Assembly: GCA_947495975.1 (NCBI GenBank)
Contig: CANMBE010000006.1
Span: 64,951-128,950, forward strand
Source: Ignavibacteria bacterium
Lineage (GTDB): Bacteria > Bacteroidota > Ignavibacteria > Kapaibacteriales > Kapaibacteriaceae
Reading direction: 5' to 3'
DNA length: 64,000 nt
Part shown: positions 1 to 64,000 of the stretch, in pieces
Numbering within the stretch: the first letter of the stretch is position 1
How the letters are laid out: every line of letters begins with the position of its first letter
The notes under the pieces: generated by a model
What the model was told of the DNA's origin: nothing
Database searches by the model: none
Seen by the model: only the letters and a program-made list of their open reading frames with translations
Made by a program: the position numbers and the translations under genes

Positions 1-644
1 CATTCGGCCTTCCAAAGGCTCAGTTTGAACCATTCCGAAGTGGTTCATTTGTAGGCAGCATTGAAGAAGGCGGTCCCGTACGCTGCGATGTTGTTACTGT
101 AGCCACTCATGGCAACGGCACACACACGGAGTGTGTTGGCCATATTGCTGGTAAAGACTATCTCATCACAGAGTGCTTCACTGAATTTGCTGATGTTGCG
201 CGTGTTGTAAGCGTACCACTCGTAATCGTGGATGGCGATCATGTGATTTCGCGAGGAATGTTGGAGGGGGCTTGGCAGCAAGCAGATACTACCACGCTCA
301 TTCTTCGCACGCTCCCGAACGACGCAAACAAGCGCAGTCAAATGTGGACGGGCAACAACCCACCCTACATTCATGTAGATGCTATGAAGCTCATTGTGGA
401 GCGAGGAATTCGCCATCTCATGGTTGACATGCCATCAGTTGATCGCGAAGAAGATTCTGGCGCACTTGTGGCGCATCATTGTTTCTGGCAGTGGCCCCAT
501 GAGCCCCGTATCAATTGTACAATCACTGAAATGATTTACGTGCCCAATGAAGTTACCGATGGAATCTATCTGGTGATCTTCAACGTAGCGCCATTCGATG
601 GAGATGCTGCTCCATCGCGGCCAATGTTATTGGCCTCTCACTGA
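1..644 (+). CDS. Cyclase family protein (kynurenine formamidase-like), 5' end cut by window edge
   Basis: The frame is open from base 3 to a TGA and gives at least 213 residues; the true start lies upstream of the window. The motif HGNGTHTE followed by GH about 40 residues into the visible part matches the metal-binding HxxxTHxD/E signature of the cyclase family (PF04199), whose best-known member hydrolyses N-formylkynurenine. A second conserved block, GIRHLMVDMPSVD, and an HH pair near the C-terminus also fit. An internal ATG at 228 would cut off the metal site, so it is not the start. The gene converges on the sigma-54 activator and overlaps its last codons by 7 bases. The family assignment is firm; the substrate cannot be told from sequence. 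Confidence 0.85.
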   Translation, partial: FGLPKAQFEPFRSGSFVGSIEEGGPVRCDVVTVATHGNGTHTECVGHIAGKDYLITECFTEFADVARVVSVPLVIVDGDHVISRGMLEGAWQQADTTTLILRTLPNDANKRSQMWTGNNPPYIHVDAMKLIVERGIRHLMVDMPSVDREEDSGALVAHHCFWQWPHEPRINCTITEMIYVPNEVTDGIYLVIFNVAPFDGDAAPSRPMLLASH

Positions 645-1825
645 AGACCATATTCGTCGATCTTCCTATACAGCGTGCGTTCGCTAATGCCTAACATCTT
701 TGCCGATTCGCGCCGGTTGCCTTGAGTGCGACGTAATGCTGTTTCGATTGCCTTACGTTCCATTGTTGAAAGCTCTAACTCATCTTGAATATGTTCGGTT
801 ACGATTGGTGGTGTTGGAAAAGCAGAGGTTGGAAGAACTGGAGCTGGTTGCACATCAATGGACGTGCTCAACAGATGTCTTAGCACAGTCTTGATCTCGG
901 CTACATCCACCGATAGCTGCAAAAGTGCGCGATACATCATTTGTATATCAACCTCATTGCTCGCCCGCTGCGCATCCGACAACCGCACTAACGCTGTTGA
1001 CGGTGCACCAAGGTGTTCATTCTGTGAGGCTACTGGTAGGTAGCGCTCAAGAATTTCTTGCGTGATGCGAGCCCCTTGCTCAAGCGTGACGATGGTCTCT
1101 ACAAGGTTTCGGAGTTCGCGCACGTTCCCTGGCCATGGCTGCGAGCGCAGAGTCTCTTCTACCGCAACATCGATACCTTCAAACGACGCTCCGTTCTTCT
1201 CAGCAACTCGGCGGCCAAAATGTTCAACAAGAAGCGGCACGTCTTCAGGATGCTGTCGCAGAGGTGGCAGATGAATGTTGACGCTGTTTAGGCGGAAGAA
1301 AAGATCTTGACGAAAGTTGCCCTGACGTACTTCATAGGCAAGATCTCGGTTGGTTGCGGCAACAAGCCGCACGTCAACCTTATGCACGTCTGATGATCCA
1401 AGTCTCGAATATTCGCCACTCTCAAGAATCCGAAGGAGCTTTACTTGTGTACCAATCGGCATTTCGCCAATCTCATCAAGAAAGATTGTCCCTCGGTGCG
1501 CAGTTTCAAAAAATCCCTTCCGCTGTTCAATCGAGCCAGTAAAGGCACCTTTCTCAGCACCAAACAGCTCACTCTCTAACAAGGTCTCCGGGATTGCGCC
1601 GCAGTTAACACTCACAAACTGAAATTTCTTGCGCAAGCTAAGCTCATGAACAGCATGAGCAAAAACTTCCTTGCCCGTTCCTGTCTCACCCGTGATAAGC
1701 ACAGACAGGTCTGTAGGAGCAACTTGGAGTAGGCGAGCCATGGCTTGCACCATACCCTCCGATTCTCCGATGAGACCAAATCGAAGAGCAAGCTGACGGA
1801 GCATCGTTCGTGGAACTTGTATCAT
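638..1825 (-). CDS. Sigma-54-dependent transcriptional activator without N-terminal sensor domain
   Basis: A 395-residue AAA+ enhancer-binding protein that would remodel RNA polymerase-sigma54 complexes. Visible are Walker A GETGTGKE (about 46-53), the sigma-54 contact loop GAFTGS (93-98; usually GAFTGA, with the essential GAFTG intact), Walker B IFLDEIGE (114-121), the arginine-rich AAA lid, and a Fis-type helix-turn-helix in the last 40 residues. The AAA+ domain begins about residue 18, so there is no receiver, PAS or GAF domain; activity may be set by a partner or by expression level. I chose the ATG one base after the stop of the upstream HIT-rhodanese gene; an earlier start inside that gene would add 11 unlike residues. 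Confidence 0.88.
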   Translation of the reverse strand: MIQVPRTMLRQLALRFGLIGESEGMVQAMARLLQVAPTDLSVLITGETGTGKEVFAHAVHELSLRKKFQFVSVNCGAIPETLLESELFGAEKGAFTGSIEQRKGFFETAHRGTIFLDEIGEMPIGTQVKLLRILESGEYSRLGSSDVHKVDVRLVAATNRDLAYEVRQGNFRQDLFFRLNSVNIHLPPLRQHPEDVPLLVEHFGRRVAEKNGASFEGIDVAVEETLRSQPWPGNVRELRNLVETIVTLEQGARITQEILERYLPVASQNEHLGAPSTALVRLSDAQRASNEVDIQMMYRALLQLSVDVAEIKTVLRHLLSTSIDVQPAPVLPTSAFPTPPIVTEHIQDELELSTMERKAIETALRRTQGNRRESAKMLGISERTLYRKIDEYGLQ

Positions 1826-1826
1826 G

Positions 1827-2777
1827 TTATCGGTTCTTCTCCCATTCCGCCCATCCACCAGTAAAGATGAAAATCGGTCCGTATTGGAATTGCTTTAGCA
1901 CGTCGGCAACATGATGTGAGAGTTCACATTCGCCACCGTCGCAATAGATCAAAATTACTCTGTCGCGAGGGGCACTTGCCAGCAGTTCAGGAATGCGAGA
2001 TTGAATCTCGCCACCATAAAAGTTGGTTGCCTTTCCAATATGACCCAAGGCATATTTATCTGCTCCACGTGCGTCGATCAGGTAGTAGGGGGATGATGCT
2101 AAAAGTTGTTTGAATTGGGCATACGTTATCTCGCGTACTACACCAGGCTCAGCAACAAAAACTGGGGTGGTAGGGGGCTTAGTGTTTTCAGTAATAACAG
2201 TTGGCACAATCGGCTTTGAGACTCGTTCCGCAGCAGTATCAAGTGGAGTAGTCGGTTGTGTATCTGTTATGTATTTATCGAGGTCTCCGGGTGAAGCAAC
2301 AACTCTTTCATATTCCTTCTTCACCCATGTAATTGATTTTGAATTCATTGCGTTGAATCCAGTCGCAAGACCAATTGCGCACAGCAACAGGATCACAGAC
2401 TCTTTCACAATGCCAAAGCGAGTGGGTCCGTCTTGCGTACTCATTCTTCCAAGTGGTGAGCCCCCTAACAAATGAAAGTGAAGATGCGAGACGGTTTGTC
2501 CTGCATCGTCATTACAATTCGTTACAATGCGATAGCCACTTTTATCAATTGAGTATTTCTTTGCGAGATCGCGCGCAACGAGTTGAATCCTGCCAACTAG
2601 TGCGGAGTCTTCTGCTGAGAGCGCATTCACACTTGGAATAACGCGCTTCGAAATAATGAGGATGTGTACCGGTGCGATTGGTGCCACGTCTCGAATTGCA
2701 ATAATCTCGTGATCTTCATATTCGATAGTGGCGGGAATCTCGCGATTGATGATGCGTTCAAAAATGGTTGGTTCCAT
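1827..2777 (-). CDS. HIT domain-transmembrane-rhodanese fusion protein
   Basis: A 316-residue protein joining two families that are normally separate. Residues 4-110 form a HIT nucleotide-binding domain ending in the histidine triad HLHFHLLGG (98-106). Residues about 122-143 are one hydrophobic segment. After a Pro/Thr-rich linker, residues about 215-316 form a rhodanese domain with the sulfur-carrying Cys279 in YCDGGEC. If the HIT half is cytoplasmic, the rhodanese would face the periplasm. The ATG chosen has a GAGGGC ribosome-binding site; a longer frame would run into the J-domain gene. The frame is uninterrupted across the junction. A lost stop between two genes, with an old start near residue 112 (MSTQDG), is a plausible origin. 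Confidence 0.8.
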   Translation of the reverse strand: MEPTIFERIINREIPATIEYEDHEIIAIRDVAPIAPVHILIISKRVIPSVNALSAEDSALVGRIQLVARDLAKKYSIDKSGYRIVTNCNDDAGQTVSHLHFHLLGGSPLGRMSTQDGPTRFGIVKESVILLLCAIGLATGFNAMNSKSITWVKKEYERVVASPGDLDKYITDTQPTTPLDTAAERVSKPIVPTVITENTKPPTTPVFVAEPGVVREITYAQFKQLLASSPYYLIDARGADKYALGHIGKATNFYGGEIQSRIPELLASAPRDRVILIYCDGGECELSHHVADVLKQFQYGPIFIFTGGWAEWEKNR

Positions 2778-2784
2778 GGTGCCC

Positions 2785-3180
2785 TCACGAGAAGCGGTAG
2801 TGATTCTTAAGTGTGATATAGGCCGCGTTGATTTCGCGGGCGCGCTGCTGCGCAACTGCGTGATCACTTGCAGATGCCTGAGAAAAACGATCAGGATGCC
2901 ATTTTGCAATAGCAGTTCGATACGCTCTCTTCATGTGATCAGTAGCAGAGCCCACGGCAACATTGAGAATTGTATGCGCCTTTAACACATCAGCTGGAAT
3001 ATTGCCGCGGTTTGGTGGGGGTGCAGAATTCGAAGAACCGTCTGCACTGAGCTCATTGATGATTCTGCGCAGTTCGTCATCGTCTGACGAGAGGAGGCTC
3101 TCATCCCACGATGTAGGGGTGCGTTCATCGGCTCCGAGGCTCCGTGTGATACGCTTGATGCGATCGAATATCTGACCCAT
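2785..3180 (-). CDS. J-domain (DnaJ-like) protein
   Basis: 131 residues. The C-terminal half (about 64-131) is a J domain with the invariant HPD at 95-97 inside WHPDRF, expected to stimulate an Hsp70 ATPase. There is no Gly/Phe region, zinc finger or substrate-binding domain, so it is a minimal type III co-chaperone. The N-terminal half is polar and low in complexity. The start was put at MGQIFDRIKR because the longer frame reaches back into the patatin gene, whose stop lies 8 bases upstream. The ribosome-binding site is weak, so translational coupling to the patatin gene is likely. Confidence 0.85.
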   Translation of the reverse strand: MGQIFDRIKRITRSLGADERTPTSWDESLLSSDDDELRRIINELSADGSSNSAPPPNRGNIPADVLKAHTILNVAVGSATDHMKRAYRTAIAKWHPDRFSQASASDHAVAQQRAREINAAYITLKNHYRFS

Positions 3181-3188
3181 ATGGCAAA

Positions 3189-5600
3189 TTACAAACGTGC
3201 GCCGATGGCGAAGTACGCAAGGAGCGGACCCCATGCCACAGCGGCTGGGTTGTCAAGAAAATAGAATGAACGTCCAAGAGAGAAGCGTGCCGGGCCAACC
3301 GGAGTATCTACTCCCACTGTAAGCCCGATTCCATGATTCATGTCTCCGATCCGAATATTCTCCGGGTTCTCCCAGATTGCACCAAGATCATACCGAAGAG
3401 ACACATACGTGTCAAAAAAGATTCGCATTGGAAACTTTATGCGTGCCTCTACGTTGGCAAGAACTACTTGGCGACCTCGTTTTTGATCTTCGCGCCAACC
3501 AAAAAGCTGATCTTGGCCACCCAAACTGAACAATTCAGCTAGGGGTAGCGTGCGATCTGCGAGGCCAACATGAGCACTTGGAATAAGGATGACTCCATTT
3601 GCATCAATGACGGTGTTGGCCGTTGCAGTAAACTTTGTAAATGATAAACTATTCGAGAGGCTAAGGATAGATGATTCAACAGAGAGATCAATGGTGCGAC
3701 CAATCGTGGCGTAGTCGATATGATCTCTGTCATCCCAACGTGCAACTGCGCGAAGTGTGGCAAGGGGCTGATAAATCGGAACGGCTGTGGAATTAAGATT
3801 TCGATAGCGCTGTTCCTCATAACGAAACTCAGCGAGTAACACACCGTTGCGCTCAAGGTGTCTGCCAGCACTAAGACGGAAGCCGAGTCTGTCTTCTGAG
3901 AATTCACTTATTCGCTGTGGTAGCGGTTCGTTTGCCGGCCGATCCGGTGTGTTCGAATAACCCCACACGTTTCTAAAACTTGTATATCCACGCAGCGAGG
4001 CAGTCCATAATGTGCCGGTGATGCGTGGCCACTCAAGTGAGGCAGACAGCAGGCCAATGCGCGGGCTAACAACACCGCGCAGCGCCACACGAATACCCGT
4101 AGAAAAAATATTCTCTTGTACGAGATCAACACCACCTTGGGTGTAGCGCTCATTGTCAATGCGAGCACCAATCTTTATCGTTTGATTACCGCGATCCTCT
4201 GCTCGCACTGCAACACGAAGTCCACTATCGAGATCGCGAGAAACAGTCATATCCGCATCGGCAAGTACATCTGACGCATGCATGTTTTGCCATGTACGAT
4301 TGAGGTCTTCATTCGTTGCTACCTCGCCAACTTCTACAGCGTTCTCGCGTTCGATGTCGTTTCGTCTAAGATCGTTGAGCTGGTCAAATGTCAATATGTT
4401 GACCACTCCCTTGTCAATATCAATCGTCAAAAACTGTGTTACCGTATCGTATTTCATCGACCGAACAAACGCAAGTTGATATCCAGATTTGTGCAGTGCT
4501 TTGTTTGCACGTGGCTGGTGATGGCGCTGAAATGCCTGCGACCAAGACCCGCCAACCATATCAAAGACACGACTCTTGATCAAGGAGAGTGTATCAGCAG
4601 AGAATGTTGACGTTACTACTGCACCCTTAATGAAATTGCGAAAAGCGTCCTTGTCCATCACCCCTCGGAGTTGTGCCATGCGCTCTTTTAGTTTCGCAAT
4701 AATTTTATTGCCTTCAAGTTCTCCCGCCCATACTAATGCATCTATATCTGAAAAATCAAACGTGCTGCGCGCTCCAAGGTTTGGCTGCAAGACAAAGTCA
4801 GCCAATGAAAGTCTGACAGAATCTTTCTGCTTCATTGCCGCAGTGAGCGCTTGATCTGCTACAGCCCAGGGCGTGGTAAGAGTTGTTATTGACGAGTAGT
4901 CACTTGTTGTGTTTACAACGATGACAATATCGGGATGCATCGCCAGCGCTGCTTCAATAGGAATATTCGCAACAAGACCGCCATCTACAAGCACAGTATC
5001 TGTGCCCCAAAGTACAGGCGAATATCTCAGCGGGAACGTAGCGCTAGCGCGCATTGCAGTAGCAAGATTCCCGTTATGCAGTGCAACCGATTCTCCGTTC
5101 GAAAGATTTGTTGCTACTGCTCTGAACCTACACGTAAGGCTGTCGAAATCAGTAACAGAGTTATATGGACTTTCCCAGAGAATCTCTTGTAACAACTCGG
5201 AGAATCTGGCACTGCCACCAATTGCAGTAGGGGGCATAAAATTGAAATTGCGAAAACGTAGAGTTAGCAAGCTGCGATCATTCTCTTGCTTCTGCGCATA
5301 AAAAAGCGTCTCTCGTCGTGTGTTAATCGAGATAGACGTAATCTCATTCCAATTCACAGTATGGAATATCGAATCAATCTCCGTTGCCGTATAGCCGGAG
5401 GCATAGAGTCCACCAACGATGGCACCAAATGAAGAACCCACAATAATATCTGGCACGATGCCGTTCTGCTCCAGAACCTTTAGCACTCCGATCTGTGCTA
5501 TCCCTCTGGCTCCTCCACCCGTGAGGACAAGGGCAACGGTTGGCTGTGCACGAAGTGCACAGGCAGATGCAAGCATCACGATGAAAAAAGTTGTGCGCAC
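3189..5600 (-). CDS. Patatin-like phospholipase with C-terminal Omp85-type beta-barrel
   Basis: 803 residues from a GTG placed one base after the stop of the upstream SDR gene. An N-terminal signal peptide (1-18, ending ALRAQP) precedes the patatin domain with oxyanion loop GGGARG (28-33), nucleophile elbow GSSFG (Ser57) and catalytic Asp in DGG (Asp206). The C-terminal half is rich in alternating aromatic and polar strands typical of a BamA/Omp85 surface-antigen barrel. A POTRA-like stretch seems to lie between them. This is the architecture of PlpD-type (type Vd) secreted or surface lipases and of related Bacteroidota outer-membrane proteins. Substrate and surface exposure are inferred. Confidence 0.88.
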
Positions 5601-5601
5601 G

Positions 5602-6489
5602 TTAGCCAGACCGCTCTTGTTGTTCGTACGACTCGCGCATGGCAAGCCACAACGCCTCAAAGGCGTCTTCTTGAGTACATCTGTCCTGCACGGCTTGTAC
5701 CGCAAGCTCGTGCGTGTCTTTATGTGTGAACACATCGTTGGTACGCCCACCTTCGATTGCACTCATGATGATGTCTGCGCATTCTTCGGCCGACATCATT
5801 CGCGTTAGTGGAGCCATTGAAAGTCCACGTTCCCGCGCAATGGTTCTCGATCGTGGAATCGCTGCTGCATAGAGGGCGCCTATTGAGCCCCCTTCCGTTG
5901 CATCAGCCCACTCGGTTATAATGCCTGCGGGGCAGATACATGTAGCGTGTACGTTGGTGCCAACAAGTTCCGTACGCAGCGCTGCTATAAATCCCATGAC
6001 AGCATGTTTTGCTGCCACGTATGCGGCATTGAAAGGATGCCCGTAGCGTCCGGCTACGCTAGAGATAGCAATGATGTGTCCGCGGTTAGCCTTCTTCATC
6101 AATGGCAACGCACGCGCTGTAAGCCAAAAGACTGAGTCAACATTCACTGCAAACATCGATCGCCACTGCTCCGTTGGAGTATTCTCAATGCTGGCAAGGT
6201 TTCCTCTACCAGCATTATTGATAAATAGGTCAATCCTTCCCAACGTAGTTGCAACAGAGTCAACAACTCTAATGCACTCGGCTTCCCGAGAGACATCGGC
6301 AACAATCACAACGGCAGAACCTCCAGCGTCTGTAACCCGAAGTGCAACTTCGCGAAGACGATCTTCGCGCCGTGCAACAAGCACAACTGTGGCCCCCTTA
6401 CGTGCGCAGCGCACGGCGCATGCCGCTCCTAAACCCGAGGAAGCGCCAGTGATTACAACAACTGAGGATGAGTCGATGTTAGAAGTCAT
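5602..6489 (-). CDS. Short-chain dehydrogenase/reductase (SDR)
   Basis: 295 residues with the classical SDR features: cofactor loop TGASSGLG (14-21), NNAG (91-94), catalytic Ser near 144 and Tyr157/Lys161 in YVAAK. The arginine pair after the second strand (ARRED, about 39-43) suggests NADPH preference. The C-terminus is longer than the family core by about 40 residues and is polar. It sits 6 bases downstream of the acylphosphatase gene and one base upstream of the patatin gene in a single leftward run with a second SDR. The substrate is unknown. Confidence 0.85.
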
Positions 6490-6495
6490 AAAATG

Positions 6496-6765
6496 TTAGA
6501 GGATCCTAAATGTGCCATAGCGGCGTGCGTTGGTTACATCGGTGCACTCTACGGAGGTGACCTCTGCGTATTGTGGACCTTGACGCATAAGTGTTTCAAA
6601 CTCAGTGAGTGCCGAAACATCACCTTGTGCAATACACTCAACTGTGCCGTCTTCGAGATTTGTTGTGAATCCACAAAGCAGCAATCGATGTGCGTGATGA
6701 AGTGCAAACCTGCGAAAGCCCATTCCTTGTACTTCGCCGCCAATGATATAGTGAACTGTTGTCAT
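6496..6765 (-). CDS. acyP: Acylphosphatase
   Basis: 89 residues, the normal size of the family. The phosphate loop VQGMGFRR carries the catalytic Arg18, and Asn36 in TTNLEDG lies 18 residues further on, the spacing seen in characterised acylphosphatases (Arg23/Asn41). The enzyme hydrolyses acyl phosphates such as acetyl phosphate or 1,3-bisphosphoglycerate in the cytoplasm. It lies between two SDR genes with gaps of 6 and 7 bases and is probably co-transcribed with them. Confidence 0.92.
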   Translation of the reverse strand: MTTVHYIIGGEVQGMGFRRFALHHAHRLLLCGFTTNLEDGTVECIAQGDVSALTEFETLMRQGPQYAEVTSVECTDVTNARRYGTFRIL

Positions 6766-6772
6766 GAGAATG

Positions 6773-7537
6773 TTAAACGTCCTTTTGTACGATCGTTGCC
6801 GTGGCTTGAGCCATTGGCGTTATGAGTATGTCCTGGATGGACACATGAGGTGGACGTGTTGCTGCAAAGAGAGCACATTCTGCAACATCTCTTCCGGTGA
6901 GTGGCTGATAGCCTTTATATACGTTTGCTGCTCTTACAGCGTCGCCTCTAAACCGCACCTCAGAAAATTCCGTTTCAACAAGACCGGGATCAATGTTGCA
7001 TACTCGCACGCCCGTGCCGTTAAGATCAATCTGCAGAGAGTCTGAAATCATCTTGGTTGCGGCTTTCGTTGCGCTGTAAACGTTTCCTCCACGGTATGCC
7101 TGACGTGCAGCAATTGAAGAGATATTCACCACAAGCCCGCTACCCTTCTGAATCATACCGGGTAAGAAAGATCGTGTTACGTAGAGCAAGCCTTTAACGT
7201 TGGTATCGATCATCTCCTCCCAATCCTGCTCCACGCCATCTTGAAGGGTGTTGAGTCCACGAGATAATCCTGCATTATTAATGAGGATATCCGGCGATCG
7301 GTGACTTTCCGGGAGGTCTGCCACGGCCTGGCGCACGGCAGCGCTATCGCGTACATCAACAGTCTGACACAAAACAGCTACTGCATACTGCTCTTGCAAC
7401 TGCGTGGCAATGTGTTGGAGCTTGTCTCCGCGGCGTGCCCAGAGGACAAGTTGTGCTCCGGTCTCGGCAAAAACCTCGGCACAGGAGTGTCCTATTCCTG
7501 AGGAGGCGCCAGTAATTACTACGATGGATTGATTCAT
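6773..7537 (-). CDS. Short-chain dehydrogenase/reductase (YdfG-like SDR)
   Basis: 254 residues from the ATG that places TGASSGIG at positions 9-16; a longer frame adds 12 residues reaching into the divergent peptidase gene. NNAG, the Ser of NISSIAA and Tyr/Lys in YSATKAA are all present. The C-terminal block with CNIDPGLVETEFS resembles NADP-dependent 3-hydroxy acid dehydrogenases of the YdfG type. It is the first gene of the leftward run and starts only 17 bases from the divergent M16 gene, so its promoter must lie inside that gene's coding sequence. Confidence 0.83.
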   Translation of the reverse strand: MNQSIVVITGASSGIGHSCAEVFAETGAQLVLWARRGDKLQHIATQLQEQYAVAVLCQTVDVRDSAAVRQAVADLPESHRSPDILINNAGLSRGLNTLQDGVEQDWEEMIDTNVKGLLYVTRSFLPGMIQKGSGLVVNISSIAARQAYRGGNVYSATKAATKMISDSLQIDLNGTGVRVCNIDPGLVETEFSEVRFRGDAVRAANVYKGYQPLTGRDVAECALFAATRPPHVSIQDILITPMAQATATIVQKDV

Positions 7538-7554
7538 TGACCTAAATTTACCAA

Positions 7555-8892
7555 ATGCACACCTTGCCCCCACTGTCTACTGAACCACTTCGTTTTGTTG
7601 TACCACCAATTCTTCATCGTTTTTTGAAAAACGGTACTCCGGTACACATCGTTCCCGCAGCAAATGAAGATCTCGTAACTGTTACCGTGGCCATGCGCAC
7701 TGGTGCGCGGCACGATCTGTTTCCTGGTGAGACGTCTATCACAGCTCAGATGCTGAGTAGAGGAACAACACGCCTTGACGCACTCGGATTTGCAGAAGAG
7801 GTGGAACGTCGCGGCTGCAGCGTGCGCACCATATCCGACAGCGACGCCTGTAGCGTACAAGCGTCTGGACTCATAGAATGGTTCGACGATCTCGTGCGGC
7901 TTGCTTCCGAATGTTTACTCACCCCGCGGTTTGACGCCACGGAACTCGATAAGCTGCGCCAAAGAATTACATCGGACATGATGGTAGACCTTGTTGATGT
8001 TGAGTGGCTTGCGACACGTGCGTGCGCGTTACGCGCATATGACGGGCATCCGTATGCACGTCCACGCAATGGCAATCCCACAACATTGCAACAGCTTACG
8101 CCAGAGATACTTCGTGGTGTTCATGCGCGCATTTTGGCGGCACCACGGCATATCATTGTCGCAGGTCCAGTTGACGCAGACAATGTTGTTGAAAAACTCG
8201 AAGCAGCCTTTGGCGGCATGCAAGAGCCAGGGCCACTTGTTGGCACGCCGCGCTCTATCATGCGCCCACGCACTGGCGTAATTGCTCCAAAGCAAGATGC
8301 CGTACAAACAGCCTTTAGAATTGCCTTGCCGTGCGTATCCTTTGATCACCCAGACTATGCAGCAATGCAGTTAGTAACTACAGTGTTAGGGGGCTATACA
8401 CTTGCGCGACTATTCTCTGTGTTGAGAGAAGAGAAGGGATATACGTACGGTGCGTATGCGTTTAGTGATGTGAGAACACACGGTGCAACCACAGGAATCG
8501 TTACCAGCGTAGGGAATGATTTTACGGCAGACACCATGGCGGTGATTGCAAACGAAGTTCGACGCATCGGATCTGAGCGTATAGATGATGAAGAACTCGA
8601 GAATGCACGCCAGCAAATTCTTGGAACATTTGCACGATCAAACGAAACTCCGCAACAAACTGCGTCCTTAGTGTGGACTATGCTTCAGCACCAACTACCA
8701 CTGGATTATTTTGAGCGTCACATCATGCGCCTTCAGCGCCTTGTACCCGAAGATCTTGTTGGTGTGCAGGAGAGATATTTCTCTACTACGGCATGGGTTG
8801 TTGGCATAAGCGGTCAACCCAGCGTCGTGCGTCCAGCCATTGAAGGCGTCGTAGACATCATCGAGGAATGGACTGCCGAGGGATACGAATGA
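7555..8892 (+). CDS. M16 (insulinase/pitrilysin) family protein, zinc site lost
   Basis: 445 residues with the two-domain fold pattern of processing-peptidase-like M16 proteins, including the C-terminal SVLREEKGYTYG(A) block that binds substrate. The family zinc motif HxxEH should occur near residues 55-70 but reads FPGETSITAQ there, so the histidines are absent. Such non-catalytic subunits normally pair with an active M16 peptidase, which is not in this window. The last four bases overlap the next gene as ATGA. Confidence 0.85.
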   Translation: MHTLPPLSTEPLRFVVPPILHRFLKNGTPVHIVPAANEDLVTVTVAMRTGARHDLFPGETSITAQMLSRGTTRLDALGFAEEVERRGCSVRTISDSDACSVQASGLIEWFDDLVRLASECLLTPRFDATELDKLRQRITSDMMVDLVDVEWLATRACALRAYDGHPYARPRNGNPTTLQQLTPEILRGVHARILAAPRHIIVAGPVDADNVVEKLEAAFGGMQEPGPLVGTPRSIMRPRTGVIAPKQDAVQTAFRIALPCVSFDHPDYAAMQLVTTVLGGYTLARLFSVLREEKGYTYGAYAFSDVRTHGATTGIVTSVGNDFTADTMAVIANEVRRIGSERIDDEELENARQQILGTFARSNETPQQTASLVWTMLQHQLPLDYFERHIMRLQRLVPEDLVGVQERYFSTTAWVVGISGQPSVVRPAIEGVVDIIEEWTAEGYE

Positions 8893-10217
8893 ACGTGCCG
8901 CTCATCGCAGCCATGATGATTGCTGCGGCTGCGCTCCTTCTCATCAGGCGTGGTCTGGATGTGCGCTTTGTTTTGATTGTTGCCGGCCTCATCATGGCCA
9001 CAATCATTGGCACACCGTGGATCATCCTCGACACGTTTCAGAACGTGTTGGGAAGGGGTGATGTAATCGGTCCAATCTGTACAGCCATGGGATATGCCTA
9101 CGTTCTCAAGGCAACCGGTTGTGATCGCGATATGGTGCGCCTACTTGTGCATCCATTGCATCGTGTGCGATGGCTACTCATCCCGGGAGGCTGTGCAATT
9201 GGATTCATCACAAACATGGCCATCACCAGTCAGACAGCTTCTGCCGCCGCTGTAGGGCCTATTCTTATTCCACTGATGATTGCATCCGGATATGCACCCC
9301 TTGCTGCTGCAGCCACGTTGCTTGTGGGCTGTAGCATAGGCGGAAATCTATTCAATCCAGGAGAGCCAGACATTGTTGCCATTCGTACAAGCCTCAATGC
9401 AGATGTTGGTGGCGTTATCAACGCTGCGTTCATTCCAAACATGATTTCGTTTGTTGTAGCAACGGTGATCCTCGCGATTATGATCAGGAAGCTAGACTTG
9501 TGGAATGTAGCCCACGTGAAAGCAGATACTTCTGCTGACAAACCAATAACACGCGGCACAATTCTGAGGGCAATGCTTCCGCCCCTTCCCATCATTCTTC
9601 TCCTTTTGCTTCAACCTAGCCTTGGTTTAGCACCTGCGATATTAGCGCAGTATCCTCAGGGCATTCATGTTTCTACCGTGATGTTGCTTTGCTCTGGAAT
9701 TGTGATGCTTGTAACACTAGATGAGCCACGTAGGGCAGCGCTTCATGTAACAAGAGTTTCCATTGAGTTTTTTGAAGGCATGGGATTTGCCTTTGCAAAA
9801 GTGATCTCGCTCATCATTGCAGCGGCTTGTTTTCTTGCGGGTCTTCAAGCCTTGGGTGCAATTGACAAGATCACAAAGCTGCTTGCCTATGATACAACCG
9901 TAGCAGCGGTATTGAGTCCCGTCATCACATGGGTCCTTGCAATCATCAGTGGTTCAGGAACCGCACCCAGTGTTACGTTTTCACAAGCCGTCCTTCCTGG
10001 CATTGCAAGTACAGCAGGCGTTGCGAGTGCTATCCTCATAGGAGTTACAGCGGCAATCGGTGCAAGTGTTGGACGTACAATGTCGCCCGTATCTGCCGTT
10101 ATGCTTTTCACCAGCACACTTGCCGAGGTAGAACCAAAGGCTTTGGTAAAGCTCGTTATGTGGCCAATGATTGCGTCTCTTACAACCGCTATTCTGTATG
10201 GGCTTATTGTGGCGTAA
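8889..10217 (+). CDS. DcuC/YfcC-like anaerobic C4-dicarboxylate transporter
   Basis: 442 residues with 11-12 predicted hydrophobic helices, an inner-membrane carrier. The block GGNLFNPGEPD in the first third and the mirrored glycine-rich GSGTAPSVTF in the second half match the two-fold pseudo-symmetry of DcuC-type C4-dicarboxylate carriers of the ion transporter superfamily. The start ATG overlaps the M16 stop (ATGA), so the two are translationally coupled. Exact substrate (fumarate/succinate or another anion) is inferred from family only. Confidence 0.75.
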   Translation: MNVPLIAAMMIAAAALLLIRRGLDVRFVLIVAGLIMATIIGTPWIILDTFQNVLGRGDVIGPICTAMGYAYVLKATGCDRDMVRLLVHPLHRVRWLLIPGGCAIGFITNMAITSQTASAAAVGPILIPLMIASGYAPLAAAATLLVGCSIGGNLFNPGEPDIVAIRTSLNADVGGVINAAFIPNMISFVVATVILAIMIRKLDLWNVAHVKADTSADKPITRGTILRAMLPPLPIILLLLLQPSLGLAPAILAQYPQGIHVSTVMLLCSGIVMLVTLDEPRRAALHVTRVSIEFFEGMGFAFAKVISLIIAAACFLAGLQALGAIDKITKLLAYDTTVAAVLSPVITWVLAIISGSGTAPSVTFSQAVLPGIASTAGVASAILIGVTAAIGASVGRTMSPVSAVMLFTSTLAEVEPKALVKLVMWPMIASLTTAILYGLIVA

Positions 10218-10219
10218 GA

Positions 10220-10246
10220 GACGTACGGAGATACGGAGATACGGAT
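10220..10246. repeat. Short tandem octamer array ACGGAGAT in the gap before the cysteine desulfurase
   Basis: About two and a half copies of an 8-bp unit (ACGGAGAT) directly follow the transporter stop. The palindrome at 10257 follows about ten bases later. The gap from 10218 to 10314 contains nothing else that I can recognise. Confidence 0.6.
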
Positions 10247-10256
10247 GACAGGGTAG

Positions 10257-10276
10257 CCCGATAGCGTGCTATCGGG
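10257..10276. repeat. Inverted repeat, arms CCCGATAGC/GCTATCGGG
   Basis: Two perfect 9-base arms separated by GT. No T-tract follows on either strand, so it is not a classical Rho-independent terminator. It shares the core GATAGCRTGCTATC with the palindrome at 40280, which also lies in a gap beside an octamer array. Confidence 0.75.
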
Positions 10277-10314
10277 GCGGGTGTGTGCTCTCTCCCATCG
10301 TATCTTCGTAGCCT

Positions 10315-11469
10315 ATGGATCCTATCTACGCCGATTACGCAGCCTCAACACCGCTAGACAAGCGGGTGTTGGACGCAATGATGCCATACATGACAGATGT
10401 GTTTTACAATGCAGCCAGCTCGCATTCTGCGGGGATGCAGGCGCAACATGCGGTGATAAAATCTCGCATTGACATTGCTAATCTCATTGGCGCTAAGATG
10501 AACGAGATCATCTTTACATCTGGTGCAACGGAGGCAATCAATCTTGCAATCCTGGGTGCCGCGCGCGCGGCGCAGGCACAGGGTGGTAGCGGGCGGACGA
10601 AGGTTGTAACGGTGATGTCTGAACACGCAGCGGTTCGCGATTGTGCAGACTATTGTGCCGAACATGGCTTTGATGTAGCCTGGCTGCCGGTGGATGCTGA
10701 AGGCTGCGTTATCATGGAGGCTGCCTCGCAGATTATTGACGACACGACGATTCTTGTAAGTGTGATGGCCGTGAACAATGAAACAGGTGTGCGCCAAGAC
10801 CTCAAGACTTTATCAGAAATGGCACACGCACATGGAGCCCTCTTCATGACGGATGCTACTCAAGCCTTTGGAAAAATGGCCATCAACGTGGATGAGCTAG
10901 ACGTAGATCTCATGACGTTCTCTGGACACAAGATCTATGGCCCAAAGGGCGTTGGTGCGCTCTTCGCACGCGCGCGTAAGGATCGCACATGCGCGCTAGA
11001 GCCGCTTATGTTTGGTGGTGGTCAAGAACGTGGTATCCGCAGCGGCACACTTAATGTGCCAGGTATCGTGGGTCTTGCGGCTGCCGCATCATTGTCTCTT
11101 ACCGAGCATGATACGGAGTCGGTTCGCATACAATCTTTGCGCAACAGATTTGAAGCGGCGATGCTGAGCCTGCCAGATGTGCGAATCAACGGCCTAGGTG
11201 CAGATCGAGGCTATAACATCAGCAATGTTTGTTTCCATGGAGTAGAAGCCGATCTTTTGCTGATCAACCTTGCACATGTGGCTTGCAGCAAGGGCAGTGC
11301 GTGCTCTAGCGCAAAGCCAAAGCCATCACCTGTCTTAACAGCCATGGGAAGGTCCGAAGCGGACGCTCATAGCTCTTTACGTTTTTCTTTCGGCAGATTT
11401 ACAACAGAATCAGATGTTGATCGATTGATACATGATGTTTCTCAGGCACACAACCATGTCCGATATTAA
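10315..11469 (+). CDS. Cysteine desulfurase (NifS/IscS family)
   Basis: 384 residues, a pyridoxal-phosphate enzyme that mobilises sulfur from cysteine as an enzyme-bound persulfide for Fe-S clusters and thio-modification. The N-terminal YADYAASTPL, the SGATE phosphate block, the Schiff-base Lys206 in SGHKIYGPKG and the active-site Cys330 in GSACSS are all seen. The Cys loop is of the long, flexible IscS/NifS type. No IscU or other scaffold gene is adjacent. It overlaps the MoxR gene by 14 bases. Confidence 0.92.
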   Translation: MDPIYADYAASTPLDKRVLDAMMPYMTDVFYNAASSHSAGMQAQHAVIKSRIDIANLIGAKMNEIIFTSGATEAINLAILGAARAAQAQGGSGRTKVVTVMSEHAAVRDCADYCAEHGFDVAWLPVDAEGCVIMEAASQIIDDTTILVSVMAVNNETGVRQDLKTLSEMAHAHGALFMTDATQAFGKMAINVDELDVDLMTFSGHKIYGPKGVGALFARARKDRTCALEPLMFGGGQERGIRSGTLNVPGIVGLAAAASLSLTEHDTESVRIQSLRNRFEAAMLSLPDVRINGLGADRGYNISNVCFHGVEADLLLINLAHVACSKGSACSSAKPKPSPVLTAMGRSEADAHSSLRFSFGRFTTESDVDRLIHDVSQAHNHVRY

Positions 11470-12430
11470 ACTTGTTGAAGAATTAGCGCAGCGCATTACC
11501 ACGGTCAAAGGCGAGATCGCAAAGGTCATTGTTGGCCAGCACGATGCAGTAGATCAATTGCTCATCTCTTTGTTTGCTCGCGGACACTGCCTCCTTGTTG
11601 GCGTGCCCGGTCTTGCAAAAACGTTGCTCATTCGGACGTTAGCTGAGTCTCTCCACCTGTCATACTCGCGCGTACAGTTCACACCGGATCTCATGCCGGG
11701 AGACATCACAGGTACGGAAGTAATCGAGGACAATGTTAGCACCGGACAAAAATCGTTTCGATTTATCAAAGGGCCTGTGTTTGCCAACATCGTTCTTGCT
11801 GATGAGATTAACCGTACTCCACCCAAGACGCAGGCGGCATTACTCGAAGCCATGCAGGAGCACAGCGTAACTGCATCCGGCACAACGTATCGTCTGGAAG
11901 AACCGTTCTTTGTCCTTGCAACGCAAAACCCTATTGAGCAGGAAGGCACGTACCCGCTTCCGGAAGCCCAACTCGATAGGTTCATGTTCAATATCCGTCT
12001 CGATTATCCATCACACGCAGAAGAAATAGACGTTGTAAAGAGTACAACATCTGGACAGACATTTTCTGTTGCAAAGGTGATGGATGGTGCAGACATCATT
12101 GCGTTTCAAGACCTTGTCCGAAGAGTGCCAGTAGCCGACAACGTGGTAGAACATGCCGTCCGCCTGGTACGCGCAACTCGTCCAGCCAACGACAGCATGA
12201 AGATTGTAAAGGATTTTATCAGCTACGGGGCTGGCCCACGCGCATCACAATACCTTGTTCTGGGAGCAAAAAGTAGGGCTGCGTTATCTGGCAGATTTAC
12301 ACCCAGCGTGGATGATGTGAACTCGGTTGCCTCAAGTGTTCTGCGCCACCGTCTCGTTACAAACTTTAGTGCCGAGGCCGAAGGTGTTACATCAGATCGC
12401 ATCGTAGAAGACCTCATTCGAGCGATGTAA
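11456..12430 (+). CDS. MoxR-type AAA+ ATPase
   Basis: 324 residues. Walker A GVPGLAKT, Walker B ADEINR and sensor 1 ATQNP with IEQEGTYPLPEAQLDRF are diagnostic for the MoxR family. These chaperone-like ATPases usually act with DUF58 or von Willebrand factor A proteins encoded next door; here the next genes are a secreted protein and der, and no such partner is visible. The ATG inside the end of the cysteine desulfurase gene was chosen because it gives the normal MoxR N-terminus. Confidence 0.92.
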   Translation: MSDIKLVEELAQRITTVKGEIAKVIVGQHDAVDQLLISLFARGHCLLVGVPGLAKTLLIRTLAESLHLSYSRVQFTPDLMPGDITGTEVIEDNVSTGQKSFRFIKGPVFANIVLADEINRTPPKTQAALLEAMQEHSVTASGTTYRLEEPFFVLATQNPIEQEGTYPLPEAQLDRFMFNIRLDYPSHAEEIDVVKSTTSGQTFSVAKVMDGADIIAFQDLVRRVPVADNVVEHAVRLVRATRPANDSMKIVKDFISYGAGPRASQYLVLGAKSRAALSGRFTPSVDDVNSVASSVLRHRLVTNFSAEAEGVTSDRIVEDLIRAM

Positions 12431-12476
12431 GCCAACTACGTCGTATGTTCGGTTTCAACACTTGGGAACAACGAGC

Positions 12477-13388
12477 ATGCGCATTTGGAATTCAGTTCTC
12501 GTCTCTCTTCTAACGGTCACATTCGTGAGCGCACAGACAGATCCTGCGCCTGTTGACCGTGCGCCTGTGATACCATTCAACATCAAGCTCTACAGCCCAA
12601 GAGCGCGCGTTGAGTTGCTTCTAAAAGAGCGCAATCATGTTGTCCGCCAGGTACCCGCCGTTGATGGCGTGAACCCCGGAATCTATGCTACAAATATCGA
12701 GTGGAGTGGCATTGCATTCGATACGATGTTCGTGTGGTTTTCGGCTACAACTTCACGAGTTACGGCAATCTCACTTGCGCGAGTTTGTGATGCAGATAAG
12801 GTGCCGCTTATAGTTGCTGAGCTCACCGATGCAGTTTCTCATTCGTATGGCGATCCAACGTTTTCCGATGAAGGCATGGCTCGTTGGGAGCGCGGAGACG
12901 AAGCTGCCATAAGCATGGGGCCGTACGCAGAGAATGACGCCGTATGGCTCAGGTTCGATCTTGCTCCGCTCTTCTTCCGTCTGCCAACAACGAAGCCCGT
13001 TTGGCCCCTTGCCCTGCCTCTTGCAACGGATCGCGACGAAATACGCGACATAATGATCGATTCGTGCCGCAAGGTGAATGAAGACGGCGATATGGTGATT
13101 ACCTCGTTGGGATGTTCATGTTATGGCGCCAAGGCAAGGAAAACAACGGTATATATTGACGCACTCGGCAGGCCAACGAGTATTGAAATGGTGATTCACC
13201 GAGTTGACCAGGGGGCTGTCCAGGCGCGCATCCAATCGCTCTTTGGCGCACCCAACGGCCCAGACGCCGCAATCCCTACCTGGATGGTAGACGAAGCGTC
13301 TGCTGTATCCATTGCCGACTCTGAAGAGGGGCTAACCGTAACGTTCAACATCGCGGCAATTGAGCTTCTCCAGTACATGGACAGGTAA
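12477..13388 (+). CDS. Secreted protein of unknown function
   Basis: 303 residues with a signal peptide (MRIWNSVLVSLL, cleavage after about residue 19, VSAQ). The ATG was preferred over a TTG 15 bases upstream because it gives a standard signal sequence. The mature part is mixed alpha/beta with a GCSCYG motif near residue 205 but no family I can name. It lies 46 bases after moxR and 18 before der, on the same strand. Exported location is the only safe statement. Confidence 0.7.
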   Translation: MRIWNSVLVSLLTVTFVSAQTDPAPVDRAPVIPFNIKLYSPRARVELLLKERNHVVRQVPAVDGVNPGIYATNIEWSGIAFDTMFVWFSATTSRVTAISLARVCDADKVPLIVAELTDAVSHSYGDPTFSDEGMARWERGDEAAISMGPYAENDAVWLRFDLAPLFFRLPTTKPVWPLALPLATDRDEIRDIMIDSCRKVNEDGDMVITSLGCSCYGAKARKTTVYIDALGRPTSIEMVIHRVDQGAVQARIQSLFGAPNGPDAAIPTWMVDEASAVSIADSEEGLTVTFNIAAIELLQYMDR

Positions 13389-13406
13389 AGCCGTACCTTT
13401 GTAGCT

Positions 13407-14717
13407 ATGGGTTTAGTAGCTATCGTCGGCCGGCCTAACGTCGGCAAGTCCACTCTTTTCAATCGGGTCATCGAGGAACGCCACGCTATTGTGGAAAGCG
13501 AGCCTGGAGTGACGCGAGATCGTCTGTATGCGAAGGGCGAGTGGAATGGAAAATCATTCCATCTCGTTGACACAGGTGGTATCGTACCAGACAGCGATGA
13601 CGTGTTCGAAAAGGCAATTCGCGAACAAGCAATGCTGGCCATTGACGAGGCGGATGTTATCATCTTTGTTGTAGACGGTAGAGATGGCATTACACCGATA
13701 GACTCGGAAATTGGCGGCATGCTGCGTGCATCATCCAAAACCGTTGTGCTCGTTGTTAACAAGTGCGATAATGCCAAGGCAGACCTGGGCGCCTCTGAAT
13801 TCTACGAACTAGGCCTTGGTGATCCGTTTCCAATCTCAGCGCTAAACGGACGCAGCACGGGAGACTTTCTTGATGCAGTGGTTATTCATTTGCAAGGTGA
13901 TGTAGACCTCGAAGACAAACGTCTCAAGATTGCCATTGTTGGTAGGCCAAATGTTGGCAAGAGTTTGCTTACGAACGGTCTGCTCGGCAAGGACCGCATG
14001 GTGGTTACCAACGTTGCCGGCACTACTCGCGATGCAGTTGATAGTGTGATGACCTATTATGGCGAAGAGATTGTGTTGATAGATACTGCAGGTCTTCGCA
14101 GACGCAGCCACATCAAAGAAAGCATCGAGCTTTATAGCACCGTACGCACGTCTCGCGCCATTGATCGTTGCGACGTAGCCATTGTTGTTGTGGATGCAAC
14201 ACAAGGCCTTGAAACACAGGACAAGCGCGTTATTAATGAAGTTGAGGTAGCGCGCAAGGGTATCATCATTGCACTGAACAAGTGGGATCTCATTGAGAAG
14301 GACACAATGACTGCCGACGCGTTCATCAAGAAGATCTACGAAGACCTACCTATGATGGACTATGTGCCTATCGTTACAATCTCTGCTCTCTCTAAGCAAC
14401 GCATTACCAAGCTCGTTGAAGTAGCAAAGGAAATTCAAGTACGTCGTTGCACTCGCATCCCAACCCATGAGCTTAATGAAAATCTGATGGCTATGCTTGA
14501 ACGCACGCCACCACCTGCCGTAAAAGCACGTGACCTGCGTATCAATTACGTGACCCAAGTAAAAACTGAGCCACCGTTGTTCGCTTTCTTCTTGAACCAT
14601 CCCGAGCTTCTCCCAGAAGCCTACAAACGCTTTATGGAACGTCAGCTCCGCAAACTGCATGACCTTGTAGGAGTGCCGATTAGCTTTGTGTTTCGGAAGA
14701 AGAATACAAGAGAATAG
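13407..14717 (+). CDS. der: Ribosome biogenesis GTPase Der (EngA)
   Basis: 436 residues with two tandem GTPase domains, unique to Der, followed by the KH-like domain. GRPNVGKS occurs near residues 8 and 180; DTGG and DTAG (G3) and NKCD and NKWD (G4) follow in each domain. It acts in 50S subunit maturation in the cytoplasm. The start is well fixed by the conserved MGLVAIVGRPNVGKS terminus. Confidence 0.97.
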   Translation: MGLVAIVGRPNVGKSTLFNRVIEERHAIVESEPGVTRDRLYAKGEWNGKSFHLVDTGGIVPDSDDVFEKAIREQAMLAIDEADVIIFVVDGRDGITPIDSEIGGMLRASSKTVVLVVNKCDNAKADLGASEFYELGLGDPFPISALNGRSTGDFLDAVVIHLQGDVDLEDKRLKIAIVGRPNVGKSLLTNGLLGKDRMVVTNVAGTTRDAVDSVMTYYGEEIVLIDTAGLRRRSHIKESIELYSTVRTSRAIDRCDVAIVVVDATQGLETQDKRVINEVEVARKGIIIALNKWDLIEKDTMTADAFIKKIYEDLPMMDYVPIVTISALSKQRITKLVEVAKEIQVRRCTRIPTHELNENLMAMLERTPPPAVKARDLRINYVTQVKTEPPLFAFFLNHPELLPEAYKRFMERQLRKLHDLVGVPISFVFRKKNTRE

Positions 14718-14737
14718 TTGCGCCAATGAGGTAACGC

Positions 14738-14778
14738 CGTCATCCCGAACGTAGAAGATGCGAGGAACCTTTTTGAGT
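14738..14778 (+). repeat. Dispersed intergenic element starting CGTCATCCCGA, copy 1
   Basis: Follows der directly. The start CGTCATCCCGA and the tail GCGAGGAACCTTTTTGAGT match, with a few changes and a shorter middle, a second copy on the other strand at 20117-20151. Similar GTCATCCCGAGCG...GCGAGGGACC units are common noncoding repeats in other bacterial genomes; function unknown. Confidence 0.55.
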
Positions 14779-14789
14779 GGATCTGCAAC

Positions 14790-15539
14790 TCAGTATTTCA
14801 GTAACTCCGCAGCTAACACTCCAATTCCTATTGCAAGCACAAGCCAGCCAAAGATGGACTTGAGTGTATTGACTTCAATGCGACGTGACAAAAGTGTGCC
14901 AATGATAATTCCTGCAGTTGTGATGATGGTGCAAACAATCACAAGGGGCCAGTCATACTGCAAACCATCAACCATGTCTGTTGCAACGCCTGCCGTGCTA
15001 TTGATGCTGATGAGTACAAGTGAAGTTGCAACAGCGCGCCGCATATCGAGTCCGGCCCATAAGACAAGGGCAGGCGTCATGAGGAAGCCCCCTCCCACGC
15101 CTAGCAGTCCACTAAGCGCTCCAACGGCAATGCCATAAAGAGTCAGCATCATGGGCTTGTTCTCTGCCCGTTTCGTCGGCTGGCGCTGACTTCGCAGCAT
15201 AGCAATTGCAGCTGCCAGCAACGCTACACCAAAGATGAGCATCTGCACATTCTGTGGCACAAACTGATCGAGGTAGTACCGCACCACAACAAGCGTAATG
15301 ATTGTGCCAGATCCGAATGCAAATACGGCACGCCATGCAATGTTTTTTGCTCTGCCCTGCATAACAACAGCAACAGCAGAAGAAACGGCAACTATAAAGA
15401 GTGCGTAACCATCCGCGAGATTTGGATCAATGCCACCAACGTAAACAAATGTAGGAACCGCAACAATCGCACCACCGGCGCCGATGAGGCCGAGTGAAAT
15501 TCCTATCATTGCAGCCATGATGTAAAGCACAATCATCAT
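14790..15539 (-). CDS. TauE/SafE-type sulfite/organosulfur exporter
   Basis: 249 residues with seven to eight hydrophobic helices and the paired glycine-rich blocks GLIGAGGAIV and GLLGVGGGFL that define the TauE/SafE family (PF01925). Family members export sulfite, sulfoacetate or related anions. It is the last gene of a leftward operon with a rhodanese and a persulfide dioxygenase, 4 bases downstream of the rhodanese gene, which makes removal of sulfite produced by persulfide oxidation the likely job. Confidence 0.88.
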   Translation of the reverse strand: MMIVLYIMAAMIGISLGLIGAGGAIVAVPTFVYVGGIDPNLADGYALFIVAVSSAVAVVMQGRAKNIAWRAVFAFGSGTIITLVVVRYYLDQFVPQNVQMLIFGVALLAAAIAMLRSQRQPTKRAENKPMMLTLYGIAVGALSGLLGVGGGFLMTPALVLWAGLDMRRAVATSLVLISINSTAGVATDMVDGLQYDWPLVIVCTIITTAGIIIGTLLSRRIEVNTLKSIFGWLVLAIGIGVLAAELLKY

Positions 15540-15543
15540 GATA

Positions 15544-15837
15544 TTACCATGAAAGCATGCCGCCTTTGAGATTTACGGTGTGCGTGAATCCATTCATGGT
15601 GAGAAACATGCATGCCTGACCGCTTCTATTGCCGGAGCGGCAAATGACAACAATTTCCTTGTCGCGAAACTCTTCGATTTCATCTACACGATCAGGAAGA
15701 TCGCCGAGTGGAATAAGGATTGCGTTCGGAATGCTTTTCTCTGCAAACTCTTCTGGTTGACGGACATCCAATAGTATGATGGACTCGCCGGCATCAAGCC
15801 GAGCGTGCAGCGACGCCGTTGAAATTTCGTTGATCAT
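15544..15837 (-). CDS. Single-domain rhodanese (sulfurtransferase)
   Basis: 97 residues, one rhodanese domain with DVRQPEEF near residue 24 and the active-site loop CRSGNRSG (Cys66), the usual sequence for thiosulfate or persulfide sulfurtransferases. No signal peptide, so cytoplasmic. Its ATG overlaps the stop of the upstream persulfide dioxygenase gene (ATGA), and the TauE-type exporter gene follows. Confidence 0.93.
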   Translation of the reverse strand: MINEISTASLHARLDAGESIILLDVRQPEEFAEKSIPNAILIPLGDLPDRVDEIEEFRDKEIVVICRSGNRSGQACMFLTMNGFTHTVNLKGGMLSW

Positions 15838-17246
15838 GAAAATACCTCAGTTTCTACGGGTGCCCCTGCGGCTTGCCAGCCACCAAAGCCAAGTGGAAAA
15901 TTTGTGATGTTGGTAAAGCCTTCACGCTGAAGAATGCTTGCAGCGATACTCGATCGGTCTCCACCTTGGCACGAAACAACAACAGTCCTGTCGCGCGGAA
16001 TCTCATCCAACCGTTTACGAAGATATCCCGCATGGATATTCCATGCACCAGGAATATGGCCGGCATCATGTTCTGATGCGCCCCGTACATCAATGATGGT
16101 AAGCAACGGATCATGAAGTCGCGATGAGAGTTCATCGAGATGAATCTGAGGAAGTTCTGCAAGATCGTTTCCCGCATTTTGCCAATCACTCACGTTAGGG
16201 TAGTAGCCCGTAACATTATCCAAGCCAATCCGCATGAGCTTGCGCGTGAGATCGTCTAGATCACTCTCGTGTGCGATAAGAACAAAGGGTTCTTCATAAT
16301 TAAGAACCCATCCTGCCCAGTTTGAAAACGCTTTGTTGTTCTGAATGTTGATGGTCCCTGGAATATGTCCACCAGCAAACGAAACCTTAGAGCGTGTATC
16401 AATAACGTAACGCTTAGACTGAAGTGTCTCGTTCAGTTCTCCGAGTGTGAATCTGCGCAACGTGGGCACCGAGGTGAGTATCGACCGAGAAACTTTGTTC
16501 AACTTCTTCATCATGACAAAGTAGGTAGGGGGTTCCGGCTGACCCAACAACAGCTCCTTTACGAACGCTTCTTCATTCGTATGGCGCAACGCCCAATTCA
16601 CTACCTTCTCGTACCCAACTGTAGATGATGGAATTGCACCAAGCGCCTTGCCACAAGCAGATCCGGCACCATGCGCAGGATGTACCTGAATGTGATCTGG
16701 AAGTGCCTTGAACTTCTTCAGCGACTCCCACATTTGGCGTGCGCCTATCTCCATAGTGCCACGATAACCCGCGGCAACTTCCAAGAGATCAGGCCTACCC
16801 ACATCACCTACAAAAACAAAGTCGCCCGTAAACAGCATGATCGGCACATCGGCAATTACCGTTGTGTCTGTTGCCAAGAAAGAGATATGCTCCGGTGTGT
16901 GGCCTGGAGTATGCATCACCTGCATTTTGATATTGCCAACCATGAATGTATCGCCATCATTCATTCCAATGTGGTCAAACTCATATTGCCACTCATCTCC
17001 CCCTTCATTGGAGAGGTACATCTTGGCGCCAGATATCTCTGCAAGCTCACGTGTACCGCTTAGGAAGTCTGCATGTATGTGTGTTTCTGTGACATGCGTG
17101 ATTGTAAGGCGCTCTTGACGTGCAAACTCAACGTATGTATCAACATCGCGCTTCGCATCAATCACTAAGCATTCACCAGTCTTCTGGCAACCCACCATAT
17201 ATGATGCATGTGCCAGGCCAGGCTCGTATATCTGTTTGAAGAACAT
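15834..17246 (-). CDS. Persulfide dioxygenase-like MBL-fold protein with two rhodanese domains
   Basis: 470 residues. The N-terminal 250 form a metallo-beta-lactamase fold of the ETHE1/persulfide dioxygenase type, with iron ligands in THIHAD (His56, His58, Asp60), HTPGHTPEH and HPAHG. Two rhodanese domains follow. The first (about 270-355) reads VLIAHESD where the cysteine should be and is inactive; the second ends with VVSCQGGDRSS, keeping the Cys. The family oxidises glutathione or related persulfides to sulfite; the fused rhodanese can pass the sulfane sulfur on. First gene of the operon with a separate rhodanese and a TauE exporter. Confidence 0.9.
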   Translation of the reverse strand: MFFKQIYEPGLAHASYMVGCQKTGECLVIDAKRDVDTYVEFARQERLTITHVTETHIHADFLSGTRELAEISGAKMYLSNEGGDEWQYEFDHIGMNDGDTFMVGNIKMQVMHTPGHTPEHISFLATDTTVIADVPIMLFTGDFVFVGDVGRPDLLEVAAGYRGTMEIGARQMWESLKKFKALPDHIQVHPAHGAGSACGKALGAIPSSTVGYEKVVNWALRHTNEEAFVKELLLGQPEPPTYFVMMKKLNKVSRSILTSVPTLRRFTLGELNETLQSKRYVIDTRSKVSFAGGHIPGTINIQNNKAFSNWAGWVLNYEEPFVLIAHESDLDDLTRKLMRIGLDNVTGYYPNVSDWQNAGNDLAELPQIHLDELSSRLHDPLLTIIDVRGASEHDAGHIPGAWNIHAGYLRKRLDEIPRDRTVVVSCQGGDRSSIAASILQREGFTNITNFPLGFGGWQAAGAPVETEVFS

Positions 17247-17375
17247 CGGTTGTTCGTGAGTTAGTTAGATAGTGCGCTAAGTAGTTGGTTAACGAGCAAA
17301 GGTGTAAGCCGCAATATTATTGAATTAACCCACCAACTCACATACTCAAACGCCCAGTTCACGAACTCTTGATTG
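17247..17375. promoter_or_regulatory. Divergent control region between persulfide operon and ECF-like sigma gene
   Basis: 129 bases between two outward-facing genes. It contains imperfect short direct repeats (GTTAGTTAGATAG near 17262) and an AT-rich centre (AATATTATTGAATTAA near 17315). Promoters for both directions must lie here, but I cannot assign -35/-10 or -33/-7 boxes with confidence. Confidence 0.4.
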
Positions 17376-17912
17376 ATGGGCAGGGTGCTTTCCTTTACGT
17401 TGTTGCATTCTCTAACAGCAGCAGACGAGGGCGATGTGAACGTTGATAGGAATGAATTGTATCGTCACCTTACGAGGAAGTACGCTGGGGCGCGGCATGA
17501 CGATGTGCATGAGGCAGTGCAGTACGCAGTGGTTGTTGCGTATGAAGTATCAGTACTCCATGAACCGCCGCATAATTTGCAAGCCTACGTTACAACGGTG
17601 GCCAATAGGGCAATGTCTCGTACGGTATCGAATGCGCGACGTTTTGTGCATCCCGAGCGCGACACCTTTGACGGATGGGCATCGTTGGAGAACCCAGATT
17701 CGCCTCTTATCAGCGTTGAGCAGCATGAAACATCGGTAGATGCTGGCAGGGTGATCCATGCAATGCCTGACTCATATGCAGATGTTCTGAGAAAACACTA
17801 CATGGAAGGACTACCGATGGAAGAGATTGCAAAGCAGGAGGGTGTCTCGGGGGAATGTATTCGAAAGAGGCACGAGCGCGCATTAAAGTTTGCCAGAAAA
17901 CTCTTTACGTAG
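17376..17912 (+). CDS. ECF-like sigma-70 family factor
   Basis: 178 residues. Residues about 28-85 resemble sigma region 2 (LYRHLTRKYAG then HEAVQYAVVVAYE and AYVTTVANRA). Residues about 125-175 are a region 4 helix-turn-helix (YADVLRKHYMEGLPMEEIAKQEGVS) that would read the -35 box. No region 3 and no extra domain, as in ECF factors. No anti-sigma gene follows directly; the next gene is on the opposite strand. The ATG is one codon after a possible TTG; neither has a clear ribosome-binding site. Confidence 0.75.
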   Translation: MGRVLSFTLLHSLTAADEGDVNVDRNELYRHLTRKYAGARHDDVHEAVQYAVVVAYEVSVLHEPPHNLQAYVTTVANRAMSRTVSNARRFVHPERDTFDGWASLENPDSPLISVEQHETSVDAGRVIHAMPDSYADVLRKHYMEGLPMEEIAKQEGVSGECIRKRHERALKFARKLFT

Positions 17913-17926
17913 AGCTGAACTGCTTC

Positions 17927-18337
17927 CTAGCGAGGCGACTGAAGCGACTTAATCTTAGCAAGATCATGAGACAGATCTACGATGTTGCGGATCACTCCTT
18001 GCGTCATCCCAAAGTAGATTTCATCAAATCGTTTGAGCGTCTCATCATCTGCATTATGCATGAGTGTTGCGAGTTGCTCGCGCAAAGCATTCATCTGTAG
18101 TGCAAACTCTTCTTCGAGCTGACGGAAACCTTCGTCGCCTTGCTTTACCCTACGCAGCGTAGAGTATACCTTCCACGTGGCGGTGCCCGTGCGCGAAATG
18201 TTGTTGAAGTGTTCGGCTACTCCAAACGTTGCGCCTAGTTCAAGAATTGTGCCTACATCATTGCGCTTTCGCAAGCCCCCTTCAATGGTGGTATTAAGGT
18301 ATTCGATTACGGCGAGAGTGTCTTCCGAAAGCTGCAT
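17927..18337 (-). CDS. Hypothetical protein, coiled-coil tendency
   Basis: 136 residues, soluble, acidic and mostly helical by composition, with a heptad-like stretch (about 70-105, QLEEEFALQMNALREQL). I do not recognise a family. It is the last gene of a leftward run after two lipoprotein genes, 2 bases downstream of the first one, so co-expression with envelope proteins is likely. It faces the ECF-like sigma gene tail to tail. Confidence 0.6.
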   Translation of the reverse strand: MQLSEDTLAVIEYLNTTIEGGLRKRNDVGTILELGATFGVAEHFNNISRTGTATWKVYSTLRRVKQGDEGFRQLEEEFALQMNALREQLATLMHNADDETLKRFDEIYFGMTQGVIRNIVDLSHDLAKIKSLQSPR

Positions 18338-18339
18338 TG

Positions 18340-18972
18340 TTAGTATTGCACGGTTGCAAGAATAGAGCGAAAAATTCTCTCTTGCTCTGCACTGTTGGGC
18401 ACATCTTTTCCGCTGACAGAGAGCGGCACAAGAGACACCTCGTAGGAGTTACCAAGAGAAGATGTACACACGGCGGATCTTGTTCGGAGTGCACCGCCGC
18501 TGGCTGAGAAGTCATACACACCAAATCTGCGCGCACCAAGTTCTGCTATTCGATATGTACCAACGAGTTTTGATGTGCCTGCACTTTTGCGAACATGTTT
18601 TTGATAGGCAACACGTGCAAGGCCAAGCAGACCTTCGGCTTGAATTTGTTCGCGTGAAGATTCTGCAGCGGGTATAGAACTCACAACCATTGATAGTGTG
18701 TATTCGGGGTTGACGGCAATGGCCACGATGTCAGCCGATGCATCGCTCTTTGTATCGAGAAATACCCAGCCCTTTGGCATTAAGGCGATCATGTCGCCCG
18801 CTCGTGTGCGAACAAGCTCGTCGCTCATTTCGATTTCTGGTTGCGGACTTAGTGCAACATTCTGCACGTCTGACTTTTGTTCTGGTGCTTTTACAAACAA
18901 ACATGACGGTACAATTATTGAGAAAACAACAATTGCCATGAAGCTCGAATGGATGCTCCTGTGCACCGTCAC
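18340..18972 (-). CDS. Probable lipoprotein of unknown function
   Basis: 210 residues from a GTG overlapping the previous stop (GTGA). The N-terminus has a hydrophobic stretch (AIVVFSIIVPSC) with a lipobox-like VPSC near residue 24, suggesting a membrane-anchored lipoprotein. The body is an alpha/beta domain of about 150 residues resembling PsbP/DUF1795-like folds in its pattern (AGDMIALMPKGWVFLD at the start), but this is only a resemblance. Coupled to the DUF1684 lipoprotein and dcd upstream. Confidence 0.6.
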   Translation of the reverse strand: MTVHRSIHSSFMAIVVFSIIVPSCLFVKAPEQKSDVQNVALSPQPEIEMSDELVRTRAGDMIALMPKGWVFLDTKSDASADIVAIAVNPEYTLSMVVSSIPAAESSREQIQAEGLLGLARVAYQKHVRKSAGTSKLVGTYRIAELGARRFGVYDFSASGGALRTRSAVCTSSLGNSYEVSLVPLSVSGKDVPNSAEQERIFRSILATVQY

Positions 18973-19526
18973 TTCTTTTCTCCTGCCTTGATGGCAATAG
19001 AAAGATCATTCTCTTTTGGCACGATGGGGCAAGAATAATTCTCATCGTATGCGCAATAGGGATTGTAGGCCATATTAAAATCGATCACATATGAAGAGTC
19101 ATTGTTGAGCACCTTCACATCGATATATCGTCCAGCACGATACGTGCTCTCTCCATTCGTTCCATCTGTGAATGGCACGAAGTACGAATCTTGTGTTGCG
19201 TCAGCAAACTGATATGCAAAAAGAGAAAGTCGCTTTTTCTGTAGTTCAAACCGAAAGCTGCCAACGCGAAATGCGCGTCTGAGTTCACTTGTTGTTGTCT
19301 GCATCGTGAACGTGTCTACCGAAGCAGCCGGCACAAAAACTGCATCTACTGAATAGTCTGCATCCGGTTCATAGTAGGTAAGCCCCTTAAACTCTTCGCT
19401 CTTTTCTTTGCGCGCATCGAGAATTGATTGTTCGTCGAATCCATCAAGGGGCATTGAATCTTCCTCTTCGCATGAAACGAGAAAAGAAACGGCAATGAAG
19501 CTCATAATGAACAGTCGCAGGATCAT
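18969..19526 (-). CDS. DUF1684 lipoprotein
   Basis: 185 residues. Signal peptide with a clear lipobox (SFLVSC, Cys near 19). The C-terminal half carries the DUF1684 hallmark: FTDGTNGESTYRAGRYIDV, then DFNMAYNPYCAYDENYSCP with two cysteines, and the terminal AIKAGEK. The biochemical role of DUF1684 proteins is not established. The ATG overlaps the dcd stop (ATGA). Confidence 0.85.
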   Translation of the reverse strand: MILRLFIMSFIAVSFLVSCEEEDSMPLDGFDEQSILDARKEKSEEFKGLTYYEPDADYSVDAVFVPAASVDTFTMQTTTSELRRAFRVGSFRFELQKKRLSLFAYQFADATQDSYFVPFTDGTNGESTYRAGRYIDVKVLNNDSSYVIDFNMAYNPYCAYDENYSCPIVPKENDLSIAIKAGEKK

Positions 19527-20074
19527 TTCTGTTCGCCTGCTGGAAAGTTCTTCCACATCATTGACTCCACGGGTGCGCTGGTGCGATCGTTATACTTTGC
19601 CGAAGACTTGGCGTTGTATGGATTGATGACTTTACCATCGACTGCAAAATAGATGAGCTGACCAATTGGCATGCCGGCGTAGACGCGCACGGGCAGCTTA
19701 ACGCTGATTTCTAGCGTCCAGAAATTACAGAATCCGATATCACCCTTGCCCGCTGTTGCATGAATGTCAATTCCAAGGCGGCCAACGCTTGACTTACCTT
19801 CAAGGAACGGCACATGTGCATGCGTTTCCGTGTACTCTTCTGTTACGCCCAGGTAGAGTCGGTTTGGCTCCAAAACGTACCCTTCAGTCGGGATCTCGAA
19901 TTGAGCGATTTTGTTGTGCTTCTTAGAATCCAGCTCAGGGTCTACATATTCTGCCAATATGTGTCCAAGGTGAACATCGTAAGAATTTGAGCCAAGACAC
20001 GATGGATCGAACGGCTCTATTTTAATCGTGCCCTTTTCCATGTGGGCCAGTATCTCAGCGTCGGTAAGGATCAT
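19523..20074 (-). CDS. dcd: dCTP deaminase
   Basis: 183 residues of the dUTPase/dCTP deaminase superfamily. The conserved blocks IEPFDPSCLGSNSYDVHL, GKSSVGRLGI and TLEISVKLP are present. The enzyme makes dUTP from dCTP for thymidylate synthesis; whether it also hydrolyses dUTP cannot be told. The start is the ATG at MILTDAE; a TTG two codons earlier is less likely. There is no Shine-Dalgarno-like sequence; the upstream region is instead a tandem array of TAACCCTG octamers ending 8 bases before the ATG. Confidence 0.92.
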   Translation of the reverse strand: MILTDAEILAHMEKGTIKIEPFDPSCLGSNSYDVHLGHILAEYVDPELDSKKHNKIAQFEIPTEGYVLEPNRLYLGVTEEYTETHAHVPFLEGKSSVGRLGIDIHATAGKGDIGFCNFWTLEISVKLPVRVYAGMPIGQLIYFAVDGKVINPYNAKSSAKYNDRTSAPVESMMWKNFPAGEQK

Positions 20075-20082
20075 GTGCAAAG

Positions 20083-20114
20083 TTACGAGGTTACAGGGTT
20101 ACAGGGTTACAGGG
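20083..20114 (-). repeat. Tandem octamer array TAACCCTG upstream of dcd
   Basis: Three perfect 8-bp units (TTACAGGG on the plus strand) plus a fourth degenerate unit (TTACGAGG) next to the gene. Read in the dcd direction the unit is TAACCCTG or CCCTGTAA, the same octamer and orientation as the array before the AhpD-like gene at 40333. It occupies the leader and possible promoter region. Confidence 0.85.
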
Positions 20115-20116
20115 AT

Positions 20117-20151
20117 ACTGAAGAAGGCCCCTCGCTGCTCTCGGGATGACG
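20117..20151 (-). repeat. Dispersed intergenic element starting CGTCATCCCGA, copy 2
   Basis: On the minus strand it runs from CGTCATCCCGAGAGCAGCG to GGGGCCTTCTTCAGT, matching the element after der in its head and tail. It directly abuts the octamer array before dcd. The rest of the gap (20152-20220) shows a short inverted repeat, CTGCATCATGCAG at 20158-20170, and nothing else recognisable. Confidence 0.55.
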
Positions 20152-20220
20152 TGCGTGCTGCATCATGCAGGGTATATCTCTCACTTTGTTCGACGTTATT
20201 ACGCGCAGTTGCGCAACTCC

Positions 20221-20964
20221 CTACTTCTCGTACCGCCCATTCTTTACAATCCCCATCTTGTGCAACCGGTGCTGTACGCTCGTCCACAATACACCGAGGC
20301 CGTAGATGGCGCTGCGACGGAAGTTGATGGAGGAGGCGTCGTCGAAATATTTGGTTGGGCAGGTTACTTCGCCGATAGGGAAGCCCTGCATGATGATCTG
20401 GGATAACATCTGGTTGTCAAAAACAAAGTCGTCAGAGTTTGCCTCGATATTGATCGACTCTAACACGGCTCTCGAAAATGCTCGATAGCCGGTATGGTAT
20501 TCGCTAAGCTTCTGACCCACCAACATGTTCTGAATAAGAGTGAGCCCGCGGTTGGCGATGTACTTGTACAATGGCATGCCGCCCTTGCGCGCCCCATTTC
20601 CGAGGATGCGACTCCCAAGTACAACAGGATAGACGTCATTTACAATCATCCAGCTCATGACAGGAATAAGCTTGGGCGTGTATTGATAATCTGGATGCAC
20701 CATAATCACGATGTCTGCACCAAGAGCAAGAGCTGTAGTGTAACAGGTCTTCTGATTCCCACCGTAACCGCGGTTGTTATCGTGACGGATCACGTGGGTG
20801 ATGCCAAGCCCCCTAGCAACATCTGATGTGTCGTCGCGAGAATGATCGTCAACAAGGACAACGTCATCTACGATGTTGAATGGTATCTCGCGATACGTGA
20901 TCTCTAAGGTCTTGGCGGCATTGTATGCCGGCAAAACAACAACGATCTTTTTGCCGTTGATCAT
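20221..20964 (-). CDS. Family 2 glycosyltransferase (dolichol-phosphate-mannose synthase-like)
   Basis: 247 residues with the GT2 GT-A fold: VVLPAYNAAKTLE at the start, VLVDDHSRDDT, and IVMVHPDYQYTP where the DxD-type metal site lies. The later YHTGYRAFSRAVLE block is typical of DPM1/polyprenyl-phosphate glycosyltransferases in Bacteroidota. No C-terminal membrane helices, so probably a peripheral enzyme making a lipid-linked sugar. Its start overlaps the SIMPL gene stop (ATGA). Confidence 0.88.
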   Translation of the reverse strand: MINGKKIVVVLPAYNAAKTLEITYREIPFNIVDDVVLVDDHSRDDTSDVARGLGITHVIRHDNNRGYGGNQKTCYTTALALGADIVIMVHPDYQYTPKLIPVMSWMIVNDVYPVVLGSRILGNGARKGGMPLYKYIANRGLTLIQNMLVGQKLSEYHTGYRAFSRAVLESINIEANSDDFVFDNQMLSQIIMQGFPIGEVTCPTKYFDDASSINFRRSAIYGLGVLWTSVQHRLHKMGIVKNGRYEK

Positions 20965-21656
20965 TCGATCTCAAAGGTTGCGTTGACGGTGATGCGCATG
21001 GAGAGTTGACCGGCGCTAACGGGTGTGCCCATATCTGCCTCGGCCGACATACTCCGCATGGCTTTATACATAGGAGTAGGGGGCTGGTAGCCACCGTTTT
21101 CACTGATAGAGATAATGCGACGTACCGTGGCGCCAACAGCTCCTGCAAGTGCCTCGGCCTTTGACTTTGCATTCTTTGCCGCAGCAATTCGTAGCGAATC
21201 TCTCATGGTTTTGCTGTCTGCCATTGAGAAATTGACGTTATCAAGGGTGTTGCTGCCTCCAGCTACACTAGCATCAATGATTCCCTCAAGCTTAGCAAGA
21301 TTGCGCACAGTTACGTGAACAACATTGCGCATCTGATACTTCACTAGCTCGCGTCTACCTTCTGGCTTCCAGTTGTATTGCGGTTGGATGCTGAGGTCGC
21401 TTGTCATGATGTCTTTTTGATCAACACCAAGTTTCTTTAGTGCTTCGAAGATTGCGCGGACGCTACGATCATTGTCTTTTTTAATAACAATCACGTCCTT
21501 GCCCTCTGTCTCAACACCGATGCTTACCGATGCGCGGTCAGGAGTAAGAAATATTTCAGCTTCACCTTCAACTGATACCATTCTTCGTAGGTCTACCTGC
21601 GCTGATGTGAAACCAATACAGGATAAATGACAGATGATGACGAGGATCCACTTCAT
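20961..21656 (-). CDS. SIMPL (DUF541) domain periplasmic protein
   Basis: 231 residues with a signal peptide (cleavage near 19, FTSAQ). The mature protein starts RRMVSVEGEAEIFLTPDRASVSIGVET, the diagnostic beginning of SIMPL/DUF541 proteins (E. coli YggE type), and continues with the NVNFSMADSKTMRDSLRIAAAKNAKSKAEALA block. Family members are linked to envelope or oxidative stress; the mechanism is unknown. It follows the ABC-F gene by 3 bases. Confidence 0.9.
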   Translation of the reverse strand: MKWILVIICHLSCIGFTSAQVDLRRMVSVEGEAEIFLTPDRASVSIGVETEGKDVIVIKKDNDRSVRAIFEALKKLGVDQKDIMTSDLSIQPQYNWKPEGRRELVKYQMRNVVHVTVRNLAKLEGIIDASVAGGSNTLDNVNFSMADSKTMRDSLRIAAAKNAKSKAEALAGAVGATVRRIISISENGGYQPPTPMYKAMRSMSAEADMGTPVSAGQLSMRITVNATFEIE

Positions 21657-21659
21657 AGC

Positions 21660-23606
21660 TTAATCCTCTGTGGGTTGAGAGACGGTTTCCATGAGTGTTG
21701 ACCACTCCTCCATTAACGACGCAAGCACGCGCTTGGCAGTGTCATAGGCCGTGATGGTCTTGTGCTGCTTCACGGGGTCCTTGTACAACTCGGGATCGGC
21801 AAGCTTGGGCTCTGTATCTGCAATGGCCTTTTCTTGGATGGCAATCTGATTTTCGATTTCCAACAGTCGACGTTCAGCCTTGCGCTTATCTCGTTCACGC
21901 GCCTTTTGCTCTTCTCGCAATTGTGCCGGTGTTTTATCTGGAGCAACAGCGTGATGCAGCGGTATCTCGTGAGGTGTTGGCGCATCTGCAACATGCGGAT
22001 CGCCGAGGAGCTTGAGATAGGTGTCTACATCACCTTCGTACTCACGTAACGTACCAACGCGAAAAGCGATGATCTTTTCCGTGAGACCATCAAGAAAGTC
22101 ACGGTCGTGAGAGACGATGATCATGGCACCGTCATAGGACATCAACGCTTCTTTGAGAACTTCCTTCGAAAGCATATCCAAGTGATTCGTAGGCTCATCA
22201 AGAATGAGCAGGTTGTACGGCTGCAGTAAGAGTCGTGCAAGTGCGAGACGCGATTTTTCACCACCACTCAACACACCCACTTTTTTGTTGACATCATCAC
22301 CACGGAACAAGAATGCTCCAAGGAGAGATCTGATGCGTGTGCGCATTGGAGGGGGCGCAGCGGCTTCCATTACTTCATACACGGTATGGTGTCCACCCAT
22401 CATATCGGCCTGCTGCTGAGCATAATATCCTACTGCAACGGCATGACCAAGAGTAACCGTACCACCAGTAGGGGGCTCTACACCGGCAATGATCTTTGCG
22501 AGCGTTGTCTTGCCTTCGCCGTTCTTGCCGATGAAAGCAATCTTTTCTCCGCGTTCAAGTGTAAAGTCTACGCCACGTAGAACATTCTTATCTCCGTAGG
22601 ACTTCTTGATGCCGAGACAGTCAACAACCGACCGGCCAGAGCGGGGTGCAGGCGGAAAGGAGAAGTGAATGGACGACGAGTCTTGATCGTCGATCTCGAT
22701 CGCTTCCATGCGCTGCAATGCCTTCATGCGAGACTGCGCGCGAGACGCCATAGAAGCTTTGTACTTAAATCTGTCTACCCACTTCTGAACGCGGTCTCGC
22801 TCCTTGGTTTGTCTTTCTGCAAGCGACTTCTGTTGCTCCAATCGTTCGGCACGGATTTCTTCGTAGTCCGAATATGAGGCAGGAATATCGTAGACCTTTG
22901 TCTTCGTGATCTCGATGGTGCGATTGGTGATATTGTCGAGAAACGTTCTATCATGTGAGATAAGCACTACGGCTCCATCATACACACTCAAAAAGTCTTC
23001 GAGCCAACGCACGGAATCAATATCAAGGTGATTCGTAGGCTCATCAAGTAACAAACAATCTGGATGCAGAAGTAGCAGCCTGCCTAGCTCTGCACGCATT
23101 TGCCAGCCACCTGAAAAGGCGGTCAGATCATTGTCAAGCTCTTTCGCTTCAAAACCCAGACCTGTTAACACACGCTCGATATCGGCATGCATTGTTAGAC
23201 CACCTCTGCGCGCATACATATCGTTTGCATCTGTAAGACGCTGCACAATATCCATGTATGCATCAGTCTCGTAATCTGTGCGTGTCTCGAGCAGGTGCAT
23301 GATAGAATCAATTTCAGCATGCAAAAGCAACACTTCTTCAAAGGCCTGCATTGCTGTTTCTCGCAGCGTCTTTGTGAGATCAAGTGTAAGGTCTTGTGAG
23401 AGAAGTCCCAGGCGAATGCTGTTTTGCTTAGACACTTCACCACTGGTTGCAATTGTTTCGCCAGCCATGATGCCAAGCATTGTGGACTTGCCCGCACCGT
23501 TGCGACCAACAAGACCAATGCGGTCTCCGCTTTGTACAAGGAAGGACACATTCTTGAATAAGATGCGCTTCCCAAAATCTACAGTGATGTTCGTGAGTGT
23601 AATCAC
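21660..23606 (-). CDS. ABC-F family ATPase
   Basis: 648 residues, two ABC domains with no membrane segment. Walker A motifs GRNGAGKST (about 35) and GKNGEGKTT (about 360), signatures FSGGWQMRAELG and LSGGEKSRLALARL, and Walker B LLLDEPTNHLD and LILDEPTNHLD. The inter-domain linker is Arg/Lys rich (the P-site tRNA interaction motif region) and the C-terminus is a charged coiled coil as in Uup. ABC-F proteins act on the ribosome; antibiotic protection cannot be inferred. The GTG start overlaps the coaBC stop (GTGA). Confidence 0.93.
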   Translation of the reverse strand: MITLTNITVDFGKRILFKNVSFLVQSGDRIGLVGRNGAGKSTMLGIMAGETIATSGEVSKQNSIRLGLLSQDLTLDLTKTLRETAMQAFEEVLLLHAEIDSIMHLLETRTDYETDAYMDIVQRLTDANDMYARRGGLTMHADIERVLTGLGFEAKELDNDLTAFSGGWQMRAELGRLLLLHPDCLLLDEPTNHLDIDSVRWLEDFLSVYDGAVVLISHDRTFLDNITNRTIEITKTKVYDIPASYSDYEEIRAERLEQQKSLAERQTKERDRVQKWVDRFKYKASMASRAQSRMKALQRMEAIEIDDQDSSSIHFSFPPAPRSGRSVVDCLGIKKSYGDKNVLRGVDFTLERGEKIAFIGKNGEGKTTLAKIIAGVEPPTGGTVTLGHAVAVGYYAQQQADMMGGHHTVYEVMEAAAPPPMRTRIRSLLGAFLFRGDDVNKKVGVLSGGEKSRLALARLLLQPYNLLILDEPTNHLDMLSKEVLKEALMSYDGAMIIVSHDRDFLDGLTEKIIAFRVGTLREYEGDVDTYLKLLGDPHVADAPTPHEIPLHHAVAPDKTPAQLREEQKARERDKRKAERRLLEIENQIAIQEKAIADTEPKLADPELYKDPVKQHKTITAYDTAKRVLASLMEEWSTLMETVSQPTED

Positions 23607-24847
23607 AACTTCTCCACGGCATCAAGGATTACTTCGGCGCAGGCACGTTTCGGCATAGGAGGATATTCGATAGGGGACTGATTGTTCGTAATGATTGTGA
23701 TCGTGTTGTTGCCTGTACCAAAGCCGCTATCAGCAGCGCCTGCGAGGTTGGCAATGATCATATCGGCATTTTTTCTTGTGAGTTTATCTGTTGCGTAGCT
23801 CATCATATTTGTTTGTTCTAAGGCAAACCCCACAACCTTTTGATGAGCTTGTTTTTGCTTGCCAACTGATGCGAGTATATCTGCTGTGCCAATGAGTTCT
23901 AGTGTGAGGCTTGCAGGCGAATCTTCAGACTTCTTGATCTTGCCATCTGCTGGATGAGCTGGTGTGAAGTCTGCAACTGCCGCTGCCATGATAAACACAT
24001 CGGCATTGATATGTGCATGAACACGTTGAAACATCTCTGCTGCAGTCTGTACGTCAACTCGTTCTACACCGCGAGGCGTATGCAATTGAACAGGCCCTGT
24101 GATAAGCGTAACGAGTGCGCCACGTTCTTGTGCGGCTGCAGCAAGTGCAAATCCCATTGTGCCTGTAGAATGATTTACGATGGACCGCACAGCGTCGATA
24201 GGCTCATGCGTTGGGCCGGCTGTTATCACGATATGCTTGCCGAGCAAAGCGCTGTGTTCTGTTGGTGAAAGCTCAGCTGGTGCACGCGTAACACCTTGCG
24301 TGTGGGCGTCTCCATGAATGTGCGTAACGAGCGAAACAATCACATCAAGCTCTGGTAATCTACCGGCGCCAACAAGACCCGATGCGAGTTCGCCCGTTTC
24401 AGGATAGATAACCGTCACACCATCAGCACGAAGCTGTTCCACATTGCGTTGCACGGATGGCTGAAGCCACATGTCGGAGTCCATCGCCGGCGCAATGATA
24501 AGGGGCGTCTCTCGTGGACGCGACGCCACAACCGTCATCAATGCATTATCACAAAGGCCATTGGCAAGGCGAGATAGAGTTGTAGCAGAACACGGTGCAA
24601 TCAACACTACGTCTGCCCAACGGGCTAGGTGTACGTGCCATGAGCCCCCTGCCTGAATGGAGGGGTCATACGGATTGACAATAACTTCATGTTGCGAAAC
24701 GGCCTCGAGGGCAAGGGGAGCAACAAAGTTTGTAGAAGACGGAGTCATTACCACACGCACAGAATGTCCCGCGCGGATGAGATCTCGCACAAGCCAGGGC
24801 GCTTTGTACGCCGAAATGCTGCCGGTGATTCCAAGGATAATGTTCAT
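23603..24847 (-). CDS. coaBC: Bifunctional phosphopantothenoylcysteine decarboxylase/synthetase
   Basis: 414 residues, catalysing two consecutive steps of coenzyme A synthesis. The CoaC half has the flavin-binding GSISAYK start, the catalytic His in SWHVHLARWAD and the PAMDSDMW clamp; the CoaB half begins near residue 205 with ITAGPTHEPIDAVRSI and NHSTGTMG and ends with the KVVGFALE block. Start set at MNIILGITGS: a further-upstream ATG would lie inside the terminator hairpin after rpoZ. panB, the other pantothenate/CoA gene here, lies 7 kb away. Confidence 0.95.
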   Translation of the reverse strand: MNIILGITGSISAYKAPWLVRDLIRAGHSVRVVMTPSSTNFVAPLALEAVSQHEVIVNPYDPSIQAGGSWHVHLARWADVVLIAPCSATTLSRLANGLCDNALMTVVASRPRETPLIIAPAMDSDMWLQPSVQRNVEQLRADGVTVIYPETGELASGLVGAGRLPELDVIVSLVTHIHGDAHTQGVTRAPAELSPTEHSALLGKHIVITAGPTHEPIDAVRSIVNHSTGTMGFALAAAAQERGALVTLITGPVQLHTPRGVERVDVQTAAEMFQRVHAHINADVFIMAAAVADFTPAHPADGKIKKSEDSPASLTLELIGTADILASVGKQKQAHQKVVGFALEQTNMMSYATDKLTRKNADMIIANLAGAADSGFGTGNNTITIITNNQSPIEYPPMPKRACAEVILDAVEKL

Positions 24848-24853
24848 GAAGAC

Positions 24854-24886
24854 AAAAAGAGCCATCTCGGAACTACCGGATGGCTC
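24854..24886 (-). terminator. Rho-independent terminator or attenuator between rpoZ-like gene and coaBC
   Basis: On the minus strand, GAGCCATC (24886-24879) pairs perfectly with GATGGCTC (24866-24859) around a 12-base loop and is followed by five T. It ends 6 bases before the coaBC ATG, so it would reduce read-through from the rpoZ-like gene into coaBC. Confidence 0.75.
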
Positions 24887-24907
24887 TCGAATTCTGCAAT
24901 TGGGGGG

Positions 24908-25213
24908 TTATTCCGCGGTGGACGAGGCATCCGTCCGCAGATGGATTTGCCCGCTCACCATTTCTTTCATGGCAAGAAACGTAGGCTTTGGAAGCAAGTC
25001 AAATTCCTTGCTGATAGCTATTTGATCCGCGTTTGGACCTTCAGCCTCATCAGTGTCTACAATCACATCTGCAAGACGCTCAGTGATTTGAACACGGATT
25101 TGGTCGTTGATCTGACGCGAACGCAAGCCCATGGCAATAATGGACTTATAGATCGACCCCTTGGCCGATTCTTCCATGCGGACTTTGACTGGATTTACGA
25201 TATAGGTGCTCAT
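24908..25213 (-). CDS. rpoZ: RNA polymerase omega-like subunit (RpoZ/RPB6 type)
   Basis: 101 residues. The central block GSIYKSIIAMGLRSRQIND is the omega/RPB6 core (the helix that latches beta prime). The C-terminal extension with FDLLPKPTFLAMKEMVSGQI is shared by Bacteroidota versions in my recollection. Position immediately before coaBC is the arrangement seen in Bacteroidota, which supports the call. The protein is diverged from the E. coli sequence, so confidence rests on core plus context. Confidence 0.8.
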   Translation of the reverse strand: MSTYIVNPVKVRMEESAKGSIYKSIIAMGLRSRQINDQIRVQITERLADVIVDTDEAEGPNADQIAISKEFDLLPKPTFLAMKEMVSGQIHLRTDASSTAE

Positions 25214-25291
25214 GCGGACCTTTTCTTAGATGCGTTCAAAGGGAGAACCGCAAAGATAGGGATTAATAGGGTTTGTACGACATGTGGGGTG

Positions 25292-25696
25292 TTAAAGAAA
25301 CCGGCCCCGCTCGGCTTCCGTGGGAATCCTGCACGATTCCCTCTTCCCAAACCATCGATACCGGTTCCTTGCCACGAGACGGTAGACCGCATCTCGCACG
25401 GGGCGAGGTACAACGTATGCAATGGTGCTGAAAAATTTCCACCAGCCACCTAACAAGCATGCAAGAAAAAGTATTGCCGAGCTCTCTTGCAGAAGCACGT
25501 TCGCTGGGGTGATTACATAGATAGTGGTTGGTGCTTGAGTGATGTTGTGACTTTGTAATAGTTGGGTAACGTTCTCTGATTGAAATGAACCGAAGCGCAT
25601 AGAAGCAGTGCGATCATTGTGCAGAAGAAAATCCACGGCACTATTGCAGAGCGCACAGACTCCGTCGAAAATCACAATGGTAGTTCGTGTGGACAT
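25292..25696 (-). CDS. DCC-family thiol-disulfide oxidoreductase-like protein (DUF393)
   Basis: 134 residues with the family signature FDGVCALCN, including the CxxC pair, near residues 10-18, and the C-terminal WFGKRESCRIPTEAER. Predicted thioredoxin-like; true redox partners are unknown. The start chosen places the DGVC motif at the usual distance from the N-terminus. It is transcribed divergently from the next gene with an 80-base gap that may contain both promoters. Confidence 0.88.
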   Translation of the reverse strand: MSTRTTIVIFDGVCALCNSAVDFLLHNDRTASMRFGSFQSENVTQLLQSHNITQAPTTIYVITPANVLLQESSAILFLACLLGGWWKFFSTIAYVVPRPVRDAVYRLVARNRYRWFGKRESCRIPTEAERGRFL

Positions 25697-25776
25697 GTGT
25701 TGTATCAAAAATGACAGAAGTTTTGTTATGATAGAAGAGCAAATACTGAGTGGCAAAACACACGAGGAGCTTTTCG

Positions 25777-26490
25777 ATGGCAACGCTCACGCTCGATATG
25801 TTCACACAAAGTGCCGGCGATATGGAAGCCGCCCAATATCGGATTCTTGCAGCGCTGAAGGCCCTGCGGAAAGACTTCAGACAAAACACGCTCTATCCAG
25901 CACTTGGAGACCTGATTGAGTTGAGCTCTATGCTTGAGACAATTCACGATAACCGAGAGCGCTACCGCTCTAGCTTGCCGCAGACGCTTAAAGGCGTAGA
26001 CCTTGAAAAGAAGGAGCTGATGTTTGATGCTGTGCCTGCTGATGAAGAGTCCGTTGCGGGTATGTTTGAATTGCTCGCGTGGGCCGTACCGTTCGTAACA
26101 GAGCTCACCAATGAAGGTGTTGCAATGTTCGAATTTGTCCACCAGAACCTTACGCTCGATCCGGTTGGCATCATGCCTTTGTATCAAGATGAAGGTTATG
26201 TGTTTGTTCCTAACCATGGCGCAAACATCGTGCACGTGCTGAAGTATGAGCTGTCATTGTACTCGGCAGATACCGAAAAATACCGCGCTATGCGAACGAT
26301 AGAAATTGAAACATACGTACCGTCGTCAATCTTTGAAACGCCAGAGGACCTAAAGCTCGCCCTCGTTGAACAGCATAAAGACATGCCCAATCCAGCAACG
26401 TTTCTCATGGACACAGAGCTTGATTTTCCGTTCGACACAACTATTCTTCCGGTAGCGAAACGTAAACTTATGAGGCACTTGATCTCGTAA
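25777..26490 (+). CDS. Hypothetical cytosolic protein
   Basis: 237 residues from an ATG preceded by AGGAG at good distance. No signal or membrane segment. Two parts are visible: a helical N-terminal half (to about 140) and a C-terminal part with the YKLMPLYQDEGYVFVPN-like stretch (GIMPLYQDEGYVFVPN) and SSIFETPEDLKL. I do not recognise a family. Its end overlaps the end of the convergent RsmB-like gene by 23 bases. Confidence 0.65.
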   Translation: MATLTLDMFTQSAGDMEAAQYRILAALKALRKDFRQNTLYPALGDLIELSSMLETIHDNRERYRSSLPQTLKGVDLEKKELMFDAVPADEESVAGMFELLAWAVPFVTELTNEGVAMFEFVHQNLTLDPVGIMPLYQDEGYVFVPNHGANIVHVLKYELSLYSADTEKYRAMRTIEIETYVPSSIFETPEDLKLALVEQHKDMPNPATFLMDTELDFPFDTTILPVAKRKLMRHLIS

Positions 26491-27541
26491 GTCTCGCAAC
26501 GTAGAATCCATCGCCGCCATTTTCGCCAGGCAATGTTTGCCACGTGTTCGCTAGCGTGAAGGGGGCTCCTTCTTCTGAAGCAAGAAAGGCCGTGATGTGG
26601 TCTCTTCCTTCTGAAGGTAACACGCTGCATGTAGCGTAAACAACTGTGCCACCAGGTTTTGCAAGGCGTGCATTGCGACGAAGGATGTCTGCCTGAATAG
26701 CAAGCAGTTCTTTATATGTCTTTTCGGTTAGGCTTCGCAGGATGTCGGGGTTGCGCCTTAGCACGCCTGTGCCCGTACATGGTTCATCGATGAAAACACC
26801 GTCAGCGGTATCTGCGAGGCGCTTCACAACCTTAGTGGAAGTGATTACGCGTGGATCTATGATATCTGCACCCGCACGAGCAATTCTATGCCGCAGCGCC
26901 TGAAGCTTACCTGCATTTGTATCAAGCGCGATAATGCGCCCCTTATTCTGCATAGAAGCTGCAAAGAGAAGTGTCTTACCACCAGCACCGGCGCATGCAT
27001 CAATGATGCGTTGACCCGGCTTGGCATCGAGCTCGTGGCCAGCACGTTGCGATGTTATGTCCTGTTGCTCAAACCAACCCATTTCAAAAACTTCGGATGC
27101 GAAGAGACCAAAGGGTCGGTCTATGCGCAGTATGTCGCCCGAAATCCACAGTGGATTGTACGGTAGAAGCTCATCATAACAAGCAACAACAGTTGTGCGA
27201 AGAGTATTAACGCGAATAAAAGTTGGCGCATCCACAAGCAAGGTAGCGAGCACACGGTTTGCGTCGGCTCCATACTCAGCAACAACAAGCTCGCGTAGAA
27301 ACGTTGGAATATCTGCTAAGTCAGGATCGCAAACTCCATCGAGTGAACCATGGATCGCGGCCTCTACATTGTTGTATCGGATAGCCTGAAAGAGGATAGC
27401 GCGTAGCGTAGTTGCGAGGCCTGGAGCAGGATGAATTTCACGAAAGAGATTCTCGATGGCCGTTGAGAGATGTCGGCCAGAAATGACCACATCATCGAAA
27501 CTTTTACGGACTGCATCGTGCAATGATGCGGGTATGGGCAA
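26468..27541 (-). CDS. RsmB-like rRNA cytosine-C5 methyltransferase
   Basis: 357 residues. The first 130 resemble the NusB-like RNA-binding domain of RsmB; the rest is an m5C methyltransferase with SAM loop DACAGAGGKT, the PC motif DEPCTGTGVL and the catalytic TC motif YATCSVLPSEG. It would methylate 16S rRNA (position 967 in E. coli). The start is uncertain: no ATG exists between the Rieske stop and the conserved region. A TTG three bases past that stop gives a sensible N-terminus (PIPASLHDAV); the longer frame overlaps the Rieske gene. Last gene of the redox operon. Confidence 0.85.
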   Translation of the reverse strand: MPIPASLHDAVRKSFDDVVISGRHLSTAIENLFREIHPAPGLATTLRAILFQAIRYNNVEAAIHGSLDGVCDPDLADIPTFLRELVVAEYGADANRVLATLLVDAPTFIRVNTLRTTVVACYDELLPYNPLWISGDILRIDRPFGLFASEVFEMGWFEQQDITSQRAGHELDAKPGQRIIDACAGAGGKTLLFAASMQNKGRIIALDTNAGKLQALRHRIARAGADIIDPRVITSTKVVKRLADTADGVFIDEPCTGTGVLRRNPDILRSLTEKTYKELLAIQADILRRNARLAKPGGTVVYATCSVLPSEGRDHITAFLASEEGAPFTLANTWQTLPGENGGDGFYVARLTRSSAS

Positions 27542-27543
27542 GA

Positions 27544-28029
27544 TCAGACCGTGATAGTGAGAATGTTCGAAGAAGCGTTGAATGCAGTAGAAAACTGACG
27601 AAGATTTGTTGCACGACCAACCGTGGGTTGGCGCACTACTGATCCTGTTGAAGCTGAAAATTCTGCCCCGTGACAAGGGCAAATGCAGTTCGATGATACA
27701 ACGGGTGGGTCAGGCACACCCACTTCACAACCGGCATGCGTGCAAACAGAGGTAAAGACAACAAAAGTGCTTTGCGCTACGCGCGATATAAAAACTGGAC
27801 TCCCCCCGTTGAGTTTGTCAACGAGCTTGAGTGTAATGCTGCCAGCAGAACTCAGCTCAGGAATGGTGCTGATATCAACATCACAGGTTGTACCTCGAGG
27901 TACATTCGGCGTTACTTCGTCTCGCTCACACGCCGAAATCAGCGCAACTATTGCTGGCGCCGATAGCGCAAGACCAATTGACGTGGCTGCTTTGTGCAGG
28001 AAGAATCGACGAGATGTTTGGTGATCCAT
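27544..28029 (-). CDS. Rieske [2Fe-2S] protein, exported
   Basis: 161 residues. N-terminal twin-arginine-like signal SRRFFLHKAATS followed by a hydrophobic stretch ending ISAC, so it may be Tat-exported and lipid-anchored. Cluster ligands are CTHAGC and CPCHG, the classical Rieske pair, each with Cys and His. No cytochrome b gene is in the window, so it may serve another quinol-oxidising or electron-transfer complex. It is 2 bases upstream of the RsmB-like gene and 15 downstream of a two-helix membrane protein. Confidence 0.92.
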   Translation of the reverse strand: MDHQTSRRFFLHKAATSIGLALSAPAIVALISACERDEVTPNVPRGTTCDVDISTIPELSSAGSITLKLVDKLNGGSPVFISRVAQSTFVVFTSVCTHAGCEVGVPDPPVVSSNCICPCHGAEFSASTGSVVRQPTVGRATNLRQFSTAFNASSNILTITV

Positions 28030-28044
28030 AATGCTGATGTGTAG

Positions 28045-28338
28045 TTAAACCTTGCGACGAATTCTCCACCAACCAAGCGCAATCAAAACACCAGAGACTC
28101 CGAGTACAAATCCGTAACACGCCGGAGTTGCAGAAACTGTTTTATCAAGTGGTAACAGGCCAAACCTAAAAGCGGGCACATAGGACGTTTCACTCCTCGT
28201 GCCAAAAAGATCGTCCTTCACCATCGTTATAACTTCGTTGCGATCCTTTGAATAGATCTGCATACCGTCATTGATCCATACGGCACCGCCAATAAGGATT
28301 GCAAGGAGGCTGGTTGCGATGAGTATTCTCCAGATCAT
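28045..28338 (-). CDS. Small membrane protein with two transmembrane helices
   Basis: 97 residues: helix 1 (about 4-22), an extracytoplasmic loop of about 45 residues, helix 2 (about 70-90, YGFVLGVSGVLIALGWW) and a basic tail RIRRKV that should be cytoplasmic. No cofactor ligands are obvious. Position between the Rieske and the cytochrome-barrel genes suggests a membrane anchor for that electron-transfer set; this is inference from context. Confidence 0.7.
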   Translation of the reverse strand: MIWRILIATSLLAILIGGAVWINDGMQIYSKDRNEVITMVKDDLFGTRSETSYVPAFRFGLLPLDKTVSATPACYGFVLGVSGVLIALGWWRIRRKV

Positions 28339-28348
28339 GATTCCTCCG

Positions 28349-29542
28349 TCAATAAAAAATATGGAGTTGAACAGCCCATCGATTGCTCGTTCCTTCTCTC
28401 CATGTGTCCCACAATCGAAATTCCGGACGAAGCTCTACGTATGGAAGCACAAAAACTTGCGCGCCTAAAACACCCGCATTTGCACTAAAAGTGCCAGGCA
28501 CGTTCACTTGAACTGTAAAGTAACGCTCGTAGCGTGCATATACCAACACGGGTGAAAAGATCTGAAAAGAAATCTCGGCCATAAAATTCCTCGAGCTTAT
28601 CACTCCCGTCTTGTTCGTCATCGTATAGTCTAGCATTAGCGCAACGTGATCGCTCCACCCAACGCTTGCAAAAACACTCGCCATGCTGTAGCCGTTGCTC
28701 AAAAGATAGGAGCCCCCTATCCACGTGTTGATGATATCGTTTGCGAAACGCGGCCAGAATACAGCTCTACTGGTAATTGTCGGAGCGTTCCCTGTTATGG
28801 CCGAAGAAGACCTCACGCCGTCGCTCAGCAGTATTTGTGAAAGACCTTCTGAACCAAAAACTCCGGCCTGAAGTGTAAGCCACTGAATGCTCTCGTATGT
28901 AAGCTCTGCACCAAACTCAGACCAATCTGGAGCCAGATAGGTCTGGCGGGTGTTTGCGTTTGTATAGCTATAGGGAGCCATTGTATGATCGTCATATCGC
29001 ATGCCAACTGATGGCCTAAAAAGTCCTACGCGAATTGACGGCAGCGTTTGATCCGGCATGTAATACGCAGAAAATGAACCCATGCGTTGACCAGGATAGA
29101 CTACGCGCACATCCGTATTCGGTCCTTTGCGCAATGCGGCCAGATTAAACGAAGCTTCAAGCGCAACAGCTTTTACCGGAGTGAATGCTGCATATAGGGA
29201 AGCCTGCATCGGAAATAGTTTCCGCTCAGAGCCCTCTGTGAAACCGCGTGCACTTTGTGCGCGTAGATCCATTCCAAGTGTAAGCGTGCCATCGAAAAAC
29301 TGATTAGATGAGTCGGCATCATACGCCCACTTCAAGGCAGCAGCATCACGTGGAATAATTCCTACATCGTACCAGCTATACCACCCTAGGTCGTTACGAA
29401 TACCACCGCCACTTGTATTGACGTGACAGTTAGAGCAACGGTTTCCTGTAAGAGCTGAGAACTGCGGTATCGCAAGTGCATCGTTGCCGATGAGCGCAAC
29501 CAGTAAGCACAGAATCGCAATTCTATTGATGCGTGGTAACAA
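28349..29542 (-). CDS. Outer-membrane protein with N-terminal c-type haem motif
   Basis: About 397 residues. After a signal peptide (ending near NDALAIPQ) there is a single haem-binding motif CSNCH, then a long stretch of alternating strands with many aromatic residues, ending in a strand VQLHIFY; this looks like a beta-barrel. A cytochrome fused to a porin-like barrel would place a haem at the periplasmic mouth of an outer-membrane channel. The start is a TTG inferred because the ATG-less upstream region overlaps the preceding stop; it could be a few codons off. Part of the leftward redox operon. Confidence 0.7.
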   Translation of the reverse strand: MLPRINRIAILCLLVALIGNDALAIPQFSALTGNRCSNCHVNTSGGGIRNDLGWYSWYDVGIIPRDAAALKWAYDADSSNQFFDGTLTLGMDLRAQSARGFTEGSERKLFPMQASLYAAFTPVKAVALEASFNLAALRKGPNTDVRVVYPGQRMGSFSAYYMPDQTLPSIRVGLFRPSVGMRYDDHTMAPYSYTNANTRQTYLAPDWSEFGAELTYESIQWLTLQAGVFGSEGLSQILLSDGVRSSSAITGNAPTITSRAVFWPRFANDIINTWIGGSYLLSNGYSMASVFASVGWSDHVALMLDYTMTNKTGVISSRNFMAEISFQIFSPVLVYARYERYFTVQVNVPGTFSANAGVLGAQVFVLPYVELRPEFRLWDTWREGTSNRWAVQLHIFY

Positions 29543-29550
29543 GAGTGAAC

Positions 29551-30573
29551 CTACTTCAACCTCATTGTTCCAATACAACGCTCAAAAATTGCAAGGTACA
29601 ATGCTTGCTCTGGCTTGTACCAGTTGAGAGTTATGCGGAACATCTTGTTGCCCCTAACAGTGAAGTATGCGCGCGATGAAACGTTCGCAGCAGGGTTGTA
29701 ATTAAAGTAGAAAGCGTTCTGACCATTTACACTGCTCGAGATTGGGTTGCCACCTTGGTAACGCCCCTTGTTTTGATCTACAATTTTATTCAGGTCATTT
29801 TGCTTGCTTGCATCAAAAACGTCAACCTGGATTGTACAATCAAACCGTGAACCCAAGAAGCTCACCGAAGACAGGCCAGAGGATTGACCTTTCTTGCCTT
29901 CAAAATTCTGTGGGATTTCAATGGAGAAGTCAGGCGCGTTGTATGTACGCAAGGTATCTGAAGGGGGCTCAGGGACGCCTGATGTTGTTGATGCAACCTT
30001 TGCAACAACAACCGGACGTTGAGCAACCTTTACTGAGGCAAGCACCTCATCAAACTCTTTGCGATAGTCCTCATACGTCTTGCCAAATGCAGCTATTGTA
30101 ACGATAGTTACAAGTGAATCATTCTCAGCGAAATACGTTTCAATCTGAAACTCGCCATCGGCTTGGTCGAACTTCACAGCCAGCTTCTTTGCCGATTTGC
30201 CACCAAGTGTTGCTTGTGAAACTTGGTACCGATCGAGGTTGTCTTCGAACTCAACTTTTGATCTCTTAATCATGGTATCGAGAGATGGGTTGTTAGAGTC
30301 AATCGGGATAACACGCAGTTCGATTTTTGCGCCGCCGTTACCTTTTCCGAATGACATAAACCGGCTTCCAATTGTTCTCGTGGTAGTCGCAATCACGAGG
30401 TCGCCCGTGCGCTGCTGCACATACCAGTTTGTAGGAACCTTAATCTCAAACATTCGCAGTTCATCCTTCACTAGCTTTAAGCCTTCAATAGGAACAGGCT
30501 TAGCCTTCTCTGAACAACCGGAGACAACAACAAGGCAAACAAATGCCAGGGCGATCATGCGTGGGAAGGTCAT
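29551..30573 (-). CDS. Lipoprotein with two PsbP/DUF1795-like repeats
   Basis: 340 residues from an ATG with GGAG 9 bases upstream. Signal peptide with a lipobox VVSGC. Two similar regions are visible, about 30-165 (starting FEIKVPTNWYVQQR) and 195-340 (starting FSIEIPQNFEGK), which look like a duplicated PsbP-like domain. Function unknown; operon position among cytochrome and Rieske genes suggests a periplasm-facing role in that set. Confidence 0.7.
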   Translation of the reverse strand: MTFPRMIALAFVCLVVVSGCSEKAKPVPIEGLKLVKDELRMFEIKVPTNWYVQQRTGDLVIATTTRTIGSRFMSFGKGNGGAKIELRVIPIDSNNPSLDTMIKRSKVEFEDNLDRYQVSQATLGGKSAKKLAVKFDQADGEFQIETYFAENDSLVTIVTIAAFGKTYEDYRKEFDEVLASVKVAQRPVVVAKVASTTSGVPEPPSDTLRTYNAPDFSIEIPQNFEGKKGQSSGLSSVSFLGSRFDCTIQVDVFDASKQNDLNKIVDQNKGRYQGGNPISSSVNGQNAFYFNYNPAANVSSRAYFTVRGNKMFRITLNWYKPEQALYLAIFERCIGTMRLK

Positions 30574-30602
30574 CGATTCAATCTCCAAAAAATGTTTCGT
30601 GT

Positions 30603-30623
30603 GCTAATTGCTAATTGCTAATT
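30603..30623. repeat. Tandem heptamer array GCTAATT, three copies
   Basis: Three perfect 7-bp units that overlap the stop codon of the cytochrome lipoprotein gene and end 29 bases upstream of the next gene's ATG. A different unit from the octamer arrays elsewhere, but again in a short gap before a start. Confidence 0.75.
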
Positions 30624-31013
30624 ATTGAGAGCCCCTTCGATCACCCATTGCCGAAGGCCTTTTATCTGAGCCGGTGAGACACGTTGTTGGAGATCCCCAA
30701 AATCATGTTTCATCGTCCCATCAAGTACTTGTATCATAAGGCTCTCGTCAGGTTCTGAAGGGACGCAAAGATTTGGTCTACCAAACAAAACAGCTGAATA
30801 CGAGGTTAATCTAATTCCGGCCGCCGCTGCCATGTCATTGTGACATCCAGCATTGGCACAGGTAACGACTAAGAACGGAAGTACCTGACCAATAAAGCTC
30901 ACATTGGAATTAGGAAACATCACATCCTGAGGTTGTGTGATTGTTGAGCCACTGCATGCCGTGAGAGCAAGCGTGCATACAAGAGAACATGTAGCGAACA
31001 TTCCCCCAACCAT
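30618..31013 (-). CDS. Cytochrome c-like lipoprotein with unusual haem motif
   Basis: 131 residues with a lipobox LTAC. The likely haem site reads CANAGCH, with four residues between the cysteines instead of two, followed by the conserved GIRLTSYSAVL segment of planctomycete/Bacteroidota c-type cytochrome domains (PF07635-like). CX4CH haem binding is known in a few cytochromes. The start codon shares a base with the panB stop (TGATG), so it is translationally coupled to panB. Confidence 0.75.
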   Translation of the reverse strand: MVGGMFATCSLVCTLALTACSGSTITQPQDVMFPNSNVSFIGQVLPFLVVTCANAGCHNDMAAAAGIRLTSYSAVLFGRPNLCVPSEPDESLMIQVLDGTMKHDFGDLQQRVSPAQIKGLRQWVIEGALNN

Positions 31014-31831
31014 CAGTAGCTCTCCTCTGGACCTGGGAAGGTGTGGCCTCGCACGTCTGCCACATAGTGTTTGACGGCAGTGGTCATCACATCATGAAGC
31101 TCGGCATACCTGCGCACAAACCGTGGTCTGAATTCTGTAGACATCCCCATCATGTCCGTCCACACAAGTATCTGCCCATCACACTGAGGTCCGGCCCCAA
31201 TGCCTATTGTTGGGATTGATACGATTGACGTTATTTCTGCTGCCAATGCAGTGGGAATCTTCTCGAGCACAATGGCAAAAGCTCCGGCAGCTTCTAATGC
31301 TAATGCGTCTTTGCGAATCTCGTCAGCTTCTTCTGGTGTAGCACCGCGCTCCTTATACGATCCAAACTGGTGGATGCTTTGAGGAGTAAGCCCAAGGTGC
31401 CCCATAACAGGAATCCCATTCTCCGTCATCAGGCGAACAGCTTCGAGAACCCGTTGGCCCCCTTCAAGCTTTACTGCTCCACTGCCGGCTTCTTTCATGA
31501 GGCGGCCCGCATTGCGGAATGCTTCTTGAGGCGACACCTGATAACTCATAAACGGCATATCGGTCACAACAAGCGCATGTTCAACAACTCGTACCACTGC
31601 CTGCGTGTGATAGATCATGTGCTCGAGCGTTACAGGAATCGTTGTGTCGTGACCCTGAATAACATTTCCAACTGAGTCTCCAACGAGGAGAACATCAACC
31701 CCGGCCGTGTCCAAAATCTCTGCTGTAATTGCGTCATACGCTGTTAGGCAGGCAATAGCTTTCCCTGCTGCCTTCATATCAATGAGGCGGCGTGTAGTTA
31801 CGCGCTTGCGTGTTGTAGGGGAAACAGACAT
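31013..31831 (-). CDS. panB: 3-methyl-2-oxobutanoate hydroxymethyltransferase (ketopantoate hydroxymethyltransferase)
   Basis: 272 residues, first step of the pantothenate pathway, using methylenetetrahydrofolate. The motifs [11 protein letters not shown] (Mg-binding Asp), [15 protein letters not shown] and the catalytic Glu in VLEKIP, and [11 protein letters not shown] are all canonical. The gene heads a leftward operon whose other members are redox proteins rather than panC or panD. Confidence 0.96.
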
Positions 31832-31896
31832 GGAGTGAATCCAACGTGAAGGGCAAAGATAACCGTCCCAGCGCTTCCTGTCGTTATCTTATCATC

Positions 31897-32691
31897 ATGT
31901 TTACACCCGTGGTCTCGCTTCGATCGCTCCAGGTAGACGTCCAGCAAGGGCAGGTCGTTACGTTCATCTCTGATGTCCACCTCGGTTTTGGTGACCGCAA
32001 ACGAGACATCGCACGCGAGGATCGCCTGCTGACTGTCTTGCGTTCGTGCGCCGAGACAAGCGCCCACCTCTTCATTGTTGGTGACCTTTTTGATCTTTGG
32101 TTTGACTACGGAACAGTGATTCCTAAGGATCATATCAGAACGCTTGCCCTGCTCAAAGAGCTAAGGGAAGGGGGCTTACCCATAACATATCTCATCGGAA
32201 ATCACGACTTTGGGCACTATAGGTACTTCAAAGAGGATCTTGGCATCGAGATCGAAACAGGTGATATTGACGCCACGATAGCAGGAAAGCACGTGTACAT
32301 CTGCCACGGAGACGGCAAAGCCCAGAACGATGTGGGCTACCTCATACTCCGAAGCGTCCTGAGAAACCCCTTGGCTCAATGGCTATACCGATGGGTTCAT
32401 CCCGATTGGGGCATGAAGCTGGCGGCACGTACCTCGCATGGTAGCAGGGGGCACACATCTGCAAAGGAATATGGCCCCCATGACGGATTGCAAGCCTTTG
32501 CGCACGACCGGATTGAAGAGGGATATGAGATTGTGATAATGGGGCACAGACACAAGGCTGCAGTTGAGAAGTATCGCAATGGACTGTACGTAAACCTCGG
32601 GCACTGGCTTGGTAACGGCGCCACATATGGGGTGCTATCGCCCAATGATGGCTTCACTCTCATTGAAGTGCCGCCAACCCCTTCTCACTGA
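31897..32691 (+). CDS. lpxH: UDP-2,3-diacylglucosamine hydrolase-like metallophosphoesterase (LpxH-like)
   Basis: 264 residues of the calcineurin-like family with the ordered motifs FISDVHLG, VGDLFDLWFDYG, LIGNHD, YICHGDG and MGHRHKA; the FDLW(F) segment is typical of LpxH and its relatives. LpxH releases UMP from UDP-2,3-diacylglucosamine in lipid A synthesis. The start was moved to an internal ATG because the longer frame begins inside the panB promoter region. Other lpx genes are not in the window, so a related Bacteroidota hydrolase is possible. Confidence 0.82.
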   Translation: MFTPVVSLRSLQVDVQQGQVVTFISDVHLGFGDRKRDIAREDRLLTVLRSCAETSAHLFIVGDLFDLWFDYGTVIPKDHIRTLALLKELREGGLPITYLIGNHDFGHYRYFKEDLGIEIETGDIDATIAGKHVYICHGDGKAQNDVGYLILRSVLRNPLAQWLYRWVHPDWGMKLAARTSHGSRGHTSAKEYGPHDGLQAFAHDRIEEGYEIVIMGHRHKAAVEKYRNGLYVNLGHWLGNGATYGVLSPNDGFTLIEVPPTPSH

Positions 32692-32751
32692 TTGGTTGTG
32701 CCGTATTTTGGAGGCACACTGTTGCTAGACACGAACTAACGGAGACGTTGC

Positions 32752-33699
32752 ATGAAGAAGGTTGGATTGTTGTTCGGAATGGAGCAAACGTTTCCGCCAT
32801 CCTTGGTGGAAGAAATCAACCGACGCGATCAAGGTGTTAGTGCCGAGTTCGTAAAGATTGGTGGCATAACGCTTGAGTCCCTGTTTGAATATGATGTGAT
32901 TTTAGATCGCATTTCTCAAGACGTGCCATTTTATCGTGCAATGCTAAAGGTTGCTGCGCTCAACGGAGTTCGCGTTGTGAGCAACCCATTCTGGTCGTCG
33001 GCCGACGATAAATTCTTCAACTATGCTGTCGCAAACAAAGCTGGAATCCCCGTTCCCAAAACAGTGTTGTTGCCAAGCAAAAGCAATCCTCCTGATACAA
33101 CCGCTGAGTCATTTCGCAATCTCATGTTCCCACTTAACTGGCAAGAGATTTTTGACCACGTAGGCTTTCCGTCGTATCTAAAACCATTTGATGGCGGCGG
33201 ATGGAAGAATGTCTACAAGGTTGACTCAATTGAAGAATTCTTTAAAGCTTATAACGAAACTGCCGACATCGTGATGACGCTTCAAGAGGGCATCGACTTT
33301 ACAGAGTATTATCGTTGTTACTGCATCGGCAAGAAATATGTGCATGTCATGCCATACGAGCCGAGAAACGCACATCACTTGCGGTATAAGGCCGATTTTG
33401 CGCCAACGCCAGAAATGCTTCGCACGTTAGAAGCCCTCTGCATAAAGATCTGTACCATGCTTGGCTACGATTTTAATACCGTTGAGTTTGCTGTACGCGA
33501 TGGCATTCCGTATGCGATTGACTACATGAACCCTGCTCCAGATGCAGAACGCACCTCGGTTCAAGAAGAGAATTTCCAGTGGGTATTAAACACCATGGCA
33601 ACGTATCTCATTGACCTCGCAAAGAAAGGGAGCTCCATTCCTTCAGAGTATCACTGGAGCAATTTCATTGGAGTAGGCGGTCCTCAGAAGAAGAAATAG
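32752..33699 (+). CDS. ATP-grasp family ligase of unknown substrate
   Basis: 315 residues with an ATP-grasp fold: PFWSSADDKFFNYAVANKAGIPVPKT leads into the ATP site, followed by YLKPFDGGGWKNVYKV (lysine and glycine-rich loop) and the metal ligands in FNTVEFAVRDG and YAIDYMNPAPD. The fold resembles RimK-type carboxylate-amine ligases, but the partner substrates are unknown. Its TAG stop shares its G with the GTG start of the ammonia-lyase gene, so the two proteins are translationally coupled and probably act in one pathway. Confidence 0.8.
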   Translation: MKKVGLLFGMEQTFPPSLVEEINRRDQGVSAEFVKIGGITLESLFEYDVILDRISQDVPFYRAMLKVAALNGVRVVSNPFWSSADDKFFNYAVANKAGIPVPKTVLLPSKSNPPDTTAESFRNLMFPLNWQEIFDHVGFPSYLKPFDGGGWKNVYKVDSIEEFFKAYNETADIVMTLQEGIDFTEYYRCYCIGKKYVHVMPYEPRNAHHLRYKADFAPTPEMLRTLEALCIKICTMLGYDFNTVEFAVRDGIPYAIDYMNPAPDAERTSVQEENFQWVLNTMATYLIDLAKKGSSIPSEYHWSNFIGVGGPQKKK

Positions 33700-35234
33700 T
33701 GAATTCCGAAAAACTCATACTAGACGGGTCATCCCTCACGATTGACGCATTGGCTGGTGCGTCCTACAACGTCCAATCGTACATTGGACTAGACCAAGCT
33801 GCCCGCGTGCGTGTACGTGCTTCTCGCACGGCAGTCGATCGGTGGATTGCAGAGCAACGCGTTGTGTATGGCATGACCACTGGATTTGGTGAATTCGCAA
33901 ACGTCTTTATTCCACCTAGAGATGTTGAGACCCTTCAAGAGAATCTCATCATTTCGCATTGTGCTGGCATGGGGCCACTTCTGCCGGATGAGATCGTACG
34001 TGCAATGATGATTCTGCGCATTAACGCACTTGCCAAGGGGTTCTCTGGGATTCGAGAATCAACACTTGATGCGCTTGTCTCAATGGTGAACGCCGGTATC
34101 GTGCCTGCAATTCCAAGTCAAGGATCTGTTGGATCGAGTGGCGACCTGGCACCATTGGCCCATCTTGCTCTCTGTCTCATTGGAAGGGGCGAATGTATTG
34201 TAGACGGTAATCGTGTGCCGAGTGCCGATGAACTTGCACGCCATAACATTACGCCAGTAAAGCTAGCAGCAAAAGAGGGTCTTGCTCTTATCAACGGTAC
34301 ACAGATGATGTGTGCATTTGGCGCACTCTCGATTTTTAGAGCACGCAATATTGCGGCCTTGGCCGATGTTGCAGGTGCTTTGTCTGCCGATGCGCTGCGC
34401 GGAACGGACAACGCTTTTGATGAACGCCTGCACCTAACACGCCCACATCCCGGACAGCTCGCATCTGCAAGAAATCTGCGCACACTCATGGCAGGAAGTG
34501 CAATTCGAGAGTCGCACCGTTCTGGCGACTCCAAGGTGCAGGACGCATATAGTATTCGATGCATGCCACAAGTGCATGGTGCATCGCGAGACACCATCGC
34601 CTATGTATCTACTGTTGTGGAGCGGGAGATGAACAGTGCAACTGACAACCCACTCATATTCGTTGATGATGATACACATATCGAGGGGGGCAATTTCCAT
34701 GGTCAGCCCCTTGCACTCGTCTTAGATTTCTTGGCAATAGCTTTGGCAGAATTTGCAAGCATCTCTGAACGCAGAACTGAACGTCTCGTAAACGCAGCTC
34801 TTGGTGGACTGCCGAGATTCCTTACGCCGAATGGTGGGCTCAATTCCGGAATGATGATCGCCCAATACACCGCTGCGTCTATGGTCAGTGAGAATAAAGT
34901 GTTGGCGCACCCGGCAAGTGTTGATAGTATTCCTACGTCGGCCAACCAGGAGGACCACAACTCCATGGGCAGTATTGCTGCACGTAAGCTCTGGACAGTA
35001 ACAACCAATGTAGAGAATGTGCTCAGTATTGAAGTTCTGTGTGCAGCACAAGGGATAGATCTATTGCGTCCACTCACATCGAGCGATGCACTCGAACGTG
35101 TTGTTGCCTGCGTGCGCACGCGCGTTCCCTTTGCCACAGAAGACAGAGTATTGTATCACGATATGGAAGCAGTACGCCAACTTGTTTCAAGCGGGCACAT
35201 TGTTGCGTCTATCGGCATCGAGCTTGCTGCCTAA
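33699..35234 (+). CDS. Histidine/aromatic amino-acid ammonia-lyase family enzyme with SSG triad
   Basis: 511 residues of the MIO-dependent lyase family (HAL/PAL/TAL). The catalytic Tyr is in VVYGMTTGFG near residue 55, the MIO-forming loop GSVGSSGDLAPL is at 142-153 and later blocks NGTQMMCAFG and SATDNP are conserved. The MIO triad is normally Ala-Ser-Gly; here it is Ser146-Ser147-Gly148. The substrate-specificity positions could not be assigned, so histidine, tyrosine or phenylalanine are all possible. No urocanase (hutU) gene is adjacent. GTG start overlaps the ATP-grasp stop. Confidence 0.85.
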   Translation: MNSEKLILDGSSLTIDALAGASYNVQSYIGLDQAARVRVRASRTAVDRWIAEQRVVYGMTTGFGEFANVFIPPRDVETLQENLIISHCAGMGPLLPDEIVRAMMILRINALAKGFSGIRESTLDALVSMVNAGIVPAIPSQGSVGSSGDLAPLAHLALCLIGRGECIVDGNRVPSADELARHNITPVKLAAKEGLALINGTQMMCAFGALSIFRARNIAALADVAGALSADALRGTDNAFDERLHLTRPHPGQLASARNLRTLMAGSAIRESHRSGDSKVQDAYSIRCMPQVHGASRDTIAYVSTVVEREMNSATDNPLIFVDDDTHIEGGNFHGQPLALVLDFLAIALAEFASISERRTERLVNAALGGLPRFLTPNGGLNSGMMIAQYTAASMVSENKVLAHPASVDSIPTSANQEDHNSMGSIAARKLWTVTTNVENVLSIEVLCAAQGIDLLRPLTSSDALERVVACVRTRVPFATEDRVLYHDMEAVRQLVSSGHIVASIGIELAA

Positions 35235-35380
35235 TAGATCAACAACCACGATGACGCGCCATAGACGGCGAGCAAATTGTGCTGCTTGTATCGCTTACAG
35301 ATAGTGTGAAAGGTGAGATCTCGTGGTGGGAGATACAGAGATGCGCTCATCATGGCGCCAGAACATGCTCTGTTGCCGCG
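35235..35380. other. Convergent intergenic gap, nothing recognised
   Basis: 146 bases between the ends of the ammonia-lyase and LTxxQ/T9SS genes. I see no hairpin with T-tract, no repeat shared with the other gaps and no coding remnant. Confidence 0.5.
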
Positions 35381-36319
35381 TTACTCATTAACCACAATCT
35401 GCCCTGTTCTCCTGCCTTCTGGCGTATTCACGCTTGCCATGTACGTGCCGGAGGCTAGACCAGAGAGGTCTACTCTCTGGTCTATGACTCCATTGACAGC
35501 ATTGACAGGTATTGAGCGAACCAGAGTGCCATTCATGTCGAACAGCTCTAGGGTTGCTGCACCGTTCGGCACGTTTGAGATAGAAATATTGGCTGCGTTA
35601 CCGGATGGGGCAGGTGAGATGGAGATTGGACCTAGCTTGTTGCGTCCGTGGTTCTGACGTCCGTCAAGCAAATCATTGCCAAGCATTGCTTCGTCCATAG
35701 GGGGCACTGAGCCGTCCCATAGAATAAACTTCAGAGCCGCCCGCTTGCCGTCCTGGCCAATGAGGGGAAGCCCCATAGCCTTGCCGTGGTGCCCTTTCTT
35801 GCCGCCCATGCCCTGATGCTCGTTCTTCCACGTCTTCATGATCTCGCGAGCATGATCGCGCCAGGCCTCAATCTGATCTTCGTTGGTATCAAAGATCGAG
35901 CGGAGCTTTTCTTTTGAGCGTTTTGCAATTGGTTTTACACCATCAAGAATGCGTTCCATTTCGGCATGGTGTTTTTCGCGAAGCGTTTCAATCTTATCTT
36001 TTCGTGCTTCACGGTTCCCATGATCGGCGGAGCTCTTCACTGACTTCATGTCAGCGCGCATAGACTCTTTGAGTTGCTTTATTTCAGCACGGAGTCTCGT
36101 TAACATAGACAAATCATCTGCTGTCAAACTGGCGTCATACTCTTGATGCCATTTCTTTAATGACGGATATACGTCGCGCTCAAACCATATACGCATGTCT
36201 GAGCGGAGGTCCTTGATGGCTTCATGGCGTTCTGCTTTGGAAGGTTTGTTTTGAGCAGGGGATGGCTGCGTAGTAAACAAGATCGCGAGACCGAGTGCTA
36301 CAAAAAAGATTTTGTTCAT
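35381..36319 (-). CDS. Spy/CpxP-like helical protein with T9SS C-terminal sorting domain
   Basis: 312 residues: signal peptide (MNKIFFVALGLAILF, cleavage near PAQ), a long charged helical region (about 25-180) like Spy/CpxP-type proteins, and a C-terminal type A sorting domain. The sorting domain shows ISNVPNGAATLELFDMNGTLV, VDLSGLASGTYMASV and a short tail GQIVVNE. Expected to be secreted by the type IX system and attached at the surface. A histidine/glycine-rich GKKGHHGK lies in the linker. Confidence 0.82.
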   Translation of the reverse strand: MNKIFFVALGLAILFTTQPSPAQNKPSKAERHEAIKDLRSDMRIWFERDVYPSLKKWHQEYDASLTADDLSMLTRLRAEIKQLKESMRADMKSVKSSADHGNREARKDKIETLREKHHAEMERILDGVKPIAKRSKEKLRSIFDTNEDQIEAWRDHAREIMKTWKNEHQGMGGKKGHHGKAMGLPLIGQDGKRAALKFILWDGSVPPMDEAMLGNDLLDGRQNHGRNKLGPISISPAPSGNAANISISNVPNGAATLELFDMNGTLVRSIPVNAVNGVIDQRVDLSGLASGTYMASVNTPEGRRTGQIVVNE

Positions 36320-36389
36320 TGAAGTATTCCTCACAGTGGTGTAGTTGTTTCGCGGCCTCTGACCCAACCACGACCCATTCGTTTAATCG

Positions 36390-37100
36390 TCACTCGGCCT
36401 CAAATGCCCGTTTTCGTGCTAATTGGGCCTGCCTGCGGGTTCGAAGAGCCCCTTTACCAACCTTTTCTTGCAGGATAATTCTCACTTCAGAGAGAGTTCG
36501 ATACGGATGGTGAGGAATGCCTTTGCGTGTACACTCCGCAGCGAGAGAACTTTTGGCAAACACAACGTCTGCATATTCCACGGCGCATGCATCAGACCTG
36601 CCATCACCAACATATATGGCAATGTCTTGATCACCAATTCGATTGATGACTGCATTTCGTTTGCATGATGCGCAAAAACATGTGCACGATTCAGAGGCAC
36701 CAGGAAATGAAGGCGTGAATTTTTCATCGTTCCATTCAAGAACGTTGCAGATAACCTTCAGTTGATCACGTAGCCCACTTTTTTTCAGGAGGGGGCTAAT
36801 GTAAGCGTCGAAGCCATCGCTAACAACCGTTACGGCAATGTCTACACTCGCACACCAATCAACAAGCGGAGCAAATCCAGCATCGAGTGATTGACCATCG
36901 CAGAATTCTACAATCGCCTCTGGTGTGCAGTCACTGCGGAGTAGGGCAACAGATTGACGATAATATTCTGCAACAGAGAAATCACCAGCAATGAGTTGTG
37001 AGTGCACAGGTTCGAATGACCCAAACGTGCGAAAGAGTTCATCTCCAATATCACCGTTGGAGATTGTGCCATCAAAGTCGAGGAAGAGATGTGTAGACAT
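36390..37100 (-). CDS. HAD-superfamily phosphatase (MtnX/SerB-like)
   Basis: 236 residues. Motif I DFDGTISNGD with the nucleophile Asp9 and Asp11, motif II Ser in VVSDGFDAY, motif III Lys and motif IV YVGDGRSD are ordered as in the HAD-IB family. The insert has CTCFCASCKR near residue 140, a cysteine-rich loop also found in MtnX-like enzymes. It may dephosphorylate a sugar or methylthioribulose-type phosphate; not decidable. Located 5 bases after the hydroxyacyl-CoA dehydrogenase-like gene. Confidence 0.82.
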   Translation of the reverse strand: MSTHLFLDFDGTISNGDIGDELFRTFGSFEPVHSQLIAGDFSVAEYYRQSVALLRSDCTPEAIVEFCDGQSLDAGFAPLVDWCASVDIAVTVVSDGFDAYISPLLKKSGLRDQLKVICNVLEWNDEKFTPSFPGASESCTCFCASCKRNAVINRIGDQDIAIYVGDGRSDACAVEYADVVFAKSSLAAECTRKGIPHHPYRTLSEVRIILQEKVGKGALRTRRQAQLARKRAFEAE

Positions 37101-37105
37101 TGCGC

Positions 37106-37972
37106 TTAGGCGTAGTCAAAGAAGCCCTTGCCTGCGGCTTTACCAGTCCAGCCGGCCCGCATCATCTGCTTCAGCAATACACACGGGCGGTAGCGCTCCT
37201 GTTCGTATTCGCGGCGCAGTCCATCAAGGATAAGCGTAACAACACCAATTCCAATTTCATCTGCCCATGCCAGTGGACCCTTAGGATAGTTCACCCCCAG
37301 AAGCATTGCTTTGTCTATATCTTCCGGAGTTGCAAGTCCTTCCATAACGGCAAAGGCAGCCTCGTTGATGAGCATTGCCAACACGCGAACTTGAACAAGT
37401 CCAACTCGATCTTCAACAAGTTCAACAGAATAGTCGAGACGTTTTAACAATGCCAAGGCATGTTGAATATGTGTTGCTGCTGTGTTTAGTCCAGCAGCCA
37501 TATCAATCGTGGAAACAGAAGACATAATGCTCGGCAGCAGACTTACGCCAACAACCCGGTTAGCGATATTGGCTAGCATGCCAAGCTCTGTTGCTGTGTT
37601 TGATAACACAGAGGCAATCACTGTTGCTCGTGGGTTTACAGAACTGGCAACTTCCACTGTGATCTTGCGATCGAAATGTGCCGATACGGAAAGATCCACG
37701 ATATGCGTAAACATTCCTGACGAGGCACGCACATCACGAAGAACGCGATTGGAGTAGGGGCTATACTCGGCCTCGTCTACTTTTGAGGACGAGAGCAACT
37801 GGTCGGCTAGATCGAGTTCAACGCCAAGTTCATCGATTTCATCCATCGATGGCAGGATGCCAAACGGCACATTGTGTTGGTCAAGAATTGCGGCAAACTC
37901 CAGAACAAAGTCCGGGTCTCCAGTAAGGAGAACGTTAAACGTCTCCCCTTCGGGTAGGTTGTACACCATCAT
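37106..37972 (-). CDS. 3-hydroxyacyl-CoA dehydrogenase C-terminal domain protein with atypical N-terminus
   Basis: 288 residues. The second half contains the 3HCDH C-terminal pattern VEDRVGLVQVRVLAMLINEA, EDIDKAMLLGVNYPKGPLAWAD and the terminal GKGFFDYA. The first half should be a Rossmann domain but I see no GxGxxG loop; it begins with MVYNLPEGETFNVLL instead. It may bind cofactor differently or not at all. Start chosen at the MM pair because the longer frame extends over the divergent cdsA start; the divergent gap is 28 bases. Confidence 0.72.
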   Translation of the reverse strand: MMVYNLPEGETFNVLLTGDPDFVLEFAAILDQHNVPFGILPSMDEIDELGVELDLADQLLSSSKVDEAEYSPYSNRVLRDVRASSGMFTHIVDLSVSAHFDRKITVEVASSVNPRATVIASVLSNTATELGMLANIANRVVGVSLLPSIMSSVSTIDMAAGLNTAATHIQHALALLKRLDYSVELVEDRVGLVQVRVLAMLINEAAFAVMEGLATPEDIDKAMLLGVNYPKGPLAWADEIGIGVVTLILDGLRREYEQERYRPCVLLKQMMRAGWTGKAAGKGFFDYA

Positions 37973-38000
37973 AGGATGCGAAAGTACGTAGCTTCGCGTC

Positions 38001-38876
38001 ATGACGAACCTGATGAAACGTATTCTTGTTGGCGCCGTGGGCATTCCAGTGGCCGTTGGCACCATTTATATGGGTGGATGGGTCTTTGCCATAGGTGTTA
38101 TAGTTATTACCTCGCTGGCTCTTCGCGAGTTCTACACTTTAGCAGAATCCAAGGCTGCCTCACCCAATGTCCCACTTGGCATTGCCTGGAGCATCCTCCT
38201 GCAGATAACCATTGCAAAGGCCGCTGAATCGCCTGATCTCATGGGGCTGGGCATGTTTGCGATAGGGGTACTGCTGTTTATCACTGGCACATTAGCCACA
38301 TTAACAGCGGAGTTGTTCAGAGCCCGAGAAAACGCGCTGCTTAATACAGCTCTGACTGTTTTTGGTGTTGCCTTTATCACCACGTGTATGTCTAGCCTGC
38401 TCATGCTGAGGGCGGCAAAGGACGACATGCTTGCAGGGGCATGGGGCGATGCAGGCGCAACTCTCATTCTGATCATGTTTGTAGCTGTCTGGACCTGTGA
38501 TAGCGCGGCGTATTTCGTGGGAGTGAACCTTGGCAAGCACAAACTCTTTCCACGCGTTAGCCCAAAGAAGTCGTGGGAAGGGGCGATTGCTGGACTGCTC
38601 GCATCTGTGATTGTATTCATCGGACTTTGTACGTGGTTGATGCCATCCTTTGGGCTTTTTAACGCGGCAGCGTGCGGACTCATCGCCGGCATCTTTGGTC
38701 AAATTGGCGACCTTGTGGAATCACTTCTAAAACGTGATGCAATTGTGAAAGACTCAGGCGGAATTTTGCCCGGACATGGGGGCATTTTCGATCGATTTGA
38801 CTCGATGTTGTTCGTTGCGCCCCTGGTGATGATCTACATTGCACTTTTGGACATTATTCCTGCCTTTCTACCCTGA
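38001..38876 (+). CDS. cdsA: Phosphatidate cytidylyltransferase
   Basis: 291 residues with about eight transmembrane helices. The C-terminal signature KRDAIVKDSGGILPGHGGIFDRFDS holds the catalytic aspartates; SPKKSWEG lies earlier as in all CdsA. The enzyme makes CDP-diacylglycerol from phosphatidate and CTP. The next gene (CDF transporter) begins with the stop's last base (TGATG). Confidence 0.95.
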   Translation: MTNLMKRILVGAVGIPVAVGTIYMGGWVFAIGVIVITSLALREFYTLAESKAASPNVPLGIAWSILLQITIAKAAESPDLMGLGMFAIGVLLFITGTLATLTAELFRARENALLNTALTVFGVAFITTCMSSLLMLRAAKDDMLAGAWGDAGATLILIMFVAVWTCDSAAYFVGVNLGKHKLFPRVSPKKSWEGAIAGLLASVIVFIGLCTWLMPSFGLFNAAACGLIAGIFGQIGDLVESLLKRDAIVKDSGGILPGHGGIFDRFDSMLFVAPLVMIYIALLDIIPAFLP

Positions 38877-39802
38877 TGCCAGAAAACATACATCACGGAG
38901 GCCATGACCATAGTGGTCACGACCATATTCACGAGCATCGCGACATTCGCCCCTTGCGCATTGCAATTGCGTTAACCGCAACAGTTTTTGTTGTGCAAAT
39001 TATAGGTGGCGCAATCTCAGGAAGTCTTGCACTCTTGTCCGATGCCGGACACGTCCTTGTAGATCTCGCGTCATTGCTCATTGCATTCTTTGGGTTGCGC
39101 ATTGCTGCGAAGGCAAGAGAGCAACACGATGTTAAGTACACGTTCGGACTACGTCGCATCGAGATCCTCGCTGCGCTCACAAATGGATTTTTACTCGTTG
39201 GCATCTGCATCTACATTGTGGTTGAGGCCATACGTCGCCTCGCCGAGCCCACGCACGTGCATGCAGAGTCGATGCTTGCAGTAGCCGTTATCGGTCTCAT
39301 TGCAAATGCTGTAAGTGCATTATACCTGCATCGCTCCGAACATATAACAACGCGTAGCGCATATCTACACGTGATCACCGACCTGCTTTCTAGTGCCGGT
39401 GTTATCGTTGCTGCTATCGTGATCGCCGTTACGAGCTGGGTGTGGGTAGACCCCGTTATCTCGATCCTGATAGCCCTGTTGATCACCCGCGGAGCTATAC
39501 GCGTCATTCGAGAGTCGAGCATCATTCTCATGGAGTCGGCCCCTGCCGGCGTTTCTCCGGTGGACGTCCGAGCAGCAATAGGCAAGATCGACGGAGTTAC
39601 GAACGTCCATGACGTACACGTGTGGCAGCTGACATTAAACGACAACACAGCCACAGTTCACGTAGTGTCAAACAGAGAAACCGATGATGTAGTGCGTGAC
39701 GTGCGAACTACGCTAAAGGAATCATTCGGCATAGAGCACGTTACTGTTCAAGTAGAGAGCGAAAAACTACACTCAGACGGAGAGTGCGGGGCCTGCGAAT
39801 GA
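38876..39802 (+). CDS. Cation diffusion facilitator (zinc-type) transporter
   Basis: 308 residues with six transmembrane helices, a His-rich N-terminus (HHGGHDHSGHDHIHEH) and the CDF motif SLALLSDAGHVLVD (His and Asp in TM2) plus a matching HVITD(L)LSSAG block in TM5. The C-terminal cytoplasmic metallochaperone-like domain includes NVHDVHVW. Such proteins export Zn, Co or Cd by proton antiport. Adjacent to cdsA without a metalloregulator. Confidence 0.92.
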   Translation: MPENIHHGGHDHSGHDHIHEHRDIRPLRIAIALTATVFVVQIIGGAISGSLALLSDAGHVLVDLASLLIAFFGLRIAAKAREQHDVKYTFGLRRIEILAALTNGFLLVGICIYIVVEAIRRLAEPTHVHAESMLAVAVIGLIANAVSALYLHRSEHITTRSAYLHVITDLLSSAGVIVAAIVIAVTSWVWVDPVISILIALLITRGAIRVIRESSIILMESAPAGVSPVDVRAAIGKIDGVTNVHDVHVWQLTLNDNTATVHVVSNRETDDVVRDVRTTLKESFGIEHVTVQVESEKLHSDGECGACE

Positions 39803-40113
39803 TCACTGAAGTACTTCAAACATTGCCATTGGTTCTCTACGCATTGTATGTATCCGGACGCTACCTCAGTGCAACTCAGGCCCGCATACTACAGTCGTTG
39901 ATCGCTGCATGCTTCATCGCCCTATTGATCGGCACATCGTTGGACTACGTCAGTTCATTGCTGCTCATCGTACTGCAGGCCGGCTTGTCACTTGCTGTGA
40001 TAGCAATGGCCGTCCCAATGGCAGTTAATGCTATGCGTGTCCAATCAGGAAAACAACGAGGCTGGATAGAACTATTCGTTACGGCGATTGTGGTGTCGGT
40101 CGCGTTTATGTAG
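39799..40113 (+). CDS. Small membrane protein, hypothetical
   Basis: 104 residues with three to four hydrophobic segments and a basic segment (RVQSGKQRG) before the last. The ATG overlaps the CDF stop (ATGA), so it is translated with the transporter, but no motif gives a function. Confidence 0.6.
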   Translation: MITEVLQTLPLVLYALYVSGRYLSATQARILQSLIAACFIALLIGTSLDYVSSLLLIVLQAGLSLAVIAMAVPMAVNAMRVQSGKQRGWIELFVTAIVVSVAFM

Positions 40114-40124
40114 ATGTAGCCGCC

Positions 40125-40205
40125 CTACCTCTGCACGATAAGGGGCTTCACAACTGCACCGGTTGCGTGCTCGAGGCGCACGTAATAATTGCCAGACGCA
40201 AGACG
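40125..40205 (-). pseudogene. Remnant of a T9SS C-terminal sorting domain
   Basis: On the minus strand a 26-codon open stretch ends with TAG and reads RLASGNYYVRLEHATGAVV and then KPLIVQR, which matches the last part of type A sorting domains (compare LASGTYMASV and LASGTYNLILIH in the two intact T9SS proteins of this window). An in-frame TAA directly upstream and no matching frame before it show the gene has been lost. It lies in the gap after the small membrane protein. Confidence 0.75.
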
Positions 40206-40279
40206 TTACAAGACTGTAAGAAATATCTGTTCGAGGCCGTCAATCCTTGGGAATTGAACTGCTATCTTTATGGGCATCG

Positions 40280-40301
40280 GCGCGATAGCATGCTATCGCG
40301 C
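40280..40301. repeat. Perfect 22-bp palindrome, core CGATAGCATGCTATCG
   Basis: GCGCGATAGCA followed by its exact complement. No T-tract follows. It shares GATAGCRTGCTATC with the inverted repeat at 10257 and abuts the TAACCCYG array. Confidence 0.85.
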
Positions 40302-40333
40302 TAACCCCGTAACCCTGTAACCCCGTAACCCCA
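40302..40333 (+). repeat. Tandem octamer array TAACCCYG ending at the ATG of the AhpD-like gene
   Basis: TAACCCCG, TAACCCTG, TAACCCCG and TAACCCCA in succession; the final A is the first base of the ATG. The array replaces any ribosome-binding site. The unit and its orientation relative to the gene equal those before dcd. Confidence 0.85.
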
Positions 40334-40665
40334 TGTCTTCTTACTACGACCCCAAAGACCTCGGAAAATTTGGCCAGATCGCCGAGTTCCAACCCGCACT
40401 CGCAGAGAAATTCTTCACATGGTACGGCGATGTCTTTGCCGAAGGAGCTCTCTCGCAGCGCGAGAAGTCGCTCATCGCCCTTGCCGTTGCACATGCCGTG
40501 CAGTGCCCGTATTGTATTGACGCCTACTCAACGGATAGTCTCCAAAAGGGTGCTACTGAAGAAATGATGATGGAGGCCGTCCATGTGGCAGCAGCTATTC
40601 GCGGCGGTGCTTCACTTGTGCATGGCGTGATGATGATGAACAAGGTAAAAGAAGTGACGATGTAA
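40333..40665 (+). CDS. AhpD-like carboxymuconolactone decarboxylase family protein (arsenosugar biosynthesis-associated)
   Basis: 110 residues with the AhpD-like CPYCIDAY redox motif (CxxC at about 57-60, with a His in AVAHAV upstream). Linked by order and spacing (4 bases) to the ArsS-type radical SAM gene, the known neighbourhood of the arsenosugar-associated peroxidase-like subgroup. Its exact activity is not established. The ATG sits directly at the end of an octamer array, without a Shine-Dalgarno sequence. Confidence 0.85.
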   Translation: MSSYYDPKDLGKFGQIAEFQPALAEKFFTWYGDVFAEGALSQREKSLIALAVAHAVQCPYCIDAYSTDSLQKGATEEMMMEAVHVAAAIRGGASLVHGVMMMNKVKEVTM

Positions 40666-40669
40666 TCTG

Positions 40670-41725
40670 ATGGCACAAGCAACTACAAGTTTACAGAGGC
40701 GTGGGGCTGATTTGGCGGACGCCACGTATCAGCTTCATGTGCTGCATCACGGACATGCAGCCGAGAACCTGCCTTCATTTGGCGAGAAGCTGCGCCCAAT
40801 TGGCTTATTGCCCCTTAATCCCCTAACTCCACAGATCCTACAGGTGAACGTGGGGAAGATGTGTAATCAGGCATGCAAACATTGTCATGTTGATGCGGGT
40901 CCTGACCGTACGGAGATCATGACCAGGGAAACAATGCAGCAGTGCCTGGATGTATTGGCTCGAACGGAAATTGGAACGGTTGATCTTACAGGGGGCGCCC
41001 CAGAGATGAATCCGGATTTCCGGTGGTTTGTTGAACACATCTCTGCTCTCGGCCGGAAGATCATCGTTCGGTGTAATCTTACGATCATCGTTGCAAACCC
41101 CAAGTACCGAGACCTGCCACAATTCTTTGCTACACATGGTGTGCATGTGATGTCGTCCCTGCCGTTTTACGATGCAAGCCATACGGACCGTCAACGTGGC
41201 GGAGGAGTTTTTGCCGACTCAATAGAAGCACTAACGATGCTCAATGCAGTTGGGTATGGAATGCCAGACTCTGGGCTCTTGCTCGATTTGGTGTATAATC
41301 CACTTGGTGCATTGCTGCCTGGACCTCAAGCATCGCTCGAGAAAGAGTTTAAGAAGAACCTTTGGACAAAAAATGGCGTTTCGTTTAACAGTCTCCACTG
41401 CATCACCAATATGCCCATCTCGCGCTTCCTTGAGTACCTCATCGATAGTGGCAACTACGGGCAATACATGGAGACACTCGTCAACGCGTTCAACCCTGTT
41501 GCCGCACAAAGTGTAATGTGTCGCAATACAATTTCTGTTGGATGGGACGGGGCTCTGTATGATTGCGACTTCAACCAAATGTTGGAGCTGCCGGTGGCAA
41601 CAACATCGCGTCACATCTCCGCATTTGATCTCGATGCCCTGAACAAACGATCCATCGTGATCGATCAACACTGTTTTGGTTGCACAGCCGGTGCTGGGTC
41701 CAGCTGCGGTGGTCAGCTGACGTAA
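40670..41725 (+). CDS. arsS: Arsenosugar biosynthesis-type radical SAM protein ArsS
   Basis: 351 residues. The radical SAM cluster is CNQACKHCHVDAG (CxxxCxxC) near residue 63, followed by the glycine-rich DLTGGAPEMNP. The C-terminal DUF3641-type part has several cysteines, ending CFGCTAGAGSSCGGQLT, as in the ArsS/Cys-rich radical SAM subgroup. Known ArsS proteins are thought to attach adenosyl carbons to methylated arsenic; no arsM gene lies in the window, so the substrate here is not certain. Confidence 0.88.
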   Translation: MAQATTSLQRRGADLADATYQLHVLHHGHAAENLPSFGEKLRPIGLLPLNPLTPQILQVNVGKMCNQACKHCHVDAGPDRTEIMTRETMQQCLDVLARTEIGTVDLTGGAPEMNPDFRWFVEHISALGRKIIVRCNLTIIVANPKYRDLPQFFATHGVHVMSSLPFYDASHTDRQRGGGVFADSIEALTMLNAVGYGMPDSGLLLDLVYNPLGALLPGPQASLEKEFKKNLWTKNGVSFNSLHCITNMPISRFLEYLIDSGNYGQYMETLVNAFNPVAAQSVMCRNTISVGWDGALYDCDFNQMLELPVATTSRHISAFDLDALNKRSIVIDQHCFGCTAGAGSSCGGQLT

Positions 41726-42363
41726 TGCTGCCGCACAACATCTGCATCATCATGTGTAAAGCCCCGGAGCTTGGCAAGGTAAAGACGCGCCTTGCAGCTT
41801 CTGTTGGCGATGAAGCAGCATTGCGAGTGTATTCTGCGATGTTTAAGCACGTGCTTCTGCGGACAGCAGATGCGCCATGCGAGTTTGTGATCTGCTTTGA
41901 CGGTAATGAAGACGTGTTGCCTCATAGCGAGTACATTGCAATTCGTCAGCGTGGTACTGACCTGGGTGAGCGCATCTGCAATGCGGTGGAAGATGTGGGC
42001 AGTTTTGATACATGCGTGGTGATCGGTACAGATGCACCCTTCCTTGATGCAGATACCCTTCGTAACACATTCCGCCAATTGTCATCAACCGATGTAGTAG
42101 TGGGGCCATCTGTTGATGGCGGATATTATCTCATCGGATTCAATACCGTGAACAATAGACTCTTCGACCAGATCACGTGGAGTAGTGATCGAGTTCTTCT
42201 TGAGACACGTGAGCGCTGCACAGAACTTGGATTGCGTGCCGAGCTCCTCCCTCCAATGATCGATGTTGATACACTGGGAGATATACACGCGCTGGAACCT
42301 CAGACACAGCTTCAAGAAAGTATTGCGCGTCTATTGATGGAGTTGGTGGCGCCGATATCGTAG
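41725..42363 (+). CDS. TIGR04282-type glycosyltransferase of the ArsS cluster
   Basis: 212 residues. MCKAPELGKVKTRLA at the N-terminus and VVIGTDAPFLDADTL and VGPSVDGGYYLIGF are hallmarks of the small GT-A-like nucleotidyl/glycosyltransferase family that accompanies arsS. The ATG overlaps the arsS stop (TAATG), so translation is coupled. Predicted to act on the sugar product. Confidence 0.88.
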   Translation: MLPHNICIIMCKAPELGKVKTRLAASVGDEAALRVYSAMFKHVLLRTADAPCEFVICFDGNEDVLPHSEYIAIRQRGTDLGERICNAVEDVGSFDTCVVIGTDAPFLDADTLRNTFRQLSSTDVVVGPSVDGGYYLIGFNTVNNRLFDQITWSSDRVLLETRERCTELGLRAELLPPMIDVDTLGDIHALEPQTQLQESIARLLMELVAPIS

Positions 42364-42372
42364 ATTACATCT

Positions 42373-43599
42373 ATGCGCATCGTCATCATCGGTAATGGTG
42401 TAGCAGGAATAACTGCAGCACGCTATCTGAGGAAACTCTCTGACCACGAAATCATCGTGGTGTCGGAAGAAGCCCCTTACCATTTTTCGAGACCGGCAAT
42501 GATGTATGTGTCCATGGGACACATGACGTTTGACAACACAAAGCCGTACGAAGATTGGTTTTGGAAGAAGAATCGTATTGAGCTTATGCATGATACCGTG
42601 ATTGCTGTCGCTTCTTCGAATGCCGGGTTGCACATCTCTCTTCGTTCAGGTTCTACGATTGATGCCGATACGATAATCTTTGCAACTGGGTCTGAACCTG
42701 CATGGTTCGGTTGGACAGGTGAGCACCTGCCGGGCGTTCAGGCATATGTGCACAAGAGCGACCTCGAGGCACTGGAGCGCAACGTTCAAGGCGCACGCAA
42801 TGCTGTTGTGGTTGGTGGTGGCCTCATTGGTGTTGAAGCCGCTGAAGTATTGCATGCACGTGGCCTACATGTGACCATGCTTGTACGCGAGTCGGGCTTC
42901 TATAGACGGGTGTTTCCTGCTGAAGAGTCTGACATCATCACGAAACATATCGCCGCGCAGGGAATAGATCTCAGACTGAGTACGGAGTTGGATCGAATTG
43001 TAGGGGGCGAAAATGGCGGTCGAGTCAACCACGTAATTTCGTCGAGTGGCGAATGCATTCAGGCAGATGTTGTGATTCTTGCAACGGGCGTTAAGCCCAC
43101 GATCGATCTGGCGACGCAATCTGGACTGAATACTGATCGCGGGGTATTGATCAATGACCGATTTGAAACATCTTTGCCGAACGTGTTTGCAATTGGCGAC
43201 TGCGCGCAATTCGAACACGGGGTTGAGCAATTGTGGTATGCCGCACGTGCACATGGAGAGCATGTGGCGCGGGTGATCATTGAGGGGGCTGGTCCTTACG
43301 TTCGTGGAACGTACTTCAACAGCGCAAAGTTCTTTGATCTCGAGTGGCAAGTGTATGGTGTGATACCTCCCGAGAGTGATGAAAGCAACTCCGTGTATTG
43401 GAATGACGCTTCGTCCACACGATCTGTGCGAATTGCACACAACAATGGAATTGTAGTTGGTGTGCACGGCATTGGAGTGAGGCTGCGTCAAGAGACATGC
43501 GTTAATTGGATTGAGAGCTGTACGTCGATAGACATTGTTCAGAAGCAGTTTCAGAAGGCAGTCTTTGATCCCGAGTTCACAAGAAAGGTGACAGTATGA
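42373..43599 (+). CDS. FAD/NAD(P)-dependent pyridine nucleotide-disulfide oxidoreductase
   Basis: 408 residues with FAD loop IGNGVAGITAAR at the start, NAD loop VVGGGLIGVEAAE near 140 and the FAD-contacting FAIGDCAQF near 275. Resembles the nitrite reductase FAD subunit/rubredoxin reductase subgroup; the redox-active CxxxxC pair of disulfide reductases is absent. Followed by a membrane Fe-S protein gene with a 4-base overlap, suggesting it feeds electrons to or takes them from that protein. Confidence 0.88.
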   Translation: MRIVIIGNGVAGITAARYLRKLSDHEIIVVSEEAPYHFSRPAMMYVSMGHMTFDNTKPYEDWFWKKNRIELMHDTVIAVASSNAGLHISLRSGSTIDADTIIFATGSEPAWFGWTGEHLPGVQAYVHKSDLEALERNVQGARNAVVVGGGLIGVEAAEVLHARGLHVTMLVRESGFYRRVFPAEESDIITKHIAAQGIDLRLSTELDRIVGGENGGRVNHVISSSGECIQADVVILATGVKPTIDLATQSGLNTDRGVLINDRFETSLPNVFAIGDCAQFEHGVEQLWYAARAHGEHVARVIIEGAGPYVRGTYFNSAKFFDLEWQVYGVIPPESDESNSVYWNDASSTRSVRIAHNNGIVVGVHGIGVRLRQETCVNWIESCTSIDIVQKQFQKAVFDPEFTRKVTV

Positions 43600-44690
43600 A
43601 TTACATAGAGCTCACGGTGCCTGACGCCATGCGTAATCACGGTACAATGTGGTCGCGATGGAAGAATAGAGGAGTGCCGGCGTATCTGCTTGCACTCGTA
43701 CTCACAGGCTTCTACATCTTAGTGTATTGGTTTCCTGAGCCCCTTGCGCCACTCGCGTCTCTCCTGGATCCTCTTGCACAGCTCCTACGTGGTAGTGCGG
43801 CAGACAGGTGGTTCTTGTATGGCACGGTCTATACTGTTGCCGTGCTTGTGATGGGAGTGCGTATGCTTCTGCGCTATCGCACACAACGGTATCATGTCTA
43901 TCGCACGTTGACGCTGATGACTGTACAATTGATGATGTCGTATTTAATTCCTGCGCTTCTTGCGCGGATGGGCAGTAAAGAATTCTACTTCAGTTATTTT
44001 TGGCCACTTAAGCCAGAGTATCTGTTTCCGTCCAACATCAGCGCTCTTGTACAGAGTGACAATGGCTTACTGATGTTCATGGGTTTCTGGACAATAACAA
44101 TGACGGTTGTGGCCACGCCCGTGCTCACCTATTTCTACGGTAAACGGTGGTACTGTTCCTGGGTATGTGGATGTGGCGCACTGGCCGAGACAGCTGGCGA
44201 TCCGTTCCGTCAGAACAGCGACAAGACGCTCACTGCATGGAAAATTGAACGCTGGATGGTGCATTCCGTGCTCGCTTCGGTTGTGGCTGTTACGGGGCTT
44301 ATCTGGTGGGCCAATGTTGACCCAGCATCGCCTGTAGCCCCTTATGCTCAGGATGCGAATAACGTGTACGGATTCCTTATTGGCTCAGTGTTCTCAGGTG
44401 TAATCGGTGTTGGCTTTTATCCACTCATGGGAGCGCGCGTGTGGTGTAGGTTTGGTTGCCCCATGGCCGCAGTGTTGGGCCTTCTGCAGAAATATGCGTC
44501 ACGCTTTCGTATTACAACAAACGGCAGTCAATGTATTTCGTGTGGCAACTGCAGCACGCACTGCGAAATGGGGATAGATGTACGCGCCTATGCGCAACGC
44601 GGCGAAGACATTAAGCGCTCATCATGTGTAGGTTGTGGTGTCTGTGCAACTGTATGTCCACGCGGCGTCTTAAAATTGGAGAACAAATGA
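43596..44690 (+). CDS. NapH-like membrane 4Fe-4S electron-transfer protein
   Basis: 364 residues with about five transmembrane helices, a WYCSWVCGCG pattern in the middle and VWCRFGCPM near residue 285, both typical of NapH/polyferredoxin-like proteins. The C-terminus has two [4Fe-4S] motifs: CISCGNCSTHCEMG and CVGCGVCATVCPRG. It can carry electrons between quinol and a soluble partner, probably the upstream FAD protein. Overlaps the RidA-like gene by 4 bases (ATGA). Confidence 0.88.
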   Translation: MNYIELTVPDAMRNHGTMWSRWKNRGVPAYLLALVLTGFYILVYWFPEPLAPLASLLDPLAQLLRGSAADRWFLYGTVYTVAVLVMGVRMLLRYRTQRYHVYRTLTLMTVQLMMSYLIPALLARMGSKEFYFSYFWPLKPEYLFPSNISALVQSDNGLLMFMGFWTITMTVVATPVLTYFYGKRWYCSWVCGCGALAETAGDPFRQNSDKTLTAWKIERWMVHSVLASVVAVTGLIWWANVDPASPVAPYAQDANNVYGFLIGSVFSGVIGVGFYPLMGARVWCRFGCPMAAVLGLLQKYASRFRITTNGSQCISCGNCSTHCEMGIDVRAYAQRGEDIKRSSCVGCGVCATVCPRGVLKLENK

Positions 44691-45085
44691 GAAAGAATAT
44701 CTCCTCTGGAACTCCATGGGAGGCAGTGGTAGGATACAGCCGAGCAGTGCGTGTTGGAAATCACGTTGAAGTAGCCGGCACAACTTCCATTGAAGGCACT
44801 GAACTTATTGGTAACGGCAACGCATATGAGCAGGCACGATTTGTGTTTCGCAAGATCGAAAAGGCGTTGCATGAAGCAGGTGCTACATTGCGAGACGTAG
44901 TGCGAACTCGCATGTATATCACAACGTCAAACGTAACCGATGATGTACTTCGTGCACACGGCGAAGTATTCATGGACATTCGTCCAGTTGCAACCCTCGT
45001 TGTTGTGAGTGCGTTGATTGATGATAGGTTGTTAGTTGAAATCGAAGTAACAGCAATCATTGATGAGGACGGAATCTCGCCGTGA
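44687..45085 (+). CDS. RidA family protein
   Basis: 132 residues. VEVAGTTSIEG, the RKIEKALHEAGATLRDVVRTRMYI block and the catalytic Arg (in RTRMYI) are those of YjgF/RidA enamine/imine deaminases. It belongs to the subgroup linked to other pathways rather than to threonine deaminase. Both ends overlap neighbours by 4 bases, so expression is tied to the cluster. Confidence 0.9.
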   Translation: MRKNISSGTPWEAVVGYSRAVRVGNHVEVAGTTSIEGTELIGNGNAYEQARFVFRKIEKALHEAGATLRDVVRTRMYITTSNVTDDVLRAHGEVFMDIRPVATLVVVSALIDDRLLVEIEVTAIIDEDGISP

Positions 45086-45702
45086 CTGACACTTTTGCAC
45101 TACCGATCTGGTGGGACCTTGCTGCAACATTTCTGTATGCACTGGTAGGGGCGCGATTCGCAATCATGCGCGGGTATGATGTAGTGGGTGTTTTAATGAT
45201 CTCCCTCATCGTCAGCGTTGGTGGGGGACTCTTGCGCGACATACTCTTGCAGTCGGGTCCGCCCGTTGCTCTTCGAGAACCGCTTTACGTTGGAATGGCC
45301 TGGAGTGCAGCTATTGTTGGACTTGTGCTCTACAAGAAAGTGCCACGTCTTCAACGAATGATTGATGTTGTCGATGCGCTATCGATTGGACTCTATGGAG
45401 TCTTTGGTGCGCAGAAGAGTCTGATGTTTGGCCTTGGTCTACTCGGAGCAATATTTGTAGGCGTGTTAAATGCGGTAGGGGGCGGAATACTCCGGGATGT
45501 CATTGTGCGAAATGAGCCCGAGATATTCCGTCCAGGTACATTCTATGCGGTAGCCGCAATCGCTGGCGTTGCGTGCTTTGTTGTGCTTGCGCGCATTCTT
45601 AATATCGATACAGACCTGGCTGCAGTCATCAGCATTGCGCTCACTGTTGTCGTTCGCATGCTTGCACTGAAGTATGGATGGAAAACAAAGAGACTCTCCT
45701 AG
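45082..45702 (+). CDS. TRIC/YicG-type (UPF0126) membrane channel protein
   Basis: 206 residues with seven hydrophobic segments arranged as an inverted duplication: VSVGGGLLRDILL in the first half and AVGGGILRDVIVRNEPEIF in the second. Prokaryotic TRIC homologues form monovalent cation channels. GTG start overlaps the ridA stop (GTGA). Its relation to the ArsS pathway is unclear; it may only share the transcript. Confidence 0.9.
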   Translation: MTDTFALPIWWDLAATFLYALVGARFAIMRGYDVVGVLMISLIVSVGGGLLRDILLQSGPPVALREPLYVGMAWSAAIVGLVLYKKVPRLQRMIDVVDALSIGLYGVFGAQKSLMFGLGLLGAIFVGVLNAVGGGILRDVIVRNEPEIFRPGTFYAVAAIAGVACFVVLARILNIDTDLAAVISIALTVVVRMLALKYGWKTKRLS

Positions 45703-45715
45703 AACTCTGGTATAG

Positions 45716-47233
45716 CTACTTAAAGAAGCCACGAGCATCTGTTTTCATTTGGATGAGCGAAGTCTTTAGCAAGTACATCATATGTCCAGCAGGATAATAC
45801 GACATGCTTACATTGTTTCTAAGTGAAGCGGGCAGCCCCATATGCTCAAACGTATATTCTGTGCCATAGAATGGTGTGGCCAAATCGTAGTAGCCATTGA
45901 GCACCCACACACGAAGTGATGGATTCATTTGAATTGCTTCTCGCAGATTTGGGGCCACGTTCAGATACTCATTCTGCGCATTGGAGAAGTCCCATGGCCA
46001 AACACGACCTGTTAACACTTCGTATGGAAGAGTGGTAGTTACGTTGAGTTCTCGTGTGAGGTAGTCGTTGATGCACGTAGAAAAACATCCAGCGATAGTT
46101 GGATGATGACTTGGATCGCGTTCCATCGAAACACCAAGACGATCTGCCACCGTCCCTGTGTAACGACTATCGAATCGACCAATGACAAGCCCCTTATCAC
46201 GAAGCAGCTCTTGACAGAAGCGAAAAATGATCGGGCGCAGTTCGGACTTATCGATGTAATCGCGGGAGAGCCCAGTGAATGTTGCAACGCGGTCAATGAT
46301 GGATTCTCTCTCACCGCTCGTGAGCTTGTTGCCCTTCATCAATGCTAGCGTGTAGTCACCCATTGCAAAGATTCGTGCTTGATCTATGAGTTGCTCAAGA
46401 GGAAGCGCCTGCATGGGAGCGCTAAGTTTCTTGTGATACCATGCCGTTGCGGCATACGTGGGCATAAAGGTTGTGAATGGCAAGTCATTGCCATCTTTAA
46501 AGTCGATCGACTGAAAATTGAGAACAGCACTCACGAGGATGATGCCATTGAGGTACATCCCATATCGGTGTTGAAGATGTTCGGAGAGTCCACTAGCGCG
46601 CGTTGTTCCGTACGATTCACCAATAAGATATTTTGGCGATGCCCAGCGTTTGTTATCTGAAATCCAGCGGCGAATAAACTCACCCACAGATTCAATGTCT
46701 TGGTTGTAGCCGTGAAATTGTTTTGCGTCCTTCTCATCAGTTGCACGAGAGAAACCGGTACTCACAGGATCAATGAAGACGAGATCCGTCATATCGAGCC
46801 ATGATTGATCATTGTCTACGAGTTTGTAGGGAGGGGGCAATGTGGTTCCGTCATCATTCATTGCAACCCGACGTGGACCAAGAACGCCAAGGTGAAGCCA
46901 CACGCTTGATGAGCCGGGGCCACCATTAAATGAAAATGTTAGTGGACGCTTTGCAGGATCTGCCTCACCAGTCTTCGTGTATGCGATGAAGAATACCTTA
47001 GCCCTTGGCGAACCATCTTCTTTGAGCAACGTGAGATGTCCAGCGGTTGCTTCATAGGATATGTTCGCGCCGCCAATCGACATGCTATGCTTCGTTGTAA
47101 TAGGCTTTTGAAATAGTGCAACCGCATCTGGTGCATTGGCACCGAGCTTTGCCGATGCAGAATCAGCAGCATACAGTGGCAGCGCTCCAGAAAGGAGCGT
47201 CAAGAAAACAATTGTCAACATATTATGATGCAT
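45716..47233 (-). CDS. Secreted S10 family serine carboxypeptidase
   Basis: 505 residues with a signal peptide (MLTIVFLTLLSGALPLYAADS). The catalytic triad sits in GESYGTTR (Ser), NGYYDLATPF (Asp) and PAGHMMY (His); the oxyanion block NGGPGSSS comes near residue 90. The ATG gives a normal signal peptide; the longer frame starts 25 codons upstream. Periplasmic or exported C-terminal amino acid trimming is expected. Confidence 0.88.
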   Translation of the reverse strand: MHHNMLTIVFLTLLSGALPLYAADSASAKLGANAPDAVALFQKPITTKHSMSIGGANISYEATAGHLTLLKEDGSPRAKVFFIAYTKTGEADPAKRPLTFSFNGGPGSSSVWLHLGVLGPRRVAMNDDGTTLPPPYKLVDNDQSWLDMTDLVFIDPVSTGFSRATDEKDAKQFHGYNQDIESVGEFIRRWISDNKRWASPKYLIGESYGTTRASGLSEHLQHRYGMYLNGIILVSAVLNFQSIDFKDGNDLPFTTFMPTYAATAWYHKKLSAPMQALPLEQLIDQARIFAMGDYTLALMKGNKLTSGERESIIDRVATFTGLSRDYIDKSELRPIIFRFCQELLRDKGLVIGRFDSRYTGTVADRLGVSMERDPSHHPTIAGCFSTCINDYLTRELNVTTTLPYEVLTGRVWPWDFSNAQNEYLNVAPNLREAIQMNPSLRVWVLNGYYDLATPFYGTEYTFEHMGLPASLRNNVSMSYYPAGHMMYLLKTSLIQMKTDARGFFK

Positions 47234-47293
47234 AGAGGCATGGATTTGTGTGAAGTAAAAAGTTACGTTGAGACAGATGCGGAGGCCTAGAAT

Positions 47294-47317
47294 GAACCAA
47301 CGAACCAATGAAGCGAG
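47294..47317. repeat. Short octamer repeat GAACCAAC/T in the gap before the S10 peptidase gene
   Basis: Two near-perfect 8-bp units plus a partial third. A weaker case than the other arrays; the rest of this 89-base gap shows nothing else. Confidence 0.4.
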
Positions 47318-47322
47318 TGCCC

Positions 47323-48573
47323 TTACTCCGCAGTATTCTCGCTCCTCAACGAACTCATTTTCTCTGCAAGCACGTCTTCGGAAGGGGCCTTGAATTCGTC
47401 AATGAACGGCGTGATGTCCGTGAAGAGTCCACTCATTGTTTCTGTGTGGATATACTTTGCAACCTCTTCCATACTGCCGGTTTCATTGAAGACTTTGAGC
47501 TGACGGTCGGCACCTGAACCGTTCTCGAGAATGTGGTACACGTATTCGAGATCCTTTCGCGATCCGAGATCATCCACCACATCATCAACAAATGCAAGAA
47601 GCTCGAGAATGAGTTCGCGTGCTGGCATTTCTCGTTGACGCCCAAAATCAATAAGCTTTCCATCGAGTCCATACCGAACAGCACGCCATTTATTTTCCAT
47701 AAGGAGGCTACGACGATACGAGCGAAAGGATAAATTCTTTTCGTAGAGGGAAAAGAGTTTCGCAGCAATTGCCTGGCACAACGCAGCGATCGCAATGGTC
47801 TCTTCCACACGCATAGGAAGATCGCATATGCGGATCTCCAATGTTGGGAAGGATGGATGCGGACGAATGTCCCACCAAATTTTCTTTGCGTTGTCAATTG
47901 ATCCGGTTTGAATCAAGAGCTCTACATAACTCTGATACTCTCTCCAACTTGAGAAAGAGTCAGGTAGTGCAGTACGCGGAAATCTTTCAAACACTTTAGA
48001 ACGATAACTCTTTAATCCGCTGTTCATTCCCATCCAGAACGGAGAATTGCTAGAGATTGCCAACACGTGTGGCATAAAATATCGCATCTCGTTCATGAGC
48101 TGGATCTGGGTCTCACGATTCGAAATTCCTACGTGAATGTGCATGCCGAAAATCAGTAGCGATCGTGCAAGCATCTGCATATCCTCTACCATCACCTTGT
48201 ACCGTTCGTCAGGATAAATCTCTTGATCCTGCCAGCGTGCAAATGGGTGCGTGCTCGCCGCACCAATTCGGAGTCCGTTCTGCTGTGCAAGGTGAGCAAC
48301 GATGGATCGAATCTTGGTTACCTCAAACTTGGCTTCGGTTGTATTGTTACAAATGCCGGTGCCAATTTCGAGCATCGATCCGTGCATCTCGGGCTTGATG
48401 TGTTCATGGAGTAACACTCGCCCCTTACTCAAAAGCTCGAGGTTTACATGAGACTTAAGATCGTACGTGGTTGGATCAAGAACCATGTACTCTTCTTCGA
48501 TGCCGAGCGTAAAGCTTGGACGCTCGTAGGGGTTGCCGGGATCGAGTGAGACGCCGGCATCTTCAACTGCCAT
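47323..48573 (-). CDS. YbdK-type carboxylate-amine ligase (glutamate-cysteine ligase 2 family)
   Basis: 416 residues. The opening block FTLGIEEEYMVLDP (metal and ATP-binding Glu residues), HIHVGIS and EIRICDLP are typical of the GCS2/YbdK family, which has weak glutamate-cysteine ligase activity. The chosen ATG makes the family's usual N-terminus; the longer frame enters the divergent gene. The other ATP-grasp ligase in the window lies 15 kb away and is not linked. Confidence 0.9.
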   Translation of the reverse strand: MAVEDAGVSLDPGNPYERPSFTLGIEEEYMVLDPTTYDLKSHVNLELLSKGRVLLHEHIKPEMHGSMLEIGTGICNNTTEAKFEVTKIRSIVAHLAQQNGLRIGAASTHPFARWQDQEIYPDERYKVMVEDMQMLARSLLIFGMHIHVGISNRETQIQLMNEMRYFMPHVLAISSNSPFWMGMNSGLKSYRSKVFERFPRTALPDSFSSWREYQSYVELLIQTGSIDNAKKIWWDIRPHPSFPTLEIRICDLPMRVEETIAIAALCQAIAAKLFSLYEKNLSFRSYRRSLLMENKWRAVRYGLDGKLIDFGRQREMPARELILELLAFVDDVVDDLGSRKDLEYVYHILENGSGADRQLKVFNETGSMEEVAKYIHTETMSGLFTDITPFIDEFKAPSEDVLAEKMSSLRSENTAE

Positions 48574-48661
48574 ACTTGACTCTTTGAACGTGGTGCACCA
48601 AGATAGGGAGCAAGCTTTCGCACTGCAACCTCCGCGATGGTGTTTCGTTGTAATATTGTCT

Positions 48662-49144
48662 ATGGCAGAATTTAGCATTGAAGGCAACGGTCGCCTAGAA
48701 AAGACGGCGATCTACTATAACGGCGACCAGCTTGACGGGGTGAAAGAGGTATTCCTGAATCTTGATGAGAATGGGGCGTTTGACGCAATCATCATGTACA
48801 CAGGGTCAGACGAGAAATCGTACACGAAAAACATCTTCGTGGACTACCTTGAAAACGTTCGGACGGAACCCCCAGGTTTCTCCGAAGAAGAAGCTCGGTC
48901 CCTGTCTCTGTTTGCGGTAATCAGTGATGGTGAACTAGCACAGACAACCATTCTGCGGAACAACGAAGAACAAAATGGCGTTGTAAGCGTCTACGTGCAC
49001 GTCAAAGCACCAAGTGTTCCTCAGGGTGGGGGTTTACGAGCATTTTTTGGCGGACAAAAAGAGATCCCAGAGCACACGGAGTTTAAGGCGGAGATTGTCT
49101 ACCGAGAAGACAACGGTGATCTAACCACAGAAGGAATATTCTAA
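48662..49144 (+). CDS. Hypothetical protein with an internal duplication
   Basis: 160 residues, no signal or membrane segment, acidic. Two copies of one module can be seen: about 5-60 (NGRLEKTAIYYNGDQLDGVKEV) and about 95-150 (DGELAQTTILRNNEEQNGVVSV), each with G.L..T.I..N...(L/N)GV..V. The ATG has no strong ribosome-binding site but is the only start compatible with the divergent gap. I do not know a family. Confidence 0.65.
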   Translation: MAEFSIEGNGRLEKTAIYYNGDQLDGVKEVFLNLDENGAFDAIIMYTGSDEKSYTKNIFVDYLENVRTEPPGFSEEEARSLSLFAVISDGELAQTTILRNNEEQNGVVSVYVHVKAPSVPQGGGLRAFFGGQKEIPEHTEFKAEIVYREDNGDLTTEGIF

Positions 49145-49145
49145 C

Positions 49146-49841
49146 ATGAAACCTCGCAATACTATTACCATCGTGGCCATTGTTGCAGCCCTCTTCACAA
49201 TGGTTCTCCCTCTTGATTCTCTGGCTCAGCGAAGAGGTGGCGGTTCGTTTGGTGGAAGCCGCGGAGGAAGTAGGAGCTTTTCTTCGCCTCGCAATGGTGG
49301 CGGTTCATTTGGTGGTTCACGTAGGTCAACACCATCTGGTACAGGCACGTCCCCTCGCTCTGGATCTACTCAACGTTATGGTAACGCACCAACCACACGA
49401 AATTCGTTTGGTGGCTCACGTATGAATTCATCTGGTGATTACACAAGCCGCTATGGTGCTCCTCGTGCCGCGGCAAAGGAATCATTCTCTGGCGCAGGCG
49501 GCACACGCACGAACTACACTGTTAACCGCTATGGCGGAATGGGTGACGGATTCATGATGGGCTACGTGATGGGAAGCATGCCGTGGTACTGGAGTATGCC
49601 TTTTCACCCAGCATATTATTATTCCCGTCCGTATACGGCAATGAATCCGGACGGAACAACAGGCGTCTATCCTGGTACATTTCAGTGGGGGACGTTGTTC
49701 TTTACGCTACTACTTATTGGTGGCGTGATCTTCATCGTTTACGTTTGGCTTCGCAATCGCCGCCGGCGCAGCCTTGGCTACGACTCTTCAGGGGTCTTTG
49801 CAGAGTCCAATGATACAGGGGCAAAGAGCAGCTTCATGTAA
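49146..49841 (+). CDS. Secreted or membrane protein rich in Gly, Ser and Arg
   Basis: 231 residues: a signal-like hydrophobic start, then an RGG/SR-rich low-complexity stretch to about residue 110 with several GGSFGGSR repeats, an aromatic Tyr/Met-rich part (MGYVMGSMPWYWSMPF), one transmembrane helix (about 180-202) and a basic cytoplasmic-like RNRRRR tail. It follows the duplicated-module gene by one base. Function unknown. Confidence 0.65.
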   Translation: MKPRNTITIVAIVAALFTMVLPLDSLAQRRGGGSFGGSRGGSRSFSSPRNGGGSFGGSRRSTPSGTGTSPRSGSTQRYGNAPTTRNSFGGSRMNSSGDYTSRYGAPRAAAKESFSGAGGTRTNYTVNRYGGMGDGFMMGYVMGSMPWYWSMPFHPAYYYSRPYTAMNPDGTTGVYPGTFQWGTLFFTLLLIGGVIFIVYVWLRNRRRRSLGYDSSGVFAESNDTGAKSSFM

Positions 49842-49858
49842 ATGATCTGCCGTACGCT

Positions 49859-52800
49859 TTACCGTGCGATCAAGAGCGGAACCGTTCGGATGCCAAAGCC
49901 ATGAATGAGAATGAGATTGTACGTGCCCGAAGCAAGTGATCGCACATCAATCGATACAATTCCTGGCTCTATAACTCCTCTGTAGACCACCGTTCCATCG
50001 AGTGCTACAATTGTTGCCTGCATTGACGTGTGGGCTGTCACAGAGACCGTGCTTGTTGCAGGGTTTGGCCAAAGCATGACTGGTCCTATTGCAGCATTGT
50101 CTTCCTGAACAGAAACTGTGGGTGACACAAGGGCGATAAGTTGGATCTCAATAAGCGAAGGTGTGCCATCAGATGTTACACGGAGCTTGCCACTATATAG
50201 GCCGGTATCCGAGGCGGTACACCGCAGAGGAACGCTTACGCTGCTGCCAGAAAGGATGACGGTTTTAGGTGCGGCCGTTATGGAGAATGCATTGGCAGGT
50301 GTAATTCCCTCGGAAACAGTTTCATAGTTCGACACATTCAAATCACTCGTTCCAACGTTTCGAATTGTAGCCGTTCGTGTTCGTGTTTGGCCTGCATTCA
50401 TTGTACCAAAAACAACTTGCGTAGCGGTGAACTCAGGAAGTTTTGTTCCATTGGGACCTGAGTACCGATACTCCAAGAGGGAGACATTCGACCCTGAGAG
50501 GAGAAGTGAGGGTCGAGAAAGATTCAGTGCCAGTGTTGAGTTAACTGACCCAGCAGGCAGGGAAAGAACTGGCTGCCATGTTGTGCCAATGTCGTCCGTG
50601 CCCATTACTTCTCCATTCGTTCCGATCAGTAGATGATGACCTTCACCAGCATCAACGCGCAACGGTGTGAAGCCGAGTGAAATGTCAGATGCGCCAGCCC
50701 TCCAGTTTGCGCCACCATTTGTTGATGACGCAATTCGGTAAGGGGCGTTCACTTCGGAGCCCACGCGATAAAGAAGTATACCATTGAGATTGTTGCTAAA
50801 CGCAATTGACAATATCACAGCTCCATTCACACCAAGTGAGCCTTGCAACCAGGACTGCCCCCTATTCGTAGACGAGATAATTCGTCTACTCGATGTGCCA
50901 AACCAAATGGCATCACCACGAAAGAACGTGGCACCTCGAATGATCTTTTCTGCGCCTGAAGAGATTGGTGCGCCCGTTGCAACTGCCCACGTAGCGCCAC
51001 CATTGGTTGTTCTGCTTATACCAAATTTTCCAGCTATGGGGTTGCCAAACGCAACGCCGCTCTGTGCATCATAAAGACGAATCCCTTCAACAGACGCCAT
51101 GTTCGTGCCGACGTTCACACCGCTCCAGGAGTTGCCGCTCGTTGTTGAGCGAGAGATCGTGGGTACGGAACTCAACAATCCACCAATCAGCAATGTTGAA
51201 GAGCTGACACCCTCCAATGCATTTACAACGAATGGAGTTGCTGCAGTACCACCAGCACCAGCTTGCTTAGCAAAGATGAGCGCGCTCTGACCATAGTATG
51301 TACCGGTAGTGAAAAGTGTCCCATCTGATGTGTAATCAGCAAGATCCCAGTTAGAGGCTGGCGTCTGAATGAGTGCTGAAAACTCATTGGATGTAGGTAG
51401 CTCAACGGGAATTGAAACGATTTCAAAGTTGCTGTAGGTGCCACTTCCAATTGTGAGACCTACCTCGATGTTGGATGCATACCAAGGAAAGTTTGGATCG
51501 AGCTTTACATCAAAGCTGCCGCTGACTTCGCCGTTTCTGAGAATAGAACCAAGTAAGATTGTAGCTGTGCCAAAATATTGAACGTTGTTAATGAGCAATC
51601 GTGGGGTTACTACAACACTGGATGCATCAGACAGGACGTTCTTGATCTTGAACTTTATTGTGGTGCGGTTATATGTGGTTACGCTACCAGATTCTGATCC
51701 GCCAATCTCAAGGCCATTCAGTAGAAGTCCGGGCATTCGTTCGCCGCTGGTAAAAGTTGAGTTGACCTTTACTGCACGCTCCGCATTTATGCGGCCCCAA
51801 TATCGCGGCTTTGAATCAATCGTAACACCTGCAAGATTGTCAGCCGTACCTCTGATCTGCGCATAGATCATTTCAGGCGTCCAGTCAGGATGAACGGCCT
51901 TCACAAGCCCCGCAATGCCTGATGTTAAAGGGCTAGAGAATGAAGTTCCTGAAAGTGCCTTGTATTGATTGTTGGGATACGTGCTCATGATGCCTTCACC
52001 GGGAGCGTAAACCGCAACGTTCATACCGTAGTTTGAAAAGCCCGAGACAACGTCAGTTACTGAACACGATCCAACGCCTAAAACTCCACTCAGACTTGAC
52101 GGAGAATGTTTCAACACGTCATTGTTTGCACCGTCGTTGCCAGATGCAGCAATAACGAGCGAACCTTTCGCTATTGCATAGTCAATGATGTCTTGCCCTG
52201 AAGCGCTCTGATCATATCCACCCCACGAGCAATTGATAATGTGTGCGCCAAGATCTGCTGCATAGGCAATTGCTTCGTATCCACGAAGAATGCCTCCAAA
52301 ATTCGGATTATCTGAGCCGCACTTAATGGGAATGATCTTACAACTAAAACCAGGGCTCGCAACGCCCTTTGCATTGTTTGTTACTGCGCCAGCGCAACCG
52401 CCAACAACTGTTCCATGACTAGTGATATCTGTAATGGTACCGTTCACACGTGGATCGTTATCCGGACGAAAAATACCAGACTGCGCATCTGATACTGAGA
52501 TGTTTCCAACAAAATCCCAACCACGAATATCATCGATATAACCGTTGCTGTCATCGTCTATGTTGTTGCCGGCAATCTCTTTTGTATTCGTCCAAATATT
52601 TCCTGCAAGATCTTCATGTTGCCAGTCCGTACCTGAGTCTATGATGGCGATGATAACAGAAGCAGCCCCCTTCGTAACATCCCATGCTTTGTCTACCTTC
52701 ATGGACGCCATCCACGGTTGTTGTCCATAACGTACGTCATTTGGAGCATAGCTCATTGTCTGCACGTAGTAGGGAATGGCATATTCCACATCTGGATTGC

Positions 52801-53218
52801 CCATCATTTTAGCACAGGCATCAAATGGATCAATCGCCTCATTGTACTGAACGTGATAAACGCGATCAAGTCCGAGTTGGCGAGACAGCGCTGCATCTGC
52901 CAAGTGGGTGAAAGCCGAGCGTACTTCTCGAACATTTAACTGAGCAAGTGCAATGTTCGCAGCACTGCCATCGATTGATTGCTGTTGGCGTGCAATGCCG
53001 TGCGATTCACGTGTTTTAACAACAATAACGCCGGGCACAAACGTGCCATGTTTTGGGCGATGAATAACGGTAAGCGTTGCTGCTCGGTTGATACCGTTAG
53101 GTAGCGAAATCGCATCGCGGCGGACAAGATAGGCGTCTTGGCCCGGGAGCAGGCCTGCAGTTGCGATAGCGGTTGAAAGCACGGTGGTCAACGCTAGTAG
53201 TAGAGTCGAGATTCTCAT
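49859..53218 (-). CDS. Large secreted S8 (subtilisin-like) peptidase with T9SS sorting domain
   Basis: 1119 residues. Signal peptide, then a pro-region, then the subtilase domain with catalytic Asp in AIIDSGTDW, His in ITSHGTVVGG and Ser in GTSFSSPLTSG. After about residue 500 come beta-rich domains, including sections with repeated SxDxGxxW-type (BNR/sortilin-like) motifs such as STNRGQSW and STNGGANW, and a C-terminal type A T9SS sorting domain ending VDVRSLASGTYNLILIH-like and VPLLIAR. Predicted surface or extracellular protease of the type IX system. Divergent from the LTxxQ lipoprotein gene. Confidence 0.92.
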   Translation of the reverse strand: MRISTLLLALTTVLSTAIATAGLLPGQDAYLVRRDAISLPNGINRAATLTVIHRPKHGTFVPGVIVVKTRESHGIARQQQSIDGSAANIALAQLNVREVRSAFTHLADAALSRQLGLDRVYHVQYNEAIDPFDACAKMMGNPDVEYAIPYYVQTMSYAPNDVRYGQQPWMASMKVDKAWDVTKGAASVIIAIIDSGTDWQHEDLAGNIWTNTKEIAGNNIDDDSNGYIDDIRGWDFVGNISVSDAQSGIFRPDNDPRVNGTITDITSHGTVVGGCAGAVTNNAKGVASPGFSCKIIPIKCGSDNPNFGGILRGYEAIAYAADLGAHIINCSWGGYDQSASGQDIIDYAIAKGSLVIAASGNDGANNDVLKHSPSSLSGVLGVGSCSVTDVVSGFSNYGMNVAVYAPGEGIMSTYPNNQYKALSGTSFSSPLTSGIAGLVKAVHPDWTPEMIYAQIRGTADNLAGVTIDSKPRYWGRINAERAVKVNSTFTSGERMPGLLLNGLEIGGSESGSVTTYNRTTIKFKIKNVLSDASSVVVTPRLLINNVQYFGTATILLGSILRNGEVSGSFDVKLDPNFPWYASNIEVGLTIGSGTYSNFEIVSIPVELPTSNEFSALIQTPASNWDLADYTSDGTLFTTGTYYGQSALIFAKQAGAGGTAATPFVVNALEGVSSSTLLIGGLLSSVPTISRSTTSGNSWSGVNVGTNMASVEGIRLYDAQSGVAFGNPIAGKFGISRTTNGGATWAVATGAPISSGAEKIIRGATFFRGDAIWFGTSSRRIISSTNRGQSWLQGSLGVNGAVILSIAFSNNLNGILLYRVGSEVNAPYRIASSTNGGANWRAGASDISLGFTPLRVDAGEGHHLLIGTNGEVMGTDDIGTTWQPVLSLPAGSVNSTLALNLSRPSLLLSGSNVSLLEYRYSGPNGTKLPEFTATQVVFGTMNAGQTRTRTATIRNVGTSDLNVSNYETVSEGITPANAFSITAAPKTVILSGSSVSVPLRCTASDTGLYSGKLRVTSDGTPSLIEIQLIALVSPTVSVQEDNAAIGPVMLWPNPATSTVSVTAHTSMQATIVALDGTVVYRGVIEPGIVSIDVRSLASGTYNLILIHGFGIRTVPLLIAR

Positions 53219-53413
53219 TTTGGGGTCCAAAGATTCCGAGTTTGTCTATCATGAGCGGCAAAAACAGCCTGCAATTTACTGAAAGTTGCAGTTTATACGT
53301 ATTCATCGGTTTAGCTTCGGTAGTTTGTAACCAAAGATGGGGTCTGGGTTTTTTCCCACCATACCTGAACAAGTAAAGAAATCGTTTATGTCATTTTATA
53401 TGTGGAGTCTACT
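53219..53413. promoter_or_regulatory. Divergent gap between the S8 peptidase and the LTxxQ lipoprotein
   Basis: 195 bases with promoters for both directions expected. Contains an imperfect inverted repeat around CTGCAATTTACTGAAAG/TTGCAG (53270-53292) and a poly-pyrimidine tract (GGGTTTTTTCCC, 53346-53357). No feature can be assigned with confidence. Confidence 0.35.
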
Positions 53414-54112
53414 ATGAAGAAGCAGAATACGTGGATGGCCCTGGCCGTCACAACCTTTACAGCATTGGCTCTTGGCTTATCAGCCTGTTCCGAAGCTGGC
53501 GTTACACCTGGCGAGCCGATGGGATTGACGGAGTCTGTTGCTACCACAACCTTTGATCTTAACGCGTATCCAATGGAGATCAACGATCCTACGATGGAAA
53601 CGATGATGTCCGAGCGTCCAGATCCAAAAGTTAAACGTCCAGCTCGCACTCCATTTAGCGATCTACTCCGTGCCCTGAATCTTACTGCTGAGCAAAAGCT
53701 TACGGTTGATCGTTTGTTGTCTGCACATAACGACTGTGTGAAGGCAGCACTTGAGAATCTTCGCGCTGCAGAAAGAGAAATCATTAAGGCAGCTCGCACT
53801 GAAGCAGAAGCTGTAAAGCAACAAGTGAAAGACAGCACACTTACACGTGAAGCAGCTCGTGAGCAACTACGTGCAATCAGCAAGAGAACACGTGAAGCAC
53901 TTCGGAGCCTCCCAGGTCGCGAAGATGCCCGTGCCGCTATCAAGGCATGCGATGACTCGTTCATCCGTGGCCTTAGCGAAATCCTAACGCCAGATCAAAT
54001 GGCGACCCTTAAGCGTTGGCTTGCCTCGCGCAAGGGTGGCGATACAACTCCTCCAAACCCTCGCGATGACAAAGACGACAAAGACACAACGCGCGGTACA
54101 GGTCGCGGTTGA
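53414..54112 (+). CDS. LTxxQ-motif (Spy/CpxP-like) lipoprotein
   Basis: 232 residues with GGAG 8 bases before the ATG. Lipobox LSAC near residue 25. Helical core with two LTxxQ-type motifs (LTAEQ near 90 and LTPDQ near 190), as in the periplasmic Spy/CpxP chaperone and metal-stress family. The C-terminus is a charged disordered tail (DDKDDKDTTRG) that overlaps the start of the MlaE-like frame. Compare with the T9SS-exported relative at 35381. Confidence 0.78.
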   Translation: MKKQNTWMALAVTTFTALALGLSACSEAGVTPGEPMGLTESVATTTFDLNAYPMEINDPTMETMMSERPDPKVKRPARTPFSDLLRALNLTAEQKLTVDRLLSAHNDCVKAALENLRAAEREIIKAARTEAEAVKQQVKDSTLTREAAREQLRAISKRTREALRSLPGREDARAAIKACDDSFIRGLSEILTPDQMATLKRWLASRKGGDTTPPNPRDDKDDKDTTRGTGRG

Positions 54113-54191
54113 CCCCAAAGAATTCGGCTCTGTATATACAATGATGCCCGTTGTCACGCTTGTGGCGGCGGGCATCGTTGTAGATTGCAGA

Positions 54192-54974
54192 ATGTTATCG
54201 TCGATTCTAGCGCGCACTGGCCGACTCATCATGAATTTCCTCGCCGAAATCGGGCAGATTGTTCTGCTCGTTCTCGGCATTATTCGCTACCTGCCTCGTA
54301 TCTATAAGGATAGGGGGCTTGTACTCGAACAGATGAAGGTTGTTGGATCAGACTCATTGCCACTTGTGATCCTCGTTGGTGCATTTACCGGCGCAATTGC
54401 CGCACTTCAAGCCACAAATCTTTTTGCAAAGTTCAACCTGATTGGAATTGCACGGCCATTCATTGGTGGTTCTATCGCTACGGTAGTTTTTACGGAGCTA
54501 ACGCCTGTCCTTACAGCCCTTGTTATTGCTGGACGTGTTGGCGGATCGATCGCTGCACAAATCGGCACAATGAAAGTTTCGGAGCAGATTGACGCTCTTG
54601 ACATGATGGCCATAGACAAGGACCGCTATCTGGGTATGCCTCGCGTTATGGCTGCCATTACGATGATGCCAGTCCTTGCGGTGTTCTCAAGTGTGGTTGC
54701 ACTCGTAGGCGCCTATGTCCTAACGAGTTTTATGTTCGACTTCAGTATAAGTACATTCTTCAACTCTGTTCAAACGTTCTTTAGCATCGGCGAGATAATT
54801 CGCGGACTATTTAAGTCACTCGTCTTTGGCGGCTTCACCGCGATTATCGGTTGTCACGTAGGCTTCCAAACTGAGGGTGGCGCCGAAGGAGTTGGCAATT
54901 CAACAGTGCGAGCATTCACCATATCCGCAGCAAGCATCCTTGTCATTGATGCGTTGTTTGGTGTGGTGTTCTAA
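54192..54974 (+). CDS. MlaE-family ABC transporter permease
   Basis: 260 residues of the MlaE/phospholipid-transport permease family, with the block AFTGAIAALQ, ELTPVLTALVIAGRVGGSIAAQIGTMKVSEQIDAL and the terminal GAEGVGNSTVRAF. About six hydrophobic helices. The start is uncertain among three candidates (54021 in the same frame, 54192, 54231); 54192 gives the usual N-terminus. The partner ATPase (MlaF) and MCE protein (MlaD) are not next to it; the following gene is unrelated. Confidence 0.82.
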   Translation: MLSSILARTGRLIMNFLAEIGQIVLLVLGIIRYLPRIYKDRGLVLEQMKVVGSDSLPLVILVGAFTGAIAALQATNLFAKFNLIGIARPFIGGSIATVVFTELTPVLTALVIAGRVGGSIAAQIGTMKVSEQIDALDMMAIDKDRYLGMPRVMAAITMMPVLAVFSSVVALVGAYVLTSFMFDFSISTFFNSVQTFFSIGEIIRGLFKSLVFGGFTAIIGCHVGFQTEGGAEGVGNSTVRAFTISAASILVIDALFGVVF

Positions 54975-54992
54975 CCATTCCAAAATAGTACG

Positions 54993-56516
54993 ATGAGCGA
55001 CGTACATGGAATTGTCCGTGATAGTGGGCAAGGCAGTCAGCCAACAATTCAACATCTGCACAGCGGTTCGCCCCATACTTTACTTGATGTATCCTTTAGC
55101 AATGGTGTGTTACGGCTGACGGTTGACCAGTTTGAACAGCGCAGACTCTACTGGCGCAAACTGCCAGATGACGGCGGCATTGAATTTGCCTCGCGCATTG
55201 ACCTGTTGCGAAAATCAACCGACGCTATTTGTTTAGAAGCACTTTCATGCCAGTGGACACAGTCCATGAGCGTTTCTGAACGCTCACTTTTTCAGGAGAT
55301 CAATCGCGTTCCTGCAGGCAAAACCCTTGTCTATGACGGACGAACCGTACAGTTTGAAAACAATGAGGAAACGTTAACTCCTGCCGACCCAAATGAAGTG
55401 TTGCTAGGCGTACTTCGAAGTTTGCGTGGTAGAGACGTTGTGTTGGGGTTAAGCGGAGGATTCGATAGCCGAACATTAATGGCGGCGTTGCATGGTGCAG
55501 AGGTTCCGTTTCGAGTGCACACGTACGGGACACGTGCAATGCCTGATGTGCGCAGAGCCAGGGATGTTAGCGTTCATGATGGTGTTTCGGTTATCGTATC
55601 TGAGATAGATAAAGAAGAATGGGACGTCCATTCCGTTCTCACATCTCTTCGCAAAACAGCATGGCAGTCCGAAGGAACGTACCCTGGCGTACACGCACTC
55701 GTCTTTGATAACGCGGATGAAAGACTTGGCCCCAAGGCAGTGCTCGTAGATGGTGGATATGGCGCGCTCTTGCGAGGGGGCTTTGGAAACTCGCTCATTG
55801 TTCGCGCTTCTCGCGCATTAACTGATCGCCACGCTGAAGAGGTTGTTCGTCACTTGGGTGTTCGTGGATGTGAGACTCTGCATCCCGACGTGCAAGAAGC
55901 AGCGCATGCCCTAACGGTTGATGCGATGCAGTCCGCACTTGATGCAATGCCAGCTTACTTCAGGCAACATAGTCGTCAGTGGATCGACGAATTCTTTCTT
56001 CGATGGAATCCGCGCGGATACACAGCTGCTCCACAAGCTGTATACGATGCTCGATTGAATTCGGCTCCAACATTTCTTGATGAAGATGTTGTTCGTGCGG
56101 TCTTCAACAGTCCGATTGAATTCAGAAGTAATGGTCGTTGGTTTCGATCAATGATCTCAAAGTGGCGACCAAACCTTAGAAGCCATGCGATGGTTGGAAA
56201 GAGTCGTGATGTCCCGTGGGCATTGGCAGGCAGGCCAATGACGTCAGCGATTTGGTCTCGACTTCTACCTTCATATCCTGAGGCTGCACATGGTGCTATT
56301 GAGCGACATTTCTATGCGCTACTTCGGCCTGTCATAATGGACTTGAGTGGCAGCATCATGTCTTCACAATTCGATGTGTGGGATATGAATGAGATTCAAC
56401 GACTAGCTGCGGCAACATCCGCAACTGAAGGTACACATGAAGATCGTGCAACGCTGCTGTTATGGTTGGGGTATAGATTGATGGCCGACACGCCACAAAA
56501 TTCTGCTACAGCGTAA
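54993..56516 (+). CDS. Asparagine synthase-related ATP-pyrophosphatase protein without functional glutaminase
   Basis: 507 residues. The synthetase half has the PP-loop LSGGFDSRTL (about 150-160), LVDGGYGALLRGG (matching DGGDE..GG region loosely) and many conserved aromatic residues. The N-terminal half is shortened and lacks the Cys2 of class II amidotransferases, so it would use ammonia or a non-Gln substrate. Similar stand-alone proteins occur in natural-product and surface glycan clusters; the substrate is unknown. Confidence 0.78.
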   Translation: MSDVHGIVRDSGQGSQPTIQHLHSGSPHTLLDVSFSNGVLRLTVDQFEQRRLYWRKLPDDGGIEFASRIDLLRKSTDAICLEALSCQWTQSMSVSERSLFQEINRVPAGKTLVYDGRTVQFENNEETLTPADPNEVLLGVLRSLRGRDVVLGLSGGFDSRTLMAALHGAEVPFRVHTYGTRAMPDVRRARDVSVHDGVSVIVSEIDKEEWDVHSVLTSLRKTAWQSEGTYPGVHALVFDNADERLGPKAVLVDGGYGALLRGGFGNSLIVRASRALTDRHAEEVVRHLGVRGCETLHPDVQEAAHALTVDAMQSALDAMPAYFRQHSRQWIDEFFLRWNPRGYTAAPQAVYDARLNSAPTFLDEDVVRAVFNSPIEFRSNGRWFRSMISKWRPNLRSHAMVGKSRDVPWALAGRPMTSAIWSRLLPSYPEAAHGAIERHFYALLRPVIMDLSGSIMSSQFDVWDMNEIQRLAAATSATEGTHEDRATLLLWLGYRLMADTPQNSATA

Positions 56517-56907
56517 CGAGTAATATTTATGCGTTGAATCAGAACGCCACCAGGCATAACATCAATAGCATGTGTGCCAGTAGAGATGTGTGATTGCACT
56601 CCGGGCTATGTCATTAACGACCAATAAAAGCAATCGCGGAACATATCACGTTTTCCACAGTATCAAAGCCGAACAACCGTAGGAATGCGTGCACGTGTAT
56701 TTACTGTACAGGCATACTTCTGGTTCCCTGTGGGACTTATTTGTCGCTATTACTACATTTTATTGAGCGCCGCCTTGTTCCTGGGCCTCTATTGCTCCTA
56801 TTTTTGCGTCCCGCAGAATTCTGTTAGCACTCATACACGAAGAGTGCCAAGAACATCGTCTTGTGCCGTCCTACTACGTTTCACAATCTTTTCATTCGGA
56901 GGAATTC
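56517..56907. promoter_or_regulatory. Long groES leader
   Basis: 391 bases. The 3' third contains the CIRCE operator (see separate entry) and the GGAGGAATT ribosome-binding site. A possible but weak promoter pair is TTGTTC near 56776 with TATTTT about 18 bases on. The 5' part holds nothing recognised, except a minus-strand short frame (THAIDVMPGGVLIQRI) that faintly resembles a T9SS end but lacks the normal stop; it is not called. Confidence 0.6.
56824..56850. promoter_or_regulatory. CIRCE operator (HrcA binding site)
   Basis: TTAGCACTC, nine bases, then GAGTGCCAA: the consensus inverted repeat with one mismatch (C for T in the right arm). It lies 57 bases before the groES ATG. This predicts HrcA repression of groESL, although no hrcA gene is in the window. 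Confidence 0.95.
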
Positions 56908-57195
56908 ATGAATCTCGCGCCATTGCACGATCGCGTGCTCGTTAAAGCAGCAGAAGCAGAAGAAGTGACCAAGGGTGGCATCATTATTCCTGACACGGCT
57001 AAGGAAAAGCCAATGCAGGGTGAGATTGTTGCCGTTGGTACAGGCAAGCAAATGGAAGACGGTAAGGTAACGCCGCTTCAAGTGAAGGTTGGCGATAAGG
57101 TCCTCTACGGTAAGTATGCCGGTACAGAAATCAGTGTAGAAGGCGATGACTTCCTGATCATGCGCGAAGCAGACATTTTCGCTGTGATTAAGTAA
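56908..57195 (+). CDS. groES: Co-chaperonin GroES
   Basis: 95 residues, full length. [13 protein letters not shown] at the start, the mobile-loop region [18 protein letters not shown] and the C-terminal [17 protein letters not shown] are canonical. Strong ribosome-binding site GGAGGAATTC directly upstream; longer frame rejected. First gene of groESL under CIRCE. Confidence 0.98.
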
Positions 57196-58884
<1,689 letters not shown>

Positions 58885-58907
58885 GTGCCATAGACATGAT
58901 AGAAATT

Positions 58908-58944
58908 CGCCCGGTCCTTGTAAGAGGATCGGGCGTTTCTTTTT
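58908..58944 (+). terminator. Rho-independent terminator after groEL
   Basis: A 10-base stem CGCCCGGTCC/GGATCGGGCG (one G-T wobble) with an 8-base loop TTGTAAGA, followed by a T-rich tract (TTTCTTTTTC). It lies 23 bases after the stop. Confidence 0.9.
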
Positions 58945-58975
58945 CAGATAGTATCGATTCTGCATCTTTGTAGTG

Positions 58976-59644
58976 ATGTTATACGTCGACGCGCTCGCAC
59001 AACGCCGCTCTGCAAGTCAGAACGTGGCCTCGCTTGTCAACATTCGTGTCACGGCCTCAATGGAGGTCTTTGAAACGGATGGAATATGTACTGTTGGTCT
59101 GCATCCGTGGGATGTAACACAAGATTGGCGAGACGCACTTGACATTGTTGAGGAGTTAGCATCAGAAGAACTTGTGCTGGGCATTGGCGAATGTGGACTC
59201 GATAGACAATGCAACGCGTCGTGGATACATCAGATTGATGCATTCGAATATGCCGCAGATCTTGCTGAACGTGTTTCAAAACCACTCATGGTACATTGTC
59301 TAAAAGCGCACGATGAACTCTTGAGGGTACATAAGTTTATCGATCCGTTGCAACCGTGGATACTTCATGGATTTGTGAAGGGGGCTGACCTAGCCCGCCA
59401 ATTTCTCGATACTGGAATGACACTTTCATTCGGTTCGGCAGTGCTAAAAGAGTCTGCCTCTTTAGTAGAAGCAATTCGCATTTGCCCGTCTGAGAGAATT
59501 TTACTCGAGACTGATTCTCCTGACGTTCTCATTGAAGACATCTACGCTGCTGTTGCAGCGATACGTGGCGTGTCCATTGATGAGTTATGTGAAGCGCTGC
59601 AAAAGACGTTTGAGAAGACATTCATTCGCGATCAGCTTTCATGA
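58976..59644 (+). CDS. TatD-like metal-dependent hydrolase with degenerate N-terminal site
   Basis: 222 residues of the short TatD-type family common in Bacteroidota. GLHPWDV, GECGLDRQ (Glu), MVHCLKAHDELL (His), ILHGFVKGA (His) and LLETDSPD (Asp) are present. The first metal site, usually DxHxH, reads VDALAQRRS, so both histidines are missing and activity is doubtful. Its stop overlaps the next gene start (ATGA), placing it in an operon with the MnmL-like oxidase and MnmM. Confidence 0.85.
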   Translation: MLYVDALAQRRSASQNVASLVNIRVTASMEVFETDGICTVGLHPWDVTQDWRDALDIVEELASEELVLGIGECGLDRQCNASWIHQIDAFEYAADLAERVSKPLMVHCLKAHDELLRVHKFIDPLQPWILHGFVKGADLARQFLDTGMTLSFGSAVLKESASLVEAIRICPSERILLETDSPDVLIEDIYAAVAAIRGVSIDELCEALQKTFEKTFIRDQLS

Positions 59645-60630
59645 AGTGTGTTCATGTTGTGGGCTTTGGACTTGCTGGTGCTTTACTTGCATGGGAGTTG
59701 CGTAAGCTTGACGTAGATGTCTCCATTGTTGACCTCGGTGAAACGGAAACCTCGTCGCATGTGGCGGCAGGTATGATCACTCCAGTAACCGGCAGAAGGC
59801 TAAAGCCAACATGGCGATGTGCAGAACTCACAGAAGTTGCGCACAGCGTTTATGGAGAGATTGAAACGGCACACAGTATTGAGCTATGGACAGAGTGGGC
59901 GCTGCGCCGCGTGTTCCGTGAGGAAGTTATGGTTGAGTGGTTTCGTGAGCGCTTACAGCGTGGAGAATATGAGCCCCTTACCGTTAATGAAATCCTGCCT
60001 GGTTTTCACGACGACGTTGAATATCCTTTCGGTGGATTTAGCCATGATGGCGTTGCTACAATAAACATTCCACTCATGATTGAAACGTTGCGGAAGACAA
60101 TGGAGATAACGGCATTGGGAAGTGGTGGTAATGCAGATGTCACTGTTCATTGCACTGGATACCGAGCGCATACTGACGAGCTTTGGTCGTGGTTACCGAT
60201 CGAACCTTCAAAAGGCGAGATTCTTGATGTCACAATTCCTGGTTTGCATCTTGATCACGTGTTAACGAACGGAACATGGTTACTTCCGATAGGGGGAGAG
60301 CAATATCGCATAGGCGCAACACATGATTGGGATGATCATGATCCTCAACCAACAGAAGACGGTAAACGTCGTCTCCTCCACGCGGCTCAACAACTCGTCA
60401 ATCGAACAATCATCGTGGATAAGCACCGCGCAGCAATACGCCCCTCAACAAAGTTCAAACGTCCGCTTGCAGGTTTTCATCCTCTCGATCCAACTCAGGC
60501 GGTATTTAATGGCCTTGGCACAAAGGGAGCGTTACAAGCACCGTGGGCAGCCAAACAGCTTGCTCGGCACATTGTGTTGGGTGAGCCCCTTGATCACGAA
60601 ATTGATATTCAGCGTTGGTGGAAGTTGTGA
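59641..60630 (+). CDS. FAD-dependent (DAO-type) oxidoreductase, MnmC(o)/MnmL-like
   Basis: 329 residues. FAD-binding loop VGFGLAGALLAWEL near residue 6, followed by SSHVAAGMITPVTGRR, and the C-terminal block FNGLGTKGALQAPWAAKQ is the DAO-family FAD closing motif. The C-terminal GLGTKG is also the conserved motif of MnmC oxidase domains. Its stop overlaps the next gene, an MnmM-type methyltransferase. Known MnmL (YurR) and MnmM (YtqB) act one after another on the tRNA wobble uridine; the order here suggests the same pair, as an inference. Confidence 0.78.
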   Translation: MKCVHVVGFGLAGALLAWELRKLDVDVSIVDLGETETSSHVAAGMITPVTGRRLKPTWRCAELTEVAHSVYGEIETAHSIELWTEWALRRVFREEVMVEWFRERLQRGEYEPLTVNEILPGFHDDVEYPFGGFSHDGVATINIPLMIETLRKTMEITALGSGGNADVTVHCTGYRAHTDELWSWLPIEPSKGEILDVTIPGLHLDHVLTNGTWLLPIGGEQYRIGATHDWDDHDPQPTEDGKRRLLHAAQQLVNRTIIVDKHRAAIRPSTKFKRPLAGFHPLDPTQAVFNGLGTKGALQAPWAAKQLARHIVLGEPLDHEIDIQRWWKL

Positions 60631-61193
60631 TCTATGAAAATGCCGTCACGTTTGTGCACCGAGTCTTGCGAGACGTGATTGTGCCCGGCTCGGTAGTGAT
60701 AGATGCCACGATCGGAAATGGGTGGGACACAGCGCTAATGGCTAGGCTTGTTGGTGCTGAAGGCATGGTGTATGGATTTGATATCCAACCAATCGCACTC
60801 GAGGTCACAAAGACACGCCTAACGAACGTGGCAGCCCAAGTGCGACTCATGCTCACTGGCCACGAAGAGATGCTGCAAATGGTAGAGAAAGAGCATCAAG
60901 GCAAAGTAAAAGCAGTAACGTTTAACCTTGGCTATCTACCAGGCGGGGACAGGGACATTACTACTCAGGTTGAAACCACAAAGCGTGCAATCGAGCAAGC
61001 GCGTAGACTATTGGCACCTGATGGAGTCATCACAATCGTCTGCTACAGGCACGCCGAAGGTCAACGTGAACTTGATAGCGTTCGAGCTCAGCTGTCTGAG
61101 TGGTCGCAGGAGTTCAACACGTGCACTGAAACAATTTTCTTGAACCAAGCTGGGAATCCTCCGGTAGTTTTTGTTGTTATTGCAAAAGTCTAA
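60627..61193 (+). CDS. mnmM: MnmM-like class I SAM-dependent methyltransferase (YtqB/PF06962)
   Basis: 188 residues from a GTG overlapping the previous stop (GTGA). The SAM motif VIDATIGNGWDTALMARLVG, then FNLGYLPGGDRDITT and RRLLAPDGVITIVCYRHAEG, are the conserved blocks of the YtqB family, whose B. subtilis member methylates 5-aminomethyluridine in tRNA. Coupled directly to the MnmL-like gene, which would supply the substrate. Confidence 0.88.
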   Translation: MIYENAVTFVHRVLRDVIVPGSVVIDATIGNGWDTALMARLVGAEGMVYGFDIQPIALEVTKTRLTNVAAQVRLMLTGHEEMLQMVEKEHQGKVKAVTFNLGYLPGGDRDITTQVETTKRAIEQARRLLAPDGVITIVCYRHAEGQRELDSVRAQLSEWSQEFNTCTETIFLNQAGNPPVVFVVIAKV

Positions 61194-61209
61194 TACATAG
61201 GTCCACCTC

Positions 61210-61746
61210 ATGACTTCTTTACTCATCGCATCTCTCACACTTCTGTTTACCATGAATTCAACATTGAACGACTTTACTGTGACAGACATTGACGGCGTCG
61301 CATCCGACTTGTCTTTTTATAATGGCAAAGTTGTTGTGGTTGTGAATGTGGCCTCATTCTGCGGCTACACAAAACAATACGCAACACTCGAAAAGTTATA
61401 TAACGCATATAAGGATAAGGGGCTGGTGGTGCTCGGCTTCCCATCAAACGACTTTGGCGAACAAGAACCTGGTACAAATGCAGAAATAAAGTCATTCTGC
61501 TCAACAAATTTCAATGTCACCTTCCCGATATTCTCAAAGATTAAAGTGAAGGGCTCGAACAAGGCTCCACTATATGAGTGGCTTACGAGTGGTGATGACA
61601 ATGCATCGCTGAAGGGTGAAGTCCAGTGGAATTTCGAAAAGTTCATCGTTGGAAAAGATGGGAAGGTCAAAAGCCGATTCAAAAGCTCGGTTGACCCAAT
61701 GTCGGATACATTTCTGCGCGAAGTTGAAGCGTCGCTTGCTGAATAG
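61210..61746 (+). CDS. Glutathione peroxidase-like thiol peroxidase
   Basis: 178 residues with NVASFCGYTKQYATLEKLY (peroxidatic Cys in place of selenocysteine), LGFPSNDFGEQEPGT and WNFEKFIV. A short hydrophobic start (MTSLLIASLTLLFTMNS) looks like a signal peptide, so the enzyme may be periplasmic. Reduces hydroperoxides with a thioredoxin- or thiol-type donor. Confidence 0.92.
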   Translation: MTSLLIASLTLLFTMNSTLNDFTVTDIDGVASDLSFYNGKVVVVVNVASFCGYTKQYATLEKLYNAYKDKGLVVLGFPSNDFGEQEPGTNAEIKSFCSTNFNVTFPIFSKIKVKGSNKAPLYEWLTSGDDNASLKGEVQWNFEKFIVGKDGKVKSRFKSSVDPMSDTFLREVEASLAE

Positions 61747-61932
61747 ATCAGCATTAAAAAGGCCACATAGCTCTTACTTCCCTTATGTTCGCATGGAACA
61801 GTTCATTGAGAACTATGCATTTCGCTGCTCTTTGCTTAGCTGTATGTTTCTGCTATTCTAACTGCTAGCAATGATACTGAAGCAGGAAAACAGCAAACCC
61901 GCCGGGTGGAATTCACAATCGTTAGCAAGTAC
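61747..61932. other. Gap after the GPx gene
   Basis: 186 bases with no clear hairpin terminator, repeat or remnant; the start of the Maf gene is not firmly placed within it. Confidence 0.4.
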
Positions 61933-62556
61933 ATGATCCCACTGAATGGCCTGTTGCATATTCCGTTTCCTTTAGTTCTTGCGTCACAATCACCACGTAG
62001 ATCTGCGCTGTTGCGTCATGTGGGGTTTCAGTTCACTACGGTGGTGCCGGACATTGATGAAGACAGTGTTGACACGTCACTACCACCTCATGAGTATGTT
62101 CAGCGACTAGCATTAATGAAGGCAGAGCGCGGAGCACAACTCGTGAAGAGTGATTCAATTGTCATTGGCTCGGATACAACTGTTGTTCTTGATGGGGCAG
62201 TGTTTAATAAGCCAGCTGATGCAGTGGATGCAGCTCGTATGCTTCGACTCTTAAGTGGTAGAACGCATACGGTCTATACAGGGCTTGCTCTTGTTGCAAA
62301 ACATGCAGATTATACGTCTAGAGTCTCATCTCGGTCAACTCACGTTACGTTCCGTGAGCTGAGTGATACTGAAATACAAGCATATGTGGAATCAGGTTCG
62401 CCCCTTGACAAAGCGGGTGCATACGGTATTCAAGATGACTTTGGTGCCGTGTTTGTTGAACGTGTAGAAGGTTGTTACAACACAATCGTTGGGCTTCCAT
62501 TGGAGCTCCTCTACTCCATGCTTCGCGTATTCTCGGAGGAGATCAACAATGCGTAG
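61933..62556 (+). CDS. maf: Maf family nucleotide pyrophosphatase
   Basis: 207 residues with the Maf signatures LASQSPRRSALL, IGSDTTVVLDG and the C-terminal EGCYNTIVGLPLELL. It hydrolyses non-canonical nucleoside triphosphates such as dTTP, UTP or m5UTP derivatives. An ATG was chosen over an upstream GTG (61906); neither has a clear ribosome-binding site. The stop lies inside the start of the ABC permease gene. Confidence 0.92.
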   Translation: MIPLNGLLHIPFPLVLASQSPRRSALLRHVGFQFTTVVPDIDEDSVDTSLPPHEYVQRLALMKAERGAQLVKSDSIVIGSDTTVVLDGAVFNKPADAVDAARMLRLLSGRTHTVYTGLALVAKHADYTSRVSSRSTHVTFRELSDTEIQAYVESGSPLDKAGAYGIQDDFGAVFVERVEGCYNTIVGLPLELLYSMLRVFSEEINNA

Positions 62557-63418
62557 GAAAGAGCTCCATACGTGGATGTTGTTAGCCCCGTGGATAGTAA
62601 CTCTCACAGTGTTTTGGATCTATCCGCTCATTTATGCGCTCGTGCTGAGTTTCTCTCAGTACCAGACTCTTACCAATGAAATAAGCTTCATTGGTTTTGA
62701 CAACTACTCAAGAGCGCTTGCCGATGAAGGCTTTTGGCGTGCACTTCAAAACACGTTTGTCTTCACAATAGGCACCGTTCCCGTCACTACCATCTTTGCA
62801 CTTCTTCTTGCAAGTGCAATTCGCAAACGGACGCCTGCATTGGCGGCCTTCTTTCGGGCGTCATATTTCTTGCCTTCCGTAACGTCTCTTGTTGTGTTAG
62901 CACTTGTGTTTACCAATCTCTATGCAAGAGATGGCTATGTAAACGCACTTTGTACTATCATGGGTCTGCCACACCCAACGGAAGGATGGCTGCTCCATCC
63001 TAATACCGCTCTTGGCGCCATCATGGCGATGGATGTGTGGATTTCAACTGGTTACTATATGGTGCTGTTTATTGCAGGAATGGAAGCGGTTCCCAAAGAC
63101 CTCTATGAGGCGGCAGAACTTGCTGGCGCTACACGATGGCAACAATTCTGGCGTATTACGCTGCCCATGCTGAGGTCAACCCTGCTGTTTGTCATTGTCA
63201 TCAATAGCATAAAATCATTCCAGATATTCGTAGAGATTTATGTGATGACGAAAGGCGGTCCGCTGGGCTCTACGTCAACACTCGTTTATGAAGTTTACAA
63301 ACAAGCATTTGAGCATTCAGATATGATGGGTTATGCAAGTGCCGTGGCATACATCATATTTGTGATACTCCTTGCGGTCTCTTTTGTACAAATGCGAATT
63401 CTACGAGAACGCACATGA
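62549..63418 (+). CDS. Sugar-type ABC transporter permease (MalF/UgpA family)
   Basis: 289 residues with six transmembrane segments and the EAA loop YEAAELAGATRWQQFWRITLP, which couples to the ATPase. GGAGGAGATC precedes the ATG. No second permease, binding protein or ATPase is beside it: maf is upstream and a plsY fragment overlaps downstream (ATGA). The rest may be outside the window or the gene may be an orphan. Confidence 0.9.
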   Translation: MRRKELHTWMLLAPWIVTLTVFWIYPLIYALVLSFSQYQTLTNEISFIGFDNYSRALADEGFWRALQNTFVFTIGTVPVTTIFALLLASAIRKRTPALAAFFRASYFLPSVTSLVVLALVFTNLYARDGYVNALCTIMGLPHPTEGWLLHPNTALGAIMAMDVWISTGYYMVLFIAGMEAVPKDLYEAAELAGATRWQQFWRITLPMLRSTLLFVIVINSIKSFQIFVEIYVMTKGGPLGSTSTLVYEVYKQAFEHSDMMGYASAVAYIIFVILLAVSFVQMRILRERT

Positions 63419-64000
63419 ATGTTGGACTCTTGTTTATTGGGTTGCTTAGTTATGCTATTGGATGTATCCCAACAGCATGGATCGCACTGAAACTCAATTC
63501 CGGGAGAGATATCCGAGAGATTGGTACTGGCAATGTTGGTGCGCACAACGCCTATGACGCTACAGGAAGTAAAGTGCTTGGCATTGTTGTTATGGTAGTT
63601 GATGCGCTCAAGGGTGCTGCCGTTATCTATCTCGCCAAACTTTTTCATGGAGACTATTTTGCAGCGATGGCTGTTGCAGGCACGATGGTGGTGCTCGGAC
63701 ACAATTGGAATGTATTGCTTCGGTTTACGGGTGGCAGGGGGCTCGCTACAGCGGCAGGAGTTTTTGCAGTTGTAGACCCTTTGTTCCTCATAGTCTGGTG
63801 GGTCACATTTCTAACAGGCTACTTTGCAATCCGCAAGGATGTGCATGTTGGATCGATGACGGCGATACTTGCAACGGCAGTATTAGCGTGGAGCACGCCA
63901 GATCGCGTGATTCGTGATACCACGATGGTTGTGTGTCTGGACCCCACACAAATGAGAATGTTCATCGCAGCAGTGTCTCTTCTACTTTTTATCCGGCACA
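63415..64000 (+). CDS. plsY: Glycerol-3-phosphate acyltransferase PlsY, 3' end cut by window edge
   Basis: Frame is open for 195 codons to the end of the window. Reads MNVGLLFIGLLSYAIGCIPTAW at the start, then GRDIREIGTGNVGAHNAY (motif 1), the VLGHNWNV block and FTGGRGLATAAG, the three conserved PlsY motifs, with matching hydrophobic helices. Makes lysophosphatidate from acyl phosphate, the step before cdsA's substrate. Start overlaps the ABC permease stop (ATGA). Confidence 0.95.
   Translation, partial: MNVGLLFIGLLSYAIGCIPTAWIALKLNSGRDIREIGTGNVGAHNAYDATGSKVLGIVVMVVDALKGAAVIYLAKLFHGDYFAAMAVAGTMVVLGHNWNVLLRFTGGRGLATAAGVFAVVDPLFLIVWWVTFLTGYFAIRKDVHVGSMTAILATAVLAWSTPDRVIRDTTMVVCLDPTQMRMFIAAVSLLLFIRH

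Follow-up and report, generated by a model that had tools for sequence, protein, structure and literature searches.

The gene set considered in the present work was read in a Kapaibacteria-type genome, within a stretch of 64,000 nucleotides that was analysed as a whole and is called the window below. It contains a TatD-like gene, a flavin-dependent oxidase and a methyltransferase, with all three reading frames on the forward strand (Table 1). A first-pass annotation had described these as an overlapping three-gene set, and this layout is confirmed. The stop codon of the TatD-like gene and the start codon of the oxidase share the four bases ATGA (59641-59644), and the oxidase stop and the GTG start of the methyltransferase share GTGA (60627-60630). 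Alternative starts are present at two of the genes, namely a GTG located three bases 5' of the ATG of the TatD-like frame, and a mechanically assigned TTG at 60615, which would give the methyltransferase an overlap of 16 bases with the oxidase. Judged from its letters, the terminator-like hairpin that follows groEL would be the upstream boundary between groEL and the gene set. At the other end, a glutathione-peroxidase-like gene begins 16 bases past the methyltransferase, and the set is thus wider than the three genes first described.

Table 1. Features of the locus, in window coordinates.
Feature	Position	Strand	Details
Terminator-like hairpin	58908-58935	+	12 pairs, 8 G-C, T-rich tail; after groEL
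TatD-like gene, 222 aa	58976-59644	+	ATG start; PF01026 132.1 bits, profile positions 43-252 of 253
FAD-dependent oxidase, DAO / glycine-oxidase fold, 329 aa	59641-60630	+	ATG start; PF01266 77.9 bits
MnmM, predicted tRNA 5-aminomethyl-(2-thio)uridine methyltransferase, 188 aa from GTG	60627-61193	+	NF053511
Glutathione-peroxidase-like gene, 178 aa	61210-61746	+	PF00255 135.2 bits

The two outer genes were compared in family f1, where neighbours were read in 21 of the 23 genomes (G126 and G129 were left out), several of them with short flanks. The overlap of the TatD-like gene with the oxidase stands, but the gene is a variable neighbour: a TcdA-like gene, by model name a tRNA position-37 enzyme, adjoins the oxidase in 14 of the 21 genomes and, at loci that extend far enough, lies between the oxidase and TatD. 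In the window TatD, neither histidine of the N-terminal HxH motif is kept (VDALAQ, compared to FDAHSH in the relative L021). It is doubtful that TatD is a working part of the gene set. The glutathione-peroxidase-like gene is a neighbour in 20 of the 21 genomes. A peroxide-scavenging role for it is possible, although by eye the N-terminus of the protein resembles a signal peptide.

The assignment of the methyltransferase to the YtqB/MnmM type is borne out by the curated NCBI model for MnmM (NF053511), on which the protein scores 187.9 bits at a cut-off of 135. It also matches PF06962 with 130.5 bits and the solved YtqB structures with E values of 4.4e-34 (PDB 8h0s) and 5.1e-33 (8h1a). According to the accessible part of the 2023 MnmM paper, the catalytic and U33/U34-contacting residues are D34, N101, Y104, Y141 and H144 (PMC9976899). 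With positions taken from the alignment to solved YtqB, all five are present in the window protein; among 50 relatives, the aspartate, the asparagine and Y141 are kept in every case, and Y104 and H144 in 49 each. The U33 contact K11, a residue outside the criteria of the curated model, is replaced, by histidine, in the window protein and in 40 of the 50 relatives.

The oxidase had been annotated as MnmL-like. The name MnmL was reportedly given to YtqA by Jaroch et al. in 2024, and we take TIGR01212 to be the model for this protein. The label was rejected: MnmL is a radical-SAM protein, as stated in the accessible parts of two reports (PMC12245174; PMC12548931), whereas the window oxidase is a DAO flavoenzyme and belongs to a different protein family. 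Since MnmL is not a DAO protein, the locus is a hybrid of an MnmC(o)-like flavoenzyme and MnmM, and the equivalence drawn earlier with the MnmL-MnmM pair of Bacillus subtilis survives in its methyltransferase half but fails in its oxidase half. Nor did the genome yield the separate complete mnmC that the first-pass annotation had raised as a check: there is no MnmC1 over cut-off, no match to the DUF752 methyltransferase (PF05430) and no MnmL (TIGR01212) over cut-off, while MnmG is present. The oxidase and the methyltransferase are separate genes, and not the fusion of oxidase to DUF752 that defines the bifunctional MnmC.

The oxidase carries the sequence GLGTKG at residues 291-296, of which the part G-x-[KR]-G (293-296) is common to MnmC1. 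Taken as an MnmC(o) C-terminal signature, which is our own reading from six MnmC references and not a published definition, G at residue 293 occurs in 57 of 60 family rows, 6 of 6 MnmC and 0 of 8 ThiO rows, and K/R at residue 295 in 60 of 60, 6 of 6 and 0 of 8, respectively. The arginine at R267 is aligned in family, MnmC and ThiO rows alike. In the AlphaFold2 model (mean pLDDT 94.1), the closest solved folds are CmiS2, glycine oxidase, iminodiacetate oxidase and MnmC; the comparison with the MnmC1 fold gives a Z of 30.3, with solved glycine oxidases scoring equal to or above MnmC. By sequence and predicted structure, the protein is an FAD enzyme of the glycine-oxidase fold whose C-terminal signature is that of MnmC(o) rather than ThiO, and it should be called MnmC(o)-like, as a prediction.

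Conservation of the pair was surveyed in 123 genomes of the order. The oxidase is present in 52 of the 53 genomes with MnmM, and in 36 of these 52 it immediately precedes MnmM on the same strand. The arrangement is found in 6 of 8 families and persists at full-length oxidase identities down to 36%. With these counts and identities, the adjacency is beyond chance. Outside six families of the window's order, the two genes are apart or on different contigs, where it should be noted that the order genomes are often fragmented and that a location on different contigs is no evidence of distance.

A second survey covered 118 Bacteroidota genomes. MnmM was found in 20 of them and the MnmD type (PF05430) in 42, never both together. 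A match to the oxidase profile of at least 180 bits, a threshold drawn after the scores had been seen and with a profile built from the same genomes, occurs in 56 of the 62 genomes with MnmM or MnmD versus 5 of the 56 without (Fisher p 1.5e-20 per genome, 0.0045 over 30 families). The oxidase co-occurs with one or the other methyltransferase in 16 of the 30 families. In the window's own tree clade, a methyltransferase is present in 31 of 36 genomes (MnmM in 12, MnmD in 19), compared to 31 of the 82 other genomes (p 9e-7); the five genomes with oxidase and no recognised methyltransferase all belong to this clade. Left out of the count are matches below the line, i.e. G005, G079 and G086 (104-118 bits), G018, G073 and G096 (111-136 bits) and G099 (54 bits), as well as second profile matches in genomes already counted. 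A search with a single oxidase sequence gives 56 oxidase genomes, but its match in G003, G008 and G050 is the ThiO-type paralog, beside which the profile search recovered the family member.

Among the six methyltransferase genomes without a profile match, three carry MnmL (TIGR01212), and two further ones have an oxidase that scores best on MnmC1 and overlaps MnmD by 11 and 4 bases. MnmL is over its cut-off in only 5 of the 118 genomes, distributed as 0 of 61 with the oxidase versus 5 of 57 others. Inspection by eye of ten loci in genomes without MnmM and MnmD recognised no third methyltransferase beside the oxidase. At one locus (G105), the oxidase is immediately adjoined by a FemAB-like gene, which scores 25.3 bits in Pfam at a cut-off of 24, and similar-looking reading frames were seen by eye in G168 and G169. 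Viral contigs gave two pattern matches to the oxidase and no relative. A plasmid collection gave seven weak matches, of which five lie on plasmids of Staphylococcus saprophyticus; the single match inspected belongs to a thiamin operon and is of the ThiO type.

We propose that the oxidase and MnmM probably perform the last two steps in finishing the modified wobble base of tRNA. MnmE and MnmG would first place a carboxymethylaminomethyl group on the wobble uridine 34. The flavoenzyme would then oxidise the C-N bond of this N-carboxymethyl amine to an imine, hydrolysis of which would release glyoxylate and leave nm5U34, a step suggested by the fold, the signature and the partners, and by the reaction of a close structural relative. 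That relative is CmiS2, which, according to the accessible part of its description, cleaves an N-carboxymethyl amine to glyoxylate and an amine (PMC11284099). MnmM would finally methylate nm5U34 to mnm5U34, as indicated by its match to the curated family and by the retained catalytic residues. It is likely that the pair is a two-gene counterpart of MnmC, in which a predicted stand-alone cmnm5U34 oxidase is coupled to MnmM. Since such oxidases are spread over the Bacteroidota and co-occur with MnmM or MnmD, they would be the missing MnmC(o)-like partner of these methyltransferases. With somewhat less confidence, we favour the wider reading that oxidases of this type are the stand-alone MnmC(o) in most methyltransferase-bearing Bacteroidota, with the partner swapped between MnmM and MnmD, with the oxidase exchanged for MnmL in some lineages, and with nm5U as end product or a third tailoring enzyme in families such as f4, f14 and f24, which have neither methyltransferase.

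The alternative that survives best, although we consider it improbable, is that the substrate is a small amino acid carrying an N-carboxymethyl or N-alkyl group, in the manner of CmiS2 or iminodiacetate oxidase (IdaA), and that the oxidase is only co-expressed with MnmM. IdaA and CmiS2 are indeed the closest structures by Foldseek, and in the order 15 of the 67 oxidase genomes have no recognised MnmM. Such a function leaves unexplained, however, why the oxidase co-occurs with two nm5U methyltransferase families and why its coupling to MnmM is conserved, and also why five of the six profile-negative methyltransferase genomes have either MnmL or an MnmD-coupled MnmC(o)-like oxidase.

Another possibility is a function as glycine oxidase (ThiO), by which the enzyme would supply iminoglyoxylate to thiazole synthesis, its place beside MnmM being incidental. 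Here, the curated scores have to be considered with care. On the ThiO model (TIGR02352), the window oxidase reaches 87.5 bits, more than the 49.1 bits on the MnmC1 model (TIGR03197), but it lies far below both cut-offs (250.8 and 174.2). When 21 members were scored singly, the ThiO model was higher in 12 and MnmC1 in 9, the latter mostly outside the window's clade; the ThiO cut-off was passed by none of the 21 and that of MnmC1 by one (L131, 177.0 bits). Glycine oxidases are among the closest folds, and in family f12 the member stands beside a ThiO-type gene in divergent orientation. The residues at 293-295, on the other hand, follow a distinct pattern (Y/H, R, H/N) in 8 of 8 ThiO rows, and in G003, G008 and G050 a ThiO-type paralog is adjacent to the family member (the paralog of G008, the only one of the three scanned, reaches 364 bits on the ThiO model). 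In the window's genome, no thiazole synthase was found: the ThiG model has a lone match at 22.9 bits, or 23.9 together with neighbours (cut-off 23), and PF01207 identifies this protein as a dihydrouridine synthase with 294.5 bits. Because the score is below the cut-off, the signature differs and no ThiG was found, the ThiO identity was rejected, and we regard it as very unlikely.

Taken by itself, the tree is compatible with a ThiO identity. In the oxidase phylogeny, which had been suggested as a check at first pass, the family falls on the MnmC side, apart from the ThiO references, with a support of 91-92.8, but an AU test does not reject placement on the ThiO side (p = 0.378). Three groups, namely the window's clade of 40 rows, a further group of 20 rows and MnmC, join at an open fork, and the profile-defined family may not be one clade. 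The earlier idea of a two-gene MnmC equivalent has retained the identity of MnmM and the conservation of the unit; its partner is not MnmL.

Finally, we give very little credence to the option that MnmM uses nm5U made directly by MnmEG from ammonium, a reaction that the accessible part of the MnmM paper describes (PMC9976899), with the oxidase at another wobble-uridine or anticodon-loop step, for which the TcdA-like gene accompanying the pair in relatives would speak. Against it stand the precedent of MnmC, in which precisely these two steps are joined, and the MnmC(o) signature of the oxidase; in addition, MnmL, linked to the same product, appears in half of the methyltransferase genomes without a profile match and in none with one.

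The assignment of the pair to the two final steps bears on a question raised in the 2023 MnmM paper, which, in its accessible part, treats an MnmC(o)-like partner, both for MnmM and for the orphan MnmC(m) in groups including Bacteroides, as a gap worth filling, reports mnmC(o) to be absent in Bacteroides, and, comparing three Gram-positive genomes with E. coli, finds no oxidase-methyltransferase operon (PMC9976899). MnmL has since been placed in the wobble pathway, as far as the available text of the two reports goes (PMC12245174; PMC12548931). In the literature searched, the coverage of which was partial, no prior report of a flavin oxidase paired with MnmM was found. The window oxidase is a good candidate for the enzyme previously not identified in many Bacteroidota, and its family offers a testable candidate for most methyltransferase-bearing members of the phylum. 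The system is compact, consisting of two genes that can be moved into E. coli without mnmC. If the proposal is true, the parts of the wobble pathway, i.e. the flavin oxidase, the radical-SAM enzyme and the two methyltransferase families, are exchangeable one for another.

Several known systems can be compared with the pair. MnmC of E. coli (YfcK/TrmC), in which the MnmC2 methyltransferase and the MnmC1 oxidase are fused, catalyses the same two reactions as proposed here, and the window oxidase shares the MnmC1 fold and G-x-[KR]-G. It differs in that the window has two separate overlapping genes, with MnmM instead of DUF752/MnmC2 as the methyltransferase, and an oxidase of 329 residues that is below the MnmC1 cut-off. 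Non-fused MnmC1 and MnmC2 orthologs occur in various bacteria, according to the accessible part of a previous study (PMC3648344); compared to these, the window has a divergent MnmC1-like protein coupled to MnmM. MnmL (YtqA) and MnmM (YtqB) of B. subtilis share the methyltransferase family and the proposed overall conversion, but there the partner is a radical-SAM enzyme, while here it is an FAD oxidase. ThiO has the fold, the FAD domain and the R267-aligned arginine in common with the oxidase, and differs in signature and score, with no thiazole synthase found in the window's genome. CmiS2 and IdaA, finally, are the closest folds, and CmiS2 takes off an N-carboxymethyl group through the imine chemistry that is proposed here; their substrates, however, are small molecules, and their identity to the window oxidase is about 20%.

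The TatD-like, oxidase and methyltransferase ORFs stand as an overlapping series, with the 4-base overlaps that the first-pass annotation gave them; these read ATGA and GTGA. The oxidase and the methyltransferase form a conserved coupled pair, of which one member is MnmM according to a curated model, and they are found in a genome where MnmG is present and neither MnmC nor MnmL was recognised. The assembly comprises 2.18 Mb in 24 contigs, with a listed completeness of 100%.

Features of the gene set in the window, with one example of a TcdA-like gene from locus L021
Feature	Position	Remarks
Hairpin with T-rich tail	58908-58935	between groEL and the TatD-like gene
TatD-like ORF	58976-59644	overlaps oxidase by ATGA
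Oxidase ORF	59641-60630	DAO-fold flavoprotein, PF01266
Methyltransferase MnmM	60627 (GTG) to 61193	overlaps oxidase by GTGA
Glutathione-peroxidase-like (GPx-like) gene	61210-61746	PF00255; start 16 bases past MnmM
TcdA-like gene	L021:4234-5004	

That the methyltransferase is of the YtqB/MnmM type, as proposed from the sequence alone, is borne out by the curated MnmM model, whose cut-off it passes (187.9 bits vs 135), and by matches to the solved YtqB entries 8h0s (E 4.4e-34) and 8h1a (E 5.1e-33). Passages of PMC9976899 tie particular MnmM residues to U33/U34 binding and catalysis. In the alignment to solved YtqB, from which the window positions are taken, D34, N101, Y104, Y141 and H144 are all retained, and K110 is replaced by R. 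K11, which in the same passages is a U33 contact of B. subtilis MnmM and leaves very low activity as K11E (PMC9976899), is H in the window (60657-60659) and likewise in 40 of 50 relatives.

Among 123 genomes of the order, MnmM is present in 53 (52 over cut-off), the oxidase in 67, and both in 52. The oxidase lies directly upstream of MnmM on the same strand, that is, with a gap of up to 171 bases between the matched parts, in 36 of these 52. By family, the adjacency is seen in f1 (23/23), f3 (6/8), f32 (1/1), f33 (1/1), f35 (2/2) and f36 (3/3), and not in f2 (0/9) or f34 (0/5). Fifteen genomes of the order, eight of them in f4, have the oxidase without a recognised MnmM. In three such f4 genomes (G105, locus L152; G168, L200; G169, L208), the gene directly next to the oxidase is FemAB-like or resembles one that is. 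The five named oxidase relatives in genome contigs are all from MAGs (Ignavibacteria 2, Candidatus Kapaibacterium 2, Bacteroidetes 1).

We now consider the neighbouring genes in f1, taken from 21 of its 23 genomes. A TcdA-like gene adjoins the oxidase in 14 of the 21, between oxidase and TatD where the locus extends that far; the one scanned has TcdA as its best NCBI model (178.5 bits vs a cut-off of 304). Two of the seven genomes without it (G127, G136) stop at a contig edge. In all but one of the 21, the gene after MnmM is GPx-like. From these counts, the f1 order is TatD - TcdA-like - oxidase - MnmM - GPx; the window has no TcdA-like gene at that place, and neither gene was found in eight f3, f32, f33, f35 and f36 loci, mostly with short flanks. 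The GPx-like gene has a 4-base overlap in seven other loci (L145, L147, L148, L021-L023, L025). Its protein could remove the peroxide of the flavin oxidase, although an N-terminus resembling a signal peptide speaks against this.

The HxH of TatD is a metal motif. In the window's TatD-like protein both of its histidines are gone (VDALAQ vs FDAHSH in the relative L021:3623-4279), and the motifs are likewise damaged in L211, L214 and L217; such changes suggest that the gene may be losing its nuclease function in several lineages.

As to the oxidase, a passage of PMC12245174 assigns ytqA to the radical-SAM proteins and, on its role in mnm5s2U synthesis, refers to Jaroch et al. 2024, and a table of PMC12548931 gives MnmL with reference 33, the same paper. 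The earlier label of MnmL-like oxidase was rejected: the protein is a DAO-fold flavoprotein (PF01266), whereas the ytqA product is radical-SAM. Joining the cited passages, we take YtqA to be MnmL. TIGR01212, which we assume to be its model, is not over cut-off anywhere in the window's genome.

It remains to place the oxidase between MnmC1, the oxidase part of fused MnmC, and the glycine oxidase ThiO. The profile scores are divided. The window's oxidase is under both cut-offs (ThiO 87.5 vs 250.8, MnmC1 49.1 vs 174.2), and in a diverse alignment of 33 members each sequence matches the two models with an E-value no worse than 0.001. When 21 members are scored singly, ThiO is higher in 12 and MnmC1 in 9. 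Only L131 of G104, with 177.0 bits, exceeds the cut-off for MnmC1, and no member exceeds that for ThiO. The ThiO-type paralog of G008, used to check the ThiO model, reaches 364 bits on it. A C-terminal signature separates MnmC from ThiO and would put the oxidase family on the MnmC side: G at residue 293 occurs in 57/60 family rows, 6/6 MnmC and 0/8 ThiO, and K/R at residue 295 in 60/60, 6/6 and 0/8, the eight ThiO rows being five references adjoining thiamin genes and three ThiO-type paralogs (one scanned). R267 is common to all three sets (60, 6 and 8).

In a 77-row tree, the window falls in a 40-row clade (98, starred). An open fork unites this clade with a group of 20 rows and with MnmC (100, starred). 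MnmC1-leaning scores are mostly in the 20-row group and ThiO-leaning ones in the window's clade. Phylogeny sets the oxidase apart from ThiO by support (91 in this tree; 92.8 in a 54-row tree), but not by the AU test, which with the 54 rows does not reject the ThiO alternative (p-AU 0.378). With such a fork and p-AU value, the profile-defined family is not necessarily one clade, and its ancestry may be with MnmC or ThiO. In family f12 (L136, L140, L141), the family member lies beside a ThiO-type glycine oxidase in divergent orientation; that of L140, the sole one scanned, is the 364-bit paralog named above. The L154 genome has a second DAO-family oxidase (L154:5050-6180), outside the oxidase family in the tree, beside an RlmN-like gene (named by eye); it weakly matches an aminophosphonate oxidoreductase model (90.1 bits vs a cut-off of 632.8).

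Across 118 genomes of the phylum, MnmM is over cut-off in 20, a match to PF05430 (MnmD type) is present in 42, and no genome has both. The oxidase profile, at a threshold of at least 180 bits set after the scores were seen, is found in 61 of the 118: 56 of 62 genomes with a methyltransferase vs 5 of 56 without, with a per-genome Fisher p of 1.5e-20 that is overstated because the genomes are related. The 30-family table of oxidase by methyltransferase, a family being positive when any member is, reads 16, 3, 3, 8 (p 0.0045). For the window's clade only, MnmM (12) or MnmD (19) is present in 31 of 36 genomes vs 31 of 82 others; for the 20-row group, in 20/20.

Something can be learned from the six methyltransferase genomes that lack a profile hit. 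Three (G002, G080, G099) carry MnmL, G018 and G073 have an MnmC1-best-scoring oxidase that overlaps MnmD by 11 and 4 bases, and G096 has a lower-scoring oxidase on a different contig. None of the 61 oxidase genomes has MnmL over cut-off, vs 5 of 57 others, two of these five being without MnmM and MnmD. The methyltransferases of G018 and G073 (family f18; L230:1401-3276 and L231:1598-3510) score 131.8 and 132.5 bits, just below the NF033855 cut-off of 136, and the overlapping oxidase carries a GALGSRG signature; the pair looks like a divided MnmC that belongs to the other type.

In the window's genome, MnmG was found at 786 bits. The search for a separate mnmC, suggested on first pass, gave no MnmC1 over cut-off and no DUF752 domain there, and the ThiG model had a single match in this genome, a dihydrouridine synthase. 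We consider it likely that the oxidase makes nm5U34 from cmnm5U34 and that MnmM methylates the product. The flavoenzyme would dehydrogenate the carboxymethylamine of cmnm5U34, the resulting imine would hydrolyse to glyoxylate and nm5U34, and MnmM would then act on the latter; coupled translation would hold the two enzymes in balance.

In passages of PMC9976899, mnmC(o) is absent in Bacteroides, no operon of both enzymes was seen in three Gram-positive genomes compared with E. coli, and the MnmC(o)-like enzyme of MnmM organisms is stated as unknown. Stand-alone MnmC1 proteins are already in print, being mentioned in a passage of PMC3648344, and the literature searched, which did not cover Jaroch et al. 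2024, gave no account of MnmM pairing with a flavin oxidase; the oxidase-MnmM pair may therefore be new. The structure of the oxidase is predicted with confidence (mean pLDDT 94.1, pTM 0.92). Among solved structures it most resembles CmiS2 (Z 33.3), followed by glycine oxidases (Z 32.9), iminodiacetate oxidase (Z 31.9) and MnmC (Z 30.3). According to a passage of PMC11284099, CmiS2 converts an N-carboxymethyl amine via an imine to glyoxylate and the free amine, which is the chemistry required on cmnm5U34.
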